A stretch of DNA of 64,000 nucleotides from positions 1 through 64,000 of the IMG/VR virus record IMGVR_UViG_3300035698_019959; one strand, given 5' to 3'. Below, one piece after another: positions 1 to 64,000 of this stretch. The notes under the pieces were generated by a model. It did not search any database. It was given only the letters and a program-made list of their open reading frames with translations, and had not been told where the DNA came from. Source of the DNA: a virus. Position numbers and translations under genes: made by a program. How positions within the stretch are numbered: position 1 is the first letter of the stretch; each line of letters begins with the position of its first letter.

Positions 1-87
1 ATTGAATCAGGTAAGGTTAAGATAACCTGCGAAGGCAGGGAAGTAGAAATAAGCAGAGAGTCAGCGAAGGCTTTGAATTTTATATAA
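1..87 (+). CDS. C-terminal end of a truncated gene (partial)
   Basis: The first frame is open from base 1 to a TAA at 85-87 and would encode the last 28 residues of a protein whose start lies before the window. The residues are charged and mixed and show no domain. The next gene starts 20 bases later behind a GGAGGGTGAAGGG ribosome site, which fits a real gene end in a tight operon. Function cannot be judged from this fragment. Confidence 0.5.
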   Translation: MESGKVKITCEGREVEISRESAKALNFI

Positions 88-106
88 CACTTGGGAGGGT
101 GAAGGG

Positions 107-388
107 ATGAGTAAATGGACAGATGAAGTGGTTGAGGAAAGTAGAGATGAACTCCATAAGGTATGGGGGAACGCTATGGGGCTTCAAGCAGGAGCGGTTT
201 CGCTTAAGGATTTTAAGAAGTACAAGAAGAACTATGAATCTTTCCTCCGCAAGAAGATACAGGAAACTGTGGAGAAATGTGCAAAGGTAACTAAAGAATT
301 TGCAGATAGTTGGGATAGTTCTCATGAGGGTGGAGATTATGTTGAGTTAATAAAATTAGTTACAGAGATACGCGAGATAGGAGAGTGA
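107..388 (+). CDS. Hypothetical protein, 93 aa, charged and helical
   Basis: A 93-residue soluble protein rich in Lys and Glu, predicted to be largely alpha-helical. It has no signal peptide or membrane segment. The start is an ATG 6 bases after a purine-rich site (GAAGGG). The next gene begins one base after its stop, so the two are co-transcribed. I do not recognise the family. It is typical of the small early genes of large phages. Confidence 0.7.
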   Translation: MSKWTDEVVEESRDELHKVWGNAMGLQAGAVSLKDFKKYKKNYESFLRKKIQETVEKCAKVTKEFADSWDSSHEGGDYVELIKLVTEIREIGE

Positions 389-389
389 T

Positions 390-599
390 ATGAAACAGAT
401 AAATGAAGAAATAAGAAACATAAACAAAATGGTAGAGAGTTATATCGATTATTGGGAAGAGATAGAAGAAGAGGGTGAGGCGGTTAAGCAAAGCTATTGG
501 GATGCTGAGATGAATTTGTTTGTTAAAAAGTTGAAAATTATTGAAAAGAGAATATTTGTGGCTGAGGGTGATAGCGGTGGGTTTGGGGTATGTGTCTAA
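390..599 (+). CDS. Hypothetical protein, 69 aa
   Basis: A small acidic protein that is helical over about residues 1-60, with a Gly-rich tail. Its ribosome site (GGAGAG) lies in the end of the preceding gene, and the gap between them is one base, so translation is probably coupled. No known domain is visible. Confidence 0.65.
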   Translation: MKQINEEIRNINKMVESYIDYWEEIEEEGEAVKQSYWDAEMNLFVKKLKIIEKRIFVAEGDSGGFGVCV

Positions 600-608
600 G
601 GAGGAAAT

Positions 609-794
609 ATGACGAATAAAATAAAAGGGTTTTTGTGTATAACCCCGTTTGTATTATCTATTTTGGGACTTTTTTGTTATTTTGTATCTGCGGGAGGGTT
701 TGGGTTTTTATTTATTGTTTTACTTAGTAGTTTTATTATTATGGCGATATCGTTATTGGGTGGTTATGGTTTAAAACTATTAAGCGGAAATTAA
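609..794 (+). CDS. Small membrane protein, 61 aa
   Basis: A 61-residue, very hydrophobic protein with two predicted transmembrane helices (about residues 8-28 and 32-56) joined by a Gly-rich turn. A good AAGGAGG site sits 6 bases before the ATG. Neither a holin role nor any other can be assigned: no endolysin lies nearby. Confidence 0.65.
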   Translation: MTNKIKGFLCITPFVLSILGLFCYFVSAGGFGFLFIVLLSSFIIMAISLLGGYGLKLLSGN

Positions 795-816
795 AATATA
801 ATATTATGGGGGGGAC

Positions 817-1902
817 ATGAGTCAGTTAAAAGTTGAAGTAGTTGAAATTGATGAAATTCTAGAACATCCAAATGCCGATAGTCTTGAGTTGGCTAGGATC
901 AAAGGTTGGATATGTATTGTTAAAAAGGGTGTTTTTAAGTCAGGAGACAAATGCATATATGCTCCCATCGATTCTGTTCTTCCTTATATTTTAGAAGATA
1001 AGCTTTTTTCAGATGCAAAGGTTAAGTTAAGCAAAGGTAGAATCAAAACAATCAAGTTAAGGGGTTCCATTTCACAGGGATTAGTTATTAATCCTAAAAC
1101 AGTGGGAATGGAAAATAAAAAGGTAGGTGCAGATGTAACGAAAGAGCTTGGCATAGAAAAATATGAGCCTCCTCAAAAATCTTGTAAAAGCAATGAACCA
1201 AAATATTATAAATATAGAAATCCTAATTTTAAAAAATATACTGATATGGAAAATTATAAGAATTATGTTGGTCTCTTTAAGGAAGGAGAACCAGTTGTTG
1301 TTACAGAAAAGATTCATGGAACAAATTGGAGAGCTGGTTGGGTTCCTACTGTGGCTGATACTTTTTGGAAGAAAGTTAAAAAGTTTTTTGGTAGGTTGCC
1401 TGAGTATGAATTTGTTTATGGGTCTCGTAATGTGCAGCTTCATGATAAAAAAGATTGGAAGGGGTTTTATCCTGGGAATGTGTATTATAAGATTGTAGAA
1501 AAGTATGATATTAAAAATAAATTAAAACCTAATGAAGTTATCTATGGCGAAGTCTATGGTGATGGAATTCAGGGTAATTATAGTTATGGGTTAAAGGGTG
1601 AAATGGATTTGGTTATCTTTGATATGATGCACGATGGGGACTATATGTGCCCGAAATTTGCTGAGACTTGGTGTGAGAATAGAAATCTTCCTTTTGTCCC
1701 TGTTTTATATGAAGGCCCATTTAGTATTGAGAAGATCGTTGAGTTGAGTAAAGGTGCTTCGGTATTATGTCCTGATCAAAAGGTTAGAGAGGGTGTTGTT
1801 ATTAAGCTAACGGAAGAAGCAGCTACTCACATGGGGCGGAAGGTTTTGAAATATGTTAGTGACGAATATTTATTGTTAAAAGGTAATACAGATTTTCATT
1901 GA
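817..1902 (+). CDS. RNA ligase, DRB0094 (Rnl5-like) family
   Basis: A 361-residue ATP-dependent RNA ligase. The N-terminal about 95 residues form the OB-like region of the DRB0094 type (EHPNADSLEL near 16-25, then a GD and DSVLP signature). The nucleotidyltransferase domain starts near residue 155, with motif I KIHGTN at 165-170 (K165 would carry AMP). Next come a YGEVYG motif, the EGVVIK motif IV and a KVLK motif V near the C-terminus, so the catalytic set looks complete. Family members seal nicked or broken RNA. Two phage tRNA genes follow immediately, which suggests tRNA repair after a host anticodon-nuclease attack, but that is inference. The start ATG follows a GGGGGGG site. Confidence 0.88.
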   Translation: MSQLKVEVVEIDEILEHPNADSLELARIKGWICIVKKGVFKSGDKCIYAPIDSVLPYILEDKLFSDAKVKLSKGRIKTIKLRGSISQGLVINPKTVGMENKKVGADVTKELGIEKYEPPQKSCKSNEPKYYKYRNPNFKKYTDMENYKNYVGLFKEGEPVVVTEKIHGTNWRAGWVPTVADTFWKKVKKFFGRLPEYEFVYGSRNVQLHDKKDWKGFYPGNVYYKIVEKYDIKNKLKPNEVIYGEVYGDGIQGNYSYGLKGEMDLVIFDMMHDGDYMCPKFAETWCENRNLPFVPVLYEGPFSIEKIVELSKGASVLCPDQKVREGVVIKLTEEAATHMGRKVLKYVSDEYLLLKGNTDFH

Positions 1903-1906
1903 TAAT

Positions 1907-1977
1907 TGGTGGATCGTCCAATGGAAGGACAGCGGTTTTTGGGGCCGTTTATCTAGGTTCGAATCCTAGTCCGTCAA
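1907..1977 (+). tRNA. tRNA-Gln (anticodon TTG)
   Basis: A cloverleaf can be folded by eye. The acceptor stem is 1907-1913 with 1970-1976 (two wobble pairs). The D stem is GTCC/GGAC (1916-1919 with 1927-1930). The anticodon stem is 1932-1936 with 1944-1948, giving loop 1937-1943 and anticodon TTG (1939-1941). The T stem is CTAGG/CCTAG with loop TTCGAAT (1958-1964). The first base is U, as usual for tRNA-Gln. CCA is not encoded. It serves CAA codons, which are frequent in this phage. Confidence 0.9.
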
Positions 1978-2008
1978 CAGATGGTTATAACAGATAGTAA
2001 ATATTGGT

Positions 2009-2081
2009 GTGATCGTAGCTTAATTAGTAAAGCGTCAGGTTGTGGCCCTGGAGGATGTGGATGCAAGTTCCACCGATCACC
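2009..2081 (+). tRNA. tRNA-His (anticodon GTG)
   Basis: The acceptor stem GTGATCG/CGATCAC (2009-2015 with 2074-2080) is perfect. The D stem is GCTT/AAGC. The anticodon stem is TCAGG/CCTGG with loop 2040-2046 and anticodon GTG (2042-2044). The T stem is GTGGA/TCCAC. Discriminator C2081 fits histidine. Two oddities: the base at -1 is T rather than the G needed opposite C73, and the T loop reads TGCAAGT instead of the usual TTC start. CCA is not encoded. Confidence 0.87.
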
Positions 2082-2110
2082 CCTATATTTATTATTTTAA
2101 AGGAGGAAAT

Positions 2111-2944
2111 ATGAAAGCACAGAATCTAACAATATGCGTACCGAATAAGGGTTGTGATAAGAATTGCCCTTATTGCGTTTCCAAAATGACTCCTTCAGTA
2201 CAATCTGATTTAAAAAGAATGGAATGGAATTTAAAAAAAGTTAAATTTTTTGCTGAAAGAGCAGGGGTGTCTTCGATACTGTTTACTGGTAAAGGTGAGC
2301 CATTTTTAAATATAAAAGATTTGACCTATTTGGCCAATCTTTTTAGTTTTTTCCCGATTGAAATTCAAACCAATGGATTGAAGTTGTTAGAGTGTTATAA
2401 TGAACAGGAATTAATGATTGCACGAGATATTTTGTGGGCAGCCAATGTATTGGCCTTTTCGTTCGATAGAATGGAACAGTTTGATAAATTCAAAGATTTG
2501 TTTGAATTTTTAAAGAAAAATTATGGAATTGTTATTCGGGTAACAATGAATGTAACTGAATGGCTTGAAGGTTATGATCCTAGCCAATTTATTGGGAAAT
2601 GTCAAGAATGTGGTGTGGATCAATTTTCTTTTAGAAATATAGTTGTCCCGACTAGGTTAATGAAAGATCAAGAAGCATATAAGGCAGCAAGGTGGATAGA
2701 TGAAAACACCGACCCTCTTCTCTATAATAATTATAAGAAGTTTATTTCAAAATTTTCGAATTCGCTTATAATTCGGGAATTACCTTATGGTGCTGTGGTG
2801 TATGATATTTGTGATGTTGCTGTTACTTGTTTTGATTATTGTGTACAGGATAAAAACAATGGTGACGATATTAGAAGTTTAATCTTTCAAGAGGATGGTC
2901 ATCTTTATACCTCATGGAATAGTAAGGCAAGTATATTATTTTAA
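2111..2944 (+). CDS. Radical SAM enzyme
   Basis: A 277-residue radical SAM protein. The CX3CX2C cluster (C15, C19, C22) binds the 4Fe-4S that cleaves S-adenosylmethionine, and TGKGEP at 59-64 is the GGEP-like SAM-binding motif. The chosen start is the ATG 4 bases after AAAGGAGG. An upstream in-frame ATG at 2042 lies inside tRNA-His and is rejected. No second full Cys cluster is visible, though Cys residues are grouped near 240-250. The substrate is unknown: RNA or DNA base modification, queuosine-type chemistry or peptide modification are all possible. Its place beside tRNA genes and an RNA ligase makes a tRNA role attractive but unproven. Confidence 0.85.
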   Translation: MKAQNLTICVPNKGCDKNCPYCVSKMTPSVQSDLKRMEWNLKKVKFFAERAGVSSILFTGKGEPFLNIKDLTYLANLFSFFPIEIQTNGLKLLECYNEQELMIARDILWAANVLAFSFDRMEQFDKFKDLFEFLKKNYGIVIRVTMNVTEWLEGYDPSQFIGKCQECGVDQFSFRNIVVPTRLMKDQEAYKAARWIDENTDPLLYNNYKKFISKFSNSLIIRELPYGAVVYDICDVAVTCFDYCVQDKNNGDDIRSLIFQEDGHLYTSWNSKASILF

Positions 2945-2973
2945 TGCATGAACAAAACATAAAGGAGAAAACT

Positions 2974-3492
2974 ATGAAATACAAAGTGGGTGACAAGGTA
3001 AGAGTAAGGCAGTGGGAAGCAATGAAGAGAGAGTTTGGGTTGGATAGTGATGGAAATATAAAATTATATCCTTCTTTTATAACAGGTATGTCTGGGCATT
3101 GTGGTGAAGTGGGTATTATATCAAAGGTGAGTGGGATTGGTTATTCTATGGGTAATGGTGGTGGGTTTGTTTGGACTGATGATATGTTTGAGGGTTATGC
3201 TTTTGAGTATGGTGATGAGATTGAAGTTAGTAGTTATGAGGGTGTGTGTGGAGAGGGTTGGGTTAAGAGAATATATGTTGGGTATATAGATGGAGACTAT
3301 CGGCCTTATTGTTGTGTAAGTTCTGAGTGTGACAAAGAATATGAAGAAGGTAATACTTATGATACGGGCCCTTGGAGATTTGCTCGTCCAGTTCAAAAGG
3401 ATGTTATAGAAGTAACACTTAAAAAGAATGGTGAAGTAATTGATGGGCCTATAAGTGAAGAGACTGCTAGAAGTCTTAAAATAATTAAATAA
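2974..3492 (+). CDS. Hypothetical protein with SH3-like N-terminus, 172 aa
   Basis: Start taken at the ATG behind AAAGGAGAAA. The longer in-frame start at 2944 overlaps the preceding stop and has no ribosome site. The N-terminal part opens with a KVGDKVRVR strand and ends with FVWTDDMFE. This is the SH3-like barrel pattern common in small phage proteins of unknown role. The C-terminal third carries several Cys (CCVSSEC) and could bind a metal. No enzyme motif is visible. Confidence 0.7.
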   Translation: MKYKVGDKVRVRQWEAMKREFGLDSDGNIKLYPSFITGMSGHCGEVGIISKVSGIGYSMGNGGGFVWTDDMFEGYAFEYGDEIEVSSYEGVCGEGWVKRIYVGYIDGDYRPYCCVSSECDKEYEEGNTYDTGPWRFARPVQKDVIEVTLKKNGEVIDGPISEETARSLKIIK

Positions 3493-3508
3493 AAAAAAGG
3501 AGGAGATA

Positions 3509-3931
3509 ATGGTATTTTTAATTTATTTGTTGGGTATGGTAGATATTTTTCTTGGTGTATCTATAGCGGTTGCTGTATGTAGCGGGATGTTCCTAATTGT
3601 TTCTGCCGTATCAACTGTGGCTTGGCAGGGGGTGGTAGAGGTTGCGCCAGAGGAGAATCGTCGTGGTTGGGATGTCAAAGACTATAAGGCAGCGTGTAAG
3701 ATAGGGCAGAAGATAAGAAAGACAGCTATGGTGATATTTATTCCGACCATTTTATTCTCTATTTTTATCCCTTCTTCCAAGATGATGGCTGCTATGTATT
3801 TGTTGCCCAAGATAGCGGGGAACGAGCAAGTCCAACAGATCCCTAGCAAAGTATTAAAAGCATTAAATTTTAAGTTAGATGAATGGGTAGAAGATTTCAC
3901 TGGTGATGTTAAAAAGGAGAAAACAAAATGA
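3509..3931 (+). CDS. Membrane protein, 140 aa
   Basis: Two strongly hydrophobic segments (about residues 2-35 and 75-100) flank a charged, Lys-rich cytoplasmic-type loop, and the tail is charged. A strong AAAGGAGGAG site precedes the ATG. The last bases overlap the next gene's ATG by four (ATGA). The family is common in phages as an uncharacterised membrane protein. No function can be assigned. Confidence 0.7.
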   Translation: MVFLIYLLGMVDIFLGVSIAVAVCSGMFLIVSAVSTVAWQGVVEVAPEENRRGWDVKDYKAACKIGQKIRKTAMVIFIPTILFSIFIPSSKMMAAMYLLPKIAGNEQVQQIPSKVLKALNFKLDEWVEDFTGDVKKEKTK

Positions 3932-4116
3932 TTGATTTAAACGAAGGGGTGGAAACACCAGTGCAGAGAATGTGGGTAAGCTTTGATCCGAAAACAGACA
4001 GGACGATGAATGAAGGTGGGGTCGGAGAATTCTTTAATCAACTGATAGAGTTGATGAAGAAGTTTGGGGTTCTTCAATTAGGATGTGCTAAATGTGATAA
4101 TAAGGAGAAAAAATAA
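3928..4116 (+). CDS. Hypothetical protein, 62 aa, C-terminal CxxC
   Basis: A 62-residue protein that overlaps the end of the preceding membrane protein gene by an ATGA junction. The C-terminus has a single CxxC pair (CAKC) that might join a metal site in a dimer. No family is recognised. Confidence 0.6.
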   Translation: MIDLNEGVETPVQRMWVSFDPKTDRTMNEGGVGEFFNQLIELMKKFGVLQLGCAKCDNKEKK

Positions 4117-4127
4117 TATATAACCAA

Positions 4128-4328
4128 ATGAATATTCAAGAGGGGAGATATGTTGTGAAAAAATACTTTGAAGTTGTTAAGGATTCTTTAGGTAAAACTA
4201 AGATATTTGGTCCTTTAAAAAATATTAAAAAGGTAGTTGATAATCAAGAGTATAAATATTGCCAAGTTTTTAAGGATAAAGTGATTTCTGTTTTAAAGGA
4301 AAAAGAAATATTACAACAGGAGGAGTAA
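4128..4328 (+). CDS. Hypothetical protein, 66 aa
   Basis: A small Lys-rich protein. The annotated ATG at 4128 has a weak ribosome site. A GTG at 4155 preceded by AGAGGGGAGA (residues KKYFEVV onward) is an alternative start. The next gene starts one base after the stop. No domain is visible. Confidence 0.5.
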   Translation: MNIQEGRYVVKKYFEVVKDSLGKTKIFGPLKNIKKVVDNQEYKYCQVFKDKVISVLKEKEILQQEE

Positions 4329-4329
4329 A

Positions 4330-4569
4330 ATGTCTAGTACATATTATCGCGATGAAGATGGTCAGAAGCATTATTTCACTAGATACGTTGAGGAGCGGCT
4401 GGAAGAGTTAGAAGCATTAAAAAGAATAAGCGAAGAGTATTTCAAGCCTTTTATTAAAGCAGTAAGTAAGATTTATCTGTGTCGTCCTTGTTGCTATAAG
4501 AACAGGGAAGTTCTAGATGAGATAAAAAAACTAGGCGAAAAGGCAGAAAAGGAACGTAAAGATAAGTAA
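4330..4569 (+). CDS. Hypothetical protein, 79 aa, helical with Cys pair
   Basis: A charged helical protein (about residues 15-45 likely coiled coil) with a CRPCC motif near residue 55 that could bind metal. ACAGGAGG lies 7 bases before the ATG. Not recognised. Confidence 0.6.
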   Translation: MSSTYYRDEDGQKHYFTRYVEERLEELEALKRISEEYFKPFIKAVSKIYLCRPCCYKNREVLDEIKKLGEKAEKERKDK

Positions 4570-4579
4570 GGAGCTATTA

Positions 4580-4678
4580 ATGTTTGCGTTGATACTAATA
4601 ATTTGTATGGCAAGTTCTGGAATAGATTTTCCTGATTGGGCTTATGTTCTAGCAGCATTGGCTATATTAGAGAGTTAA
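4580..4678 (+). CDS. Very small membrane protein, 32 aa
   Basis: An ATG 5 bases after AAGGAGC opens a 32-residue, hydrophobic reading frame with one short membrane helix at the start and a second near the end. It fills the only gap between two well-supported genes, which favours it being real. Function unknown. Confidence 0.45.
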   Translation: MFALILIICMASSGIDFPDWAYVLAALAILES

Positions 4679-4688
4679 AGGAGAAAGC

Positions 4689-5117
4689 ATGTTGATGAGC
4701 GCAATTTCGTTTGCAATACTTAAACATATGAAACAAGTAGATGATGATGGCAAAGATTATTTTAGAGAACATTGTGCTGTTGTAGGTAGGCTTGTTGAAG
4801 GAGTTACTAATGATATCAAAGTAATTGAAGCGGCTTATCTTCATGATACTTTAGAAGATACAGATACTACTTACGAGGAGCTTGTGGAGCATTTTGGTCA
4901 AAGGGTTGCTGACCTAGTCAATGAGGTAACTCACGAAGGACAGAAGGATCATTATGGATACTATTTTCCAAGACTAAAGAGTAGGGATGCTATACTTATT
5001 AAGTTAGCAGATAGGATGTCTAATATATCAAGAATGGATAATTGGGATGATGAGAGAAAAGAACAATATTTAAAGAAAACAAAGTTCTGGAGAGATGGTT
5101 CAGATAAGGGGGAGTAG
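4689..5117 (+). CDS. HD-domain hydrolase, SpoT/MESH1-like
   Basis: A 142-residue HD-superfamily metallohydrolase. The residue order matches the (p)ppGpp hydrolase half of SpoT and the small MESH1 enzymes: H28, HD at 52-53, ED at 56-57 (HDTLED), and D108 in KLADRMSN. Substrates of the family include (p)ppGpp and related nucleotides such as NADPH. In a phage it could blunt a stringent response or an alarmone-based defence, but it could also hydrolyse other nucleotides. The start follows AAAGGAG, and a second ATG two codons on is possible. The stop abuts the next gene. Confidence 0.82.
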   Translation: MLMSAISFAILKHMKQVDDDGKDYFREHCAVVGRLVEGVTNDIKVIEAAYLHDTLEDTDTTYEELVEHFGQRVADLVNEVTHEGQKDHYGYYFPRLKSRDAILIKLADRMSNISRMDNWDDERKEQYLKKTKFWRDGSDKGE

Positions 5118-5444
5118 ATGTTTATTTACAATTTGGTTGTCGCTATGGTTCTACATTTTTTAGCAGATTTTGTTGCCCAAAATGATTGGATGGCAATTAA
5201 TAAGTCTCAATCGTTCAAAGCATTAGGTTTGCATTCTCTTGTTTATTCTTTTTGTTTTCTTGGATTTGGATTAGGGTTTATGTTATGGATGTTGCTTACT
5301 CATTTGATTATTGATGGTATCACAAGTAGGGTAACGTCATATTATTGGAAGCAAGAAAAAAGACATGAATTTTTTGTAGTTATTGGCTTTGATCAATTGT
5401 TACATAATTTGGTGTTAATATTAGGAGTGCTCAAATGTTTATAG
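5118..5444 (+). CDS. DUF3307-like membrane protein
   Basis: A 108-residue polytopic membrane protein with three or four helices. Conserved polar residues of the DUF3307 family lie inside or near the membrane: HFLADFVAQ (residues 13-21), a Lys then LGLHSL, HLIIDGITS, and FDQLLHN near the C-terminus. The His/Asp spacing suggests a metal or proton function, but the family role is unknown. It starts directly after the HD hydrolase stop, so the pair may work together. Confidence 0.7.
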   Translation: MFIYNLVVAMVLHFLADFVAQNDWMAINKSQSFKALGLHSLVYSFCFLGFGLGFMLWMLLTHLIIDGITSRVTSYYWKQEKRHEFFVVIGFDQLLHNLVLILGVLKCL

Positions 5445-6058
5445 AAGATGAAGATTTAGAATTTAATGAAGGTAATTTTAAACGTCTAAAAGAAGAAGCG
5501 AAGTCAAGGGAAGCATATATTAAAATTTTGTTAGGATTAATTGATGAGTTAAAAAAAATGAATCAAGGGGGGGGGGATAAAATGAGTCCAGAATCAATCT
5601 GTTGTAGTGTAGAAATTGCGAAGAATTTAGAAGAAGCAGGATGGGATAAAGAGACTGTGTTTGTATGGTTGGCCCAATGCAATGGAAGTTATCGGCTTTG
5701 GCCAATTGAAAATATCGGTTATGAATTAAATCCGATGATAAATTTTTATTATGCTCCCACAAGTGCAGAGATAGAGTTGCCAATAGAAATACAATGTATT
5801 TGTTATTGTAAAAATGTTTTAGACGAACATTCTAAATATTGGTGTTTAGACGAACATTCTAAATATTGGTGTATGGAAGTTTTTGATGAGGAAGAGGATA
5901 GAATTTATACTAAAGATATGGTTCTAGCATGTTCTGGTCCAAAATATTGTGGAGAGAATCATAGTTTTACTCTTCCAGGAACTGAAGAGGCCTATACTGA
6001 AGTAGAATCAAAAGCTAGAGCATGGTTATATTTAAAAAAAAGGGGGTTAATCAAATGA
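5435..6058 (+). CDS. Probable fusion of two small phage proteins across a poly-G tract
   Basis: As read, this is one 207-residue frame. Residues 1-46 look like a separate helical small protein. The part from the Met at 5582 (MSPESICCSVEIAKN) resembles a widespread small phage protein that normally starts there, behind its own G-rich ribosome site. The junction is a run of ten G (5567-5576). With nine G the upstream frame would stop at a TGA overlapping the ATG at 5582, the usual ATGA junction in this genome. Near residue 130 a 9-residue unit (LDEHSKYWC) is repeated in tandem. Function unknown. Confidence 0.6.
   Translation: MFIEDEDLEFNEGNFKRLKEEAKSREAYIKILLGLIDELKKMNQGGGDKMSPESICCSVEIAKNLEEAGWDKETVFVWLAQCNGSYRLWPIENIGYELNPMINFYYAPTSAEIELPIEIQCICYCKNVLDEHSKYWCLDEHSKYWCMEVFDEEEDRIYTKDMVLACSGPKYCGENHSFTLPGTEEAYTEVESKARAWLYLKKRGLIK
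5567..5576 (+). repeat. Poly-G homopolymer (10 G)
   Basis: Ten consecutive G inside the 5435-6058 frame. The tract doubles as the likely ribosome site of the downstream part (ATG at 5582). Its length decides whether two genes are fused or separate. It could be a slippage hotspot or a sequencing miscount. Confidence 0.9.
5818..5871 (+). repeat. 27-bp tandem repeat (2 copies), coding
   Basis: Two adjacent identical 27-bp units inside the 5435-6058 gene, giving two copies of LDEHSKYWC. This is an in-frame duplication. Confidence 0.9.
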
Positions 6059-6522
6059 AAGATACTTTAAGATGTAGAGGGAAAAGTATTGACACTCGTA
6101 GTTGGGTGTATGGTTTCCCGGTATATAGTGTTAATGATAAATGTTATATAATTTTAAATGCAACAGAAGATGCCATAAATACATTAAATGAAGTAGATTT
6201 CGTGTTTGTAGAAGTCGATCCTAAGACTGTTGGGAGATATATTGGGATGAATGATGCAAATGATATAGAAATCTATGAACATGATATTGTTAGAAAATGG
6301 TGGGGATTTTATTGGGATCGTGGAGATAAATATTGTTATCACCAAATTGTATTTGATAGGGGGTCTGTTGGCCCTTGTTATGGCGGTAATGTTATGTCGT
6401 GGTTATTAGGAGGATGTTATAATTTATGGGAAGGTAATGAGGTTGAGGTAATGGGTAATATTTTTGATAATTCTGATCTTGATGGTAAAGAAGAATTTGT
6501 AAAATGGGAAGGGGAACAATAA
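6055..6522 (+). CDS. YopX-like protein
   Basis: Start placed at the ATG overlapping the preceding TGA (ATGA) behind AAGGGGG. The longer start at 6022 lies within the upstream gene. The 155-residue protein has the YopX layout: an opening LRCRGKSIDTRSWVYGF, a VDPKTVGRYIGMND strand and IYEHDIVR. After these come barrel strands and a closing EVMGNIFDN. YopX proteins are small beta-rich phage proteins of unknown function. A second one lies at 9469-9897. Confidence 0.82.
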   Translation: MKDTLRCRGKSIDTRSWVYGFPVYSVNDKCYIILNATEDAINTLNEVDFVFVEVDPKTVGRYIGMNDANDIEIYEHDIVRKWWGFYWDRGDKYCYHQIVFDRGSVGPCYGGNVMSWLLGGCYNLWEGNEVEVMGNIFDNSDLDGKEEFVKWEGEQ

Positions 6523-6523
6523 A

Positions 6524-6682
6524 ATGAATACATACGAAACAATATTTCTTTTTATATTAGCTTCAGGTGCTGCTCTTTGGTTTGGGCTATGGCAGGATAG
6601 TGCTCAAGCTGGAATGTTTATGTGGTTATTATTAGCATTAATTATATATTTATTTATAGAAAAGGGGCAACCAAATGACTAA
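6524..6682 (+). CDS. Small membrane protein, 52 aa
   Basis: The 52-residue frame starts one base after the YopX stop and overlaps the next gene by eight bases. It has two hydrophobic helices (about residues 6-23 and 29-45) and a charged tail. The ribosome site is weak (GGAAGGGGAACA). Confidence 0.5.
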   Translation: MNTYETIFLFILASGAALWFGLWQDSAQAGMFMWLLLALIIYLFIEKGQPND

Positions 6683-7208
6683 CCTCAAAAGAAAAGATGT
6701 TGAGAATGCTATTGATGAATGTGCAGATAAGAAATTAAGATATTTTATGACAGGTGGATGTTACGGACAACCTAAAGAAATAATCCACCAAGAAGAAGTA
6801 TTTATAGCTAATAAATGTAAGTTGGTAAAAAATATAATGGCCCTTCAAGATAAAGAAGAAATATTAATATGGGACGATCCAATGGATTATAATTATTACT
6901 ATAGAACAGCGGATGGGGAATATATAAAAATGGGGTCAAAGAAAGAAGGAATAATAGAGCCGGAATGGATGAAAGGAATAAGGTATTTGTATCTAAGGTT
7001 AGCACAAGAAAGAGGCTTTCAACCTGTCGATAAGCTTTGTAGTATAACTGATGTTGGAGGGTACCACGAATTAATATCTTTTGTCTCTGACTTACTTGAA
7101 GATCTTGGAAGCAAATGCTTATGTAAAATGGGAGCGGTTCTGGCCCGTAATCGTTCGGGCAATATGATAAAAGGTGCTATTAACGGAATAACTTATTGGA
7201 GATTGTAG
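6675..7208 (+). CDS. Hypothetical protein, 177 aa
   Basis: A soluble mixed alpha/beta protein with no motif I can name. The ATG follows AAAGGGGCAACC and overlaps the preceding small membrane gene. The following epimerase gene starts 10 bases after its stop. It may be an accessory protein of unknown role. Confidence 0.65.
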   Translation: MTNLKRKDVENAIDECADKKLRYFMTGGCYGQPKEIIHQEEVFIANKCKLVKNIMALQDKEEILIWDDPMDYNYYYRTADGEYIKMGSKKEGIIEPEWMKGIRYLYLRLAQERGFQPVDKLCSITDVGGYHELISFVSDLLEDLGSKCLCKMGAVLARNRSGNMIKGAINGITYWRL

Positions 7209-7217
7209 GGGTATGTT

Positions 7218-8153
7218 ATGAAAATATTAGTTACAGGTGGAGCGGGGTTTATAGGATCTCATATAGTCGATGCTTATATCGATGCCGGGCATGATGTTGT
7301 TGTAATAGATAATCTTTCAACCGTCAAAAGAGGTAACTTGAATCCTAAGGCGAGGTTGTTTGAATTGGATATATGTTCAAAGGAGGCTTCTGAAGTTTTT
7401 GAAGCTGAAAAACCGGATATTTTAAATCATCATGCGGCTCAAATAGATGTAAGGATTTCTGCTGAAGATCCTGTGTTCGATTTAAAGGTCAATGTGGGTG
7501 GGCTTGTAAATCTTCTCGAGGCAGGAAAGAAAAACGGTCTTAAGAAGGTTATTCTCGCGTCATCCGGCGGTGCTATATATAGCGATAAGGCAGAGAAGCC
7601 TTCAACGGAAGATTCACTTGCGGGTCCTTTAAGTCCCTACGGTTTAAATAAGTTGATATGTGAACATTATTTATCGATGTATGAAAGGGTTTGCGGGATT
7701 AAGTGGGTGGCTCTTCGATATGCCAACGTATATGGACCTCGTCAGAATCATAAGGGCGAGGCCGGCGTGGTTGCTATATTTATAGATAGATTGCTTTCCG
7801 GTGGGGTGCCGACCATTTTTGGTGATGGCAAACAAACCAGAGATTATGTATTCGTCGAAGATGTGGTTGAAGCAAATAGGTTAACCCTTGCGGAGGATAT
7901 GTCCGGTATATACAACGTGGGCACTGCTGTTGAAACTGATGTTAATGGTATATTCAGTATGATTAGGGAGCTTTCTGGAGCTTCTTGTGAACCGAAATAT
8001 GGCGAGAAGAATTCATCGGAGTTGCTCAGAAGTTCAGTCGAGCCTAAAAGGTTCATTGAGAAAAAGGGTTGGAGACCCTCCGTAAGGTTAGATGATGGAA
8101 TTGTAAAAACCTTTGAATGGTTTAAAAATAAAATAGAGGAAGAAAACATTTAA
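7218..8153 (+). CDS. NAD-dependent epimerase/dehydratase, GalE-type
   Basis: A 311-residue extended SDR sugar-nucleotide enzyme. The Rossmann motif GGAGFIGS is at residues 7-14. The catalytic SS is at 115-116 and YxxxK at Y141-K145 (YGLNK). ALRYANVYGPRQ follows, as in UDP-glucose 4-epimerases, and the length is normal. It would interconvert UDP-hexoses (or UDP-HexNAc or uronates) in the cytoplasm. It lies among small early-type genes, far from the sugar cassette at 16.5-24.5 kb that it could supply. The last codons and the junction (8125-8163) are repeated at 9226-9264, which suggests it arrived or moved by recombination. Confidence 0.88.
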   Translation: MKILVTGGAGFIGSHIVDAYIDAGHDVVVIDNLSTVKRGNLNPKARLFELDICSKEASEVFEAEKPDILNHHAAQIDVRISAEDPVFDLKVNVGGLVNLLEAGKKNGLKKVILASSGGAIYSDKAEKPSTEDSLAGPLSPYGLNKLICEHYLSMYERVCGIKWVALRYANVYGPRQNHKGEAGVVAIFIDRLLSGGVPTIFGDGKQTRDYVFVEDVVEANRLTLAEDMSGIYNVGTAVETDVNGIFSMIRELSGASCEPKYGEKNSSELLRSSVEPKRFIEKKGWRPSVRLDDGIVKTFEWFKNKIEEENI

Positions 8154-8163
8154 GGAGACAATA
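8125..8163 (+). repeat. 39-bp gene-junction repeat, copy 1
   Basis: Identical over 39 bases to 9226-9264. It covers the last codons of the epimerase (…KIEEENI), the stop, the AAGGAGA site and the start of the next gene's ATG. Confidence 0.92.
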
Positions 8164-8519
8164 TGAAAAAATGGGAAGAAACAACCAATCAAGTTTTTGA
8201 ATTAAAAAGAGTTATAGAAATTCTGCAACAGGATTATGATAGTAAGGATGAAATATTCAAATATTTAGAAGAAATAGAGCAAGTCTCTGATGAAGAGTGT
8301 GATGGGTGTATCAATGAATCGTCAATTCATGATGGGACTCTTCTTTTTACATATGATTTAATTGGTCAGGCAATCAATCTTTTATCTGCGACAGACACAA
8401 GGCAAATAGGAAAGATAAATTTACAAACAGATTATATAATATGTAATATGAAATATGGGAAGAAAATGAGCGTGTCGAGGGATATCGTAACAATTCCATT
8501 CAAATATCAGGAAGAGTAG
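8163..8519 (+). CDS. Hypothetical protein, 118 aa
   Basis: An acidic helical N-terminal half (likely coiled coil to residue 45) with a CDGC pair, and a beta-containing C-terminal half. The ATG follows AAGGAGACAAT, which belongs to the 39-bp junction repeat. Not recognised. Confidence 0.65.
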   Translation: MKKWEETTNQVFELKRVIEILQQDYDSKDEIFKYLEEIEQVSDEECDGCINESSIHDGTLLFTYDLIGQAINLLSATDTRQIGKINLQTDYIICNMKYGKKMSVSRDIVTIPFKYQEE

Positions 8520-8535
8520 GTTAAAGGAGGAAACA

Positions 8536-8742
8536 ATGGCATTTGGTAAAATGGATACAGGATTTTTATATATGTGGCTTGAGAAAAGTAGAGAGAATCT
8601 AAAAAAGTCAAAAGAAGCATTTTCTAAAGAATCCCACCCTCAATTTTTAGTTGGTAACGACTCTGAGAATATAGGTGCTCTTATCAAAGCACTACAAAAA
8701 GAAATTAATAAAAGGAATATGTTCCAAGGTAATAGAAGTTGA
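8536..8742 (+). CDS. Hypothetical protein, 68 aa
   Basis: A small basic helical protein behind AAAGGAGG. No domain recognised. Confidence 0.6.
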   Translation: MAFGKMDTGFLYMWLEKSRENLKKSKEAFSKESHPQFLVGNDSENIGALIKALQKEINKRNMFQGNRS

Positions 8743-8763
8743 ATTTCAATAAGGAGACATTAT

Positions 8764-8958
8764 ATGCTTATTCTAAAGAAGATAGGACTATCTCTATTAA
8801 TACTGTACATACCTATAGTACTTATTATCTCATTACTACTAGATATTGATAAGATACTCATACATATTGTATTTTACCCTCTAATGGTACTATTTTTAGT
8901 ACTACTAGTGGTAATGTTTATACTTCCACCAATATATAGAATATGGGGTGGCAAATGA
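8764..8958 (+). CDS. Small membrane protein, 64 aa
   Basis: Almost entirely hydrophobic, with two transmembrane helices (about residues 6-25 and 32-58). AAGGAGAC lies before the ATG, and the end overlaps the next gene by ATGA. Function unknown. Confidence 0.6.
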   Translation: MLILKKIGLSLLILYIPIVLIISLLLDIDKILIHIVFYPLMVLFLVLLVVMFILPPIYRIWGGK

Positions 8959-9254
8959 CACAGAAGATAAGAGATAGAGTATCAGATTTTGAGTATATAG
9001 GTGTTGATGCAGGAGATCTTGAATGGTTATGTACTACTATAGAGAAGTTATGTGATGTGGTGGATCTTAGTAAGACTGTGTTTGAGGAAGCAGTAGTAGA
9101 GATGGACGGCCGGAAACAATGTTTAACATGTGGTGTTTTTAGGTCTTTTGGCGAAGATTTTGTACACACAACCACATGTGAGGTTGACCAATTAGGTAAA
9201 ATCTTTAAAGCCCTAAAAGAATGGGAAAATAAAATAGAGGAAGAAAACATTTAA
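8955..9254 (+). CDS. Hypothetical protein with Cys/His site, 99 aa
   Basis: Start at the ATG overlapping the preceding TGA. A CLTCGVF motif with later HTTTC (near residues 58-80) gives a CxxC…H…C arrangement that could bind zinc. The last residues (KIEEENI) and the 3' junction match the end of the GalE-type epimerase gene at DNA level, although the rest of the protein is unrelated. Confidence 0.62.
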   Translation: MTQKIRDRVSDFEYIGVDAGDLEWLCTTIEKLCDVVDLSKTVFEEAVVEMDGRKQCLTCGVFRSFGEDFVHTTTCEVDQLGKIFKALKEWENKIEEENI

Positions 9255-9264
9255 GGAGACAATA
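9226..9264 (+). repeat. 39-bp gene-junction repeat, copy 2
   Basis: Second copy of the sequence at 8125-8163, again spanning the end of one gene and the ribosome site of the next. Confidence 0.92.
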
Positions 9265-9266
9265 AA

Positions 9267-9467
9267 ATGATTATAAAAGAGATGACTCTTAGTATATGTA
9301 TGAATCGAGATCTAGAAAAGGAAGTTTGTGTTCTTGATGAGGAAAGCGATATAATAACTATTTTTGGTGAGCAAGAAATAGAAGAATTTATAGAGAAGTG
9401 GGAGACAACTGATTGGAATGAGGGGGAAGAGGCTGTTTGTAACACTCGCTTTCTACTTGAGAGATAA
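9267..9467 (+). CDS. Hypothetical protein, 66 aa
   Basis: A small acidic protein downstream of the 39-bp junction repeat, which supplies its AAGGAGA site. No domain recognised. Confidence 0.6.
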   Translation: MIIKEMTLSICMNRDLEKEVCVLDEESDIITIFGEQEIEEFIEKWETTDWNEGEEAVCNTRFLLER

Positions 9468-9468
9468 A

Positions 9469-9897
9469 ATGAATACAAAAATAATAAAAGGTCGTGTATG
9501 GATATGTATACCTGATAGTGAATCTGGTGGGTTCATGGATTATTTTGAAATTAATAATGGTAATTCTTATGAGCTTGGTTCTATCTTAAGCAACTGGACT
9601 CCTGGAAGTGCTTTAATGTTTGCGACAGGTGCTACAGATACTGAAGGTAATGATGTTTATGCTGATGATGTTTGTTTATGTAATAACGGAACGCTTCAGG
9701 GTGAAAAAAAATGTGAAGGATGGGTTGAAGTTGTTAAGTATCAATGTATAAAAGAAAGAGGATATTGGGAGGTTGGGTATCCAATATTTAGTGATAGTTG
9801 TGTAAAGGTTATAGAAGTGTTGGGGAATATTCATCAGAATCCTGAGTTTAAAAAGGTACTAGATGGATGTCGTGGACATGATATTGTAGTCAATTAA
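9469..9897 (+). CDS. YopX-like protein (second copy)
   Basis: Start at the ATG one base after the preceding stop. The longer frame starting at 9418 lies inside that gene. It has 142 residues. A DTEGNDVYADDVCL strand and the closing EVLGNIHQNPEF match the YopX family, whose members end with a GNIxxNPE-like segment. It is only distantly similar to the copy at 6055-6522. Function unknown. Confidence 0.78.
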   Translation: MNTKIIKGRVWICIPDSESGGFMDYFEINNGNSYELGSILSNWTPGSALMFATGATDTEGNDVYADDVCLCNNGTLQGEKKCEGWVEVVKYQCIKERGYWEVGYPIFSDSCVKVIEVLGNIHQNPEFKKVLDGCRGHDIVVN

Positions 9898-10068
9898 GGA
9901 AAGGGAATGAAACTAAAAGAAGGGTTTAAAAAAGACTAATGATATCAGTATGTTGCAATATATATAAATAATAATAAAATATTAACAAAAACAGATAGTT
10001 ACAGATGAAAAGAAATCTTTACTTATAAGATCAAAAGAGATATAAGAACAAGACACTAGGGGGGATAG

Positions 10069-10518
10069 ATGAAAGAGATAAAAACACTACAAGCAATAGA
10101 TAAATCGATAGCTCACTGGGAGAGAATGATTGAATATGTGGAAGCTCGATCATTAGATAAGCGTAAAGTACATTTTGCTCTTTCAGACAAGAGTAAAGGA
10201 CATTTTGCTCTTTCAGACAAGAGTAAAGGACATTTTGCTCCTTCTTCTCTTGAAATGAAAATTGATATTGATGAGGGACTGGGACCTGACGATTGTGCAT
10301 TATGCTGTAAGTTTTATGATACTGTGGACTGCTCTTGTTGCGAGGGTTGCCCATTGGATGATTTAGGAGATACTTGTGGTTATAGTGAAGATGAAAATGG
10401 TATATATATTAAAGTTACAGAATCTTCTTACTGTAGCGATTGGTTAGAGAACGTTCGTGATATGATGCTGTTACTATTATTTGCAAAAGAATATGTAAAG
10501 ATGAAAGAATATGATTAA
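10069..10518 (+). CDS. Hypothetical Cys-rich protein with tandem repeat, 149 aa
   Basis: The N-terminal helix is followed by a 10-residue unit (SKGHFALSDK-like) repeated nearly three times. A Cys-rich segment (CALCC, CSCCEGC near residues 80-92) follows that could bind a metal. The ATG follows AGGGGGGATAG. Copy number of the repeat probably varies between relatives. Function unknown. Confidence 0.65.
   Translation: MKEIKTLQAIDKSIAHWERMIEYVEARSLDKRKVHFALSDKSKGHFALSDKSKGHFAPSSLEMKIDIDEGLGPDDCALCCKFYDTVDCSCCEGCPLDDLGDTCGYSEDENGIYIKVTESSYCSDWLENVRDMMLLLLFAKEYVKMKEYD
10162..10243 (+). repeat. 30-bp tandem repeat (about 2.7 copies), coding
   Basis: Units at 10162-10191 and 10192-10221 plus a partial unit at 10222-10243. 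The period is a multiple of three, so it stays in frame. There are no spacers, so it is not a CRISPR array. Confidence 0.92.
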
Positions 10519-10577
10519 AAAAACCCAACAACGTAATAGGAAATGATTTCTTATTACAAAACCCAAAGGAGGAGAAG

Positions 10578-10925
10578 ATGGAAAATACAGAGATGCGAGA
10601 AGGGTATAAGTTTTGTTCGAGATGTTTAGACAGTGTTGGCGAATACAGACCAGTATCAGAGTTTTATGCAAATGCTTCTTCCAATGATGGCTTATCTTCT
10701 TGGTGTAAAGTTTGCCAAAAAGAATATAACAAATCCTATCAGAAGAGGGTTAGAGTTAAAGCGAGAAGGAAAAAGTATTATCAAGAAAGAAAAATGATTG
10801 AAGCTAAAACCAAGCAGTATCCTGCTAAGATTCCAAATAAAATAAATCTAGGTAGTGTGATACAAAAGTTTCTCGTTGCTGAGATTGATGCCGCAGTAGC
10901 AAAGAAGTTGAGTAAGATATTGTAG
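10578..10925 (+). CDS. Zinc-ribbon protein, HNH/endonuclease VII-like N-terminus
   Basis: A 115-residue basic protein. FCSRC (residues 12-16) and WCKVCQKEY (43-51), with an intervening SEFY…DGLSS segment, form a four-Cys zinc site. It resembles the N-terminal finger of phage recombination endonuclease VII-like and HNH proteins. No HNH catalytic core follows: the rest is basic and helical, so it is more likely a nucleic-acid-binding protein than a nuclease. It is the last gene before the terminator. Confidence 0.65.
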   Translation: MENTEMREGYKFCSRCLDSVGEYRPVSEFYANASSNDGLSSWCKVCQKEYNKSYQKRVRVKARRKKYYQERKMIEAKTKQYPAKIPNKINLGSVIQKFLVAEIDAAVAKKLSKIL

Positions 10926-10961
10926 TTGTTGTTCCTTTCTTGTAGTACGGTTATTGTTATG

Positions 10962-11001
10962 GGCCTCCTGCTTTTGTTGGGTTAGTGGGAGGCCTTTTTT
11001 T
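10962..11001 (+). terminator. Rho-independent terminator
   Basis: Stem GGCCTCC (10962-10968) pairs with GGAGGCC (10988-10994), followed by seven T (10995-11001). It closes the accessory block and separates it from the head genes. Confidence 0.88.
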
Positions 11002-11037
11002 GTCCACACCTCCATCCTATTTAATAAATCATCCTTA

Positions 11038-11051
11038 TTATATATAATTAT
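11038..11051 (+). promoter_or_regulatory. AT-rich late-promoter-like element
   Basis: TTATATATAATTAT, 48 bases before the GTG of the prohead protease gene and just after a terminator. The same 14 bases occur at 26451-26464. It contains TATAAT, but no convincing -35 is visible. Confidence 0.45.
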
Positions 11052-11098
11052 ATTTACAAATGTATCTATTTTCTAATTAAAAAAGAAGGAGATTATCA

Positions 11099-12919
11099 GT
11101 GTCTAAGAATTTTCAGTTTTACGTACCCGTAGATATCTATAAAGACAAAAAAAACAATTACAGAATAAAAGGATTAGCTTCCACTGGAGACAAAGATCTG
11201 CAGGGGGAAATAATCAAGCAGCAAGGATTAGACATCTCTGTCTTGAAGTCTGGGAAGGGTTATCTCAATTGGGAGCACAAGAACGATCCCAAGAATATCA
11301 TAGGGTTGATTGATGATGCTGAGATAACAGAAAAAGGATTGATGGTGGACGGTCAGTTGTTCAAGAAGCACGACCAAGCCAAAGCGGTGCATCAAATCTT
11401 AGATTCCCTGGATGATAATCGTAAACATAGAATTCAAATGTCTGTAGAAGGAACAGTAATCAGTAAGTCAGACGGTAAAGAAAAAGGTTCGGGTAAGGTT
11501 ATAGACAAAGCAAGAATAACAGCTGTAGCCCTAACGATGAATCCTGTTAATAAGAGTACATACGCGGAATTGGTGAAAAGCTTAACAGCTGTAGAAGGAT
11601 CTGATTTAGGTCATGGGGATGAGTTTCCTTCCTCCTTCTCGTCCCCTGATCCTTCTATTGACGAAAAGGATATAGATGATACAAAAGATAAAGAAGAAAT
11701 TATCGGAGATAAAGAAGAGGGTGTCACAAAGAATTTCACAGATAAAGTCAAAGAGGGAGTTGAGGAGAAAGTTGAGAATCAGAAAGTCACTGTGGCGGTA
11801 GATTATATCTGTAAGAAGGCCGAGGAGAAGGGTCTAGATCCTATGGTAGTGTTAGACGGATTTAGTGATAAGCTGATAGAGGATGCTGAAGGTCAAGAGA
11901 AGTTTGATAAGTTTATTAAATCATTAGAAAGTAATCCATTTGCGCTGGATATCATTAAGGTTATGGTACAGGAAGGATATATCAGAAAGGGCGGGAAGGG
12001 TTCAGGCAAGAGAGGTCACAAGACTTATAATTCTAACGCATCAAAAAGACATGGTGGGGCAAATTTAAAAGATCCTGAAAGAGTCAAGGAAGAAACTGCT
12101 TACGCGAAGAAAGAAGCATCTCGTAAGGAAGCTCAAAAGCGTCATATGGATAAGCTTATTGAAAGAAAGAAAAAAGAAGGTAAGCCAACCAAGGGTGTTG
12201 AAGATGCGAAGAAAGAAGGTAAGAAGCCTGAACCAGCGGAAATGCAAGACGACGATGCAGAGGCAAGAGCTCGGGAGCATTATAATGCAGCATGGGACGA
12301 TCTAAGCAGTAGTGAGCAAGATTTTATTCAAGCTGAATATGATAAAGAACAAGTTGATGGTGGTAAGAAAAAAAAAGAAGGTAAGCCAACAAAGGGTGTT
12401 GAAGATGCGAAGAAAGAGCATGTAAAGGATAAGGGTAAAAGGAAGAAGTCACTCCCAAATATCAAAAGTCTTTTAAAGGCCATCCCAAAAGAAAAGCACA
12501 AACAGTTTCTTATATTATTAAAAGCGAATATTGAAAAGGGTGGGAAGGGTTCAGGAAAGAAAGGACATAGAACAGCCAAAAAGCCTAGACAAGATAAAAG
12601 CCAAAAGAAAAATCCTAAAGAGTATAAGGGAGATATAATAAAAGAAATTGGAACTTTATCTAGGAAAATGGGTGCAGACGCTGAATTTGATAGTGCTGAA
12701 TCAAGTGATAATGAATTGCGATTAGATTTTAATTCAAGTAGGCATGGTGGATTCTTTACGCCTAGAGCTGGTGAGCAAGATGATGATTCTCCTAAATTTA
12801 CAGGAATTGATAAAATAGGTAGTGCTGTACAAAAAATAGTTGGTAAAGATTTTAATGTTAAGTTAAGAGATTATGAAAAAGGAATGTTCACGATTCGTGT
12901 TGTGAGAAAAGGTAAGTAA
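11099..12919 (+). CDS. Prohead maturation protease with long mosaic C-terminal extension
   Basis: A 606-residue protein starting at a GTG behind AGAAGGAGA. Residues 1-165 are a phage prohead serine protease (S78/XkdF-like): H60 in the NWEH segment, S115 in RIQMSVEG, and a closing ALTMNPVNKST. The rest is a Lys/Glu-rich mosaic. It holds two GGKGSGKxGH motifs (near 297 and 481) and two copies of KKEGKPTKGVEDAKKE (near 358 and 424). A QDDDAEARAREHYN module near 382 recurs in the protein at 37107. The C-terminal 90 residues are globular. The protease would cleave scaffold and capsid in the prohead, and the extension may act as scaffold or delivery region. Confidence 0.82.
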   Translation: MSKNFQFYVPVDIYKDKKNNYRIKGLASTGDKDLQGEIIKQQGLDISVLKSGKGYLNWEHKNDPKNIIGLIDDAEITEKGLMVDGQLFKKHDQAKAVHQILDSLDDNRKHRIQMSVEGTVISKSDGKEKGSGKVIDKARITAVALTMNPVNKSTYAELVKSLTAVEGSDLGHGDEFPSSFSSPDPSIDEKDIDDTKDKEEIIGDKEEGVTKNFTDKVKEGVEEKVENQKVTVAVDYICKKAEEKGLDPMVVLDGFSDKLIEDAEGQEKFDKFIKSLESNPFALDIIKVMVQEGYIRKGGKGSGKRGHKTYNSNASKRHGGANLKDPERVKEETAYAKKEASRKEAQKRHMDKLIERKKKEGKPTKGVEDAKKEGKKPEPAEMQDDDAEARAREHYNAAWDDLSSSEQDFIQAEYDKEQVDGGKKKKEGKPTKGVEDAKKEHVKDKGKRKKSLPNIKSLLKAIPKEKHKQFLILLKANIEKGGKGSGKKGHRTAKKPRQDKSQKKNPKEYKGDIIKEIGTLSRKMGADAEFDSAESSDNELRLDFNSSRHGGFFTPRAGEQDDDSPKFTGIDKIGSAVQKIVGKDFNVKLRDYEKGMFTIRVVRKGK

Positions 12920-14614
12920 ATGACTTTATACGAAGGATTAACACATTATCCTAAATCAACAGTATTCAATGATGGCCAGATCAGGCTTCTAAATGATTAC
13001 AGTTCTGCTTTTGCTGATAATAATCTTAATATTGCCCAATTATTCTCTAATATCATAGGAAACATCTCTGATTTAGACCTGACAGGTGTGACACAAACAA
13101 CTGAGGCGATTGACCTATATGTAACGACTACGGGAAGTGACGGGGCGACAGGAGCTTCTGACGATCCCTATTTAACGATACAGCATGCTATAGATTCAAC
13201 TCCTGATGTTTATAGTTATAATGTCACAATTCATGTTGGAGCGGGAACGTTCTCTGAGTCTATAGATGTCTCTAAGCTCGGTAGAAAAGATTACGATATA
13301 GATTTTGAAATAGTAGGAACTGAAACTGAATTATTAAGTGAAACATATGTAACAATTAGAACATCAACGACTATAGTAGTAGCGGGAGCGGCTTGGACTA
13401 CTAATGAATTTAGTAATAAGCAATTTGTTGTAACTGCTGGTGCAGGATATTACGGAGCAGAATATGATTACCTTCAAGTAGCAGTCGTTAGATCGAATAC
13501 AGCAAACACACTTACGTTTGTTGCATCTCCACCTGGGTTAGGTGCGACTACGCAATTTAAGATTGTAGAACCAGGAACTATGTTGAATTCTGTTGGGAAT
13601 TCTTATGGTGTTGAAGTTAATAGTAGTTCTCAAACATTAACTAAATTTAAGAATATAAAGTTTCAGAATGCTGCCATTGTAGATATCTTAATTAACACTG
13701 GTCAGGTGATTTGTGTAAGTTGTGAGTTTGATGCAGGGTTGGGAAGATATGGTGGTGTAGTTGCTTATGATTTTTTTAGGATATACGGATGTTATATTCA
13801 CGGAGATTATGCGGGTTCGGGCGTGTTTGCAAGTTTTGGTAGTGGAGCCATTTATTATTCTATAATTAGCGGAGTCACTAGTTATGGTGCTCGTGGTGTT
13901 CGTGCATCAGCTTGTGAGTTGACACTAAAACATAGTTTGATTGATGATTGTTATGAAGGAGCAGTTGCTGATGTAAATGGTTCTGTTGATTTTACAGGAA
14001 GTCGGGTGCGTAATTGTAGTGAGAGAGCTTTTCGTGCTTGGGGTGGTGGATATATAGAAGCATGGGATTGTAATTGTGATTCAAATTATGTGGTTGCAGC
14101 TGCTTTTGCTGGTGGTGAGATTTGGATTGATACTGATAAAGTAACCGATACAACTTATGCTATATTTGATCCAGGTGGAAGTGGTAGAGTTCAGGATTCA
14201 GTTGACGAATCTGTTCATTATAATACATGGGCGGAAGCTGTGGAAACTGTTAGCACTACAGACGATACAGTTACGCAAATAGCAACGATATCTCTTGTTG
14301 AAAGTGAATATCTAAGAGTAGAAGCGGATGTCGGTTGTAGGGGGAATGGTTCTCGTGATCATGCTTTTTATAAAATAGCGGGATTGTTTTATAGGAATGA
14401 TGGTGATAATGTAATGCAAGTCGGTTCTGATACTCCGATTATGACTCCTATTGAATCGAACATAGCTTTAGACGCAGGTTTTTCCTTAGATGTTCCCAAT
14501 CAAAGTATAGATATATGGGTGCAGGGGATAGATATGCAAATATTTAATTGGCAGGTTTCTTATAAGTATAAGAAAATGGAAGATCCACCTGCTGCTGCAG
14601 GAGTTCCTGAATGA
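12920..14614 (+). CDS. Parallel beta-helix (pectate-lyase-fold) virion protein
   Basis: A 564-residue protein whose ATG directly follows the protease stop (TAAATG). An N-terminal QIRLLNDYSSA segment (residues 20-30) is shared with the proteins at 16053 and 32356. From about residue 80, YVTTTGSDGATG and YLTIQHAID begin a pectin-lyase-type right-handed beta-helix (strand repeats to about 430), followed by a beta-sandwich tail. It has no clear catalytic triad. Its place among head genes suggests a head fibre or decoration, possibly with glycan-binding activity. It could instead be a tail spike encoded out of place. Confidence 0.75.
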   Translation: MTLYEGLTHYPKSTVFNDGQIRLLNDYSSAFADNNLNIAQLFSNIIGNISDLDLTGVTQTTEAIDLYVTTTGSDGATGASDDPYLTIQHAIDSTPDVYSYNVTIHVGAGTFSESIDVSKLGRKDYDIDFEIVGTETELLSETYVTIRTSTTIVVAGAAWTTNEFSNKQFVVTAGAGYYGAEYDYLQVAVVRSNTANTLTFVASPPGLGATTQFKIVEPGTMLNSVGNSYGVEVNSSSQTLTKFKNIKFQNAAIVDILINTGQVICVSCEFDAGLGRYGGVVAYDFFRIYGCYIHGDYAGSGVFASFGSGAIYYSIISGVTSYGARGVRASACELTLKHSLIDDCYEGAVADVNGSVDFTGSRVRNCSERAFRAWGGGYIEAWDCNCDSNYVVAAAFAGGEIWIDTDKVTDTTYAIFDPGGSGRVQDSVDESVHYNTWAEAVETVSTTDDTVTQIATISLVESEYLRVEADVGCRGNGSRDHAFYKIAGLFYRNDGDNVMQVGSDTPIMTPIESNIALDAGFSLDVPNQSIDIWVQGIDMQIFNWQVSYKYKKMEDPPAAAGVPE

Positions 14615-14781
14615 TAGACGAAAAAGAAATATACAGAATGGACAAAAAACTTCATTCAAAACTTCTAGAGATCCCCTCAGCTCAAAAGAAGATAAAGATT
14701 CCTAGAATTGAGATTGATTTTAAAAAGCCTTTCAAGTTCTTGAAAAAGAAGAAGACGGTGAGGTTATGGAAAAAGCCTTAA
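14611..14781 (+). CDS. Small basic protein, 56 aa
   Basis: An ATGA overlap with the preceding gene and a 16-base overlap with the next. It encodes 56 residues rich in Lys with an amphipathic helix. No SD stronger than GCAGGAG is visible. It may be a minor head protein. Function unknown. Confidence 0.5.
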   Translation: MIDEKEIYRMDKKLHSKLLEIPSAQKKIKIPRIEIDFKKPFKFLKKKKTVRLWKKP

Positions 14782-15560
14782 CAGTTGGGCATAGCGGAAC
14801 AGAAGCTCCAGCGAATAGAACAGGTGCAGGTGCTACTAATAAAGAAGATATAGACCAAGTGACTAGAATTGTAACATGGGGTCAAGGAGAGTTGTTAGAT
14901 ATGGGTTTCAGCACAAAGAAAAAGAAGAAAATAGCGAAGTCTATATTGAAACTAAAAGAACAATTTCCTGATGCTCCTGTAAAAGAGCTTGTTAATGCGG
15001 TTATAGATAGAATTGAAAAAGGTAGGGGGAAAGATAAAGGTAAGAGGAAGAAAAGAAAGTTGACTTCCCAAGAGCTTCAAGCTGAACAAAGGAAATATAA
15101 TAAGAGATATGGTTCGGACGCTGAACGTAGGGATGGTGAGCATGAGGAGAAGGAAGAAAAAAAGAAATTAGATTCGTATGAGAAAAAGTCTCAGCCGCTA
15201 GATAAAGACCTGTTCAAATCTATATTAAAGAAGGTTAAGGAGAATTATCCCGGAACTTCATTTGAGGGGATAATCTATATTACCAAAGAGGTTTATAAGA
15301 AAAAGTTTCAAAAAGCCAAATCGTTCACAGCAGACGATGCTAAAAAGGTAGGAGAGAAGCTAGGAATAGACTGGGATAAGTGTAAGTTTGATGTGAAGCA
15401 GTTTCTTATGGGCTTGAAGGTAGAACTAGAGCATGGAACAAAAGATAAAGAAACGAATGTGACTGGTGATGACATTGTTAAGACAGGTAAGATTGCGTTG
15501 GCTCATTTAAAAGAATCACCTGATTACTATACGAAGTTAAAAGAGATGGAAGAAGAATAG
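14766..15560 (+). CDS. Head-region protein with C-terminal DUF5661 domain
   Basis: 264 residues. The N-terminus (EKALTVGHSGTEAP then TGAGA) strikingly resembles the N-terminus of the major capsid protein (RKALTVDHTYTAAP then TGAGA). The middle is Lys-rich and helical. The C-terminal 80 residues carry the DUF5661 pattern: KLGIDWDKCKFDVKQFLMGL, VELEHG, IALAHLKE, DYYTKL. DUF5661 is common in phages and has no known function. It could be an internal head or scaffold-associated protein cleaved by the prohead protease. Confidence 0.72.
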   Translation: MEKALTVGHSGTEAPANRTGAGATNKEDIDQVTRIVTWGQGELLDMGFSTKKKKKIAKSILKLKEQFPDAPVKELVNAVIDRIEKGRGKDKGKRKKRKLTSQELQAEQRKYNKRYGSDAERRDGEHEEKEEKKKLDSYEKKSQPLDKDLFKSILKKVKENYPGTSFEGIIYITKEVYKKKFQKAKSFTADDAKKVGEKLGIDWDKCKFDVKQFLMGLKVELEHGTKDKETNVTGDDIVKTGKIALAHLKESPDYYTKLKEMEEE

Positions 15561-15605
15561 ACAAGAATTGAGAACATTACCTTAATATAAAAAAAGTGCA
15601 TTTTA

Positions 15606-15618
15606 TTATATAATAAAT
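15606..15618 (+). promoter_or_regulatory. AT-rich late-promoter-like element
   Basis: TTATATAATAAAT about 22 bases before the next ATG. It is one of the recurring TTATATA(TA)ATWAWT elements. It is probably the last one before the sugar cassette, so it may drive 15.6-24.5 kb. Confidence 0.42.
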
Positions 15619-15639
15619 TAAAGAAAATAAGGAGTTAAA

Positions 15640-16026
15640 ATGGCCAAAGAAGGCGAGATTAAAAAAATATATAGTGGACTGACGTCGAATGTCACTCTTA
15701 CTCAAGCTCTACCTAGGAAGATATTTGAACGTAGAGATATAACTGTGGCCGTTCGTAAGACGCTTTCAGGTCAAGACGCTATGGCTGGTAATCTAAAGAT
15801 ATATGGTGCCATTAATGACGAAGATTCTTGGTACGAGCATATAGGAACTGTCAGTTTAATAGCTGCAGCAAGTGAGACAGAACATTGGCTCTATCCTAAT
15901 AGTATTGCTGGGCCAGTAGCTGCTACAATGGTTCCTACGAAAGCAACCTTTCTTTATTTACGTTTTGTAGTTGAGAGCATAGCGAACGGAACCATAGATG
16001 TTTGGATGCACGAGATTGAGTGTTAA
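15640..16026 (+). CDS. Beta-rich virion protein, 128 aa
   Basis: A 128-residue beta-rich protein with no signal peptide, behind AAGGAGT. It looks like a small jelly-roll or decoration protein and lies between the DUF5661 gene and a fibre gene. It is not recognised from a named family. A head decoration role is inference from position and composition. Confidence 0.55.
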   Translation: MAKEGEIKKIYSGLTSNVTLTQALPRKIFERRDITVAVRKTLSGQDAMAGNLKIYGAINDEDSWYEHIGTVSLIAAASETEHWLYPNSIAGPVAATMVPTKATFLYLRFVVESIANGTIDVWMHEIEC

Positions 16027-16052
16027 TAAAGAGACGAGAGGAGAAATAAAAA

Positions 16053-16490
16053 ATGGCTTATGTATATCAGGTTTTAAGTTCAGATCAAGTTAGATTACTC
16101 GATGAGTATAGTGGGGCAATGCATAAAGTAAAATTATCAGAGCTTTTAGATTCTGTTATGGATGTCGCAGCTTCAGGAGCATTCACCAATATAGTAGTTA
16201 GTAATAACGCTTCTATTGGAAATGATTTGACTGTTGTTGGTGCTACAGTTTTAGCAACCTTACAAGTTGGTGGTGGTTACGGAGATACAGGTGTTACTAT
16301 TGATGCAGATGGTAATCTTTCTGCTGATGGTGTTGGCGATTTCGCTGCTAGTGGTTTACAAACTACAGTATACACTCCTGCGACTGCAGCAGCAACTGGC
16401 GAAAAGGGAATGATCACTTACGACACTTCATATATTTATGTATGTGTCGATACGGATACTTGGATGCGAGGAGCAATAGCGACTTGGTAG
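16053..16490 (+). CDS. Short fibre-like virion protein, 145 aa
   Basis: The N-terminal QVRLLDEYSGA (residues 12-22) is the shared anchor-like module seen at 12920 and 32356. The middle (about 45-105) is Gly/Val/Ala-rich with short repeated strands, like trimeric phage fibre shafts. The C-terminus (YIYVCVDTDTWMRGA) resembles the end knob found on many phage fibres and head fibres. Probably a trimeric head fibre. Confidence 0.65.
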   Translation: MAYVYQVLSSDQVRLLDEYSGAMHKVKLSELLDSVMDVAASGAFTNIVVSNNASIGNDLTVVGATVLATLQVGGGYGDTGVTIDADGNLSADGVGDFAASGLQTTVYTPATAAATGEKGMITYDTSYIYVCVDTDTWMRGAIATW

Positions 16491-16514
16491 TCTAAAAATT
16501 AAAAGGGGGAAATT

Positions 16515-17615
16515 GTGCGTATTGGTTTAGTTAGCACTTTCAATATAGAGTGTGGAATTGCCACGTATACTCAGCATCTTGTAGAGAATTATCCTAAGAA
16601 TACAATAATCTTTGCGAACGATTTAGATGGTATGAATGATACGGGTGATCATAAAGGTCACCCCATTATTCGTTGTTTTTCTCGTAAGGGCACTCACGAA
16701 AGATTATTAAAAGAAATTATAGATTCTAAGGTTGATGTAATTCATTTTCAACATGAATTTGGCTTATTCCAAAATCACAAATCTTTCTTGGAGCTTTTGA
16801 AGGCATTAAAGACTCATTATAATAAAAGGATTGTGATGACTTTCCACACTGTGTTCACAGACAATCAGTGGAATAGTAAAATATACGAATATTTTAAATG
16901 GTGTGATAGGTTTATATTTCATCACGAAGATGCTAAAAAACGATTAGATTTATCTAGTTGTTATGTTATTCCCCATGGTTCTGTAGTTGTACGATCGAAG
17001 CCGAGATGGGAAGCTCGTGAGTATTTCGGAATCCCGGAAGATCGTTTCGTTGCATTGGCGTTGGGGTTTATTACACCAACAAAAGGTGCGGCAGATAGCA
17101 TTAATGCTGTCATGCGATTAAGAAAGATGTACCCGAATTTATTATTAATAGTAGCAGGTACGGCTATTGTTTATGATAATAATTTCACTAATTTAGAATA
17201 TGCTTTAACATTATTTAAGCAAGTAAGAATGATGAAGGCAGAAAAAACTATCAAGATCATGTTCAAGTTTATCCCAGAGAACGAGCTTGATTATTTTGCT
17301 GGGGTTACAGACATAGCAATAGAGAATTACCATCAGACGCAATATTCAACATCAGGAATGAGCCACCTAGTTATGAGTTATGGATTGCCCTCTATTTCTT
17401 CTAATTCAAATATCCTAGCAGATTTAACTCCGGAAAGAAGTTTAAAGTATGATATCGGGAATATTGAACAGATGACTGGTCAGCTAGAAAAGCTTATCAC
17501 TGATGACGTTTTAAGAAAGCAACTCTCTAGTAATTGTTTAGATTATTCAAAAAAAACCTCCTGGCCAAATACTACAAAAAGTCACTGGGACTTATATAAC
17601 GGCATAGCATTATAG
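16515..17615 (+). CDS. Glycosyltransferase, GT-B fold (GT4-like)
   Basis: 366 residues, starting at a GTG behind AAAGGGGG. It opens with the GT-B N-terminal strand and Gly loop (IGLVSTFNIECGIATYT). HFQHEFGLF and TFHTVFTD follow, then the C-terminal Rossmann half from LALGFITPTKGAAD. It ends with an E…SxxMxxGLP region (IENYHQTQYSTSGMS…YGLPS) typical of GT4 donor sites. It would transfer a sugar from a nucleotide sugar in the cytoplasm. First gene of the nine-gene sugar cassette. Confidence 0.82.
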   Translation: MRIGLVSTFNIECGIATYTQHLVENYPKNTIIFANDLDGMNDTGDHKGHPIIRCFSRKGTHERLLKEIIDSKVDVIHFQHEFGLFQNHKSFLELLKALKTHYNKRIVMTFHTVFTDNQWNSKIYEYFKWCDRFIFHHEDAKKRLDLSSCYVIPHGSVVVRSKPRWEAREYFGIPEDRFVALALGFITPTKGAADSINAVMRLRKMYPNLLLIVAGTAIVYDNNFTNLEYALTLFKQVRMMKAEKTIKIMFKFIPENELDYFAGVTDIAIENYHQTQYSTSGMSHLVMSYGLPSISSNSNILADLTPERSLKYDIGNIEQMTGQLEKLITDDVLRKQLSSNCLDYSKKTSWPNTTKSHWDLYNGIAL

Positions 17616-17624
17616 GAAAATAAA

Positions 17625-18671
17625 ATGATAAAGACTGATAGGCTGAGAATAGCAATTACAGGATTTTATGGAGCGGGTAATAGTGGCGATGAGGCTATGC
17701 TTCATAACTTAGTATTCAAGATTAAGCAAAGAGTCCCTGATGCAGTTATACTAGTGGCAACCGATAGAATAGGGGACTGGCAACATGATGATGTTTATTA
17801 TATGTCAGCGTTAGATAGAGCGAAACTTAGAGAGACAGATATCTTTATAGTAGGTGGTGGAGATTTAGGATTTGGGTTCGGTTGGAATTTATTACCTTGG
17901 GCAAAAAGGTTTAAGAACAAATGTATTATGATGGGTAGTGGTATTAACAGAACATGGAGAGATCCAAATTTTAAAACAGCGATAACTTCTATGTTGGGCT
18001 TGTTTGATAAAATATATGTAAGAGACGAAGACTCAGCTTTGTTTTTAAATGATTTGGGTGTTTATAACAAATACGCTACGGATATGTCTTTTGATCTATG
18101 TCAAGTACCATATGTCTTTAGAAAGAGTGAGAAGCATATTACCTTATGTATAAGGGAAACAGAAAGTAAGTACGAATCTCAGATGTTGGATTGTGCTATT
18201 AGAGTTATAAGAAAAGTTACTACTGATGGATTTACAACAACTATTCTACCGCTTTGTGAAGAGGATGCTATAAGATGCGATAAGATCTCTAGTTTCTTCA
18301 ATGACAAGGTTCAACTGATTCATACACCAGATCCAGAGCAGCATAAATATATTATAGCAAATTCAAATTATTTAGTTTCTTTAGGACGTTTGCATTCTTT
18401 GATATATGCTACTGATACTTGTACTCCTATGATAGGAATGAGTTACCCTGTGGTTGAGGAATATTCTAAAATAAATGCATGGATGAAACATATTGATTTA
18501 GAGAGGTTTCATTTAGACTTTTCTCCTTCTATAAAGCAATTTACAGAGAAGTGGACGCACATGCGAGCGCATGTGGTTGCGGTTAAAGATATTTTACAAA
18601 AGCAAAGAGACAGACATATCAAACTTAATAACGATCAGTTCGATGATGTCATCGGGTTAGTGGGTGAATGA
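17625..18671 (+). CDS. Polysaccharide pyruvyl transferase family protein (CsaB/WcaK-like)
   Basis: 348 residues. It opens with the family signature (ITGFYGAGNSGDEAML), then IFIVGGGDLGFG and MGSGINRTW, and later LVSLGRLHSLIYA (the RxHxxI-like motif) and PMIGMSYP. The family adds ketal pyruvate to sugars of surface polysaccharides, giving acidic groups recognised by SLH-type domains. Some members are plain glycosyltransferases of similar fold. It overlaps the next gene's start. An unusual gene for a phage head region. Confidence 0.82.
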   Translation: MIKTDRLRIAITGFYGAGNSGDEAMLHNLVFKIKQRVPDAVILVATDRIGDWQHDDVYYMSALDRAKLRETDIFIVGGGDLGFGFGWNLLPWAKRFKNKCIMMGSGINRTWRDPNFKTAITSMLGLFDKIYVRDEDSALFLNDLGVYNKYATDMSFDLCQVPYVFRKSEKHITLCIRETESKYESQMLDCAIRVIRKVTTDGFTTTILPLCEEDAIRCDKISSFFNDKVQLIHTPDPEQHKYIIANSNYLVSLGRLHSLIYATDTCTPMIGMSYPVVEEYSKINAWMKHIDLERFHLDFSPSIKQFTEKWTHMRAHVVAVKDILQKQRDRHIKLNNDQFDDVIGLVGE

Positions 18672-19672
18672 TGCCAAAGATGACAGTGGGTATAAATACA
18701 GCACAAATAGATTATCCTTATTCTGCTTACCCAGACGTGCATCTGTTTGAAATGACTATGAAGAGTCTGCGTGAGCAAACTTTTAAAGATTTTGAAGTTG
18801 TTGTTGCTGATGTAAATTACGAACAAAGAAAAAACTATTTCATAGATCATCCTGAAGACTTTCCAGTTAATCACGTTCCGATAAAGCCAAATATTTGGAT
18901 TCCATTTAATCATATGGCAATAGCTACTACGAAGAATACAATTCTCTTGCATGCAAAGGGTGACATAATTACATCAGTAGGTTCTTCTGTACGTTTGGAC
19001 AAATACTTTTTAGAAGCTGTTTTAAGCGGTGTGACCGAAGATTGTTGTGTGGTTAATCGGTTTTCTATTAATTGTGGGGAAAAGATTATTTTTCATGATG
19101 GTAGAGATCCTGCTGATTCTCATTCTTCTGTTCATGGAAATGTGTCTATGACTAAAGAGAATTGGATGTTAATAAATGGATATGACGAAATGCTTGATGG
19201 ATGTAAGGGGTTAGAAGATTGTGATATTGGAATAAGGTTGGTTAGAGCGGGTAAGAAGATAAAGTTGATTGGCCCAAAGATTGTGTATGAAGATCATGTC
19301 ACTTATTATCCTTTATTGCGTGATGGCCCTGGGTTTCAGAAGTGTCCGCACCTATTATTAGAGATATCTAAAAAAAGAAGTCAAATTCGTGCTAACGAAA
19401 CTCCATTGACTGATCAAGAGTATAGTTATTTAAAGATGTGCAAATTAGGGGATCAAAGAGATAGTTGTATTTTATTTCCTGATCAACCATGCATTCATTG
19501 CACTGAAGACAACAAATGTTATTTTGGGGAAGAGCCTGAGTTGATGGGATTGTATAAGCATCCTTCTTTGATTTTTGATTTAAAAGAAATGCGTAAAAAC
19601 ATTGATTCGGCTATTTTGGCATTAATATATATGTGTAGTCTAGAAGAATTAAAAGAATTTATAGGGGGATAA
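18668..19672 (+). CDS. GT-A family glycosyltransferase, paralogue 1
   Basis: 334 residues; start at 18668 or the next ATG at 18671. A GT2-type fold with SLREQTFKDFEVVVAD near residue 34, a Lys-Asn pair after IATTKNT, and NGYDEMLDGCKGLEDCDIG with the ED acceptor-site acid. At the position of the metal-binding DxD the sequence reads ITSVGSSVRLD, so the acidic pair seems lost. It ends with a HPSLIFDLKEM segment shared by all three paralogues (18668, 20183, 21186). A Cys-rich stretch lies near residue 270. Confidence 0.75.
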   Translation: MMPKMTVGINTAQIDYPYSAYPDVHLFEMTMKSLREQTFKDFEVVVADVNYEQRKNYFIDHPEDFPVNHVPIKPNIWIPFNHMAIATTKNTILLHAKGDIITSVGSSVRLDKYFLEAVLSGVTEDCCVVNRFSINCGEKIIFHDGRDPADSHSSVHGNVSMTKENWMLINGYDEMLDGCKGLEDCDIGIRLVRAGKKIKLIGPKIVYEDHVTYYPLLRDGPGFQKCPHLLLEISKKRSQIRANETPLTDQEYSYLKMCKLGDQRDSCILFPDQPCIHCTEDNKCYFGEEPELMGLYKHPSLIFDLKEMRKNIDSAILALIYMCSLEELKEFIGG

Positions 19673-19674
19673 AA

Positions 19675-20190
19675 ATGGATGAATATCAAGAAAGGTACAA
19701 AGGGCACCAACAAAGAAAAAGGGAAATGCTGATGAAGATAATGGAAGAGAGACATTCTGATAGAATTTTTAGTGATAAAGAAGTTGAGTTGGAGAAGGTG
19801 AATGCATTGACCAAGTGTGTTAATTTGTGCCCCACTTCTTGTGGTAGAAGGGCAATAAGTTTAAAAGTTGTTTCTGATAGAGATAAAAAGAATTTGTTAG
19901 GTGGAATTTTAGTGGGTGGAACTGGCTGGATAAATAGAGCGAAACATATTTTTTTAATTTTTGCAAACGGAGAGGCTTATAAAGCAGGAGATGAAATTAA
20001 TTTTATGCCATACTTAGACGCAGGGGTGGTAGCTCAACAATTATATTTAATGGCTACGACTTTAGATTTAAAATGCTGTTATGTTAATCCGAATATAAGG
20101 GAAATGAATAAAGAGCATTTTAAAAATATTTTTGGAGATGGGCTCTTTTGTGGGGCTTTTGCTATAGGATATGGAGAAAATAATGCCTGA
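19675..20190 (+). CDS. Nitroreductase-like flavoprotein
   Basis: 171 residues. ERHSDRIFSDKEVE (near 23-36) and NLCPTSCGRRAISLKVV match the start of the nitroreductase/FMN family: an Arg-rich FMN-phosphate site, then the PS-C-R loop. A LDAGVVAQQLYLMATTL helix and CCYVNPN follow. It is short for the family but has its main landmarks. The substrate is unknown. Within a sugar cassette it could reduce or oxidise a sugar-linked group, or recycle flavin. It overlaps the next glycosyltransferase gene. Confidence 0.72.
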   Translation: MDEYQERYKGHQQRKREMLMKIMEERHSDRIFSDKEVELEKVNALTKCVNLCPTSCGRRAISLKVVSDRDKKNLLGGILVGGTGWINRAKHIFLIFANGEAYKAGDEINFMPYLDAGVVAQQLYLMATTLDLKCCYVNPNIREMNKEHFKNIFGDGLFCGAFAIGYGENNA

Positions 20191-21199
20191 AATATCTATT
20201 TGTGTGGGAACGGCTCATAGCGATCACGCTATGTTGGGTAATCCTAAGATGCATATTTTTAAGTACCTCACAAAGTCTTTAAGGGAACAAACCTTCAAAG
20301 ATTTTGAATTGGTTCTGACGGACACTCTTTATGAGCAGAGAAAAGATTATTTTAAGAAGTTCCCTGAAGACTTTGTTGTTAAGCATGTTCCTGTGAAGCC
20401 GAATATTTGGATGCCTCAGGGATATTGCGCAATAGCTACTACTAAGAATACAAGTTTGTTACACGCCGAGGGCAAGATAGTTGTTTATACTGGTGATTGT
20501 TCTAGCTTACCTCCTAACTTTTTAAAAACTATTGTAGAAAAAATAAGATCGAATCGCTGTATAGCAAACACTTACGAGATATATTCGGGAAGGAAGCAAG
20601 TTTTTAAGGATAGGAGAGCTCCTGGAATAGTCCAAGGTACGTACGGTAATGTTTCTTTATATATGAAGGACGCATTAGAGCTGAATGGATACAATGAGAT
20701 GTTTGATGGCTCTAAGGGTTTGGAAGATTGTGACTTTGGTAGGAGAATGTATTCTAAGGGAATGATAATTGAATTAATAGATCTCCCTGTTCGGTATCAA
20801 CAACACAAGGGTGACTTCCCAACTTTAGAAGCTCAACCACTAAAATGCCCAAGACTGATGGAAATGATGAGCTGTGATAGATCTAGGATAAAAATATATA
20901 AAGCAAATTCTGTACCGTATACAGAAAAGGAAATTGATCGCTTGTTAGAATGTTCTGAAATATCAAAAGGCCATTTCTGTAAATATGTACGAGATATTAA
21001 TGGTGACTCAATTGAATGTAGAAGTGGGTTGAATCAAGACGGTAAGGCAAAATATAGTGATGTTGTTAAAATAAGATTTATGTACAATCATCCTTCTTTG
21101 ATCTTCGATTTAAAAGAACAAAAGAAGAGTATAAATAAAGCTTTGTTCGATTTAGACAAATTATGTCAAGATGTGGGGGCGAGATATGCCAAAAGTTAG
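20183..21199 (+). CDS. GT-A family glycosyltransferase, paralogue 2
   Basis: Start at the ATG behind GGAGAAAATA; the in-frame ATG at 20171 is less likely. It shares with paralogue 1 KSLREQTFKDFELVLTD, MPQGYCAIATTKNTSLLHAEG, NGYNEMFDGSKGLEDCDFG and HPSLIFDLKEQ. The DxD position reads VVYTGDCSS, keeping one acid. It probably adds a sugar to the same glycan as its neighbours, or has become a non-catalytic partner. Confidence 0.75.
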   Translation: MPEISICVGTAHSDHAMLGNPKMHIFKYLTKSLREQTFKDFELVLTDTLYEQRKDYFKKFPEDFVVKHVPVKPNIWMPQGYCAIATTKNTSLLHAEGKIVVYTGDCSSLPPNFLKTIVEKIRSNRCIANTYEIYSGRKQVFKDRRAPGIVQGTYGNVSLYMKDALELNGYNEMFDGSKGLEDCDFGRRMYSKGMIIELIDLPVRYQQHKGDFPTLEAQPLKCPRLMEMMSCDRSRIKIYKANSVPYTEKEIDRLLECSEISKGHFCKYVRDINGDSIECRSGLNQDGKAKYSDVVKIRFMYNHPSLIFDLKEQKKSINKALFDLDKLCQDVGARYAKS

Positions 21200-22217
21200 T
21201 GTAGTATATACAACAATTAGAAGAGACTTTCCTATGTTAAGTTTGCCGGATATTCATCAGTTTACTATGTTTTTAGATTCTGTTGAGAAGCAAACTTTTA
21301 AAGATGATATAGAAGTCATTATAGTAGACGCCTTAAAGGATCGCAAAATAAGCAATCCAATTACTCCTATGTTTGATGGGGTTACTAGAGGTGATTTTGA
21401 TTTTTCTAAGTACTCTTTCCCGATAAAGCATATCAGACCTTTGCCAAGTTATTGGTTAGACGAAGGATTTTCGTCTTATTGTCATTGTGTTAACACTGGC
21501 ATTATTGCTGCTGATGGTGAGTTGATTGTATTATTTGATGATTGTTCAGAAATAATAGGCACGGAAGCTTTAGAATTACATTGGGAGTGGTATAAGAAAG
21601 GTGACGGTAAACAGTTCGCTCGTTCTATTTTTGAATACTGGAAAGGCGGTTCTCCTGTTCTACATCATCCTGATCATAAGACCCATGCGGGAAGACCCAT
21701 AAGACATTCGGCATATGATTATCTTGCTAGAACAAATAAATTATATTTAATACACGAGAAGATGTTTTGTGCCTTTGGGTATTACTCGTTTAGTTTAGAT
21801 GTGATGTTAGAGTTGAACGGATATAATGAAATGTTTGATGGAGCGAAGGGTGCAGAAGATTTCGATATGGGCTGTCGCTTAATAGATTTTGGTGTTCGGT
21901 CGATAGCGGATATGCGGTTAAGAGTGATAGAACATTTCCACGAGCCTATGGTTTTCCATGGAGTAAACCATAATCGTGGTCGTAGGAATAATGTTGCTAT
22001 TCACGAAGCACTCTTAAAGCGCGGTCCAACATTTAAAAGAGCAAATGAGAAGCCGCTGACCGAAGAAGAATATAATTTTATGTTAGAAAGAGATAGAGTG
22101 TATGTTCCTAATTTTGTAGAAGACGAGTATATTAAGAGAATTAAAACTCACCCACCAATTTTTGATTTAAAAGACCTGAGGAGGAAATATCGTGAAGGAT
22201 TCTATGATGAGAAATAA
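21186..22217 (+). CDS. GT-A family glycosyltransferase, paralogue 3
   Basis: Start at the ATG behind GGGGGCGAG. It overlaps the end of paralogue 2 by 14 bases. It is the most conventional of the three: VLFDDCSE provides the DD pair expected for metal and nucleotide-sugar binding, and NGYNEMFDGAKGAEDFDMG the ED motif. It ends in HPPIFDLKDLRRK like the others. A His-rich insert (EHFHEPMVFHGVNHN) follows the ED motif. Confidence 0.78.
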   Translation: MPKVSVVYTTIRRDFPMLSLPDIHQFTMFLDSVEKQTFKDDIEVIIVDALKDRKISNPITPMFDGVTRGDFDFSKYSFPIKHIRPLPSYWLDEGFSSYCHCVNTGIIAADGELIVLFDDCSEIIGTEALELHWEWYKKGDGKQFARSIFEYWKGGSPVLHHPDHKTHAGRPIRHSAYDYLARTNKLYLIHEKMFCAFGYYSFSLDVMLELNGYNEMFDGAKGAEDFDMGCRLIDFGVRSIADMRLRVIEHFHEPMVFHGVNHNRGRRNNVAIHEALLKRGPTFKRANEKPLTEEEYNFMLERDRVYVPNFVEDEYIKRIKTHPPIFDLKDLRRKYREGFYDEK

Positions 22218-22773
22218 TGGTGTAAAAGAAAGAATTTATATTACTGATAGTGAGTTAGAGATTATTGAGAACAGGTTATCGGTAGAAGCTCATGTCCAGA
22301 GATATGGCTTTGTGCGTCAGTATGTTCACGATCATGTTTTAGATTGTGCTTGTGGGTGTGGGTACGGAACTTATATGTTATCTAAGAACCCTGATGTTAA
22401 ATCTATTATAGGAGTTGATAGATCTAAAGAGGCAATTGATTTTGCTATGGATAATTATTGTGATAAAAAAACTTTTTTTACTCATTGTGAAAATATAGAA
22501 GATTTTGAGGTTGAGTGTATAGATCAGTTGGTTTCTATAGAGACGATAGAGCATTTAAAAGATCCCATGACTTTAATAGAGATGGCTATAAGGAATGAGG
22601 TTCCGGAATTAATTATTTCTTTCCCGACTAAAAAGTCCACTCATTATAATAAGTTTCACTATCATGATTTTACATTCAACGATATCAAAGAGATGTTGGT
22701 TGGATATTATAAGGTAAAAGATTCATTTGAATATAAGCGAGAAGTAGGGTTTGTTTTCGCCAAAAAAATATAA
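22192..22773 (+). CDS. SAM-dependent methyltransferase (class I)
   Basis: 193 residues, starting at a GTG 6 bases after GAGGAGG and overlapping the preceding gene. It has a Rossmann methyltransferase core: motif I VLDCACGCGYGTYML, GVDRSKEAIDFA (the acidic residue binds the SAM ribose), and SIETIEHLKDP as motif IV/post-I. The context suggests a sugar or lipid-sugar methylation step, but DNA or protein substrates cannot be excluded. Confidence 0.8.
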   Translation: MKDSMMRNNGVKERIYITDSELEIIENRLSVEAHVQRYGFVRQYVHDHVLDCACGCGYGTYMLSKNPDVKSIIGVDRSKEAIDFAMDNYCDKKTFFTHCENIEDFEVECIDQLVSIETIEHLKDPMTLIEMAIRNEVPELIISFPTKKSTHYNKFHYHDFTFNDIKEMLVGYYKVKDSFEYKREVGFVFAKKI

Positions 22774-22787
22774 GGAGAATAAAAAAA

Positions 22788-23525
22788 ATGAAAGCTTCTG
22801 ATTTTAATGCAAAGTATTATGATAAGAACTATTTTGTAACCCCAGAGGGCAAAAAATTTCATAACGCTGATGGTAAGGAATTGGGTTGGAGTTATAATAA
22901 CCCTGAAGGAGAATTCTTAGGAGCTGGCCCGATAGCTCAGGCTTGGGCAACAATTTTCAAACCTAAGAATATGTTAGATGTGGGTTGTGGCCGTGGAACA
23001 TTCGTAGCGTATGCTCGCAAGGCGGGTATTGAAGCGCACGGATTTGATTTTTCAGAATTCGCTACAAGCGAAGAAGGAAAGTATGCTGGTTGTGAAAAGG
23101 GATGGTTAAAGTGTCACGATGCTTCAAAACCTTGGCCGTATCCAGATAATCATTTTGATTTAGTAACGTGTTTAGATTTGTTCGAACATATTTACGAAGA
23201 AGACCTACCTCAAGTGATTAATGAAATGTTTAGGGTAGCAAAGAAGTGGGTATTTATTCAAATTTGTACGGTTAATGGCCAAGAAGGTTATACACTAGGT
23301 AAGAAAGAAAGTGTTCCGATAGAGCTTGAGGGAATGGCCGTTGCAGGACATGTTTGCATTAAGCCAGAGTATTGGTGGAATTATAGGTTTTATAAAAATG
23401 AGTGGCTTCCTAGGAAGGTTATGACCGAGAGATTTATTTCTCTGGTGGATAACAATATTATTTCCAATTGGATAAGGAATTCAATTTTAGTTTTTGAAAA
23501 AGATATCGATGGTTCGGGGGAGTAA
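22788..23525 (+). CDS. SAM-dependent methyltransferase (class I), second
   Basis: 245 residues. Motif I MLDVGCGRGTFVAYA near residue 62, then HGFDFSEFA, then LVTCLDLFEHIYEEDL. It is a Methyltransf_11/23-like enzyme. The N-terminal 45 residues (FNAKYYDKNYFVTPEGKKF) resemble sugar O-methyltransferases of polysaccharide clusters. AAGGAG lies before the ATG. Confidence 0.8.
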   Translation: MKASDFNAKYYDKNYFVTPEGKKFHNADGKELGWSYNNPEGEFLGAGPIAQAWATIFKPKNMLDVGCGRGTFVAYARKAGIEAHGFDFSEFATSEEGKYAGCEKGWLKCHDASKPWPYPDNHFDLVTCLDLFEHIYEEDLPQVINEMFRVAKKWVFIQICTVNGQEGYTLGKKESVPIELEGMAVAGHVCIKPEYWWNYRFYKNEWLPRKVMTERFISLVDNNIISNWIRNSILVFEKDIDGSGE

Positions 23526-23553
23526 TTAATTTTAACAACATGAGAGAGTGGTA

Positions 23554-24495
23554 ATGAAAATTCAATTTTTTAAACGTACTGATACAACATCTTTTGATTA
23601 TTTGGGAACTTGTATTTCAGAGATCTGTAGGGCTCATGGTCATAAGGTCGTTGTAAAGAGTATAAATAAATTTGTAGAGGGAGAAGGTATTGAGAGAGCT
23701 GAAGTGGGGATGTCTTATGGTTTAATTTCTGATATAAGGCATCTTGCTGCTTATCCTATAAAAATTGCTGGCTTGGTCTGTGAGAAGGATTTAACCCCTA
23801 AAGAAATAAAAATAATTAAAAATATAGATCCTACAGAGATTTGGGTACCTAGTGAGTTTGTAATGAAGAAATTCCAAGAGGCTGGTTTTATAAAAAACTT
23901 GGCATTGGTTCCTCATGGTTTGGGCGAAGTCACAAAGGTTAAGAATAAAAAACGTACGGATAAGGTTCTAATGATTTTTAATTCTTATAAGAAGGCAGAT
24001 TTTAGTGTAGAAAGAAAAGGAATTTTTGAAGTACTAGAAGCATGGGGTAAATATAAAATACCACAAAAATTGATCCTAAGAACCAAGTATAGAAATTATT
24101 ATGGAAAATATGATCTATCCAATGTTTCTTTTATAGAAGATAGAGTCGAAGATATCGGTGGATTGTTAAATGATTGTGATGCTGTTCTTTGCCCTAGTTA
24201 TTCAGAAGGGTTTGGGATTGTTGGGTTAGAGGCTTTGGCTCATGGCGTTCCCTTGATATCGACCAAGACGGGGAATGATTATCTTCAAAAGGATGTTTTT
24301 TATACTCATATAGATTTGCCAGTGACAGTAGAAAAGATAAAGATAGCTATTGATGAGACGTATTTAGATTTAGATATAAATAAAAAAATAGCAATGGGGC
24401 AGGCTGATCGAGTATATAAAAAGTATAAATGGCAAAGTCTTTATAAGATAATTGAAAAAAGAATTAGTGTTTTAAAATCTAAGAGATACTCCTAA
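23554..24495 (+). CDS. Glycosyltransferase, GT-B fold (GT4-like), second
   Basis: Start at the ATG behind GAGAGAGTGGTA; the GTG two codons earlier is an alternative. About 313 residues. The C-terminal donor domain has VLCPSYSEGFGIVGLEALAHGVP, the textbook E-x7-E GT4 motif, and STKTGND. The N-terminal acceptor half includes IWVPSEFVMKKF and LVPHGLGE. Last gene of the sugar cassette; an AT-rich promoter-like element follows it. Confidence 0.85.
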   Translation: MKIQFFKRTDTTSFDYLGTCISEICRAHGHKVVVKSINKFVEGEGIERAEVGMSYGLISDIRHLAAYPIKIAGLVCEKDLTPKEIKIIKNIDPTEIWVPSEFVMKKFQEAGFIKNLALVPHGLGEVTKVKNKKRTDKVLMIFNSYKKADFSVERKGIFEVLEAWGKYKIPQKLILRTKYRNYYGKYDLSNVSFIEDRVEDIGGLLNDCDAVLCPSYSEGFGIVGLEALAHGVPLISTKTGNDYLQKDVFYTHIDLPVTVEKIKIAIDETYLDLDINKKIAMGQADRVYKKYKWQSLYKIIEKRISVLKSKRYS

Positions 24496-24513
24496 TTTAA
24501 TTTTGATGAACAA

Positions 24514-24528
24514 TTATATATAATAAAT
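24514..24528 (+). promoter_or_regulatory. AT-rich late-promoter-like element
   Basis: TTATATATAATAAAT 43 bases before the next ATG, with a second related TTATATAAT at 24543-24551. It lies in the 76-base gap between the sugar cassette and the next virion gene. Confidence 0.42.
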
Positions 24529-24571
24529 AAATGAATAAAATTTTATATAATCAAGAAAGGGGAATTATAGA

Positions 24572-25492
24572 ATGAGTTATAAACAAAATATGTTTCTTTC
24601 ACCAGCAGAGAAAGAAATAATTAATACACTTATGCCGGGTGGGTTCCAGGCAAATATGTTGGAGATTTGGGCAAAAAGCGATGAGACGAATTTTCTTTAC
24701 AAATTTAAGAACGCAAACTCTTACGCTAGAATTGCTTATACAAGTGCTACTGTAGTTGCTCTTGCTTCAGAGACTCCTTGGCTTTATGATGTCTTGAGGG
24801 GCTATTTAGTTATAGATGGGGTTACAGCTGGTATTGATCTTGATAAGATGAATCTTACTTTAGAGCCAGAGCCGATGATTGCTAATGGAGATGATGGTTT
24901 AGCCGCAGATATTACAGTTTCTGGCGCGGGTGGATTAGACACTGGTATAGAAGCGGTTTCTACTTGGTATTATGTTTTTGCTATTGGTAAGTCAACTGAT
25001 CCAACAGATGTTGATCTTCTTTTGAGTGCCTCTGCGCCAACTGATGATATCACACTTCCGACTGGTTATGATTTAGCTGTTCGTATTGGTATGGTTTACA
25101 ACAATGCTTCAGGCGATTTTGCTTCATTCCAAGAAGTAGATTGTTTTAATTATCGTGAATATTGGTTCACAACTAGTATAAAGATTTTAGAAGATGGTGC
25201 TGAAACTGATTGGACAGAAGTTTTTCCTGATGCTCTTCCCGATAGAATTGCTATAACAGTTCTTGGATCATTTTTAAGATTTAGTTTAGATGCATCTTGT
25301 GAAGCAAGCGTAGGTTACACTACTGGAATTGAATTCTTCAGTTTAGATTATGCTTTGGCTCAGTATCATTATAATAATGAGTACATGCCTAATCTTTCAG
25401 ATGAAGAGATTTGGTATAAGGTTACGAGTGGTGGTGGCGAGACCATGGATATATATGTAAATGGATTTAAGTATAATACTTATATTGGTTAA
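24572..25492 (+). CDS. Virion protein, 306 aa, paralogue A of tandem pair
   Basis: A beta-rich protein behind AGAAAGGGGA. The middle part (GIEAVSTWYYVFAIGKSTDP…TLPTGYD) is clearly repeated in the following gene (GTEAVSTLYYLYAIANSS…TLPTGYD). It has no membrane segment. Position between the sugar cassette and the scaffold/capsid genes suggests a head-surface or portal-proximal protein. Not recognised as a named family. Confidence 0.62.
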   Translation: MSYKQNMFLSPAEKEIINTLMPGGFQANMLEIWAKSDETNFLYKFKNANSYARIAYTSATVVALASETPWLYDVLRGYLVIDGVTAGIDLDKMNLTLEPEPMIANGDDGLAADITVSGAGGLDTGIEAVSTWYYVFAIGKSTDPTDVDLLLSASAPTDDITLPTGYDLAVRIGMVYNNASGDFASFQEVDCFNYREYWFTTSIKILEDGAETDWTEVFPDALPDRIAITVLGSFLRFSLDASCEASVGYTTGIEFFSLDYALAQYHYNNEYMPNLSDEEIWYKVTSGGGETMDIYVNGFKYNTYIG

Positions 25493-25522
25493 AAATAATT
25501 TAAAGAAAGTGGAGGTTTAATA

Positions 25523-26422
25523 ATGTCAGTTTTTCAAAAATTTTGGTTAAAAGCAGGTATTGATCTTTTGACTTTGGATACGCTTAATCCAGGTAAAATG
25601 GAAGCGGGTTTGGCTCTTGAGCAAATGGGTGCCCTAACAAGAATGGGTGCATTCCAGGATCTTATGAGTAAAATAGGTACAGGATTTAATTGTATACATT
25701 CTAATAGTGCTTCGGCATATATAGAGAATGGTGGATATGATTATGATGTATTGGCTCTTGATAATGTTGAAGAGGATGCGAGTCATTTTTTTACAACTCC
25801 TGAACCTATGTATGATCTCGACAATGAGAACACTAAGACCGTAAGTCTTGCTGTTTCTGGTCTTGATGGTTTAGACACTGGAACAGAAGCGGTTTCAACT
25901 TTGTATTATCTTTATGCGATTGCAAATTCTAGTTACCCTGGAGTTATTCATGGTATTTGGAGTGTAGAGTCAGAAGTTGGTGATGTTACATTACCTACGG
26001 GTTATGATCAAGTTGTTCCAATTTCTTTTGCGTATAACGATAGTGGTAGTGATTTTGAACCATTTCAAACTTATCCTACACATACAGATGGAGGCAGGCG
26101 TTATGTTTATTTGAATGCCCCTTCTATTTTAGCAGCTGGTGAGTCCGCTACGTATGTAGAAATTGTAAAAGCAAGTGCAAAAGTTCCTGATTGGAAAATT
26201 AATGGTGTTTGGATTAATATTTATACTAGTGATGGTACAAGTGTTTTTACCTTTAATAACAATTCTTGGAGTGATGGTTTATTTTCTACAATTTCTGTTC
26301 GTGAACCTATGGTTTTCGTTCCAAGTGACGATGGTTCTGTTCATTACAAAAGAACAAGTGGACAAGGAACTGTGGCAGTAGAACTTGTTGCAATTGATTA
26401 TGTCACTGTCGATGTAGATTAA
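25523..26422 (+). CDS. Virion protein, 299 aa, paralogue B of tandem pair
   Basis: Similar to the preceding protein through its central EAVST…YY…AI…TLPTGYD segment and by overall length. The N-termini differ: this one is Met/Leu-rich and helical. AGTGGAGG lies before the ATG. Probably arose by gene duplication. Likely a virion component. Confidence 0.62.
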   Translation: MSVFQKFWLKAGIDLLTLDTLNPGKMEAGLALEQMGALTRMGAFQDLMSKIGTGFNCIHSNSASAYIENGGYDYDVLALDNVEEDASHFFTTPEPMYDLDNENTKTVSLAVSGLDGLDTGTEAVSTLYYLYAIANSSYPGVIHGIWSVESEVGDVTLPTGYDQVVPISFAYNDSGSDFEPFQTYPTHTDGGRRYVYLNAPSILAAGESATYVEIVKASAKVPDWKINGVWINIYTSDGTSVFTFNNNSWSDGLFSTISVREPMVFVPSDDGSVHYKRTSGQGTVAVELVAIDYVTVDVD

Positions 26423-26450
26423 TTGCGTGATATTTAAAAAATATAAAGAA

Positions 26451-26464
26451 TTATATATAATTAT
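26451..26464 (+). promoter_or_regulatory. AT-rich late-promoter-like element
   Basis: TTATATATAATTAT, identical to the element before the prohead protease gene, 25 bases before the ATG of the scaffold-like gene and upstream of the capsid gene. Confidence 0.45.
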
Positions 26465-26488
26465 GATATATGAAAGGAGAAATTAATA

Positions 26489-27232
26489 ATGAGTAAAAAT
26501 AAAAATTTATATTCTAAGGAAGATCTCACGAAAGCTATTGATGAGACTTTGGAAGATTTAGATTTAGAAGAAACAAAAGATGTAGAGATAGAAAATCTTG
26601 AAAATGAAAAAGAAGATGTTGTCGTTGAAGAAAAGGAAGAAGTTGTAGAAAAAGCTAAGAAGAAGAAAGAAAGTGATAAGAACGATGACGATGATGACGA
26701 CGAAGATGGTGAAGACGGTAAGAAAAAAGTCCCTGAACAGTTTGAGAAGAAAAAGGACAAAAAAGAGAAAAAGGACAAAAAAGTGAAAAAGTCTATAGAG
26801 GTTGATGAGTCTGAATATAATGATCTTAAGAAAGCTTTTGTTGAATTAGAAGAGCTTAAAAAGACAGAAGAAGATTCGACTGATCTTAAGAAAGCTTTAA
26901 CTGAAATTTCTGATCTTAAAAAGTCAGTTGCAGAGTTAAAGGCAGTCCCCGATGTCAAGAAGTCGGTAGATGGTATCGATATAATTGAAAAGGGTAATGC
27001 TGAAGATGGCAAGGTAAAGACTGATAAAGATCCTAAAAGCTTACTGTCGAAACTTTCAAAAACTAAAGTAGCAGATATTATGTTTGAAGAACTCAAGAAG
27101 GGTGAAACCGATATAACATCTGAAGATATTTCGGGCATGGCAGCTACTGGATATATTGATGAGAATAGACCAGAAGTTTTAAACCAAACTCTTGAGGCAA
27201 TCGGCCAAAGAGTAAAAGACGGTAGATTATAA
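26489..27232 (+). CDS. Acidic/Lys-rich coiled-coil protein, probable scaffold
   Basis: 247 residues, immediately upstream of the capsid gene. Residues 10-110 are extremely charged (Asp/Glu/Lys runs). Residues 100-165 form heptad-like helices with repeated LKKAF/LKKAL and SDLKKS. The C-terminal 60 residues look globular. This composition and position match phage scaffolding or capsid-assembly proteins that the prohead protease degrades. A long minus-strand frame across it is a compositional shadow. Confidence 0.65.
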   Translation: MSKNKNLYSKEDLTKAIDETLEDLDLEETKDVEIENLENEKEDVVVEEKEEVVEKAKKKKESDKNDDDDDDEDGEDGKKKVPEQFEKKKDKKEKKDKKVKKSIEVDESEYNDLKKAFVELEELKKTEEDSTDLKKALTEISDLKKSVAELKAVPDVKKSVDGIDIIEKGNAEDGKVKTDKDPKSLLSKLSKTKVADIMFEELKKGETDITSEDISGMAATGYIDENRPEVLNQTLEAIGQRVKDGRL

Positions 27233-27265
27233 TTTTGAAAATAGATAAGAAAGGAGATATATAAA

Positions 27266-28744
27266 ATGTTTAATGAGGCAAATTTTACAGAGGGCTTTGG
27301 GTCTTCTACAGTACAGGAATTAGAGGCTCTTAGAAAAGCTTTGACTGTCGATCATACTTATACTGCTGCTCCCGGAACTTTTACGGGCGCGGGCGCTTTA
27401 CAGGTTGAATCTTTAGATGCTTCTCTTAAGAGTGTTACTTTTACGAACAAGAATCTAACTATATGGCCACGTATCCCTAAGGATAAAGCATATAGTACGG
27501 TTGAACAGTATGTAAGACAAACCAGTTATGGTGAAAGCCAGAATGGTGGATTTTTTGATTCTGAAGCAGGAGTTGCTCCTCATACAGAGGATCCTACTTG
27601 GAATAGACAGTATCAGTTAGTTCGTTATGTTGGAACGACTCGTTCAGTTGCTCATGTTGCAACTTTAGTAAAGCAAATTGGCGCTCCGATGATAGCAAAG
27701 GCTGTTGAGGCAGGAACCAAATGGATTCTGCAGCAAATGGAAAGACAACTTTGGTTGGCTAACAGTTATTTTGTAGGTGTTGATGGTATCTTTGATGGCG
27801 CTACGGCTGATATTCCGGCCACGTCTTTAAAGTTTAATGGTTTAGATCAGCAGATTCGTGCTGGTGATTCTGATGCGAAAGCAAAGTATACGGGTTTTGA
27901 GGGATATGATGATGACATTTCTGTTGTTGTTGATATGCTCGGAAGTATTCCCGATGAGGATGCTCTTGAAGAGGCTTCAAGAATTGTGGCTTCGAATTTT
28001 GGTATACCTACTGCGCTGTTTATGGATTACAAGGCACATAGTGATATCAGCAGAACCTTCTATCCGAAGGAATGGTATCCTCGTCCTGGTATGATGCAGG
28101 GTGGCCAAGGTGGTTTTGTATTATCAAAGTTTATCAGTTCTGCTGGTATTTATGATCTTATAGGAACTCGTTTCCTATCACCAAGACGTTCTGTTCTTGC
28201 TGCGGCAGAATCAGACGCTCCTAATACTCCTGTTGTTACGGGTACGGCAGCTGTTGCTGATGTTGCATCTAATTTAGATGCAGGAACTTATTATTTCAGA
28301 GCTTCTGCGATTGGCCAGTTTGGTGAGTCGCTTGCTTGTGCTGAAACAGTTGGTCAGGTCATTGCGGCCAATCAGCATGCTACGGTCACAATAGCTCCAG
28401 GAATTGTTGGTGCACAGTATTATGCTTTATTTAGGACCGAAACCTCTGGTGCAAGTTGGTTGTTCATAGGTTTTGTGGCAGATTCTACTGGTAACGGTGG
28501 TGGTGCAACTTTTGTTGATGCTGGTAATTATTTACCAGGTTCTTCAAAGGCATATCTGCTTCAGTTAGAGTCGGCAGAAATTGTTTGGAGACAGTTAGCT
28601 CCATTGATGAAGATGGATCTTGCCGTTATTTCGCCTGCGTACAGATGGATGCAATTACTTTACGGTACACCGATTGTATTCGCTCCGAGACATCATGTTA
28701 TACTTGATAATATCGGTCAGGGCGTTGCAATTACTGCTCCGTAA
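27266..28744 (+). CDS. Major capsid protein (HK97-like) with Ig-like insertion
   Basis: 492 residues behind AAAGGAGATAT. The N-terminus (ELEALRKALTV, then TGAGALQVESLD) is that of capsid proteins in large contractile phages. SVTFTNKNLTIWPRIPKDKA starts the HK97-type core, and a KMDLAVISPAYRWMQLLYGTP region ends it. Residues about 315-425 form an extra domain (TYYFRASAIGQFGES, YYALFRTETSG) with the pattern of a fibronectin-III/Ig-like beta-sandwich, probably exposed on the capsid surface. Terminator after the gene. Confidence 0.88.
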   Translation: MFNEANFTEGFGSSTVQELEALRKALTVDHTYTAAPGTFTGAGALQVESLDASLKSVTFTNKNLTIWPRIPKDKAYSTVEQYVRQTSYGESQNGGFFDSEAGVAPHTEDPTWNRQYQLVRYVGTTRSVAHVATLVKQIGAPMIAKAVEAGTKWILQQMERQLWLANSYFVGVDGIFDGATADIPATSLKFNGLDQQIRAGDSDAKAKYTGFEGYDDDISVVVDMLGSIPDEDALEEASRIVASNFGIPTALFMDYKAHSDISRTFYPKEWYPRPGMMQGGQGGFVLSKFISSAGIYDLIGTRFLSPRRSVLAAAESDAPNTPVVTGTAAVADVASNLDAGTYYFRASAIGQFGESLACAETVGQVIAANQHATVTIAPGIVGAQYYALFRTETSGASWLFIGFVADSTGNGGGATFVDAGNYLPGSSKAYLLQLESAEIVWRQLAPLMKMDLAVISPAYRWMQLLYGTPIVFAPRHHVILDNIGQGVAITAP

Positions 28745-28770
28745 ACATAAGTAATATATAGTTATTTTAT

Positions 28771-28805
28771 AAAGAGGGATGATTAATTTCATTCCTCTTT
28801 TTTTT
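28771..28805 (+). terminator. Rho-independent terminator after the capsid gene
   Basis: A ten-base stem (28771-28780 with 28791-28800, one G-T pair), loop 28781-28790 and a run of eight T ending at 28805. It isolates the following endonuclease gene from capsid transcription. Confidence 0.85.
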
Positions 28806-28831
28806 ATCATTTAATCTGAAACCTATGTACG

Positions 28832-28841
28832 GTATAATAAC
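28832..28841 (+). promoter_or_regulatory. Possible promoter (-10 like) very close to a start codon
   Basis: GTATAATAAC with TATAAT at 28833-28838, only six bases before the ATG at 28845 and just after a terminator. A transcript would begin about at the start codon. No Shine-Dalgarno is present, which suggests leaderless translation or weak expression. Confidence 0.4.
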
Positions 28842-28844
28842 GCT

Positions 28845-30479
28845 ATGATTAAAAATAAAAAATATTCACCAAGAATGAAGCCGATAGATATAAACAAACT
28901 TATTGAATTAAAAACAAAAGGGTTGTCTAATAGTAAGTGTGCTAAATTGTTAAATGTTAGCGGAGAAAGATTAGGTGAAACTGTTAAAAAATTAATTCAA
29001 AAGAAAAAAATTGTTATAAAAAAAATACCTTGGAATAAAGGATTGTCGTCAGTAGAAAAAAAAGAAGTCGAATGTACCTATTGTAAAAATTCTTTAAAAA
29101 TATCCTATAAGAAGTACAATAAAAGCAAAAGCAAAAAATTTTATTGTACTAAAAAATGTGAAGCAAATGATAGAAGAAAAAATGAAATAATAATTTTAAT
29201 TTGTAAATGTTGTGGGGAGAAGTACCCAACGACCAATAAATATCAAAAATATTGTTCAAATAAATGCAAAAATAATAGTTTTGATCCCCAAGTGTTATTA
29301 AAAAATCAAAAAATAAATTATGGTCCAGAAAGACGATCAAGAGTATTAAAGAACAAGTGGGCAAAAGATAAAGAAAAAATGTTAGAAAAAAGAAATACGG
29401 ACGAATATAGAATTAAAATTGGGGAAACAACGAGAGAAAGATTTGAGAATGATTCTGTTTTTAGAGCAAAACATTCTCAAAATTGTAAGGAGGGTTGGAC
29501 TTCAGAAAAAAAAGAAAAACAAAGAAAAATTGCTTTAAATAGAATGAACAATAAGTGTATCACAATACCTAATTTAATTGTTGCTGATTATTTGAAATTT
29601 CTTGGTGTGAATTATAAAATGGAGCAACCGATAGGGAATATTTGTCGGGTGGACATATTGATAAACGAAAAAAAGATTGGAATAGAAATTTTTGGCGATT
29701 ATTGGCATGCCAATCCTTTAATTTTAGAGTTAAAAGAGAATAAGACTCTAACATATGACCAAAAGGGTAACACAAAAGGCGATTGCGAAAAGGCAATTAA
29801 ACTGAAAGAAGAGTACCCCCAATATAAGATTTTATATTTATGGGAAGGGGATATAGCATTTAAGTGGGGTGAGTGTAAAAATAAGATCTTATCTGAATTA
29901 CAAATTGAAGAGCCAATTATAAATATGAAAGATTATAAAATTTTAAAAATTGATTCTGATCGCGCAAAAATGTTTTGTCAAAAATATCATTATTTAGGAA
30001 AATCTTTCCCAATAGCGCCTAGGGTTCTTTATGGACTATTCTATAAAGAAATTTTAGTAGGAATTGCCGTATATAGTAATACTGGAGCTTTAAACGCAGG
30101 GAATATAGTTGGAAATAATGTATGTGAGTTATCAAGATTTTGTCTTTATGATTCTTTGCCTAAAAATACTGCTTCTTATTTTTTGTCTAAAACTATTCAT
30201 TTGATTAAAAAAGATATTTCCAATTTGGACGGGTTGATCTCTTATTCAGATGATAGTATTCATCTTGGAACAATTTATAGAGCTACTAATTGGGAAGAAT
30301 TGGGGAGTGTTAAGGGTTCTTATTATTACCTTACTCCACATAGTCAAAAAATTGATCGAAGAAAAGTACATGGCCATTGCAGTGCTTTTTCTATATCTGA
30401 GTCAGAATATGCTAAAAGAATGGATTTAAAAAAGATTGATACGCCCACTAAGACCAAATTTGTATATCGTTTTAATTAG
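28845..30479 (+). CDS. Vsr/EDxHD-type homing endonuclease fused to a Mom-like acyltransferase
   Basis: 544 residues. Residues 14-55 look like an HTH (TKGLSNSKCAKLLNVSG), followed by the PWNKGL motif seen in homing endonucleases. Two zinc knuckles follow: C77/C80…C101/C105 and C120/C123…C137/C141. Residues 240-345 are a Vsr-like nuclease fold with D270 (CRVDIL), E281 and H288 (IGIEIFGDYWH). Residues 362-505 match the Mom family: KYHYLGKSF, VLYGLFYKEILVGI, ELSRF (429-433), KNTASYFLSK, SYSDDSIHLG and YRATNW. Mom adds a methylcarbamoyl group to adenine in Mu-type phages. Its own terminator upstream and promoter suggest an insertion after the capsid gene. Confidence 0.8.
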   Translation: MIKNKKYSPRMKPIDINKLIELKTKGLSNSKCAKLLNVSGERLGETVKKLIQKKKIVIKKIPWNKGLSSVEKKEVECTYCKNSLKISYKKYNKSKSKKFYCTKKCEANDRRKNEIIILICKCCGEKYPTTNKYQKYCSNKCKNNSFDPQVLLKNQKINYGPERRSRVLKNKWAKDKEKMLEKRNTDEYRIKIGETTRERFENDSVFRAKHSQNCKEGWTSEKKEKQRKIALNRMNNKCITIPNLIVADYLKFLGVNYKMEQPIGNICRVDILINEKKIGIEIFGDYWHANPLILELKENKTLTYDQKGNTKGDCEKAIKLKEEYPQYKILYLWEGDIAFKWGECKNKILSELQIEEPIINMKDYKILKIDSDRAKMFCQKYHYLGKSFPIAPRVLYGLFYKEILVGIAVYSNTGALNAGNIVGNNVCELSRFCLYDSLPKNTASYFLSKTIHLIKKDISNLDGLISYSDDSIHLGTIYRATNWEELGSVKGSYYYLTPHSQKIDRRKVHGHCSAFSISESEYAKRMDLKKIDTPTKTKFVYRFN

Positions 30480-30559
30480 CTTTATGCTTTTAATATAAAA
30501 AAACTTCGAAATATAATATAATAATATTAATAATTTAAAATGTAAAAGGAGAGGACACA

Positions 30560-30826
30560 ATGGGGGAAGAAATAAAGATTTTTAAAACCGATAATCTTGC
30601 TTTGGCTCCTTTTTTAAGTATGCAGGGTTTAAAGTATGTCGGTTGCGATATAGATACGAGGAATCATAACGTATATAAGGTTGTTTTTATGTTTGAAGAT
30701 CCCAGGGATATCGGTAATGAAATGGCATTAGATTTTACCAATTCTAGGGAAAAATTGTATCGTGGCAAGTACGCCTTTTTTAGAAATGAAATAGAAATCA
30801 CTAAAAAGAAAATAAGGGAGAAATAA
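30560..30826 (+). CDS. Small protein, DUF5659-like, 88 aa
   Basis: FKTDNLALAPFLSMQGLKYV followed by a VVFMFEDP strand and a C-terminal RGKYAFFRNEIEI matches the layout of DUF5659, a small phage domain of unknown function. AAAGGAGAGG precedes the ATG. It lies after the endonuclease-Mom gene, and an AT-rich element (about 30511-30530) precedes it. Confidence 0.58.
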   Translation: MGEEIKIFKTDNLALAPFLSMQGLKYVGCDIDTRNHNVYKVVFMFEDPRDIGNEMALDFTNSREKLYRGKYAFFRNEIEITKKKIREK

Positions 30827-30828
30827 AA

Positions 30829-31209
30829 ATGGCCCAACAGTTGACGTTGAATGTTTTGGGATCTCCAGATCAAGGTATTATCGAAGAATTTCGCTTTTTT
30901 TCAGGAGAAGAACGCACCCTAAAATTACAAGTTATTGAATATGTAAATAAGCAAAAATGGTCATTGCCCGTAGGAACAACAATAGCATTAATCTTATCAG
31001 GAACTCCTGCTGATATAACAGTTGCTACTGCGGACATCACTATTGATTCAGAAGATAGAAGTATTTTTGAAACAGTACTCATAGAAACCCAAACAGCATT
31101 ACTTATCACAGGCTTGGTACAAGCCAAATTTGAATATCTCGATGGGTTAAACACAATAACAAGATATGCAGTTAAAGAGCATGCCCTGAAAAAGATAGTG
31201 GAGGCGTAA
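30829..31209 (+). CDS. Beta-rich hypothetical virion protein, 126 aa
   Basis: Starts two bases after the preceding stop. Predicted mostly beta strands (LILSGTPADITVATADITID), resembling small phage beta-sandwich adaptor domains. No enzyme motif. The next gene's ATG directly follows the stop. Confidence 0.58.
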   Translation: MAQQLTLNVLGSPDQGIIEEFRFFSGEERTLKLQVIEYVNKQKWSLPVGTTIALILSGTPADITVATADITIDSEDRSIFETVLIETQTALLITGLVQAKFEYLDGLNTITRYAVKEHALKKIVEA

Positions 31210-31545
31210 ATGGCAAACGGCAAGGTGTCTATTGATATTAACGATGAGCAGGCTTTTCGTGGATATGTTGTTAGCAAATTAGAAGATATTATTGATAATT
31301 CCTATCAAACGAAAGAAAAGGTAGATGGTTTAGATAAAAAGGTTGGGAAATTAGAAAACACTGCTGAAAGTATTATAAAAATTAAAAAAACTCTATTTGG
31401 CAATGGCAAAGAAGGTCTTGTTATTGAAGTAAAAAAATTAAAACTTTCTCATAAAATTAAGAGTAGCATGTACGGATGCTTGGGAGGCGGAGGGTTTGCT
31501 TGTCTTATCACGCTTTTGTATTTTTTATTAAGAGGAAAGGTGTAA
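31210..31545 (+). CDS. Coiled-coil protein with C-terminal membrane anchor, 111 aa
   Basis: Residues 18-60 form a helix with heptads, and residues 85-107 a Gly/Leu-rich transmembrane segment (LGGGGFACLITLLYFLL) with a basic end. The design resembles XhlA-type hemolysin-like proteins and small tail or neck membrane proteins. No other lysis gene is near. Translation appears coupled to both neighbours. Confidence 0.6.
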   Translation: MANGKVSIDINDEQAFRGYVVSKLEDIIDNSYQTKEKVDGLDKKVGKLENTAESIIKIKKTLFGNGKEGLVIEVKKLKLSHKIKSSMYGCLGGGGFACLITLLYFLLRGKV

Positions 31546-32346
31546 ATGGCAAATACTAATATTATATACCCTCCACAGTCTACGACACTAAACGATTTCA
31601 AAAGACATGAAACCTTATTGTCGGTACAAGATTTAAAGGATAGATATTTATTCGCCGTTGATTTAACAGATGGTGATGGTAACGAATTAAAAGATGAGGT
31701 TTTGGCCTTTCATATAGATGCGGCAATCAATTTAATGGAAATGGAATTGGGTGTATTTATAAATCCCGTGGCTTTAGATGAGGATAGGGATTATATTTTA
31801 AATGATTATTTAAGCTGGTCAATTATAGAGTTATATGAAAGTCCTGTTATTAGTGTCGATAAGTTTGAAATTAGATTTTTGAAAAATGAGTCTTTTGTCG
31901 AATTCCCTGAAGAATGGATAAGACTAGATAATCATACGGGTATGATTAGAATTGCAGCAACAATAGGTACGATTGATAATTGGGTTATGACACAATTTTC
32001 GTATCTTCCTAGATTACTAACAAGAGTCTCGGACTTTCCTCATTTCTTTCATATAGAATATACTGCTGGGTTTGAACAAGATAAAGTTCCCAAAGCTGTT
32101 AACCATTTAATTGGAATGTTAGCAGCGGTATACACGTTCAATATAGCTGGTGATATTGTTTTAGGAGCTGGTATCGCCGCACAGAGTCTTAGTATTGACG
32201 GATTATCACAAAATATTCAAACAACGTCTAGTGCTGAGAATAGTGCTTACAGTGCTAGAATTATACAATACGCGAAATTGATTAAAGATATGAAGAAAGT
32301 TATTTCAAAATATTTTGGTAAAGATCATGGAATAAATGTAGTATAA
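31546..32346 (+). CDS. Putative head-tail connector (neck) protein
   Basis: 266 residues. VQDLKDRYLFAVDLTDGDGN near 24-43, an IDAAINLMEMELGVFI helix, then PVISVDKFEI and EEWIRLDNHTGMIRI strands. A long C-terminal helical part follows (VPKAVNHLIGMLAAV). This order is seen in a phage neck/head-completion family of contractile phages encoded between capsid and tail genes. Sequence evidence is moderate; position agrees. Confidence 0.62.
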   Translation: MANTNIIYPPQSTTLNDFKRHETLLSVQDLKDRYLFAVDLTDGDGNELKDEVLAFHIDAAINLMEMELGVFINPVALDEDRDYILNDYLSWSIIELYESPVISVDKFEIRFLKNESFVEFPEEWIRLDNHTGMIRIAATIGTIDNWVMTQFSYLPRLLTRVSDFPHFFHIEYTAGFEQDKVPKAVNHLIGMLAAVYTFNIAGDIVLGAGIAAQSLSIDGLSQNIQTTSSAENSAYSARIIQYAKLIKDMKKVISKYFGKDHGINVV

Positions 32347-32355
32347 AGGAGAACA

Positions 32356-33501
32356 ATGGTAACAGGTGTTCAAAAAAGATTATTAAATAAATATCAATCT
32401 AATTTAGATAAAGTAGATCTTGCGGCTTTAATTGAAGCAGGTGGAGATGGGGGCTCGTCTACTGCATTATTAAATAATGCTTGGTTTGTTGATTTAAGAG
32501 CAAACACAAATGGGAACGGAAGTGCTGGGAGCCCATTCAATACAATTGCAGCAGCCAATGCTGTCTCTCAACAATTTGATAAAATTTATATTAGTGGAAC
32601 AGTAGCTGCTGGTGGACTTCCTGCGGTTACTTCTTTCCCTGTTCGTGAAGGACGCAATTATGAATTTTTGACTATGGCGTTTATGGCTTGTAGACCAACA
32701 ATCATTCCAGATGCAACTATTCCAGCGAATAGTTTTACAAATATAAAAGCAGAGTACTTTATTATTGATGGTGATTCTATTTCAGGTGTCGATCCTTTTA
32801 TAACAATTAATTGCCCAACATTTTTAATATTTGAAACTTCTATATTAACAGCTGCTTCAAGTACTTTGGCTTATAGTGCTTTTTTCGGTACTACAGCAGA
32901 TGCGGCAGGTGGCGGTATAATACTTCAAAATTCTAGGGTGTTTTTTGATGATAGGCCCGTTTATATTTATTATAATAGGTTTGATAATGTTGATTTTACA
33001 GCAATTAATTCTCAAATTGATGTTGGAGAAGTGTGTATTGTTAACAATAGAGCTGATTCTGATGTTAATTTTAAAAATTGTATATTAAGAAATGATTCTG
33101 ATGATGATATTGTGCTTCCAACACTAAAAATTGATGGTGGAACATATTTGAATATTGTGCAATCTCGAGTTGTTAATGGGGGAACGGCTTATGCTTTATC
33201 AATATTAGGTGCTGGTGATTATTGTCAGATGGATAATAATTGTTGGTTCGAATCAAATGGAGTTACCTCTATATTTAGATCTGTCGCAGCGACATTTACT
33301 GTTTGTGCTTGTTCTGAACAACAAATTGATTTGAATGGAGATAATACACAAATTTTGCCTGCTTTTTCTAGTGTGGTTACAACTTCTACAGCAGCTCCAG
33401 ACCTAGCACTTTATGCTCCTTTATCGGGGCAAATTTGTTCTGGTGGTTCCCCCTCTCATTTATATATGTATACTGGTGCCGCTTGGGCGCAAATAAGTTA
33501 A
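32356..33501 (+). CDS. Parallel beta-helix virion protein with shared N-terminal anchor
   Basis: 381 residues behind AAAGGAGAAC. The N-terminus QKRLLNKYQSN (6-16) is the third instance of the RLLxxYxSA-type module. From residue 45, AWFVDLRANTNGNGSAGSPFNT starts a pectin-lyase-type beta-helix. The C-terminal LYMYTGAAWAQIS is a short fibre-end strand. It is probably a head or neck fibre/spike, attached in the same way as the proteins at 12920 and 16053. Confidence 0.7.
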   Translation: MVTGVQKRLLNKYQSNLDKVDLAALIEAGGDGGSSTALLNNAWFVDLRANTNGNGSAGSPFNTIAAANAVSQQFDKIYISGTVAAGGLPAVTSFPVREGRNYEFLTMAFMACRPTIIPDATIPANSFTNIKAEYFIIDGDSISGVDPFITINCPTFLIFETSILTAASSTLAYSAFFGTTADAAGGGIILQNSRVFFDDRPVYIYYNRFDNVDFTAINSQIDVGEVCIVNNRADSDVNFKNCILRNDSDDDIVLPTLKIDGGTYLNIVQSRVVNGGTAYALSILGAGDYCQMDNNCWFESNGVTSIFRSVAATFTVCACSEQQIDLNGDNTQILPAFSSVVTTSTAAPDLALYAPLSGQICSGGSPSHLYMYTGAAWAQIS

Positions 33502-33513
33502 GGAGATATAGTA

Positions 33514-34455
33514 ATGGAAAATGTTGGATTAAACTTTGAAAATGGTGATGCGATATTTAATTCGTTTCATGCATTGTTTGCTTTAGATACTGGTGATTTA
33601 CAGATTAGTGCAAATTTATATGATTATGATGCTCGTAAAAATAGCGATGATGGGATGACTGCTTCTGGTAAATATAAAAAGCCAACAGGTAAACATCTTT
33701 CAGTAAGTGTTAGTGATAACAATCAGTTCGCTGATTATATGGATGATGTTGCTGTTAGTACTAGACAAGAAGGATTCTCTTTTCAAAAATTAAAAGATAT
33801 GAACCAAGAGGATTGGACTGATTTAGATTATAAGATTGCCATACAAATTTTAGAGTGTTATGTAGAGTTTATTTTAAGTGGCGATAAATCTTATTATGAG
33901 ACAAAGAAAATATCTAAAGCAGGATGGACAAAAGAATTCGGATTGGTAAAAGGTTGCCCAGGAGACAAAAAGCGTTCAGATGGCAAAGGTAAAGGACATG
34001 GTACTGGAGAAGGTAAGGGGCCAATCGGCAGGCAAGGTGATATAGATAGAAAAGGTGAAGGCCCTAAAAAGGACAAGAAGAAATCTAAGAAAAAATCAGG
34101 AAAGAAGTCAGGAGACAATATGAAACTAAAGGATTTAGTTAAAAGTATGATTAAAGATGGAATGTCAAAAGAAGATATTAAGAAGGTAATTCTTGATAGA
34201 TTTGATACTCCTGTAATTAAAGCTGAAGATATTATCAAAAGCGATGGTCAAGTATTTAAAATGACTGATAAGACAGATAAGCCTATTGATGATTTTCTTA
34301 AAGCTGCTCAGCCCACTGCTGACATTCTCAATTGGGAAGGGTATGAAAGTAAAGAATATGTTAGCGGCGGTAGGGATTTAGAAGGGGTTGAGAAGTCACA
34401 GGGTGAAGCAGTGGCCTCTAAATTTGTAGAAAGAAACTTGGTAGGCGATAAATAG
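33514..34455 (+). CDS. Hypothetical virion protein with Gly/Lys linker, 313 aa
   Basis: The N-terminal 145 residues are globular. Residues 150-200 are a low-complexity Lys/Gly/Asp linker (GKGKGHGTGEGKGPIG and KKSKKKSGKKSG). The C-terminal 110 residues are helical and end with an acidic tail. The linker style resembles the mosaic part of the prohead protease. AAGGAGATA lies before the ATG. Not recognised. Confidence 0.58.
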   Translation: MENVGLNFENGDAIFNSFHALFALDTGDLQISANLYDYDARKNSDDGMTASGKYKKPTGKHLSVSVSDNNQFADYMDDVAVSTRQEGFSFQKLKDMNQEDWTDLDYKIAIQILECYVEFILSGDKSYYETKKISKAGWTKEFGLVKGCPGDKKRSDGKGKGHGTGEGKGPIGRQGDIDRKGEGPKKDKKKSKKKSGKKSGDNMKLKDLVKSMIKDGMSKEDIKKVILDRFDTPVIKAEDIIKSDGQVFKMTDKTDKPIDDFLKAAQPTADILNWEGYESKEYVSGGRDLEGVEKSQGEAVASKFVERNLVGDK

Positions 34456-34463
34456 GCGAATAA

Positions 34464-35270
34464 ATGACTGTTAGAAGCCAAATTAAAAGAAACACTTATG
34501 CTCATAAGAATCCGTATGACTCAAAATTCCCTGGGCTAAATATAGATCCCAAATTATTTAACGCCATGCTGAGGGAATATGGAATCCGTATTCGTCATGA
34601 AAAGAGTACGCCTTGTCCGAATCTAAAAGGGAATATAGATAGCGGTCACCATAGGCTTAACTGTACTCTCTGTGATAATGGTTTTGTTAATTATGATCCT
34701 TATGAGTATACTGCCTATTTTCAATCAAATACCTTAGAGAGAGTAATACAGGCTCAAGGATTTTTTGATCCCGGAACAGCTCTCTTGACAGTTCCCACCT
34801 TGTTAGAAGATAAGAATACGTATATTTATATTCATTATTTTGATCGTATAACTTTGATAGATTTTGAAGATAGATATACAGAACTCGTTCAAAAAACAAA
34901 GGGTGAGATTGATTTATTAAGGTACCAAGCTTTGAATGTAGAATATCTTGCTACAAAGAATGTGAGATATGAGCAGGGACAGGATTTTGAAATTGATGAT
35001 AATGGAAATATTTTATGGATTAGTTCTAATCGTCCTGGTAGGAATGAAGTCCCCGAGTATGGTGAAATTTATAGTATAGCGTACGTGTATAGGCCCGTGT
35101 ATAGGATTGTACACTTGTTGCATGAAGGTAGGTTTTCACAAAGAAAACTAAAATTGCCTGCTGTGACTCCCGAGCGTTTTCCACAGCAATGTGTGATTAA
35201 AAAGGATTTTTTGCTTGATCGCAGAGATGATGTCACAGACGAGAAAATAGAAGCCCCTGTTCTCCCCTAA
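34464..35270 (+). CDS. Putative neck/tail-associated protein with Cys site, 268 aa
   Basis: CPNLKGNID…HHRLNCTLC (residues 51-73) forms a likely four-ligand zinc site. The rest is beta-rich (TALLTVPTLLEDKNTYIYIHYFDR and AYVYRPVYRIVHLLHEGRF). Between connector and tail-completion genes it is probably part of the neck. The ribosome site is weak (ATAGGCGAATAA). I do not recognise a named family. Confidence 0.58.
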   Translation: MTVRSQIKRNTYAHKNPYDSKFPGLNIDPKLFNAMLREYGIRIRHEKSTPCPNLKGNIDSGHHRLNCTLCDNGFVNYDPYEYTAYFQSNTLERVIQAQGFFDPGTALLTVPTLLEDKNTYIYIHYFDRITLIDFEDRYTELVQKTKGEIDLLRYQALNVEYLATKNVRYEQGQDFEIDDNGNILWISSNRPGRNEVPEYGEIYSIAYVYRPVYRIVHLLHEGRFSQRKLKLPAVTPERFPQQCVIKKDFLLDRRDDVTDEKIEAPVLP

Positions 35271-35289
35271 TTAAAAAATACCCAAAATA

Positions 35290-35304
35290 TTATATAATAA
35301 TAAT
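35290..35304 (+). promoter_or_regulatory. AT-rich late-promoter-like element abutting a start codon
   Basis: TTATATAATAATAAT ends directly at the ATG at 35305. There is no Shine-Dalgarno between, so transcription from it would give a leaderless or nearly leaderless message. Confidence 0.42.
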
Positions 35305-36048
35305 ATGAAGATCTCTCTTAATCTAGAAGCTCAGCGTCTAAATAAAAGTCTTAAATTTATAGATGAAATGACCAAGGCACAGATTAAAAAGTCTATGGAG
35401 GCGTTGGCCAAATCTGTAATGATAAAAGCACAAGAATTAGCGCACCAAAAATTAAATAGTACTTTACCAGATTATTTAAATGGGTTAAGTTTAGAAAAAG
35501 AAGAAGACCAACATTCCGTTGTTTATAAATTATCTTTAGCGCCAGAAGCAGGTTGGATAGAAACTGGCGGCCCATCTGCTGGATTTGATCTTAAACCTGG
35601 AATACTTCAAGGGCCAAGAAAATTACATATCAGTAAAGAAGGTAAAAGATATAAACATGTTCCTTTTGAGCATCATCCTCATGGCAAAACTGAATCTCGT
35701 GGTGTTGCTGGTCAAGTCCAAAAAAGTTTAAAAAGTTCTATAGAAAAATATGGGTTGAACAAGATAGTAAAAGCAAGTGGTAATAAAGCTCTTCAGGGGA
35801 AAATGAAAAATGAAATGAAGGGTGAAATAAGAAGTAGGTTACATCCTTACCTACAAGGATTAACACAATACAAAAAACAATACAACAAAACCACTCAATC
35901 CACCTACAAAACATTCCGCACAATATCAGAAAATAGTCCAGAAAACAGTTGGATTATTCAAAAGCCATGGTTAGGGGCAAAAATATTCCCTGAATTAGGG
36001 ACATATGTTAAAGAAGAAATGGCCACAATTCTCAAGATTATTCTATAA
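35305..36048 (+). CDS. Putative tail-completion/neck protein (HK97 gp10-like)
   Basis: 247 residues. An N-terminal helix is followed by ALAKSVMIKAQELAHQKLNST, PDYLNGLSLE, and a AGWIETGGPSAGFDLKPGIL strand ending near VPFEHHPHG. This is the outline of small head-tail joining proteins that line the neck. It has no Shine-Dalgarno, and its ATG directly follows an AT-rich promoter-like element. The stop codon lies in a 108-bp sequence repeated at 36970. Confidence 0.62.
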   Translation: MKISLNLEAQRLNKSLKFIDEMTKAQIKKSMEALAKSVMIKAQELAHQKLNSTLPDYLNGLSLEKEEDQHSVVYKLSLAPEAGWIETGGPSAGFDLKPGILQGPRKLHISKEGKRYKHVPFEHHPHGKTESRGVAGQVQKSLKSSIEKYGLNKIVKASGNKALQGKMKNEMKGEIRSRLHPYLQGLTQYKKQYNKTTQSTYKTFRTISENSPENSWIIQKPWLGAKIFPELGTYVKEEMATILKIIL

Positions 36049-36150
36049 GTTTTTCAGTAAAACCGCTAAATAGCTGATTTATAAGGTGAAAAAAGATGAT
36101 TTTTTTCTTTTCTTCTATACCGGATGGGTATATAATATAGTTATTGATTG
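36043..36150 (+). repeat. 108-bp imperfect direct repeat, copy 1 (leader region)
   Basis: From CTATAAG to TTATTGATTG this matches 36970-37078 at most positions. It includes conserved blocks CTAAATAG, TGATTTATAAGG, AAAAAGATGATTTTTT and GGATGGGTATATAA. It lies upstream of the zinc-finger gene and probably carries its promoter (TATATAAT near 36130). Confidence 0.88.
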
Positions 36151-36178
36151 GTTGAAAAACAAAAAAGGAGTTGATAAT

Positions 36179-36955
36179 ATGAACGAGAGATTAAATGGTC
36201 TGGAATTAGACGAGAATGTTGAAACTGTATTTAAGGTAGAGCCGCCCTTGACACCAGCCAAAAGCGAATTTGGATATATTGGTGTTCTGTTAAGGGACAT
36301 CTATGAAGATAAATTGCAGTGTCACATATGTGGTAAGTGGTTTAGTTCGCTCTCGTCTCATATAGTACAATCTCATGATATGTCAGCAGCTGATTATAGG
36401 GCTGAATTTTCATTACCGCCGAAGTTTCCGCTCATATCACGAGAATTATCCGGGAAGCATTCTAAGCGTGCCAGCTCTCCTAAAAATTTAGAACGATTAA
36501 AAAAGAATATGGCGAAAATGAATAAAGCCAGAAAACGAAAGGGTGGCAATAATTGTAAGAGGTATTTTGCAACTGAAGCGCATGCGAATAAGCATGGATT
36601 GTGTCCTAAGCAAATAGAAAGTAGGTATTTAATTGTTGCTGATACGGTGGGTAGGGAACCCACACAGTGCGATTTAAAAAAACATGATTATGCATTATTA
36701 GCAGGTATTCGTAAGAGATTTGGAACGATAAATAAATTTAGAAAGGCAAAGGGGTTCAAGGTAAAGTTAAGAGGAAAAATATTAACGGATCAACAAATTA
36801 TAGCTGCACTGCGAAAGTTTTATTGTAAATATAATAGGTTTCCGAAAAAGAAAGATTTTGTGGGTAAGACACCAAGTTATCATACCATCAGGGAGAGATT
36901 TGGATCATGGAATAGGGCATTGGAAATGGCGGGATTTAATGCAAGAGAAGCGTGA
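36179..36955 (+). CDS. Zinc-finger (Ros/MucR-like) protein with HNH-associated repeats
   Basis: Start at the ATG behind AAAAAAGGAG; the longer frame from 36086 lies in the repeat. 258 residues. Residues 46-80 (LQCHICGKWFSSLSSHIVQS, then HDMSAADYRAEFSLP) are a Ros/MucR-type zinc finger with C48, C51, H61 and H66. After a basic linker come two repeats of the kind found next to homing HNH nucleases, each ending like FGTINKFRKAKG or FGSWNRALEMAGF. No nuclease core is present, so it is probably a DNA-binding regulator or a degenerate homing protein. It lies between two 108-bp repeats. Confidence 0.75.
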   Translation: MNERLNGLELDENVETVFKVEPPLTPAKSEFGYIGVLLRDIYEDKLQCHICGKWFSSLSSHIVQSHDMSAADYRAEFSLPPKFPLISRELSGKHSKRASSPKNLERLKKNMAKMNKARKRKGGNNCKRYFATEAHANKHGLCPKQIESRYLIVADTVGREPTQCDLKKHDYALLAGIRKRFGTINKFRKAKGFKVKLRGKILTDQQIIAALRKFYCKYNRFPKKKDFVGKTPSYHTIRERFGSWNRALEMAGFNAREA

Positions 36956-36969
36956 ATAGGGTGTTTGGC

Positions 36970-37078
36970 CTATAAGTTTTTTCAGTAAAACCTCTAAATA
37001 GTTGATTTATAAGGTTAAAAAAGATGATTTTTTCCTTTTCTTTTATAGAGGATGGGTATATAACATAGTTATTGATTG
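36970..37078 (+). repeat. 108-bp imperfect direct repeat, copy 2 (leader region)
   Basis: Second copy of 36043-36150, now in front of the gene at 37107, with TATATAAC in place of TATATAAT. Confidence 0.88.
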
Positions 37079-37106
37079 AGGTTAACAAATAACAAAGGAG
37101 AATAAA

Positions 37107-37460
37107 ATGGATTTAAATTTGGTACCCCCAATGCAAGATGATGATGCAGAGATAAGGGCTCGGGAGAAATATAATATGGGATGGAATGATTTAGGTAGTA
37201 AAGAACAGGATATAATTCAAGTCGAATATGATGAAGAGCATTCAGAACAGATTGTTCAAAAAGAATCAAAGGGTCAAATAATGGATGATCAAACTAAAAG
37301 ATATAGAGAAGCCCAATTTGAAAAATTAGCGATTGAATATTCTGAATATAAACCAAAAATCAAGATCGTAAAGCCTAATGGCGAAACGAATTGGCTTGAT
37401 ATCGAAGAAGACGAGTTCAAAGCTATTAAACATATTTTAACAGACAAAGTAAAAATCTAA
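37107..37460 (+). CDS. Small protein sharing a module with the prohead protease extension
   Basis: 117 residues behind AAAGGAG. Residues 9-45 (MQDDDAEIRAREKYNMGWND, then LGSKEQDIIQVEYDEEH) match about 26 of 37 positions in the prohead protease extension near residues 382-418. The C-terminal 60 residues are a separate alpha/beta part. Function unknown; the shared module may be a protein-protein contact. Confidence 0.68.
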   Translation: MDLNLVPPMQDDDAEIRAREKYNMGWNDLGSKEQDIIQVEYDEEHSEQIVQKESKGQIMDDQTKRYREAQFEKLAIEYSEYKPKIKIVKPNGETNWLDIEEDEFKAIKHILTDKVKI

Positions 37461-37488
37461 CAGACTGTAAGGTCAAAGGGGGAACAGA

Positions 37489-37692
37489 ATGGGAGAATTA
37501 AGTTACGAAAAACCGAAAGTTGAATTGATTGGACAAAGTGGGAACGCTTTTATGATTTTAGGCAGGGTTAAAGGGGCAATGAAACGAGCCGGAGCAAGTC
37601 AAGAAGAACTGGATTCCTATATTTCAAAAGCAACCGTCGGTGATTACGATAATTTGCTTCAGACAACCATGGAATATGTAGATATCCAATAA
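37489..37692 (+). CDS. Hypothetical protein, 67 aa
   Basis: KVELIGQSGNAFMILGRVKGAMKRAG followed by SQEELDSYISKATVGDYDNLLQTTMEYVDI is a conserved small-protein pattern I have seen in several phages, without known function. AAAGGGGGAAC precedes the ATG. Confidence 0.65.
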   Translation: MGELSYEKPKVELIGQSGNAFMILGRVKGAMKRAGASQEELDSYISKATVGDYDNLLQTTMEYVDIQ

Positions 37693-37702
37693 AGGAGGAA
37701 TA

Positions 37703-37867
37703 ACGAGCATACAATCTACTGTAGAATTAACACGAAAAGAGGCGGAGGAAATGTTGGTCTGTAAACTGATGAAAGAAGTTGTTAAGATTGTTAGCGCTTC
37801 CGTTGCTTTAATGACAAATGATGAGATAGAAAACCGACTGGGGGGAATAAATGACAAGGATAATTGA
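37703..37867 (+). CDS. Small helical protein with an ACG at the start position, 54 aa
   Basis: An AAAGGAGG site at 37691-37698 is followed 4 bases later by ACG (37703-37705) where ATG is expected. The frame runs 54 residues to TGA at 37867 and reads like a real helical protein (VELTRKEAEEMLVCKLMKE and so on). An internal ATG at 37751 lacks a ribosome site. Either ACG is used as a weak start or a mutation has silenced the gene. Confidence 0.45.
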   Translation, partial: TSIQSTVELTRKEAEEMLVCKLMKEVVKIVSASVALMTNDEIENRLGGINDKDN

Positions 37868-37964
37868 TAGGGCATCAAAAGGAGTTTTAACATTAGCAAC
37901 ACTTTATTTGGTAGGTCATTTGATTGTTTGGGCTTGTAATGGCTTCAAGGTTTTGGGAATATAA
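37851..37964 (+). CDS. Very small membrane protein, 37 aa
   Basis: GGGGGGAATAA precedes an ATG opening 37 residues with one transmembrane helix (about residues 11-29). It overlaps both neighbours by 17-26 bases. Support is modest. Confidence 0.35.
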   Translation: MTRIIDRASKGVLTLATLYLVGHLIVWACNGFKVLGI

Positions 37965-38190
37965 CACAGAAAGGGGAGAAATAGTGTTAGCAAGGGATGC
38001 AAAAGAAGGGTATTATAAAACTAAAAGAGGGGCAACTGTACGGGTGGTGAGCAAGGCTTCAAAATATTTCCCACCAAGACCAAAGAAAGGAGCTGTACCG
38101 TATAAAAGGAAGAAAAAAGCTGATTTTATGATTTATGGATGGTTACCAGAAGATTATGAATTAATTTTAAAGGAGGAACAATGTTATTAA
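37939..38190 (+). CDS. Hypothetical basic protein, 83 aa
   Basis: Start at the ATG at 37939 (MASRFWEYNT); the in-frame upstream ATG at 37924 is possible. A basic protein (KKGAVPYKRKKKADFMIYGW) with a GATVRVVSK strand. It ends ten bases into the next gene. No domain recognised. Confidence 0.5.
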   Translation: MASRFWEYNTERGEIVLARDAKEGYYKTKRGATVRVVSKASKYFPPRPKKGAVPYKRKKKADFMIYGWLPEDYELILKEEQCY

Positions 38191-39013
38191 ATTCAGAAAA
38201 ATTAGAAGATCTGTATGAAGAAATAGGTTTTCCAGTGGAACAAAAAGAAGTTTTCGCTGAAGTGGGTGGAGATCGGGTGTTAACGAAAGCAAAAGCGATA
38301 ATAAGAACAGATACTAATACGTCCCTGGCGGTCATGTCAAATAAATATGGGTTAATTCCCCATAAAGAGACATTTGAGCGTGCACTGGGCCATCTGGATA
38401 GCCTGAGTATGGACTATGAGCTTGTAAAGCACGAGATAACACATAGTGGAGCTCGAATGATCGCGGAATTTGGGATCCCAGAATTAAGCTATAAATTTCC
38501 GGATAGTGATGAAATTGATTTCCATCTAATTTTCAAGAACAGCTATGATGGTTCTTGGAGTTTTGATTTTTCGTGCGGGTTTTTAGATTGATTTGTAGCA
38601 ATGGCCTTATGATCGGAAAAGTTCTTGAGAAGATTTCACAAAAACATACTCGGAACATTAGTATAAACGCCAAAACATCTGCAGATGGATTAAGAAACTA
38701 TTTGTTAGCAGCTAAAACAAATGGAACGGAGAAATTCGTTGCGATGAAAGAGCATAAAGTCACTCCTGATCGTGGAATAGAAATAATCAAAAAATCAGTT
38801 GAAGATAAGGTCTGGTCGAAGAGAAGGGAAGAACAGGTTATTTACTATTATAGGAACAAGGTTGATGCTTTTAGTAATGACAATTTGTTTGATGTTTTTA
38901 ATGGTTACACCAGAACTTTAAGAGACCTAGAATCGAAGATGAATTTTGCAAGGCGAGAAGGGCTGAGTTCTGAGGTGTTCGGGTATTTGTATTCTAACCA
39001 TATGGCAGCGTAA
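38181..39013 (+). pseudogene. DUF932 family gene broken by a frameshift
   Basis: The N-terminal frame (38181-38591) and the C-terminal frame (open to 39013) together make one DUF932 (phage/plasmid-like) protein. FKNSYDGSWSFDFSCGF belongs directly before FRLICSNGLMIG. The break lies at five T (38580-38584); one extra T would join the frames as CGFFRLICSNG. There is no classic slippery heptamer, so this is more likely a mutation or homopolymer error than programmed frameshifting. DUF932 proteins are common in phages and plasmids and their function is unclear. A strong AAAGGAGGAACA site precedes the ATG. Confidence 0.78.
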
Positions 39014-39065
39014 TTTTTAAATTATTTTAAAATAGGAGACAACAATGCATTATAAAGGAGGAATA

Positions 39066-39308
39066 ATGAATTATGATTTAGTTCCAGAAAATGTAAAAGA
39101 TTCGATAGTACGATATGTAGATCACCGAATTGAACCAGGAAGCTTTCTAATAGCGGTTTTGTCCAACAATTTAAGCGAAGCGGTGGGGAGGGCAGATCAT
39201 ATAAATATTAGACTTCTCCCTGAGATTGTGAATTTCATTTACAACAAAATTCCTGCCGGATGCTGGGGGAGTTTCGATAAAGTATCGAAATGGCTGGAGG
39301 AAAGGTAA
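39066..39308 (+). CDS. Conserved small phage protein, 80 aa
   Basis: Start at the ATG behind AAAGGAGGAATA rather than at 39045. The sequence LVPENVKDSIVRYVDHRIEP, then GSFLIAVLSNNLSEAVGRAD and later IPAGCWGSFDKVSKW, is a familiar conserved small protein of many phages. It is helical and has no known function. Confidence 0.72.
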   Translation: MNYDLVPENVKDSIVRYVDHRIEPGSFLIAVLSNNLSEAVGRADHINIRLLPEIVNFIYNKIPAGCWGSFDKVSKWLEER

Positions 39309-39311
39309 GCT

Positions 39312-39638
39312 ATGAGTCTTCAGAATAGGTATAAAAAGATTAGGAAGGAACATTTTGCCAATTTAATCGAGGGCGAGATCAAGTATGGGCAAATTGGTTC
39401 AAAGGATTACTATATTACATATGATGAGAACAAAAACTATGTAATAGAGATTCACTCTTGTCATCGAGGAGGGAGGATATTAAATGATATCATAAAGATG
39501 GCGATGATTAAGGTGTGTTTGGATTTGTATTCTAATGAGTGGAATCCTTATGAACGAGAAAGGCTTATTTTAAAGAAAGCAAGAGAAGTTGGTATTTCTA
39601 TGAGATTGTTGAAAGATGAGTTGAGAGGGTTGTTATAA
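39312..39638 (+). CDS. Hypothetical protein, 108 aa
   Basis: A basic alpha/beta protein three bases after the preceding stop. The C-terminal half (YERERLILKKAREVGISMRL) is helical. No motif I can name. Confidence 0.6.
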   Translation: MSLQNRYKKIRKEHFANLIEGEIKYGQIGSKDYYITYDENKNYVIEIHSCHRGGRILNDIIKMAMIKVCLDLYSNEWNPYERERLILKKAREVGISMRLLKDELRGLL

Positions 39639-39665
39639 ATCAAATTTTAAAAAGGAGAGTAAAAA

Positions 39666-39890
39666 ATGAGAGACAAATTATTAAGAAAGCATTTGGGAGT
39701 GGAGGAACGCCATAATTATTTAGATAAGTATTTGGGTGGGATTGGTTATGGGAAACTAGCAAACATTAACACAAGACTTGAAAGTCAAAGTGCGATTATT
39801 TATCAGCTTTTAGATCATTTAGGGCTTGAGGCTAAATATGAAAAGGGTCATAGTGGTAAGTTCATTGTGGCCCCTAAGGAGGAAAAATAA
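39666..39890 (+). CDS. Hypothetical protein, 74 aa
   Basis: A small helical protein behind AAAGGAGAGT. LESQSAIIYQLLDHLGLEAKYE is an amphipathic helix. Its stop overlaps the next ATG (TAATG). Confidence 0.6.
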   Translation: MRDKLLRKHLGVEERHNYLDKYLGGIGYGKLANINTRLESQSAIIYQLLDHLGLEAKYEKGHSGKFIVAPKEEK

Positions 39891-40039
39891 TGGAGTTTTT
39901 ATTTAAACTTATATTGGGATTAGTGGTATTTAAAGCTATTGTCATAGGATCTGAATTTAATTTTCATTATTGGTTTAGAGATGGGAAAAGATATACAGAG
40001 TGGTATAACAATCGACCGGAATATAAAAAGGAGGAATAA
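39890..40039 (+). CDS. Small protein with N-terminal membrane helix, 49 aa
   Basis: AAGGAGG lies 6 bases before the ATG. One hydrophobic helix (residues 3-20) is followed by an aromatic, basic tail (FRDGKRYTEWYNNRPEYKKE). It fills the gap between two firm genes. Confidence 0.5.
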   Translation: MEFLFKLILGLVVFKAIVIGSEFNFHYWFRDGKRYTEWYNNRPEYKKEE

Positions 40040-40040
40040 A

Positions 40041-40442
40041 ATGAAAATAGTAATAAACGGAGGTTATGGTGGTTTTGGTTTGAGCGATAAAGCAATCTTA
40101 AAATTATATGAGCGAAAATGTCCTGTTGTTGAAGCTACCGATCCTAAGGAATATTATGGTGGTGCAGAAGATTGGGAGGAAGATTTTAAGAGAGATCAGG
40201 ACAATGAAAAAAGTATTTTTGGAATTATAGTGGCTTTTGATGGGAAAATTGTTCGTTTGGATAGAGAAGAAGCACACCGAGGTCATCCTGATTTAATTGC
40301 TGTAGTAGAAGAACTGGGCAAAGAAGCAAGTGGTAAGTACGCAAAATTAAAGATTGTAGAAATTCCTGACGATGTTGAATGGGAGATAGATGAGTATGAT
40401 GGTTGGGAAAGTGTTCATGAAAAGCATAGAAAGTGGGAGTGA
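40041..40442 (+). CDS. Conserved phage protein, 133 aa (KIVINGGYGGFGLS type)
   Basis: Start at the ATG behind AAAGGAGGAATA; the longer frame from 39981 is rejected. It opens with MKIVINGGYGGFGLSDKAI and ends with KIVEIPDDVEWEIDEYDGWE and VHEKHRKW. I recognise this as a widespread phage family with no known function. Confidence 0.75.
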   Translation: MKIVINGGYGGFGLSDKAILKLYERKCPVVEATDPKEYYGGAEDWEEDFKRDQDNEKSIFGIIVAFDGKIVRLDREEAHRGHPDLIAVVEELGKEASGKYAKLKIVEIPDDVEWEIDEYDGWESVHEKHRKWE

Positions 40443-40459
40443 TCAAGGAAAGGAGGAAT

Positions 40460-40675
40460 ATGTCTGAATATATTATTAGAAAAGCTTTAACTAATTTGGG
40501 GATTGATCGCAAAATAGATTTGCAAATTGCTTTCCAAGAAAAGTGGGGGATTCTTAATATGCAATTAGATCAAGAAGGAAAACTTGCTTTAAAAATTAAA
40601 AGAGAGATTTACGCCTTAAAGAATGAAAAATTATATTGGAAGTGGAGCAAGGACCCTAAAGAAATGTGGGAATAA
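40460..40675 (+). CDS. Hypothetical protein, 71 aa
   Basis: Start at the ATG behind AAAGGAGGAAT. A small mixed protein (NLGIDRKIDLQIAFQEKWG). Not recognised. Confidence 0.58.
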   Translation: MSEYIIRKALTNLGIDRKIDLQIAFQEKWGILNMQLDQEGKLALKIKREIYALKNEKLYWKWSKDPKEMWE

Positions 40676-40718
40676 TAAAAAGAACTATAACTCATAAAAA
40701 AGAAGAAGGGAAATAAAA

Positions 40719-40889
40719 ATGATTTCAAAAAAAATAGAATATTTTACACCAGAAAGAATAGTTGAAGATTTTGCGGTTTGTTTGGATTATTGTCGTGATA
40801 TAAATAAAGAAATGAGCTTTTTTGCTTCTTTATTAAAGGAATTAGAAAATAAGGGGGTTTTGTTGGTTCAGTGTATAGAGCCAAAATAA
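40719..40889 (+). CDS. Small helical protein, 56 aa
   Basis: GAAGAAGGGAA lies before an ATG opening 56 helical residues. Last gene before the terminator at 40916. Not recognised. Confidence 0.5.
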   Translation: MISKKIEYFTPERIVEDFAVCLDYCRDINKEMSFFASLLKELENKGVLLVQCIEPK

Positions 40890-40915
40890 AAAGTAAAAAT
40901 AATAATTTTAAAAAG

Positions 40916-40944
40916 CGGGAGCCATAACGGCTCCTGTTTTTTTT
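40916..40944 (+). terminator. Rho-independent terminator
   Basis: CGGGAGCC (40916-40923) pairs with GGCTCCTG (40929-40936, one G-T), loop ATAAC, then eight T (40937-40944). It separates the second small-gene block from the tail genes. Confidence 0.88.
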
Positions 40945-40990
40945 ATCTAAAATTCTCGTTTTATCCTTAATTTAAAAAACCAGTAAAACA

Positions 40991-41011
40991 TTATATAATT
41001 ATTTATAATTG
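40991..41011 (+). promoter_or_regulatory. AT-rich late-promoter-like element
   Basis: TTATATAATTAT followed by TTATAATTG just after the terminator and about 25-40 bases before the GTG at 41034. It probably starts the tail transcription unit. Confidence 0.45.
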
Positions 41012-41033
41012 TAGTGTTAGAGGAGATATCAAC

Positions 41034-41957
41034 GTGGGAGTCCCACTTACAGAGTTTTATCTAGAATTTATTCTCCGCGAAGGACTGAAGCAGTTGCGGG
41101 CAAGTCCCGAAACCATTCAAGAGTTGTTTTCAGATTTTATGGATGATTACTTGGTGAATACTTATGGCGGCGAGACTGTAAAAAATATAGTAAAATATAT
41201 TCAGGATAAAGAGTTTCATATAGTGCAAAGTTGGCCTTTAGAAGAGACGAGAATGCCTTGTTGCTCTATAAATGTGGTTTCTACCACTGAACAAGCTGGT
41301 CGGGAAATGCTTGAAAATTATGTTGGGTATGAAGATGAAGATATGACTCCTACGGTAATTGTTTCTAGTTTTACTCCTACTGCTTATGACGAAGGGTATG
41401 TAATAGTTCCTGACACTGTTGTTTTAGACAATGTTCTTACTGGTTATGTTTTTGTAGATGCCGCTGAGGACGAGTTTGCAATTCTAACAGTTATTAATGA
41501 AACAGGAAATAAAAAGATAGGCATAGGTACTGGTGAAAGCGTCACAATCGGCGCAGGCTGCTACATAAGAGGTTTGGTGGATCATGTATCTTATGACACC
41601 AAACAAATAGCTTTGCAGGAGAATTTGGTTTTAGGAATTCATGCCAAAGACAATCCTGCAGAATGTAAATATTGGTACTATGTTATAATGTATTTGTTAG
41701 CAAGCAATACGCTTTTATTTGAACGTAAGGGATTGCAAGTACAAAATACTACGGTAACAGATTTTAATAGAGCTTTAGGCTTTATGCCTGAAGGGGTTTT
41801 TACCCGATTTATTAATATTGGGTTCTTAACTTGGATGAGCTGGAAGGGTAGCGCTCAGGCTTCTGCAGATGGCGCTGTTAATATTGTTAGGGTTCAAAAG
41901 GATATAGTGGAAGTTCCAATAACGTCCTTAAAATCTGTTATAACGACAGAGGATTAA
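41034..41957 (+). CDS. Putative tail terminator/neck protein, 307 aa
   Basis: Starts at a GTG behind AGAGGAGATATC. The N-terminal helix (LTEFYLEFILREGLKQLRAS) is followed by beta-rich segments and a C-terminal LLFERKGLQVQNTTV strand. First gene of the tail block, right before the sheath, a place often taken by a tail terminator or sheath-capping protein. The function is inference from order. Confidence 0.55.
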   Translation: MGVPLTEFYLEFILREGLKQLRASPETIQELFSDFMDDYLVNTYGGETVKNIVKYIQDKEFHIVQSWPLEETRMPCCSINVVSTTEQAGREMLENYVGYEDEDMTPTVIVSSFTPTAYDEGYVIVPDTVVLDNVLTGYVFVDAAEDEFAILTVINETGNKKIGIGTGESVTIGAGCYIRGLVDHVSYDTKQIALQENLVLGIHAKDNPAECKYWYYVIMYLLASNTLLFERKGLQVQNTTVTDFNRALGFMPEGVFTRFINIGFLTWMSWKGSAQASADGAVNIVRVQKDIVEVPITSLKSVITTED

Positions 41958-41979
41958 AAAAAATAAGGAGATTTTATAC

Positions 41980-42276
41980 ATGCCAGAAGATATAAAAAAA
42001 GAAGAAGTAAAAGAAGAGGCAAAAGAAATTTTAAAAAAGGAAGAGCCTGTGAAAAAACCTAAAAAGGCTAAAAGAAAAGAGCCTAAGACGGTTATTCGGA
42101 CAAAACCTCTTCCAAAAATAAAACTAATTTCTTTTGATGTGTTTTTTAATTTGACTAGATCAAAAAATAGAAAAATAAAAGCACATCATAAAAAACCAAT
42201 GGAAATATTTTTTAGAAACGAATGTGGTTTGCTCGCAACAAGAGAAGTTTTTGATAAAGTTTTAAAGAAGTATTAA
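41980..42276 (+). CDS. Lys-rich hypothetical protein, 98 aa
   Basis: The N-terminal 45 residues are almost all Lys/Glu/Pro. The C-terminal half (IKLISFDVFFNLTRSKNRKI and FRNECGLLATREVFDKVLKK) is a compact domain. AAGGAG lies before the ATG. Between the putative tail terminator and the sheath. Unknown role. Confidence 0.55.
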   Translation: MPEDIKKEEVKEEAKEILKKEEPVKKPKKAKRKEPKTVIRTKPLPKIKLISFDVFFNLTRSKNRKIKAHHKKPMEIFFRNECGLLATREVFDKVLKKY

Positions 42277-42292
42277 GAAAGGAGACTAAATA

Positions 42293-44824
42293 ATGAGTAT
42301 TGAAGTTAATTACGCAGGCCAAACTATTTATAAGCCTGGAGTATATAGCAAGTCTACGGTCTTACAAGCGGGAGGATTTCCGCTGTTGGGCGCAAGCATT
42401 GCTGGTATTGTTGGTGAAGCAGTTAATGGTGCTCCAGGATCCGAAACGGATGAGGGTGTCCAAACATATGCAAGTTCACAGATGTCTGATATTTTAGAAA
42501 AATATGTGGGTGGACCGATTGTTGAAGCTTGTAAGGCACTTATTAATCCGGCAAGAGATGCAAGAATCCCTGGTGGTACAGATTATATTAAAATTTATAA
42601 AACAAATCAAAGTACACAAGCAACAGGTACGGTTCAAAATGAATCGGCAACACCTTCGACTTTATATAATATCAACTCCAAAAATTATGGAGCTGATGAG
42701 AATTATATTTATTATTATATTACAGAAGGAACTACGGAAGATAGTCAGTTTGTTTTAAATTCTGGTGCAATTACATTCCCTGTTACTTTTGTTCTTGGTG
42801 ATACTTTAGTTTTGACAGTTAATGGGATAGCTTATACATATACTGTTGCAGCTTCAGCTGGTGCAAAGGCAGATGTTGCGGCGGTTCTTACTGCTCTTAA
42901 TACAGATGCAGAATGGGCACCAAGTAATCCTATTACTGCTACAGCAGGTTCAGTTACGAACACTATAGTTCTTACTATGGATGAAACTAATGCTGCATTG
43001 GATGAGTATAATGCGATGCATGAATATTCAATGTGTTATAGAATTGGTATCGGCCCTGATCTTGCAACATATTTGATCAATCTTGGTAGTAAATTAAATT
43101 TTCTTAGTAAAGAAGCTTTTAATGCTGCTGGAACGGTAAGTGGAACTTTTGGTGTTGCTGCTGGCACTATTTTAAGTGTTGGTTCGTTTGTTTCTGTCGA
43201 TGATGATGGTAGTGCTTCTCTTGATGGGTTTGTTACATCAATTACAGGGGCAGCTCCAGCCGTTATTGTTCAGTTGAATTATGGTAATGTCGATTTAAGT
43301 ATGTATACTCCTAATCCTGGTATTGAGGCTCAAGTTTATGCCAACGGATCTTCTGTAGATTTAACGACCCTTGCGGTCACGGAAGGTGCGGCTGGCCCGT
43401 CTCGAGGATATAGAGGAACAAGACTTTGGACTGTTGGTAGGAATAATACGATAGAAACGCTTAATGAAAATGATAATAATGTTATGTTGAGATTATGGTA
43501 TGTTGGAACAGGAACAGCTTGTACAATGTCCATAAAAGACGTAGCAAGTGTAAGAACACTTACCACCACTGTTACAGCAGGTGCGGGAAGTGAAGATTTA
43601 AGTGTTTCTCTTAGAGATTATACGATTCAAGAGCTTTGTGATTATATTAATAATTTCGCAAGTGGTGTCTATAAAGCGTATCCTGTTTATGGTAATAAAA
43701 CTACTCAAACATGTGATATTTTAGATTATTACAACGGAATAGATGTTCGTTCCATGCCTTTAGAATTAAAGGCTGTTTGTGACGAGATTGAAACAATTGT
43801 GAATAATCAATCTGAATTAATAGATATCGAATTACAAAGTAATGTTTATGGTGCTTTAGAAACAATAACATCTACATTAAAAGAATTTTTAAGTGGGGCA
43901 GTAAGAGGAGTAAGCACAAATACTAATTTTCAAAGTGGATTTGATGCTCTTGCTCAGACAAGATGTAATACTGTTGTTCCATTAATTTCTAGGGATGCTA
44001 CAGATGATATTGCTGATGGTGATACTGATCCTAGCTCTACTTATACAATTGCATCTGTGAATGTAATGGCAGATACTCATTGTAGAACAGCTTCTAATGT
44101 CATTAATAGAAGTGAAAGAGATTGTTATGTTTCTTATTTGAATGCTAGTTTTGCTGCCTGTAGAACAGCTTCTGAAAATATTAATTCAGAATTTACTAGT
44201 TTCACAATTCAAGAGGTTCAAGATTATAATGTAGAAGGAAGTGTAATTTGGAAACAACCTTATATCTTGGCTTGTATAGGTGCAGGCATGCAGTTAGGGG
44301 CAGATATTGGAACTCCTATTACTTTTAAACAACCTAATGTATTGGGCATAAGACATGCAGATTTTGATTCTAATGATCCAGGAGATATAAATTTTGCGAT
44401 TAAATCCGGTATCCTTGTTGTTGAGGAACCTGATGTTGGTGGCTTCAGAATTGTAGTTGGAAACTCAACCTATATTAAAGATTCCAACGGAGTTTATAAT
44501 CGTAAGAGCGTATTTAAAGCAGCTCAGTATGTTGCCTATAATCTTAGACAGCAAATTGAATCGTTATATATTGGAAATAAATTAGTTAATGTAGATAGCA
44601 GTGCTGAATCTATAAAATCTAGCGTGATGGCAATTATGACTAGATTTAAAGATGACAATATTATTGTTGGTGATGACACCAATGGTGGTCTTGGATATAA
44701 GGGATTGTCGGTTAGAGTTGATGGAAATATTATTTATATTGATATCACCATAACGCCTGTTCCTGGAATTGATTTTGTTTTAGCAACATTAACAATAGAT
44801 ACTGTTAAGACAATAGTAGAATAA
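42293..44824 (+). CDS. Tail sheath protein
   Basis: 843 residues, the contractile tube around the tail. The N-terminus (YKPGVYSK and LGASIAGIVGEAVNGAPG) and the C-terminal sheath domain (FKAAQYVAYNLRQQIESLYI, ending with VPGIDFVLATLTID) are characteristic. There is an extra beta-rich domain at about residues 145-245 (TFVLGDTLVLTVNGIAYTYT, then a DVAAVLTALN helix) and probably another near 280-350. These make it longer than many sheaths. AAAGGAGAC precedes the ATG, and the tube gene follows. Confidence 0.92.
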   Translation: MSIEVNYAGQTIYKPGVYSKSTVLQAGGFPLLGASIAGIVGEAVNGAPGSETDEGVQTYASSQMSDILEKYVGGPIVEACKALINPARDARIPGGTDYIKIYKTNQSTQATGTVQNESATPSTLYNINSKNYGADENYIYYYITEGTTEDSQFVLNSGAITFPVTFVLGDTLVLTVNGIAYTYTVAASAGAKADVAAVLTALNTDAEWAPSNPITATAGSVTNTIVLTMDETNAALDEYNAMHEYSMCYRIGIGPDLATYLINLGSKLNFLSKEAFNAAGTVSGTFGVAAGTILSVGSFVSVDDDGSASLDGFVTSITGAAPAVIVQLNYGNVDLSMYTPNPGIEAQVYANGSSVDLTTLAVTEGAAGPSRGYRGTRLWTVGRNNTIETLNENDNNVMLRLWYVGTGTACTMSIKDVASVRTLTTTVTAGAGSEDLSVSLRDYTIQELCDYINNFASGVYKAYPVYGNKTTQTCDILDYYNGIDVRSMPLELKAVCDEIETIVNNQSELIDIELQSNVYGALETITSTLKEFLSGAVRGVSTNTNFQSGFDALAQTRCNTVVPLISRDATDDIADGDTDPSSTYTIASVNVMADTHCRTASNVINRSERDCYVSYLNASFAACRTASENINSEFTSFTIQEVQDYNVEGSVIWKQPYILACIGAGMQLGADIGTPITFKQPNVLGIRHADFDSNDPGDINFAIKSGILVVEEPDVGGFRIVVGNSTYIKDSNGVYNRKSVFKAAQYVAYNLRQQIESLYIGNKLVNVDSSAESIKSSVMAIMTRFKDDNIIVGDDTNGGLGYKGLSVRVDGNIIYIDITITPVPGIDFVLATLTIDTVKTIVE

Positions 44825-44847
44825 ACAATAAGAAAGGAGAATGATAA

Positions 44848-45264
44848 ATGGCAACACTTATACCTTCAGGATCACGAATAGCGTTTAAGATTAATGGCGT
44901 TAAAGTGGCATTCGCGACTGGAGTTTCTTTTGATGTAGCTTACCTAACTATACCTGCTCATCTTTTAGATCAGGCAGATGTTGCGGAACACGTAGAGGCT
45001 GGATATGATATTACTTTTTCAGCTACTAAATTTAGGGTTCCCAACAAATCTTTAAAACAATTGGGTATTGAGCCTTCATTAGAAACTTTATTAACTAGAC
45101 CAGAGCTTGAGGCTGAAATATACGATAGAGTAGTGGATAAAACATTACATCGTTTTGAGGGCGTGAAGCTCACAAGTAAAGCTGGTAGTGTAAATGCTAG
45201 AGATATTTTTAATATGACTCTTAATTTTGTTGCTCGTAAAGAAACTGATGAGTCTAGTACGTAA
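44848..45264 (+). CDS. Tail tube protein (XkdM-like)
   Basis: 138 residues, directly after the sheath. GSRIAFKINGVKVAFATGVS, VEAGYDITFSATKFRVPNKS and the FEGVKLTSKAGSVNARDIFN stretch match tail tube proteins of contractile phages and particles. It forms hexameric rings inside the sheath. AAAGGAGAATG precedes the ATG. Confidence 0.85.
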   Translation: MATLIPSGSRIAFKINGVKVAFATGVSFDVAYLTIPAHLLDQADVAEHVEAGYDITFSATKFRVPNKSLKQLGIEPSLETLLTRPELEAEIYDRVVDKTLHRFEGVKLTSKAGSVNARDIFNMTLNFVARKETDESST

Positions 45265-45285
45265 GTATTTGTATTAGTTGAATGG

Positions 45286-45312
45286 GGGAGAGGGGTAATT
45301 GTCTCCTCTCCC
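45286..45312 (+). other. Strong RNA hairpin after the tube gene
   Basis: GGGAGAGG (45286-45293) pairs with CCTCTCCC (45305-45312). There is no T tract after it, so it is a poor intrinsic terminator. It may stabilise the abundant tube mRNA 3' end or attenuate downstream expression. Confidence 0.65.
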
Positions 45313-45344
45313 TTAAATAAAATAAAATTAAAAGGAGAATTAAA

Positions 45345-45746
45345 ATGAATCTAACGAACCTCCCCTCAATGGAATATTCTTTCGATCTTAAAGTTAAAGG
45401 TAAAAACACCGGATACTTATATGAAGGTAATTTTGTCTATAAAAGATTAAATTATTTTGCCAAGAATGAAGCTGCCAAATATACAACTCAAATAAGTGGT
45501 GATTTAACAAATTTAGATTTGAATATTCAGAATATAAATTTTATATTGGGGATATTAAGACTTGGGCTTACAGAATTCCCTGAGTGGTGGGAAGATTCTA
45601 ATTTTGGTTTAGATCTTTATGATGATAATATTATTTCGAAAATTTATGACAAGATTAATAAATTTGAAAAGAAATGGCATGATGAAGTTTGGGCAAAAGA
45701 ACCCCAAAAACCAAAAATAAAAGATGAAAAAACCCCAAAAGAATAA
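45345..45746 (+). CDS. Putative tail assembly chaperone (first part)
   Basis: 133 residues behind AAAGGAGAAT, between tube and tape measure, where tail chaperones lie. SMEYSFDLKVKGKNTGYLYE and FVYKRLNYFAKNEAAKYTTQ match the small beta-plus-helix style of such proteins, and the tail is Lys/Pro-rich. The frame +1 to its end (ATG at 45724) is the lost start of the gene now at 46232. A methyltransferase gene is inserted between them. Confidence 0.62.
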   Translation: MNLTNLPSMEYSFDLKVKGKNTGYLYEGNFVYKRLNYFAKNEAAKYTTQISGDLTNLDLNIQNINFILGILRLGLTEFPEWWEDSNFGLDLYDDNIISKIYDKINKFEKKWHDEVWAKEPQKPKIKDEKTPKE

Positions 45747-45750
45747 GGGC
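45724..45750 (+). repeat. 27-bp direct repeat, copy 1, at insertion junction
   Basis: Matches 46232-46258 at 25 of 27 bases. It includes the end of the putative chaperone gene and an ATGAAAAAA start in the +1 frame. Confidence 0.88.
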
Positions 45751-45757
45751 GAGCAAT

Positions 45758-46254
45758 ATGACGGTTCCAACTAATAAAAGCAGATGGATAGGCCGTGAAC
45801 AACAGGTAGCGGAGTTTATACCTCCCAATAGTAATGTTCTAGATTTGGGTGGATGGCGGGCTTATTTAAAAGAGACTCACGGTAAATTAAACAAATATAT
45901 TTGTGTTGATCGTCATCCCGAAGCTAAAGCAGATATTGTTGCTGATTTTAATAAAAATGAATTTCCTGAAATTGAATTGGAAGATTGTGTTATTGTTTGT
46001 GTTGGGCTTTTAGAATATTTAAAAGATGTTCCTTCTTTTTTAAGAAACATAAGAAAATATGGCAATAAATTAATAGTAACATATCTTCAAAGAATAGATT
46101 TTGCAAAACCCATGGGTGATTTGTGGCTTAATAATTATAGTTATGTCGAGCTTTTGGATGTTTAAAAAAAACGGGATGGGAGCTAAAGCGTATAGAAATA
46201 GTGAAGGGTATGCGGCAGCTTATTTTAATATATGAAAAAAACCCAAAAGAATAA
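45758..46254 (+). pseudogene. Class I methyltransferase, inserted and frame-broken
   Basis: From 45758 the frame encodes a Rossmann methyltransferase (NVLDLGGWRAYLK, ICVDRHPEAKADIVADF, VGLLEYLKDVPSFLRNI) but stops at TAA 46163-46165. Reading on in the -1 frame from the T at 46162 gives a plausible C-terminus (LKKTGWELKRIEIVKGMRQL, then ILIYEKNPKE) ending at 46254. The break sits in GTTTAAAAAAAAC. It could be a real mutation, programmed slippage or a homopolymer error. The end overlaps the next gene's start inside a duplicated 27-bp sequence, which points to insertion. Its substrate is unknown. Confidence 0.68.
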
Positions 46255-46258
46255 GAGC
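46232..46258 (+). repeat. 27-bp direct repeat, copy 2, at insertion junction
   Basis: Second copy of 45724-45750. Here it encodes both the last residues of the methyltransferase and the first residues of the next gene in a different frame. Confidence 0.88.
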
Positions 46259-46588
46259 ACTATAAAGAATATAGAGAAACTAGCTTTTAAAAATATTTAT
46301 GAAGTTAATTCCGAGGAAAAATTAACACGATTTTTAAAAGTTTGGTGGTGTAAGTATTATAAACGGCCTTCCAAAGATCCTCTTTTTTGTCAATATACTT
46401 TTGAAGAACTATTACTTGAGTATTTTGAACAAAATTTAATAAATAATGATAAAAGATTTGATGAGATCGCAGAAGATTGGTTAATCAATTCTCAGGGTAT
46501 GGATGATGAGGAGTGGTACGAGAAACAAGAAAGAGAATTACAAGAAAAAATAGAGAGTGGCGATTTAGAATTTAACGATAAGTTTTAA
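46232..46588 (+). CDS. Putative tail assembly chaperone (second part)
   Basis: 118 residues, helical and acidic at the end (DDEEWYEKQERELQEKIESG). The ATG has no good ribosome site. In the inferred ancestor it overlapped the end of the gene at 45345 in the +1 frame, as chaperone pairs made by frameshifting or coupling often do. It directly precedes the tape measure gene. FKNIYEVNSEEKLTRFLKVW starts its folded part. Confidence 0.58.
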   Translation: MKKTQKNKSTIKNIEKLAFKNIYEVNSEEKLTRFLKVWWCKYYKRPSKDPLFCQYTFEELLLEYFEQNLINNDKRFDEIAEDWLINSQGMDDEEWYEKQERELQEKIESGDLEFNDKF

Positions 46589-46598
46589 GGAATAAAAG

Positions 46599-48914
46599 AT
46601 GCCAGAAGAAAATGTTTTAAAATTTGGTGCTGATTTTAAAGACGTAGATAAAGCGTTTTTTAAAGTGGGCCAAGCTGTAGACAATCTTTCTAAAAAGGGT
46701 GTTAGTTTTAAGTTAGATTCTAAGACGGAAAAATTCCTTTCTGAACAGCAAGTAAGAGTTATCGAACGATTAACGAAACAAGTTGATGGCGCTACTCAGG
46801 CTTTTTCTAAAATGGCTCAACAGGTTAGCGCAACTGGAGAGGGTGTAGAAAAATTAGATAAGATTGCAACAATAACTGAAAGACTTTCAAAAAGATTATC
46901 AACGGCAAGAGGAATGAAATTTGGTACTATTGCTGGAGGAACTGCAGGCGGTGGAGGCGCTGCTGGTGCTGCTGGTAGTGAATTGACTGGTGAGGTTATT
47001 GGGAATGCCTTGGGAGTTATTGGTTTGGGGCGTTTGTCAGGGGTATCTAGGAGGATTGGCGCTGCTGGAGGTGGAGGTGCGGCTGTTGGAGGTGCAGGAT
47101 TCGCTGTTGGAGGTGCGGGACTTGCCGCTGGGGCGATAGGAGCTGTAATAGCTGCTGGTGTGGCAACGGCGGTATGGGGTTATCGTCGTACCTCAAAATA
47201 TGCCGACGCAGGATTAAAGTATCAAGCAATAGGATATGATCGTGAACGTATGCAGGAAGGTGCGGTTAGACCTGGCCGCGCGAATATGTACAATAGAGAA
47301 GAATCTCTTGCTATGGGTCTTCAATGGGCTGGGCAAACTGGTGGTCTTGGGGGCTTGGGAATGGGAATGGCCGTTTCTCGGGGATTTGGATTAGATTTTG
47401 GACAGGTTGCAGGCGTTGGAGGATTGGCGAGAAAACAAGGTGGAGATCAAAGAAAAAACTTTGTAGATATGCTTGCTCAAGGTGTTGCTAGTGGTGTTGA
47501 AATAGCAAAACTTCCTGAGTACTTACAAGTACAATCTCAAATGTTAGCTGGAGTTTTACAAAAAGGGCCAGCTGATCTTAATTTTCTTTCTTCTTTAATG
47601 AGCACTGTAACAAAAAAAGGTGGACAGTTTGCTCAATTCAATCCAGCAGCAACAGCCGCTACAATACAGAGTTTAAGTGCTGGGATTACTGCACAAGGTG
47701 CTGGTGGAGGATTGTTTGGGTTATTGGCTCCTGCGATTATGAAACAGCCAAGATTTAAGAATGTACAGGGTGCTTATGATATTGAGACTGTTACAAGTTA
47801 TGGATTTGCGGCTCCCGATTTATCAAAATATAAAAATTTACCTCCAGAATATAGAAAGTATTTAGAAGGATTGAGTATGGATAAGCCAGGAGCCTCTCGG
47901 GCGTTAATGGGGGTAATGTATGAGTCAATTTTTGGTACTCCTGAAAAACCCAACAAGGGGTTAATTTCAAGAGGAGTACTTCAAGGGTATATGCCAAGCG
48001 CAACAGGTTCAGAATTGGATACAGCTGCGGAATTATTGGGAACCGCACATAAATATTCTGGTGAAAAAAGGGGCGGAGAAGCCACAAAAGAATTTATGAA
48101 AATGCTGGTGGAAAAGAATAAAACAGTACAAGAAAGTATGGACGGAACATTAAAGAAAATTAATGTTGGTGTTGATACCATAAAAGATATTTTGGGATTT
48201 TCAGTAGCTGGCTTTCTTTATAAGGCTACTGGTTTAAAAGCTTATAATGATTTAAAACAATGGCAAGAAACCGGAAAATCCGAAGAAATTGATTATGGTT
48301 ACGGGTTTGGATCTGAAGGTGAGACCCCAGTCCGTGATATAAATGGCAAATGGATTCCTAGCAAAAAGCCAGGAAGAAGAATGGCTTCTCATAATAATCC
48401 TTTAGCTTTTACAACTGGATTTGGCTCAATTTTAGAAAAAGCTGGAATTGATTACGATATTGGTCAAAGTTTTGATGGTGGGAGATATAATACTGCAAAA
48501 TTTAAAACCCCTCAAAAGGGCTGGGCGGCTTCTATGTATTTAATGGAAAATGATCCAGCGTTTTTTAAGTGGTATAAGTCAGGAGCAGAATATACGCAAG
48601 GAGGAAATGTTGGCCCATTGAAAGGCTTAACACAAGAGCAGTTCCGTGGAAATCTTACGCAAGAACAAAAAAATAAAAAGATAGCAGAACTTAATCGTTT
48701 AGAGGGCGGTAGTGGAGTTTTTGTTTCCGACCCTGATAGTGGCGGAATTGCTAATGCGATAGAAGCTGCATTTAAATCAGCAATGATGAGTAGTTGGACA
48801 CCTGGAATTAATAAAATGGTGGGAAAACAAGAAGAGACAAAACAAGAAATAATAAAACAAGGTGGTACAACCACCAATGCCGTTAATGTTTTTGAACAGA
48901 ATAATATTAAATAA
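46599..48914 (+). CDS. Tape measure protein
   Basis: 771 residues. An N-terminal coiled coil (about 20-105) is followed by a long Gly/Ala-rich hydrophobic region (115-205; GGTAGGGGAAGAAG and so on). The helical body then runs to a C-terminal disordered tail. This is the composition and place of a tape measure, which sets tail length and may enter the host membrane. The ribosome site is AAGGAATA. The length would predict a tail of medium length, but no number is claimed. Confidence 0.78.
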   Translation: MPEENVLKFGADFKDVDKAFFKVGQAVDNLSKKGVSFKLDSKTEKFLSEQQVRVIERLTKQVDGATQAFSKMAQQVSATGEGVEKLDKIATITERLSKRLSTARGMKFGTIAGGTAGGGGAAGAAGSELTGEVIGNALGVIGLGRLSGVSRRIGAAGGGGAAVGGAGFAVGGAGLAAGAIGAVIAAGVATAVWGYRRTSKYADAGLKYQAIGYDRERMQEGAVRPGRANMYNREESLAMGLQWAGQTGGLGGLGMGMAVSRGFGLDFGQVAGVGGLARKQGGDQRKNFVDMLAQGVASGVEIAKLPEYLQVQSQMLAGVLQKGPADLNFLSSLMSTVTKKGGQFAQFNPAATAATIQSLSAGITAQGAGGGLFGLLAPAIMKQPRFKNVQGAYDIETVTSYGFAAPDLSKYKNLPPEYRKYLEGLSMDKPGASRALMGVMYESIFGTPEKPNKGLISRGVLQGYMPSATGSELDTAAELLGTAHKYSGEKRGGEATKEFMKMLVEKNKTVQESMDGTLKKINVGVDTIKDILGFSVAGFLYKATGLKAYNDLKQWQETGKSEEIDYGYGFGSEGETPVRDINGKWIPSKKPGRRMASHNNPLAFTTGFGSILEKAGIDYDIGQSFDGGRYNTAKFKTPQKGWAASMYLMENDPAFFKWYKSGAEYTQGGNVGPLKGLTQEQFRGNLTQEQKNKKIAELNRLEGGSGVFVSDPDSGGIANAIEAAFKSAMMSSWTPGINKMVGKQEETKQEIIKQGGTTTNAVNVFEQNNIK

Positions 48915-48917
48915 ACA

Positions 48918-50444
48918 ATGAAAAAAGAACAATTAGAATCAAGACAAACTAGATGTTATATGGATGTTTTTCATTTTGTGAATCAAGTACCTCCAAGTGG
49001 TAGTGGTTCAGGAATATTTATGAATATCATTCCATCTGATGTGGATAATTTAAAAACAGAAAAATATCAATTGTATGATGATATAGTCAGTTTTTCTTAT
49101 TCTAAAAGCTTGTCAAGCCCAGCAGGTACTTTTCAATGTAAAATTTTGGCAACAAGAGATTATTCAAAATTAATTTCTCCTGGTGATTGGGTTCAAATAT
49201 ACTTAACAACCAGTAAAGATAAAAAGCACAAACGTGTAATTGGGAATGTAGATAGAATTTCTTTAGAAGAATTCATTAATGAAGATGGAATGAGGGAGAT
49301 TTACTTCTCTATTTCTGGCAGAGATTTTGGCAAAATTTTTCAAGACACAACAATTTGGTTTAATCCCTATACTTTAGATCAGTATAAGGCTGTTATTTTA
49401 AATAAAATCAACAAGCCTGGTGGTCCTCCAAATGTTTTAATTAAAAATATAATTGATTTGTTTCTTAATGATGCAGAATCTGTTGCTGACTGTTCTACTA
49501 GTATGAATTATTGGTATATTGGTGATCGATTTGCTCAGGAATTAGGGCAGTCCGGCCATCCTCAGTTTGCAGATTTAATAGATATGTCTGATTTTTCTGT
49601 AGAACAACCTGGGTTCAAAGCAATACCTGTTTTAAATGTTCAAGGTAATGTTTGGAGTGTTTTAAAAGGTATAAGTAATGAAGTTATAAACACTATGTTC
49701 ACGGAACTATACGAAAACAAAGACACTGGCGAATTACTTCCAAAATTATATTTTGGAGTAAGACCTTATTGTTTTAGGAGTTTTACTTCTGAAATAATAC
49801 CAACAATTCAATATTTTTTAGACCTACCAAGTGCTGTCGTAGACGCAAAAGAAATTATTGGAGCTTCTATTGGGCTTAATGATCATGATAGACTTAATAT
49901 GTTTTTCTTAAGACTTCAAGAACAGCCTTATTATAAATCACAAGAAGCAAAAGTTTTTTATACACAAGGTATTGATTTAGATTCCATTAAAAGGTCTGGC
50001 TTGAGATTATTTAGCAGAAATATAGATTATGGTATTATACAGGGTGGTACGGTTGATTCAGAATTATATAGCGAATATATGAGACTTGTTTCTACATGGT
50101 ATAAAGCGAATCATTTATTAGAAAACGGAACTTTTACTATTTTAGGCAATCCTGAAATAAGAGTTGGCAGAAGATTGGTTATAAATAACAGCAAAATGTA
50201 CCCCAATAGACAATATTTGATAGAATCTTATACTGATAGTTGGAGTTTTGGTGATGTGTGGAGACAGCAAGTAGAGGTAACAAGGGGGATCACACTAGAA
50301 AATGAGTCTGAAAAATATGCATATCAATCTCAAGCGGGATTGTTTAATGTTTCTCAAGTTTCTAAAATAGATAATCGTGCAAGTAAAGATTTATTACCAG
50401 ACACAGCTTATTCTTCAGACGCTGTAAAGAATGTGGTTATTTAA
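48918..50444 (+). CDS. Baseplate hub protein (late control D/gp27-like)
   Basis: 508 residues, starting three bases after the tape measure stop. IVSFSYSKSLSSPAGTFQCK near residue 55, ISPGDWVQIYL and ISGRDFGKIFQD are hub-type signatures. The C-terminal GNPEIRVGRRLVINNSKMYP and YLIESYTDSWSFGDVWRQQV are also typical of the tube-like hub domains. It would connect tube, spike and baseplate. Confidence 0.75.
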   Translation: MKKEQLESRQTRCYMDVFHFVNQVPPSGSGSGIFMNIIPSDVDNLKTEKYQLYDDIVSFSYSKSLSSPAGTFQCKILATRDYSKLISPGDWVQIYLTTSKDKKHKRVIGNVDRISLEEFINEDGMREIYFSISGRDFGKIFQDTTIWFNPYTLDQYKAVILNKINKPGGPPNVLIKNIIDLFLNDAESVADCSTSMNYWYIGDRFAQELGQSGHPQFADLIDMSDFSVEQPGFKAIPVLNVQGNVWSVLKGISNEVINTMFTELYENKDTGELLPKLYFGVRPYCFRSFTSEIIPTIQYFLDLPSAVVDAKEIIGASIGLNDHDRLNMFFLRLQEQPYYKSQEAKVFYTQGIDLDSIKRSGLRLFSRNIDYGIIQGGTVDSELYSEYMRLVSTWYKANHLLENGTFTILGNPEIRVGRRLVINNSKMYPNRQYLIESYTDSWSFGDVWRQQVEVTRGITLENESEKYAYQSQAGLFNVSQVSKIDNRASKDLLPDTAYSSDAVKNVVI

Positions 50445-50446
50445 TT

Positions 50447-51340
50447 ATGAAATCTAGAGATGGAACAATATATAGTGATGGGTTAATTTCTAATTTAGGA
50501 AGTTTACCAGATTTACCCCCATTTCTTGAGGCAAGAATTGATGAAATTCTCTATACGGATAATCCTAAAAATACCACATATAATAGTGATAAAAAAGAAA
50601 TAGAATATAATTGTACAGTTGTTACTGATGTTTTTGGTGGTCTTAGAATTTTTAATGTTAAAGACACTGTTGAGTCAGGTGGTAAGTATAATAAAAGTGG
50701 TCATGTAAGGCAAGCTATGCGTAGCGGGAATATAGATTCTCCTGCCACAGATCCAGAAAAAACAGATGGCGATTTTGTTTTAATTTCTTTTATAGAAAAA
50801 AATAATCCGCATAGAGCAAAAATTATTCGAGGTCTCCCCCATCCGCAAGGAAAAGCTTTAGATATACCTTCCACAGAGGGCGGTAAAAAGTTTTTTGAAT
50901 ATAATGGTACTTGCATTAATATAGATAAAAATGGAGCACTGACAATTAGTTTTGGTGGTGGTCCTAAGGATCAAGAGGGGCAACCAGCAGATGAAAGTGC
51001 AGCTGGAAGCGCCATTACAATAGATCAAAGTGGTGTTATAAAAATAGACGATGGCGAAGGCCAGACAATAGAGTTTGACAAATCAACAAAATCATTAAAA
51101 ATTAATAGTAGCCAAGGTATAGAGATGGAAGCTGGTGCGGCTCTGAGCCTAGATATAAGCGGTTCAATTACTATTAAGGGCGGCGGTACTTTAAATTTAG
51201 ACGGAGCAATTGTTCAAATAGGTGGTGGTGGCAATTTAGCAGCGAGAGTTGGAGATATTGCCGTAGGAACAGGAAATGAAGGTGCTCCAGTTGTTAGTAC
51301 AATACAAACAGGAAGTTCAACAACTTTAATAGGAGGATAA
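50447..51340 (+). CDS. Central tail spike (gpV/gp5-like) protein
   Basis: 297 residues. An OB-fold-like part (about 50-140; VVTDVFGGLRIFNVKD, HRAKIIRGLPHPQGK) is followed by a beta-helical spike shaft from 170 to 265 with regular strand repeats (SAITIDQSGVIKIDDGEGQT and SLDISGSITIKGGGTLNLDG). The tip (ARVGDIAVG…TTLIGG) resembles the metal-binding spike apex. It would pierce the outer layer of the host. Confidence 0.75.
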   Translation: MKSRDGTIYSDGLISNLGSLPDLPPFLEARIDEILYTDNPKNTTYNSDKKEIEYNCTVVTDVFGGLRIFNVKDTVESGGKYNKSGHVRQAMRSGNIDSPATDPEKTDGDFVLISFIEKNNPHRAKIIRGLPHPQGKALDIPSTEGGKKFFEYNGTCINIDKNGALTISFGGGPKDQEGQPADESAAGSAITIDQSGVIKIDDGEGQTIEFDKSTKSLKINSSQGIEMEAGAALSLDISGSITIKGGGTLNLDGAIVQIGGGGNLAARVGDIAVGTGNEGAPVVSTIQTGSSTTLIGG

Positions 51341-51345
51341 AAAAT

Positions 51346-51576
51346 ATGAATAAACCACATAAAATAATAATAAAAAATAAAACACCAGGGAGAGTTTCTC
51401 ACGGTGCCAATACGCAAGTATTGCTTGATGGTGAACCATTAAGGTATGTAAAAAGTGTTAATTTAAATGTTACTGCAAAAGAACTTTCAGTCGTTACTTT
51501 AGAAATGTTTGCTGATGTTGAAATCGAAGATTATGAAATTGGTAGGTTAGAAAAAACAACTTTAATAGGGGAATAA
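51346..51576 (+). CDS. Small beta protein, 76 aa (tandem paralogue 1)
   Basis: VLLDGEPLRYVKSVNLNVTA…SVVTLEMFADVEIE is a short beta-sheet domain also seen in the next gene and in small phage proteins of unknown role. AGGAGGAT precedes the ATG. Probably a minor baseplate protein. Confidence 0.6.
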   Translation: MNKPHKIIIKNKTPGRVSHGANTQVLLDGEPLRYVKSVNLNVTAKELSVVTLEMFADVEIEDYEIGRLEKTTLIGE

Positions 51577-51577
51577 T

Positions 51578-51775
51578 ATGGAAAAGAATAAATTGCATAC
51601 AGTAAAAATTAAAGAAAGAACAGAAAATGGAAATACTGTTAGAGAAATATATCTTGATGATAAAAGGATATATGGCGTACATAATATAGACCTGGCAATA
51701 CATAATGGATTTAGTTCTATTATAAAATTTGAATTGTTCGTTGGCAACAGTATTATTATTGAAAGTGAAGATTAA
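51578..51775 (+). CDS. Small beta protein, 65 aa (tandem paralogue 2)
   Basis: IYLDDKRIYGVHNIDLAIHN…SIIKFELFVGNSIIIE follows the same strand order as the preceding protein. The stop overlaps the next ATG (TTAATGG). Likely a duplicated minor baseplate protein. Confidence 0.58.
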   Translation: MEKNKLHTVKIKERTENGNTVREIYLDDKRIYGVHNIDLAIHNGFSSIIKFELFVGNSIIIESED

Positions 51776-53490
51776 TGGCAATAGTTTGGACACCAGATAT
51801 AAGAAAAGCAATTTCTAGAAGAATTGTAAAAATTCCTATAGAAAATGAAGCCTTTGATACGTCTAAAAGTGGTTTAGATGATACTGTTGTTGCGTTTCAA
51901 AATGTAGATGATGGGAATAAAGAGTGGTTTGATTTATATAATGATGATATCTGTTTACGCTATGAAAATGAAAAAAGATTAATAGATGGTTTGCTTTTAG
52001 GCCAAGTTATAGAACAGAATTTAGATGATTCTGCTTCTCAAACAGATTACAATATATTTTTCAAAAAGGGATTAGATTATAACCCATACATGTACCCACT
52101 GATTAATTATATGGTGCATGGATTGTATGCAAATCCTTTTAAAAGTGATGGGCAAGTGGGTGGAACATTTACAGTCTGGGAAGTAAATGGATTGCAGGGT
52201 GGCCAAGACATTGTAATTTCTGATAATGGGGCTGTTGGAGATTCAGATACAAATTATGATTTATATCTTCAAAACATAGGAGTTGGAATACCTTCTACTT
52301 TAACGATTTTTAATAGAGCTACTGGTGCTGCTTTTGATTTAAGTGCTTATACGGCAGAAAATGAAGCTTATATAAAAACTGTGGTTGAAGCGGCTTACGA
52401 AAAACTAGATATCATTAATGAATATATTTCTATTTTAGTAGATGGGTTTATTGTTGGTTCTGGAGCAACAGTTCAATTAGCTGCTGCTCATATTCCACAC
52501 GCAAGGACAATTTTAGTCAATGCAAATACCTTGATAAATGGAGAGTTTGTAATTTGTGATGATGGAGTTGATGGTGCTGTTTTTGAGTTAACATCTGGCC
52601 CAGTACCTTCGGGACCTAATTTTATTTATAGTATTAGAGAAGTTTTTGTGAATGGGAATATCACCATCGGAACAAATGTTTCAAATAACTTTATAGGGTT
52701 TACAAACATACAAAGACAAAATTTAGTTGCTGCTCCTTATAATAATGTTTTAAATCAAATGGCAGATGAAATAGATCTTTTGGTCTGGAACAATCCTCCT
52801 GATAGTTGGAAAGATATTTTGGCAGACGAGGCAGTGGAATTAAATGCTAACGAAGAAGACAGAGTCGCTCAACAAGCACAAATTGTTACGGCATTAGCAG
52901 ATATAGTAACTGCGTTGGCTCAAATAGCAATTTGGGAAGCATACCCTCAAATTGGAGTAACAGGAAGATTTTCAGATGGAGAGGTCGATGTTTTAAGAAA
53001 CGAACTCGTTGCAAGGATAGCATTTACTGAGGCTCGTTTGATAGAGACAGCGACAGCTCTTGGAGATGTTGTTGACAATTCTGGTTCTTATACATTTGGG
53101 ATAGACGCAACGGATATTTATTTTAGAAGATATAGAACGATAGACTATAGAATCAATAGAATATACGGAAGTCTCTCTAAAGTAAAAAGACAAACAGGAG
53201 CATCGTCAACAGTTGGCCAATTAAAAGATGTTAATGATGGTTGGGAATCTGAATATGATGTATTTATGAAGGCGGTGCGGTTTTCTTATAGTGGGAACAA
53301 TACAAACAAAATTTCCTTAGAGGGCACAACAGATTTTTCTATTGGGGATACCGTTTATGTTATTTCTGAAGAAGAGGCTGAGCTCTCAGGAGTTATCATA
53401 GCAATTTCGGATTCTACTGCAAGTTTAGATATTAACATAACTGAAGATTATAAAGTTGTTGATTTGGCAAGGATATATAAAACATTATAA
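51775..53490 (+). CDS. Putative baseplate protein, 571 aa
   Basis: Mostly beta-rich with a central helical region (about 355-400; EEDRVAQQAQIVTALADIV). No catalytic motif. It lies between small baseplate proteins and the LysM hub gene. It may be a baseplate wedge or adaptor; not recognised from sequence. Confidence 0.58.
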   Translation: MAIVWTPDIRKAISRRIVKIPIENEAFDTSKSGLDDTVVAFQNVDDGNKEWFDLYNDDICLRYENEKRLIDGLLLGQVIEQNLDDSASQTDYNIFFKKGLDYNPYMYPLINYMVHGLYANPFKSDGQVGGTFTVWEVNGLQGGQDIVISDNGAVGDSDTNYDLYLQNIGVGIPSTLTIFNRATGAAFDLSAYTAENEAYIKTVVEAAYEKLDIINEYISILVDGFIVGSGATVQLAAAHIPHARTILVNANTLINGEFVICDDGVDGAVFELTSGPVPSGPNFIYSIREVFVNGNITIGTNVSNNFIGFTNIQRQNLVAAPYNNVLNQMADEIDLLVWNNPPDSWKDILADEAVELNANEEDRVAQQAQIVTALADIVTALAQIAIWEAYPQIGVTGRFSDGEVDVLRNELVARIAFTEARLIETATALGDVVDNSGSYTFGIDATDIYFRRYRTIDYRINRIYGSLSKVKRQTGASSTVGQLKDVNDGWESEYDVFMKAVRFSYSGNNTNKISLEGTTDFSIGDTVYVISEEEAELSGVIIAISDSTASLDINITEDYKVVDLARIYKTL

Positions 53491-53523
53491 AGAAGTATTA
53501 TAATAATGGGTAAGAGGTTATAA

Positions 53524-55347
53524 ATGGGTTCAGTTTTAGGGGCTTTTGAAAATATAGCCCAATCTATAGATGATTTTGTGGACACTCCAAATGCGTTTTC
53601 TACAATTTGGAATGCTCCTGATGTCGCTCATGCTTTACAAGCTGTTAAAGCTGTAAATTGGAATAAGAATCCTGGATACAGTTTTAAAATAGATGGTGGT
53701 GGTGTGTCTGGAATTGTAAAGTATTATAATCTTCAGCTTAATCCTGAAGATATTGACCAATCTGAGCCATTTTCTATTAAAATAATTCCTACTCAATCTG
53801 GTATAGTAACTGAAAATGAAGGATTTGTTACAAAAGATTTGGTTATTAGTGGAACGACAGGTGTGTATCCAAAACGTCCCGGGACAGGCTATTTAACTCT
53901 TGGCAAATCTGGGTACAAAGAGTTCATGGATTTTAGAAATTTTATTCGTGAATATGCTGAAATAAAAACTTTAGAAGAAGGCAAAATTGTTAAGTTAATT
54001 TTTAGAAACTATAAAGATAACGAATTTTGGTATGTTGAACCCTTAAATTTTGCTATGAAAAGAAATAAGAGCAAGCCCTTTTCATATGATTATAAGGTTA
54101 CTTTTAAAATAATTGGTAAGCCAGTTCCTCCTTCTATTTTCCCAGTAGCTCTTACTGATTTTGTTGCACAGGTAGATCAAATTTATGACGCTATTGATAC
54201 TGCCATTGCTACATTTGAAAATACAATAACTTTTTTAGAAAATGTTGAAGGAGCTTTTGAAACAATTATTTTAACTCCGCTGCAAAAAGTGGCATATGCA
54301 ATATCCGCTATTAGAAATGGTGTTAATACTGTCAGCTCTTTGCCAAGAGAATTTTACCAAAATTTATTGTTTGAAGTAAGAAGGATTCGAGATAATGCTT
54401 GCGATTTGTTGGGGTTGGGGGATGAAACATATAATACGACTTTAGATAGAATCTCCACACTAGAAGGTTCAGCTGCAACTGATGTTACACTTGAAGGAAG
54501 AGAAGTTCTGTCTGGGTTTGTTGATGCTGAAAATGCATTAACTCAATTTCTTTGTACTGATAATTTTTTTGACGAACAAACCGCAGAAGTAACTGTAAAT
54601 AATCAAATTATTGGGCCTTCTTCTTTTCTTAGTACAGATGAAATTTTGAACAAACAAATATCAAGTAAAAGAAATATATTAAAAATGTTTAATAATGAGA
54701 TTTCTCTTCCGACTCCTAATAGTTCTGTTAAAGTAGAAGTTCAAACTGGTGACACTTTAGAGAGGATAGCTTTAAGACATCTTAATGATGCTTCTAGGTG
54801 GATAGAAATAATGAGTTTGAACAATTTAAAACCGCCTTATGTAGATGAAACATTAGATCAAGAAGGTGTTTTAAATCCTGGGGATGAAGTTTTAATTCCT
54901 TCAAATACATCTATCAATATAAATAATATTAATATTGTTAACACAAGAATAACAAGTCTTACTCGAGGATTGACAAAACAAGAAAGAGCCTTGGGCATAG
55001 ATTTGTGGGTGAATTCGAATTTTGATTTGATTCCCAACAATAGACAAGATTTAGAATTAGTGTTTGGTTTTAAAAACATTGATCAAACAATTATGTTGAA
55101 AATGGGGTATGAAAAAGGCTCTCTTTTATATCATCCAAGAGTAGGAATAGGATTGGTAATTGGTGAGAAGAACTTATTAATGGTAGACGAACTTTATCAA
55201 TCAATGAGAGAGACTATTCTTTCAGATCCAAGATTTTTTGGTGTAGATCAATTAAGGTTGTTAAGAGAAGGCGGCACAATAAAATTAAGCTTAAAAACAA
55301 CACTTGCTGCCACGAGAACAAAAGTTCCATTAGTACTTACTTTCTAA
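53524..55347 (+). CDS. LysM baseplate protein fused to a gp25-like domain
   Basis: 607 residues. The N-terminal 215 residues are beta-rich (GYLTLGKSGYKEFMDFRNFI). Residues about 225-350 are helical. Residues 403-460 are a LysM domain (VEVQTGDTLERIALRHLNDA, and NPGDEVLIP), as in hub proteins that hold peptidoglycan-type contacts. The C-terminal 130 residues resemble the gp25/GpW-type baseplate wedge (DLELVFGFKNIDQTIMLKMG, then YEKGSLLYHPRVGIGLVIG). A LysM and gp25 fusion joins two usually separate parts. It precedes baseplate J. Confidence 0.75.
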   Translation: MGSVLGAFENIAQSIDDFVDTPNAFSTIWNAPDVAHALQAVKAVNWNKNPGYSFKIDGGGVSGIVKYYNLQLNPEDIDQSEPFSIKIIPTQSGIVTENEGFVTKDLVISGTTGVYPKRPGTGYLTLGKSGYKEFMDFRNFIREYAEIKTLEEGKIVKLIFRNYKDNEFWYVEPLNFAMKRNKSKPFSYDYKVTFKIIGKPVPPSIFPVALTDFVAQVDQIYDAIDTAIATFENTITFLENVEGAFETIILTPLQKVAYAISAIRNGVNTVSSLPREFYQNLLFEVRRIRDNACDLLGLGDETYNTTLDRISTLEGSAATDVTLEGREVLSGFVDAENALTQFLCTDNFFDEQTAEVTVNNQIIGPSSFLSTDEILNKQISSKRNILKMFNNEISLPTPNSSVKVEVQTGDTLERIALRHLNDASRWIEIMSLNNLKPPYVDETLDQEGVLNPGDEVLIPSNTSININNINIVNTRITSLTRGLTKQERALGIDLWVNSNFDLIPNNRQDLELVFGFKNIDQTIMLKMGYEKGSLLYHPRVGIGLVIGEKNLLMVDELYQSMRETILSDPRFFGVDQLRLLREGGTIKLSLKTTLAATRTKVPLVLTF

Positions 55348-55368
55348 AAATAGAAAAGGAAATAAAAA

Positions 55369-58300
55369 ATGGCATTCGTTTTTAAATCGTTTCAAAAAAT
55401 TGTAGGAGATCAAATCTCTTATATTTCTGCTAACACACCTATTAATGATATGACGCCTGGGTCTGTAATTCTTAATCTTATAGAAATGAACGCCCAAGAA
55501 ATATATCAGCAGTATATTCAATTAGTGAACATTATTCAGTCTTATAATTTAGATACAACGACTGGTGAGGATTTAGAAAATCGAGCTCTAGAATATGGAA
55601 TAATAAAACAAGACGCATCAGCTGCTACAGGATATGTAACAATTGGTGATAGTGGTTTTACAAAAGTTGTCACGAATATATATGCAGGAAGTAATGGTGC
55701 CGTTTCTGGACAAGTAATTTTAGATATAAATGATAGCACTAATTTTTCTGCTAGTGGTGCGGTTATTGTCGGTAGAGGGACTGTCAGTGAAGAAACTGTA
55801 AGTTACCTTTCAATTACTGACAACACAACCTATTATACTTTAAATTTAGACCCTTTAACGCCATTAACAAATGATCATAAAGTTGGGGAAACAGTTATTT
55901 TAAGTCAGGGAGGATTAAGAACTGTTCTAGCTGGAACCACAGTATTGGTTCCTATGACAAATATTTCTGAAGAAATTTCATTTACTACAAATGAAGATAC
56001 TGAATTGTCTGATGGCGAAGATAGTGTTAGTACAACAATAGTAACTTGTCAAGAAACAGGAACAGTCGGCAACATACCCATAGGGGCAATTGTTGAATTT
56101 GATAGTGCGCCTTTCCCTAATGCCACAGCAACCAATGAAGAGGCGTACACAAATGGTAAGGACGAAGAAACGGATAATGAATTAAGAGGCAGAATTAGGG
56201 ATCATATTCAAAGTTTGTCTATGGGGACGGAAACGGCTATTACGTTTGGTGTTAGTGGTTTGACAAATGTTGCGCAAACAAAACGTGTTGTTTCTTCTAA
56301 TTATTTAGAAGGTTTAACAGCTTATGATGTGAATTATTTATATATTGATGATGGTACTGGGTTTGAGCCTACATTTAGTGGTAAAGCTATAGAGTACGTT
56401 GTTAGAAGTGCGGCTGGTACAGAAAAAATAGTCCAGTTGGATAATTTTCCTTTGGTTAAAGCCAGTTTAATTACTCAATCAGAACAGCCGTTCAATATTA
56501 ATAGCGGAGACAAGTTAAGGGTTGCGGTCAATGATGTTGAAGAAGAGTTAATATTTTTGGCTTCAGATTTTACAAATGAAGGTGCAACAACAGCTAGAGA
56601 AATTGCAATTGCGATTAACGATGGTATGACTCTTGTTGAAGCTCGTACTACAGGTAGCAATAACGGAGTTATTATGCAAGCTGTTGCTGAAGAAAACGAA
56701 AACATAAAAGTTTTAGTTCCAGCAACAGGAACAAATGCTAATGATAATTTACAATTTGAAGAGGATGTAGATAGATATACTTTAAAATTATACAAAGATG
56801 ATTTATTACTTAATAAAGATGGCGCAACTGCTTTTGTAGATACAGTTAACACTGCGCCTTTTGTTTTAGCAGATGCTCAAACTTTGACCCTTTATATTGA
56901 TGATAAAACAGATAATCTTTTAACAATAACTTTTCATACTGGTGATTTTGTTGATATTACTCAGGCTACCGCTGCAGAAGTGGTTAGCGCTATTAATGCT
57001 GATTTACCAGGTGGATACGCCTCTTCTATTTTAGACGGATCTGAAGTAAGAATTTATTCTCGAACAAAAAGTTCAGAAGGCTCGTATGTAGAAGTAACTG
57101 GAGGAACAGCAAATGCTGGTCTTGCTTTTCCAACTGATCAGGTTCAAGGCGCAGACAATGATTATGTTTTAAATAAATGTAATGGCCAAATAGAACTAAC
57201 AGAAGAATTAAATGCTGAAGAATCTTTAAAAGCAGGAACTATTTATACGGAAGCGTTTTTAGAATGTGCAAGTTCAGAGGATTATACAATTGTTGCTGCG
57301 GAGACCTTGGTTTTTAATACAGATGCACTTGGAGCGCAAACAATACCTTTTGTGGCTACAGGAACTTATACAGCTCAACAAGTTGCCGATTTAATTAATG
57401 CTGACACTTCTGTCAATGGAATTTATGCGTATGTTATAACAAAGGGTTCAGATATATATTTAAGAGTTGCTACAAATACTTTGGACGACTCTATTGGTTC
57501 TATTGTTATTACCACAACACCAGCAGGATTAGATTTTACAACAGGTGTTACAGTTACTAATCAAGAAGCAAATTTAGCATATATAGAACCAGAAAATGTA
57601 GAAGATTATACATTAGGCCCTGATCAAAATTTAGTTGTAGTTTTAGATCAAGATGCATCGGATAGAGTTTTTAATTTTGTAATAAGTTTAAGCGGAACTG
57701 TTACAAATAGTGTTAGTAATGTCCTATTTGATTCTACAAATATTAGTACGAATTATTCAGATACAAATGATTTCTTTGCTGGGTATATGGTTAGATTTAC
57801 GGATACAACTACTACTGTTGCATTAAGGGGTTATATTAGAGAAGTTTCTACATATAATGGAATATTAGGAAGAATTACAATAGCTGCTGGTGAAATTTTA
57901 CCAGCTGTTCCGGTTGTTGGAGATTCTTTTGATTTAATTCCCGTTACTGCAAAACACATGGTTGATTATTTAAATAACACTCAAATAACACCATTTTCTG
58001 TTTATGCTGATACAAAACTAATCAAAGGAGCAACCAAACCTCAAATTAATACACAAACAGAAGGAAGTGTTGGTGCTGTTCAAATTACTGGAGGAACGGC
58101 AAATAAAATACTAATTCCTTTTACTTCTGTTGGAACAGTTGCAGGTAATTTTGAGGTTGATAATATTGAAGGATTGTTTGAGGGCGTAGGAGATGCTCCT
58201 GTTGCAGCAATTTATTATGGAGGTATGAGGGTTACATTAGATAATGTTTTGAATAGTTTTACTTATGATTTTCTAACAGATCCTGCACCACTTGGTAACA

Positions 58301-59352
58301 CTTTTACTTGTGCAAGCGCAAGATATTTACAGGTAGATGAAGGCTGTGTGATAAAAGATGATAATACTCAAACTTATTTAAATGGTTATGTCGATGACAT
58401 TACAGTCGATGGTGGACAAACTATTGATTTTAGTACAAACGGAAATGTACAAGGAGAATTTGATGTTGCTGTTACTGATCCAGGAACAGTAATGGCTGTT
58501 GGTGATTTGGTGGTACTTAATTCAACAACTGAAGATGCTTACACAAATGGTTATGTCTATGCAAGAGAAACAGGCGGGCCAGGTCCTTGGACAGTTACTA
58601 TTTACGATTCTGATACGAGAGAAGCAAAAGATTTAACAGATTTTTTAATTGCTGATACTTCTGTTATTTTATATACTTCATATACGATTTCTATTTTTGA
58701 TAGAACAACTACGCTCGCGCATGATATATCTGCTTTTACGACAGGACAAAATGCTGAGGTTAGTTCTATTTATGATAAAGGGTATATTCGAGATATAACT
58801 GCTGACCCTGTTTCTTTAGCAGAACCGTATACAATAACAATTTATGATGAAACATCTTTAAATGTTGTTGCTGATTTACAAACTTATACTTTAAGTTATG
58901 GCGCGGTATTAAAAGACAGAAATAATTTTGATTTTGATACAAATGTTGTTGTTGGTGTTGATGGTTATAAATATTACACGGGATTGTTGCAAGAGGTACA
59001 GTGGAAAGTTGATGGCCTTCCTGCCAGTCCTATTGATTATCCTGGAATTAAGGCTGCTGGTCCGCAAATACAAGTTGCCGCACCAACTGTTAGACCAATT
59101 AAATTAAGTTTAGACATTACAACATTGGGCGATATAACTGTTGGAAGTATAGAGAACGATATAAAAACACAAATTTCTCTTTATATTAATAATTTAGGTG
59201 TGGGAGATGATGTGGTTTTAAGTGAAATAATAGACAAAGTGCAAAATGTCATTGGGGTTTATGATGTTAAAATTACAAGTCCTCTGATAAATATTGTAAT
59301 TTCAGATAATGAAAGAGCAAGAGTTATCAGTAGTGATATCACTTTAGCATAA
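55369..59352 (+). CDS. Baseplate J-like wedge protein, extra-long
   Basis: 1327 residues, far longer than typical (about 350-600). The N-terminus (DMTPGSVILNLIEMNAQEIY, DLENRALEYGI) and KDEETDNELRGRIRDHIQSL are baseplate J marks, and the C-terminal TTLGDITVGSIENDIKTQIS and VLSEIIDKVQNVIGVYDVKI close the core. Between residues about 370 and 930 at least four repeats of a beta-alpha unit are inserted (for example TAAEVVSAINADLPGG and TAQQVADLINADTSVNG, each ending GGTAN-like), similar to flagellin IN modules. It is probably a baseplate wedge with surface-exposed extensions. Confidence 0.85.
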   Translation: MAFVFKSFQKIVGDQISYISANTPINDMTPGSVILNLIEMNAQEIYQQYIQLVNIIQSYNLDTTTGEDLENRALEYGIIKQDASAATGYVTIGDSGFTKVVTNIYAGSNGAVSGQVILDINDSTNFSASGAVIVGRGTVSEETVSYLSITDNTTYYTLNLDPLTPLTNDHKVGETVILSQGGLRTVLAGTTVLVPMTNISEEISFTTNEDTELSDGEDSVSTTIVTCQETGTVGNIPIGAIVEFDSAPFPNATATNEEAYTNGKDEETDNELRGRIRDHIQSLSMGTETAITFGVSGLTNVAQTKRVVSSNYLEGLTAYDVNYLYIDDGTGFEPTFSGKAIEYVVRSAAGTEKIVQLDNFPLVKASLITQSEQPFNINSGDKLRVAVNDVEEELIFLASDFTNEGATTAREIAIAINDGMTLVEARTTGSNNGVIMQAVAEENENIKVLVPATGTNANDNLQFEEDVDRYTLKLYKDDLLLNKDGATAFVDTVNTAPFVLADAQTLTLYIDDKTDNLLTITFHTGDFVDITQATAAEVVSAINADLPGGYASSILDGSEVRIYSRTKSSEGSYVEVTGGTANAGLAFPTDQVQGADNDYVLNKCNGQIELTEELNAEESLKAGTIYTEAFLECASSEDYTIVAAETLVFNTDALGAQTIPFVATGTYTAQQVADLINADTSVNGIYAYVITKGSDIYLRVATNTLDDSIGSIVITTTPAGLDFTTGVTVTNQEANLAYIEPENVEDYTLGPDQNLVVVLDQDASDRVFNFVISLSGTVTNSVSNVLFDSTNISTNYSDTNDFFAGYMVRFTDTTTTVALRGYIREVSTYNGILGRITIAAGEILPAVPVVGDSFDLIPVTAKHMVDYLNNTQITPFSVYADTKLIKGATKPQINTQTEGSVGAVQITGGTANKILIPFTSVGTVAGNFEVDNIEGLFEGVGDAPVAAIYYGGMRVTLDNVLNSFTYDFLTDPAPLGNTFTCASARYLQVDEGCVIKDDNTQTYLNGYVDDITVDGGQTIDFSTNGNVQGEFDVAVTDPGTVMAVGDLVVLNSTTEDAYTNGYVYARETGGPGPWTVTIYDSDTREAKDLTDFLIADTSVILYTSYTISIFDRTTTLAHDISAFTTGQNAEVSSIYDKGYIRDITADPVSLAEPYTITIYDETSLNVVADLQTYTLSYGAVLKDRNNFDFDTNVVVGVDGYKYYTGLLQEVQWKVDGLPASPIDYPGIKAAGPQIQVAAPTVRPIKLSLDITTLGDITVGSIENDIKTQISLYINNLGVGDDVVLSEIIDKVQNVIGVYDVKITSPLINIVISDNERARVISSDITLA

Positions 59353-59369
59353 TTTTTGGAGCAATATAG

Positions 59370-61925
59370 ATGCCAACGAAATTAGAAAGATTAGAAAAAG
59401 TACTACCAAAGATTTTTACTCCACAGATTAATCCTTTTATAAAGGCTTTATTAACTGCTTGGGCTAATGAATTAGAGGGCATTCAAGTAGAAATTGATGA
59501 AGCTCATGACCAAATTTTTGTAGAACTTGCGGACGGAACTTATTTAGATGCTTTAGGCAAAAATGTTGGTGTTTATAGACCCGCTTATGTTACTCTTGAA
59601 GATGGCACTAGAGAATTAATTCCTGGATTGGCTGATGATAGTTTTAGGGAATTGATTCCTATTTTAAGTTTTTATCCCAAACAGATTAGACAGACAATGA
59701 TAAGTGCTTTAGATATTTTTTGGGGCCCAACATATACAAGATCAACAATTACTTCTGTTAGTCCTGAACCATATCATTTGTCAGCGTTAGGATTTCCTTG
59801 TGAATTTAATTTTACTGTAGATAAAACAACAGATGTCAAAGTTACTTTTGAGGCTTCTGATTTTTCAGATCCAACAAATGCTACTGTCGCAGAAATAATT
59901 GCGGTTATTAATAGTGCAACAGATAAAATAACAGCTATAAGTTATTATGACAATGAAACATCTAAAAATTATATAAGAATTTATACCAATACTGCAGGAA
60001 CGACAGGATCTATAAAAATTAATATTCCGGATATAGATTTTGCTGAAGATTTAAAAAGAAGAATAAATGTCCATGCGGCGGATGTTCTCCAGCATACGAC
60101 TGCGGCTGATGATGTTAATTACCCACTTCAAACAAGAACAAGAGCAATTGATTTTATTAGTCTTGCCAATTTAATAAAAGAAATGCTTGATGCATATGAC
60201 GCTCATGATACTGATGCAGAAACGATCATACCAGGACCATGGCTTTATCACGCAGGACAAGAAACTACTAATCATAGTTTGGCTTCTATTGTCGCTCCGA
60301 CAAGTATTGAAGAAAGTGGAGAAAGATTAGACGATTTAGTTTTAAAGTATAATGCGCATGATGCCGATGCAGGAGCACATGCTGTTACGAGTTCTCATCA
60401 ATTTTCTGATACTAGAAAAATAGATGCAAATGCTTTTTTTAATTTTCCCACTTTGATAGAACAGTTTGTTAAGGTTGGAGTTTATGAGTTGCTTAATAAG
60501 GAAATTGTTTTAAGAATTCCTGAACAAATTCCTATTCTTTTAGATGAATTAAAAGGAAGCCATCATTTTCATGAAGATAGCCATGACTTTTATATAGCAT
60601 CATATGGTGGAGGAAATTCATATGTAAAAAGTTTTAATTACGAAGATCAAGAACAAAGATTAACTGTTGGTGGTGCAAGTGGCACTGGTGTTGATGAATT
60701 TGATTCTCCGCAAAGTATTCATTTAGACGAAACATATGTTTATATTTGCGATACAGCGAATGCTCGAATTGTAAAAAGAAAAAGAAGAGACTTTCAATAT
60801 GTGGCTGAAGAAGATACTTTTGATGGAGTCGCCTTGGCAACTCCGACAGGTATTACTGGAGATGATACTCATATTTATATAAGTGATTTGGGTAACGACG
60901 AAGTAATTAAAGTTAGAAAAGTAGATTTAGGTTATACTGCAAGGTATGGAGCTACGGGTGCCGGGAATAACCAATTAGATCGTCCTATGGGTGTTGTGGT
61001 AATGGATGGGTACCTATATGTAGCTGATTTTAATAATGATAGAGTTATGAAAAGATTGGCTTCTGATTTAACTTATGTAGATAAAATAGGAACCACAGGA
61101 GCTGGAGATAATCAATTTAATGGCCCTATGGATATTGCTGCAGATTCAAATAATAATTATATATTTATTATTGATTCTGGGAATAGTCGAATTGTTAAAA
61201 GGTTACAATTAAATTTAAACTATGTTGCGCAAGCTGTTTTAGCAAATTGTTATGCGATTTGTTATGATGAAAATAAAAATGGACTAATTTTAAATGAACA
61301 AATTGTTGGTGTAGATGAAACAATTAAATATTGGGATTTAGATTTAACCGAATTAGACAGTTTTTTAATAGAAGATGTTGAAAATATATCTGTTGGCGGG
61401 TTGGCTTCTTCACCACCTAATCAAGCGTTTAACTCAGAGATAGATTCGTCGTGGCCAGGTTCTTTTTTATACGATATAAGGCAGCTTGTCGATTCTTTTA
61501 CTTTTACAAGCAAGAGAACGACATTGGCTCAAAACTTATTTAAAGGAAGTGTTTATACTGGAATTCAAGCAACAGATACTACAGATTTTAGTAGTGATGG
61601 TGGGTATTTGGTTTTTAATTTTGGCGGGAATACACAAGAGGAGCTTGTTCCATATTTAGGAAAACCAAATGCAACGACATTAACAATTCATCCTGCTTAT
61701 GTTTTTGAAAATAATCATGTTATCGGAGAAATGGTAAATGTTGTTGAAAGCGGGAATTACGTTCCAAATGGCTATGGCACAGACTATCCTGTTTATTTAA
61801 TAAATCCAAATATTGCTGAAGAACTTGTAACAATGTTAATAGATTTGGTTAGAGCGGCAGGAGTTAAATTAAGATTTGAAATAAATGTGACCAGTTATAA
61901 ATATGACTATTTAAACAATTTGTAA
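59370..61925 (+). CDS. Tail protein with NHL beta-propeller
   Basis: 851 residues. The N-terminal 90 residues (RLEKVLPKIFTPQINPF and TYLDALGKNVGVYRP) resemble phage tail protein I/baseplate proteins that follow J. A beta-alpha IN-like unit lies near 150-230 and a helical segment near 250-370. Residues about 424-620 hold NHL/six-bladed propeller repeats (GTGVDEFDSPQSIHLDETY, NQLDRPMGVVVMDGYLYVAD, NQFNGPMDIAADSNNNYIFI). The C-terminal part returns to a tail-type fold. NHL propellers bind proteins, RNA or glycans, so a receptor-binding role is plausible. Confidence 0.78.
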   Translation: MPTKLERLEKVLPKIFTPQINPFIKALLTAWANELEGIQVEIDEAHDQIFVELADGTYLDALGKNVGVYRPAYVTLEDGTRELIPGLADDSFRELIPILSFYPKQIRQTMISALDIFWGPTYTRSTITSVSPEPYHLSALGFPCEFNFTVDKTTDVKVTFEASDFSDPTNATVAEIIAVINSATDKITAISYYDNETSKNYIRIYTNTAGTTGSIKINIPDIDFAEDLKRRINVHAADVLQHTTAADDVNYPLQTRTRAIDFISLANLIKEMLDAYDAHDTDAETIIPGPWLYHAGQETTNHSLASIVAPTSIEESGERLDDLVLKYNAHDADAGAHAVTSSHQFSDTRKIDANAFFNFPTLIEQFVKVGVYELLNKEIVLRIPEQIPILLDELKGSHHFHEDSHDFYIASYGGGNSYVKSFNYEDQEQRLTVGGASGTGVDEFDSPQSIHLDETYVYICDTANARIVKRKRRDFQYVAEEDTFDGVALATPTGITGDDTHIYISDLGNDEVIKVRKVDLGYTARYGATGAGNNQLDRPMGVVVMDGYLYVADFNNDRVMKRLASDLTYVDKIGTTGAGDNQFNGPMDIAADSNNNYIFIIDSGNSRIVKRLQLNLNYVAQAVLANCYAICYDENKNGLILNEQIVGVDETIKYWDLDLTELDSFLIEDVENISVGGLASSPPNQAFNSEIDSSWPGSFLYDIRQLVDSFTFTSKRTTLAQNLFKGSVYTGIQATDTTDFSSDGGYLVFNFGGNTQEELVPYLGKPNATTLTIHPAYVFENNHVIGEMVNVVESGNYVPNGYGTDYPVYLINPNIAEELVTMLIDLVRAAGVKLRFEINVTSYKYDYLNNL

Positions 61926-61927
61926 TT

Positions 61928-61951
61928 TTTAATATAATAATATAAACGGAG
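61928..61951 (+). promoter_or_regulatory. AT-rich promoter-like element and ribosome site
   Basis: AATATAATAATATAAACGGAG lies between two tail genes and includes TATAAT. It is similar to the recurring AT-rich elements but less exact. Confidence 0.3.
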
Positions 61952-61959
61952 AAAAAACA

Positions 61960-63231
61960 ATGTTACAAAAAGTAAAATTTTATGCGATGGAAAGACTTGT
62001 TATCCCTGATACGAATAATCTTCAAGATTTTATTGAAGAAGAGTTCCAACTATATAATTCTAAATTATTTAGCGGAACAACTAAAATCGTCAAAGGGTTT
62101 GCAGTTAGTCAAGTTGCCGCTGCAACAATAGAAGTGGCTATTCCAAGTAGTACTTTACTGCATAGTTCAGGAACCTATAAAGCTTTTTTTGTAGCTGATG
62201 CTGGCGAAAGTGATTTGCAGGAGGTTTTAAGTAATGGAACAAATTATGTCCATATCCAAATAGACAGCGAATCAGGATCTTCTACGCAACGAGCTTTTTG
62301 GGATAAAACAGCTAATGATGGTGCAGGTGCAGAGTTTATTCAAGATGTTGATACTGCGGAATATTTAGAAGCAAGTCTATATGTGGTTCAAAGTGGGTTT
62401 AGTAGCGATCCAGATAAAATACCAATCGCAGAAGTAACTGTTGCTCTTGGTAATATCACTGCAATAGAAGATCGAAGAAACATGCTTTTTAGGTTAGGTG
62501 TTGGTCAACCTTATAATGCTGGCTATGATTTTAGTCTTTTAACGGTTGCTGAAGATGATACTGATTTTACAGGTGGTGATAGGTATTTAGATACATTTAA
62601 AAGTTGGATGGATTATGTAATGACGAAGTTCAAAAAGATTCAAGGAACCTCGTATTGGTTTGAAGATCCTCCGTCTAGTTTAGCATCCACTCAATATGAA
62701 ATGACAGATGGTGGTATTTGGTCTTGGTTAATTACACCAACACCAGATATTTCAGCATATACTGTTTTACAAAATGCAAGAATAGAAAACCCAAACACAG
62801 GGGCCTTAATTGTTGTATTTGATAGTGATGGAACTGGGGCGGGAGATTTTGATATTGCGACAGATCCTGCAACTTTAGATTTAGAAGTAGAAAGTGTTAT
62901 TTACTTAAATGATGATAACACCACTGCAAAAAGATATGTAGTAAGAGCAATTGCTGGAGCGACACCATGGACAATCACTGTAGAAGAGGCAGATTTAGAT
63001 TTTACTTTAGATGCTTATTATGTGATTGTAGGAACGCCGTATACGAACACAATTGATCAAGCAACACAATCACCGATAGCGCTGGGGAGTGGTTGGGTGG
63101 CTTATGTTGATTTGGACATAACCGCAACAGTTCCTGTTCCTGTTTATGTAGTAAGTGGCGACGAATATATAAATAGTGAAAATAGATTTATTGTAGCAAG
63201 AAGATATGGCACTCAAGTGTATGTTGGATAA
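61960..63231 (+). CDS. Tail fibre/baseplate-attached protein, 423 aa
   Basis: The N-terminal domain (KFYAMERLVIPDTNNLQDFI, then EEEFQLYNSKLFSGTTKIVK) is helical and beta and looks like the fibre-attachment part that follows baseplate proteins in contractile phages. The rest is beta-rich with a TPWTITVEEADL unit similar to PWTVTIYD units in the baseplate J insert. It probably joins fibres to the baseplate. Confidence 0.65.
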   Translation: MLQKVKFYAMERLVIPDTNNLQDFIEEEFQLYNSKLFSGTTKIVKGFAVSQVAAATIEVAIPSSTLLHSSGTYKAFFVADAGESDLQEVLSNGTNYVHIQIDSESGSSTQRAFWDKTANDGAGAEFIQDVDTAEYLEASLYVVQSGFSSDPDKIPIAEVTVALGNITAIEDRRNMLFRLGVGQPYNAGYDFSLLTVAEDDTDFTGGDRYLDTFKSWMDYVMTKFKKIQGTSYWFEDPPSSLASTQYEMTDGGIWSWLITPTPDISAYTVLQNARIENPNTGALIVVFDSDGTGAGDFDIATDPATLDLEVESVIYLNDDNTTAKRYVVRAIAGATPWTITVEEADLDFTLDAYYVIVGTPYTNTIDQATQSPIALGSGWVAYVDLDITATVPVPVYVVSGDEYINSENRFIVARRYGTQVYVG

Positions 63232-63261
63232 TTTAAAAAAGTAAGAAGGAGAATTTAAAAA

Positions 63262-64000
63262 ATGTTAAGATTACAAGATGGCGAAGCTTCAAAACTTATA
63301 GAAGGTCAAGTTGTTTATGATGAGGTTTGTACTAATATTACAGATTTTGAAACAGCGATGGCCGATACTAATGTTAAAAGTATATTTTTAGAAAATGGGT
63401 TATATACCTTAACGGGGAATTTAACTATTAGAGAAGGTTTGATTATTGATGGTGAAAATGTAGAGCAAACTATTATAGATCTAGATGGAAACGATATTAC
63501 TGGTGGGGGAACATCTATTACAAGTGCCGGGACAATAACTCTTACAAATGCAAGTGCCACTGTCAATGGGGTATTAACTGTTTTTGTAACAGATGGTGTT
63601 TTACCAGGTGATAAAATTATTATCCTTGAGGCGGGGGCAATGTTTGATGTTGATTCTGTTGGTGGCGAATTGGCTTTAGATATAACAGAAACTTGGAGCG
63701 GCCCAACACTTGCGGGATTACATTATGTTGTTTTACGTTCTGATGGTAACACGGGCATAGAAAATATTTCTTTTACAAATAGCGGTGGTGTCTCATTTTT
63801 TTCGCTTTTTTCTTATAACCTTAATATGCGAAACTGTCATTTTTATGATTTTTCTGGTGCGGGGATACAGATAGGAGTTGGTGGATATAATCATAATATT
63901 TGTAATAATATTTTTGAAGGAAATGTTCTTGTTGGCAATGAATTCTTTGTTGGTTCAAATTTTTCGAACAATAATTTTAGATCTGCTAGTTACTATATTT
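63262..64000 (+). CDS. Tail fibre/spike with beta-helix, partial (runs off the window)
   Basis: An ATG behind AGAAGGAGAAT opens a frame with no stop to base 64000 (at least 246 residues). FETAMADTNVKSIFLENGLY, TLTGNLTIREGLIIDGENV and a later run of short Asn-rich strands (NICNNIFEGNVLV) are the marks of a pectate-lyase-type parallel beta-helix. Such proteins are phage tail spikes that bind or cut surface polysaccharide. The catalytic part, if any, lies beyond the window. Confidence 0.75.
   Translation, partial: MLRLQDGEASKLIEGQVVYDEVCTNITDFETAMADTNVKSIFLENGLYTLTGNLTIREGLIIDGENVEQTIIDLDGNDITGGGTSITSAGTITLTNASATVNGVLTVFVTDGVLPGDKIIILEAGAMFDVDSVGGELALDITETWSGPTLAGLHYVVLRSDGNTGIENISFTNSGGVSFFSLFSYNLNMRNCHFYDFSGAGIQIGVGGYNHNICNNIFEGNVLVGNEFFVGSNFSNNNFRSASYYI

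Follow-up and report, generated by a model that had tools for sequence, protein, structure and literature searches.

A gene behind a phage capsid gene joins an EDxHD nuclease to a Mom-like domain and may be a homing-type element that marks its own DNA

The window analysed here is a stretch of 64,000 nucleotides, positions 1 to 64,000 of the virus record IMGVR_UViG_3300035698_019959 (64,442 bases). Downstream of its major capsid protein gene lies a fusion gene that begins with ATG and runs without an internal stop, as the first-pass annotation, which was made from the sequence, had read it (Table 1). No clear Shine-Dalgarno sequence is seen at its ATG (positions 28,833 to 28,845) and a TATAAT lies a few nucleotides upstream; a strong Shine-Dalgarno sequence is present at the next gene (30,560). 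These signals hint that the fusion gene may be expressed at a low level or from a leaderless transcript, and low expression would suit a homing gene better than an enzyme that modifies a whole genome.

Table 1. Features of the fusion gene and its surroundings, in window positions. Residue numbers refer to the fusion protein.
Feature	Position	Strand	Basis or remark
Major capsid protein gene (SPO1-like, phrog_752), upstream neighbour, likely homing-target region	27266..28744	+	
Terminator-like hairpin and T run in the gap between capsid gene and fusion gene	28771..28800	+	
EDxHD nuclease-Mom fusion gene, 544 aa	28845..30479	+	Frame, Pfam, PHROGs, structure model
N-terminal helix-turn-helix-like three-helix segment, residues 16-52	28890..29000	+	Model helices
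Cys4 motif 1 (C77, C80, C101, C105), probable zinc knuckle	29073..29159	+	Sequence reading
Cys4 motif 2 (C120, C123, C137, C141), probable zinc knuckle	29202..29267	+	Sequence reading
EDxHD / I-Bth0305I-like nuclease domain, residues 240-354 (D270, E281, H288)	29562..29906	+	Fold, profile, conservation
Mom domain, residues 358-544 (H382, Y383, R431, S444, D469, Y478)	29916..30476	+	Fold, Pfam PF25680, conservation
88-aa gene, right flank of the site	30560..30826	+	44-47% identity to capsid-adjacent homologues in L009 and L011

No close relative of the whole protein was found in a search of IMG/VR. Against PHROGs it was assigned to phrog_1384, 'Mom-like DNA modification protein' (E 2e-33). Residues 71-509 also match the 'homing endonuclease' family phrog_3339 (E 1.2e-14), an early hint that other proteins share this architecture. 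A structure model was built with an alignment of 57 related fusions and reached a mean pLDDT of 79.5 and exceeded 90 in most blocks of the two catalytic domains; folding the single sequence without an alignment gave a pLDDT of 38, and the alignment-based model was used instead. It places predicted helices at residues 16-24, 29-36 and 40-52 (block pLDDT of about 80-89), in keeping with the helix-turn-helix-like start noticed earlier, and the two zinc knuckles noticed with it correspond to two Cys4 motifs read from the sequence.

The modelled nuclease domain superposes on the catalytic domain of I-Bth0305I (3r3p) with a Z-score of 13.4 (2.5 Å, 94/97 residues). A profile of the related fusions matches I-Bth0305I at E 3e-8 and Vsr weakly, aligning the same acidic and histidine region with Vsr, and the Pfam Vsr match to the fusion protein itself falls under the cut-off (16.8 vs 27 bits). 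Among the 57 relatives D270 is invariant and E281 and H288 are at least 90% conserved, all three in columns that align with the active site of Vsr and I-Bth0305I. The catalytic fold is therefore held in common with I-Bth0305I. The latter, however, is named in the PDB as a mobile intron protein and was solved as a catalytic domain without Mom, whereas the fusion gene is free-standing. In a nuclease tree of only 103 columns the fusion protein's nuclease groups with stand-alone EDxHD nucleases (88/98), and Hef nucleases group apart. This grouping might point to a fusion that arose independently, but we do not claim so: a clade that unites the fusion protein with the other fusions is not rejected by the AU test (p = 0.417, or p = 0.408 when Hef is added).

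Mom enzymes transfer an acyl (methylcarbamoyl) group to the N6 of adenine in DNA. The Pfam Mom profile (PF25680) matches residues 364-522 of the fusion protein at E 4.4e-25, with 89 bits against a cut-off of 27.1, and the sequence of the Mu Mom crystal (8bv8) is matched at E 1e-5. The modelled domain resembles Mu Mom (Z-score 18.6) more closely than the next GNAT (15.0), and all of the Mom-conserved residues given in Table 1 are present, aligned with those of Mu. The C-terminal half is thus a Mom domain and not a plain GNAT acetyltransferase, and it is apparently intact in its motif residues. Besides S124, the active-site residues of Mu Mom include H48, Y49, R101 and D139, in its shorter numbering. 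S444 corresponds to S124 by alignment, and the S124A mutant is named inactive in the title of 8bv8. Mu Mom differs in being a separate protein under Com control, whereas the Mom domain described here is joined to a nuclease. Moreover, the fusion protein bears the tail residues Y493, Y495 and E519, which are common to the other fusions, linking EDxHD, HNH and Hef types and setting them apart from stand-alone Mom.

Both domain calls of the first-pass annotation, including its choice of nuclease residues, have therefore held up. Its tentative suggestion that such an architecture had not been described has not. Iyer et al. 2021 (PMC7824862) report jumbo-phage proteins in which Mom is joined to a nuclease of the REase fold, propose a restriction-modification role and count five momylating enzymes in phage PA5oct. 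In addition, relatives in annotated phages are named 'Hef-like homing endonuclease', 'homing endonuclease' or 'nuclease/acetyltransferase', and a search of cultured phages with one EDxHD-Mom relative returned Hef-like genes as the best among the matches listed. No publication on a Mom-bearing homing endonuclease was found in a search of the open-access literature. Cultured Campylobacter phages (e.g. MT863717.1) have 4-8 places per genome that match the EDxHD-Mom query, and many of these are annotated as homing endonuclease.

The same fusion was indeed found elsewhere. Scans of IMG/VR were sorted with domain profiles and the best 80 loci per scan were retained, so that class sizes are samples rather than censuses: at least 81 sequences joining EDxHD to Mom, including the fusion protein and mostly from uncultivated phages (class F), at least 106 of Hef type (class H), at least 102 of Mom without a detected nuclease (class S), and four of HNH joined to Mom. 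Relatives that are 55-67% identical overall share 33-61% in the N-terminus, 59-91% in the nuclease and 63-75% in the Mom domain. The Mom domain is thus held about as tightly as the nuclease, and a functionless one would not be expected to stay so conserved; the N-terminus diverges most. Synonymous sites are mostly saturated between relatives and dN/dS values were not used.

A closer inspection of the Mom residues divides these classes. H382 and Y383 are present in 100/100% of sampled class F (81 sequences) and 96/96% of sampled class S (102). In sampled class H (106) the His is kept in 99%, but the Tyr of this HY pair is replaced by I (72%) or L (23%). N441 is found in 97% of F and 88% of S and is G in 98% of H among the sampled sequences, and the position of H473 is His in 90% of F and 94% of S and is missing in H (99%). 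R431 is retained in all three classes (99% in the class F sample). The remaining motif residues in the 81 class F sequences, S444 (94%, T in 4%), D469 (99%) and Y478 (97%), are as in stand-alone Mom. In the Mom tree the Hef domains form a single clade (100/100) with the fusion protein outside it; the latter also matches phrog_1384 better than the Hef-type family. Hef-type genes (phrog_3339) are like the fusion gene in domain order, in placement beside capsid and other core genes and in having several copies per genome, but they have lost the Mom signature that the fusion protein keeps. Among six cultured phages, 16/16 Hef-type genes have HI, HL, HF or HM. Five such genes were found in PA5oct, all with HI or HL instead of HY; from the equal number only, we infer that they are the five momylating enzymes of the cited paper. 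These PA5oct proteins share with the fusion protein a REase-fold nuclease followed by a Mom-family domain, but differ in the loss of the HY Tyr and in belonging to the Hef type. Four genes from uncultivated phages (L390, L396, L399 and L402) retain HY although the Hef profile is their best match, and are possible intermediates between the Mom-like and Hef types.

In four proteins (L111, L230, L236 and L250) an HNH-type N-terminus stands in place of EDxHD, and the H, Y and D of Mom are retained. L111 has a Pfam HNH match (2.6e-7), and L111, L230 and L250 match HNH or endonuclease PHROGs at up to 4e-47; L236 is called HNH-type by its alignment to L230 (51% identity). In the Mom tree L230, L236 and L250 nest inside class F (98/92) with HY intact, which implies that the nuclease has been exchanged and the Mom domain retained. 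On the branch that links F to S, L111 and the fusion protein sit next to each other; the Mom domain of L111 is the best match to that of the fusion protein (36-37%), while its nuclease is unrelated. These patterns imply that the nuclease of this lineage is exchangeable beside a retained Mom domain, an implication drawn from the HNH-Mom members and not from the fusion protein's own nuclease.

The place that the fusion gene occupies varies in relatives. L009 and L011 have no insert: about 230 bases separate their capsid gene from the homologue of the 88-aa gene that follows it. In L010 these two genes flank a lone HNH endonuclease gene (7517-8065). In L111, 58 nt separate the start of the HNH-Mom gene from the preceding capsid gene, which is 44% identical to that of the window, both being phrog_752; like the window's fusion gene, the HNH-Mom gene is preceded by a terminator-like hairpin, read from the sequence, and it is followed by a tRNA-Arg. 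Its right flank is not the 88-aa gene, so a shared site is shown for the left side only. The site behind related capsid genes can therefore be empty or hold HNH, HNH-Mom or EDxHD-Mom. Because the closest capsid relatives are only 44% identical, the exact boundaries of the insert and its target cannot be defined. Downstream of the capsid homologue in L012 are a helix-turn-helix fragment and IS605-type genes (7480-9479). Judged from their sequence, the latter specify a transposase of IS200/IS605-like type and a TnpB-like protein, which suggests that a transposon has inserted into a homing-type gene or next to one. Elsewhere, a class F gene (L241) lies between terminase and portal genes, and other relatives adjoin helicase, primase, primase-helicase or capsid genes. 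Three contigs have 7, 17 and 7 matching places, some of which are pieces of one gene. Such site use, core-gene neighbours and multiple copies are the habits of homing genes, and the synteny supports a mobile, homing-type behaviour of the fusion gene.

Taken together, these data make it fairly probable that the gene is a free-standing homing-type element whose product can cut DNA and probably acylates adenine, marking the DNA that carries the element. The element, flanked by the capsid gene and the 88-aa gene, would be aimed at DNA by its N-terminal part, with the helix-turn-helix and zinc knuckles. In genomes that lack the insert, the EDxHD nuclease would cleave conserved sequence close to the capsid gene, and repair of the cut would copy the fusion gene in. 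Most likely, the Mom domain would acylate adenine in the element-bearing DNA, which might then be spared by the element's own nuclease, by host restriction enzymes or by both. The mark may protect the element's own cut site rather than act as a general anti-restriction device, the present data fitting site-specific and general marking alike. A bolder form of this proposal, in which a single protein both cleaves DNA that lacks the insert and acylates adenine at its own target, thereby immunising the occupied genome, with Mom as the constant part and EDxHD or HNH as exchangeable ones, is put forward only tentatively. Relative to the published fusions, what is new at the level of sequence is the intact Mom signature, the exchangeable nuclease and the HNH version at the capsid site.

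The Mom domain could instead be anti-restriction cargo, a general mark on phage DNA that pays for the nuclease gene and is unlinked to the cut site. The Mom protein of Mu, which stands alone, serves in anti-restriction (PMC6483171), and the retention of Mom beside different nucleases would fit. However, many genomes carry several such genes, which would be redundant for a general mark, and the expression signals are poor; we consider this explanation rather unlikely. Slightly less likely still is the single-protein restriction-modification system put forward for jumbo phages by Iyer et al., a weapon rather than a homing element, in which the nuclease is directed at host or competitor-phage DNA that lacks the modification, and momylation shields the phage's own genome. 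The nuclease and Mom active sites both look intact in class F, as such a system would need. Nevertheless, the several divergent copies per genome, the insertion sites that in relatives are vacant or occupied by other nucleases, and the fast-evolving N-terminus are all homing-like, and the PA5oct genes found lack HY. The Hef class, to which the cultured-phage members inspected here belong, has lost the HY Tyr, and this does tell against catalysis: a nuclease can retain a C-terminal domain that lacks the Mom signature and that might do no more than bind DNA. Nevertheless, a domain retooled for DNA binding or positioning, as plausible as this is for Hef with its changes at Y383, N441 and H473, is improbable here, where the fusion protein and class F conserve these positions as well as stand-alone Mom does and HY survives a change of nuclease type.

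If the Mom domain is active, the preferred reading of a self-marking homing element would describe a homing gene with its own DNA-marking enzyme, so that one protein would connect selfish homing with DNA modification, and could be tested against the published restriction-modification proposal. The division between members that keep the signature and those that have lost it shows which merit assay: PA5oct, credited with five momylating enzymes, has five Hef-type genes without the HY Tyr, while many versions from uncultivated phages keep it.

A scan of bacterial and archaeal genomes gave three EDxHD-Mom loci, all on contigs of Lokiarchaeota MAGs, the remaining matches being mostly nuclease-only. 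These binned contigs (L346-L348), of which L348 also carries a Hef-type gene, are possibly viral or misbinned. Stand-alone Mom genes occur as adjoining pairs of divergent copies in L142, L145, L149, L151, L156, L158 and L174. The phage contig L009, related to the window, encodes a 465-aa IscB-like protein (6983-8380; RuvC-HNH, by eye), and in the window itself genes resembling glycosyltransferases and polysaccharide enzymes, again by eye, lie upstream of the structural genes (16,515-24,495).
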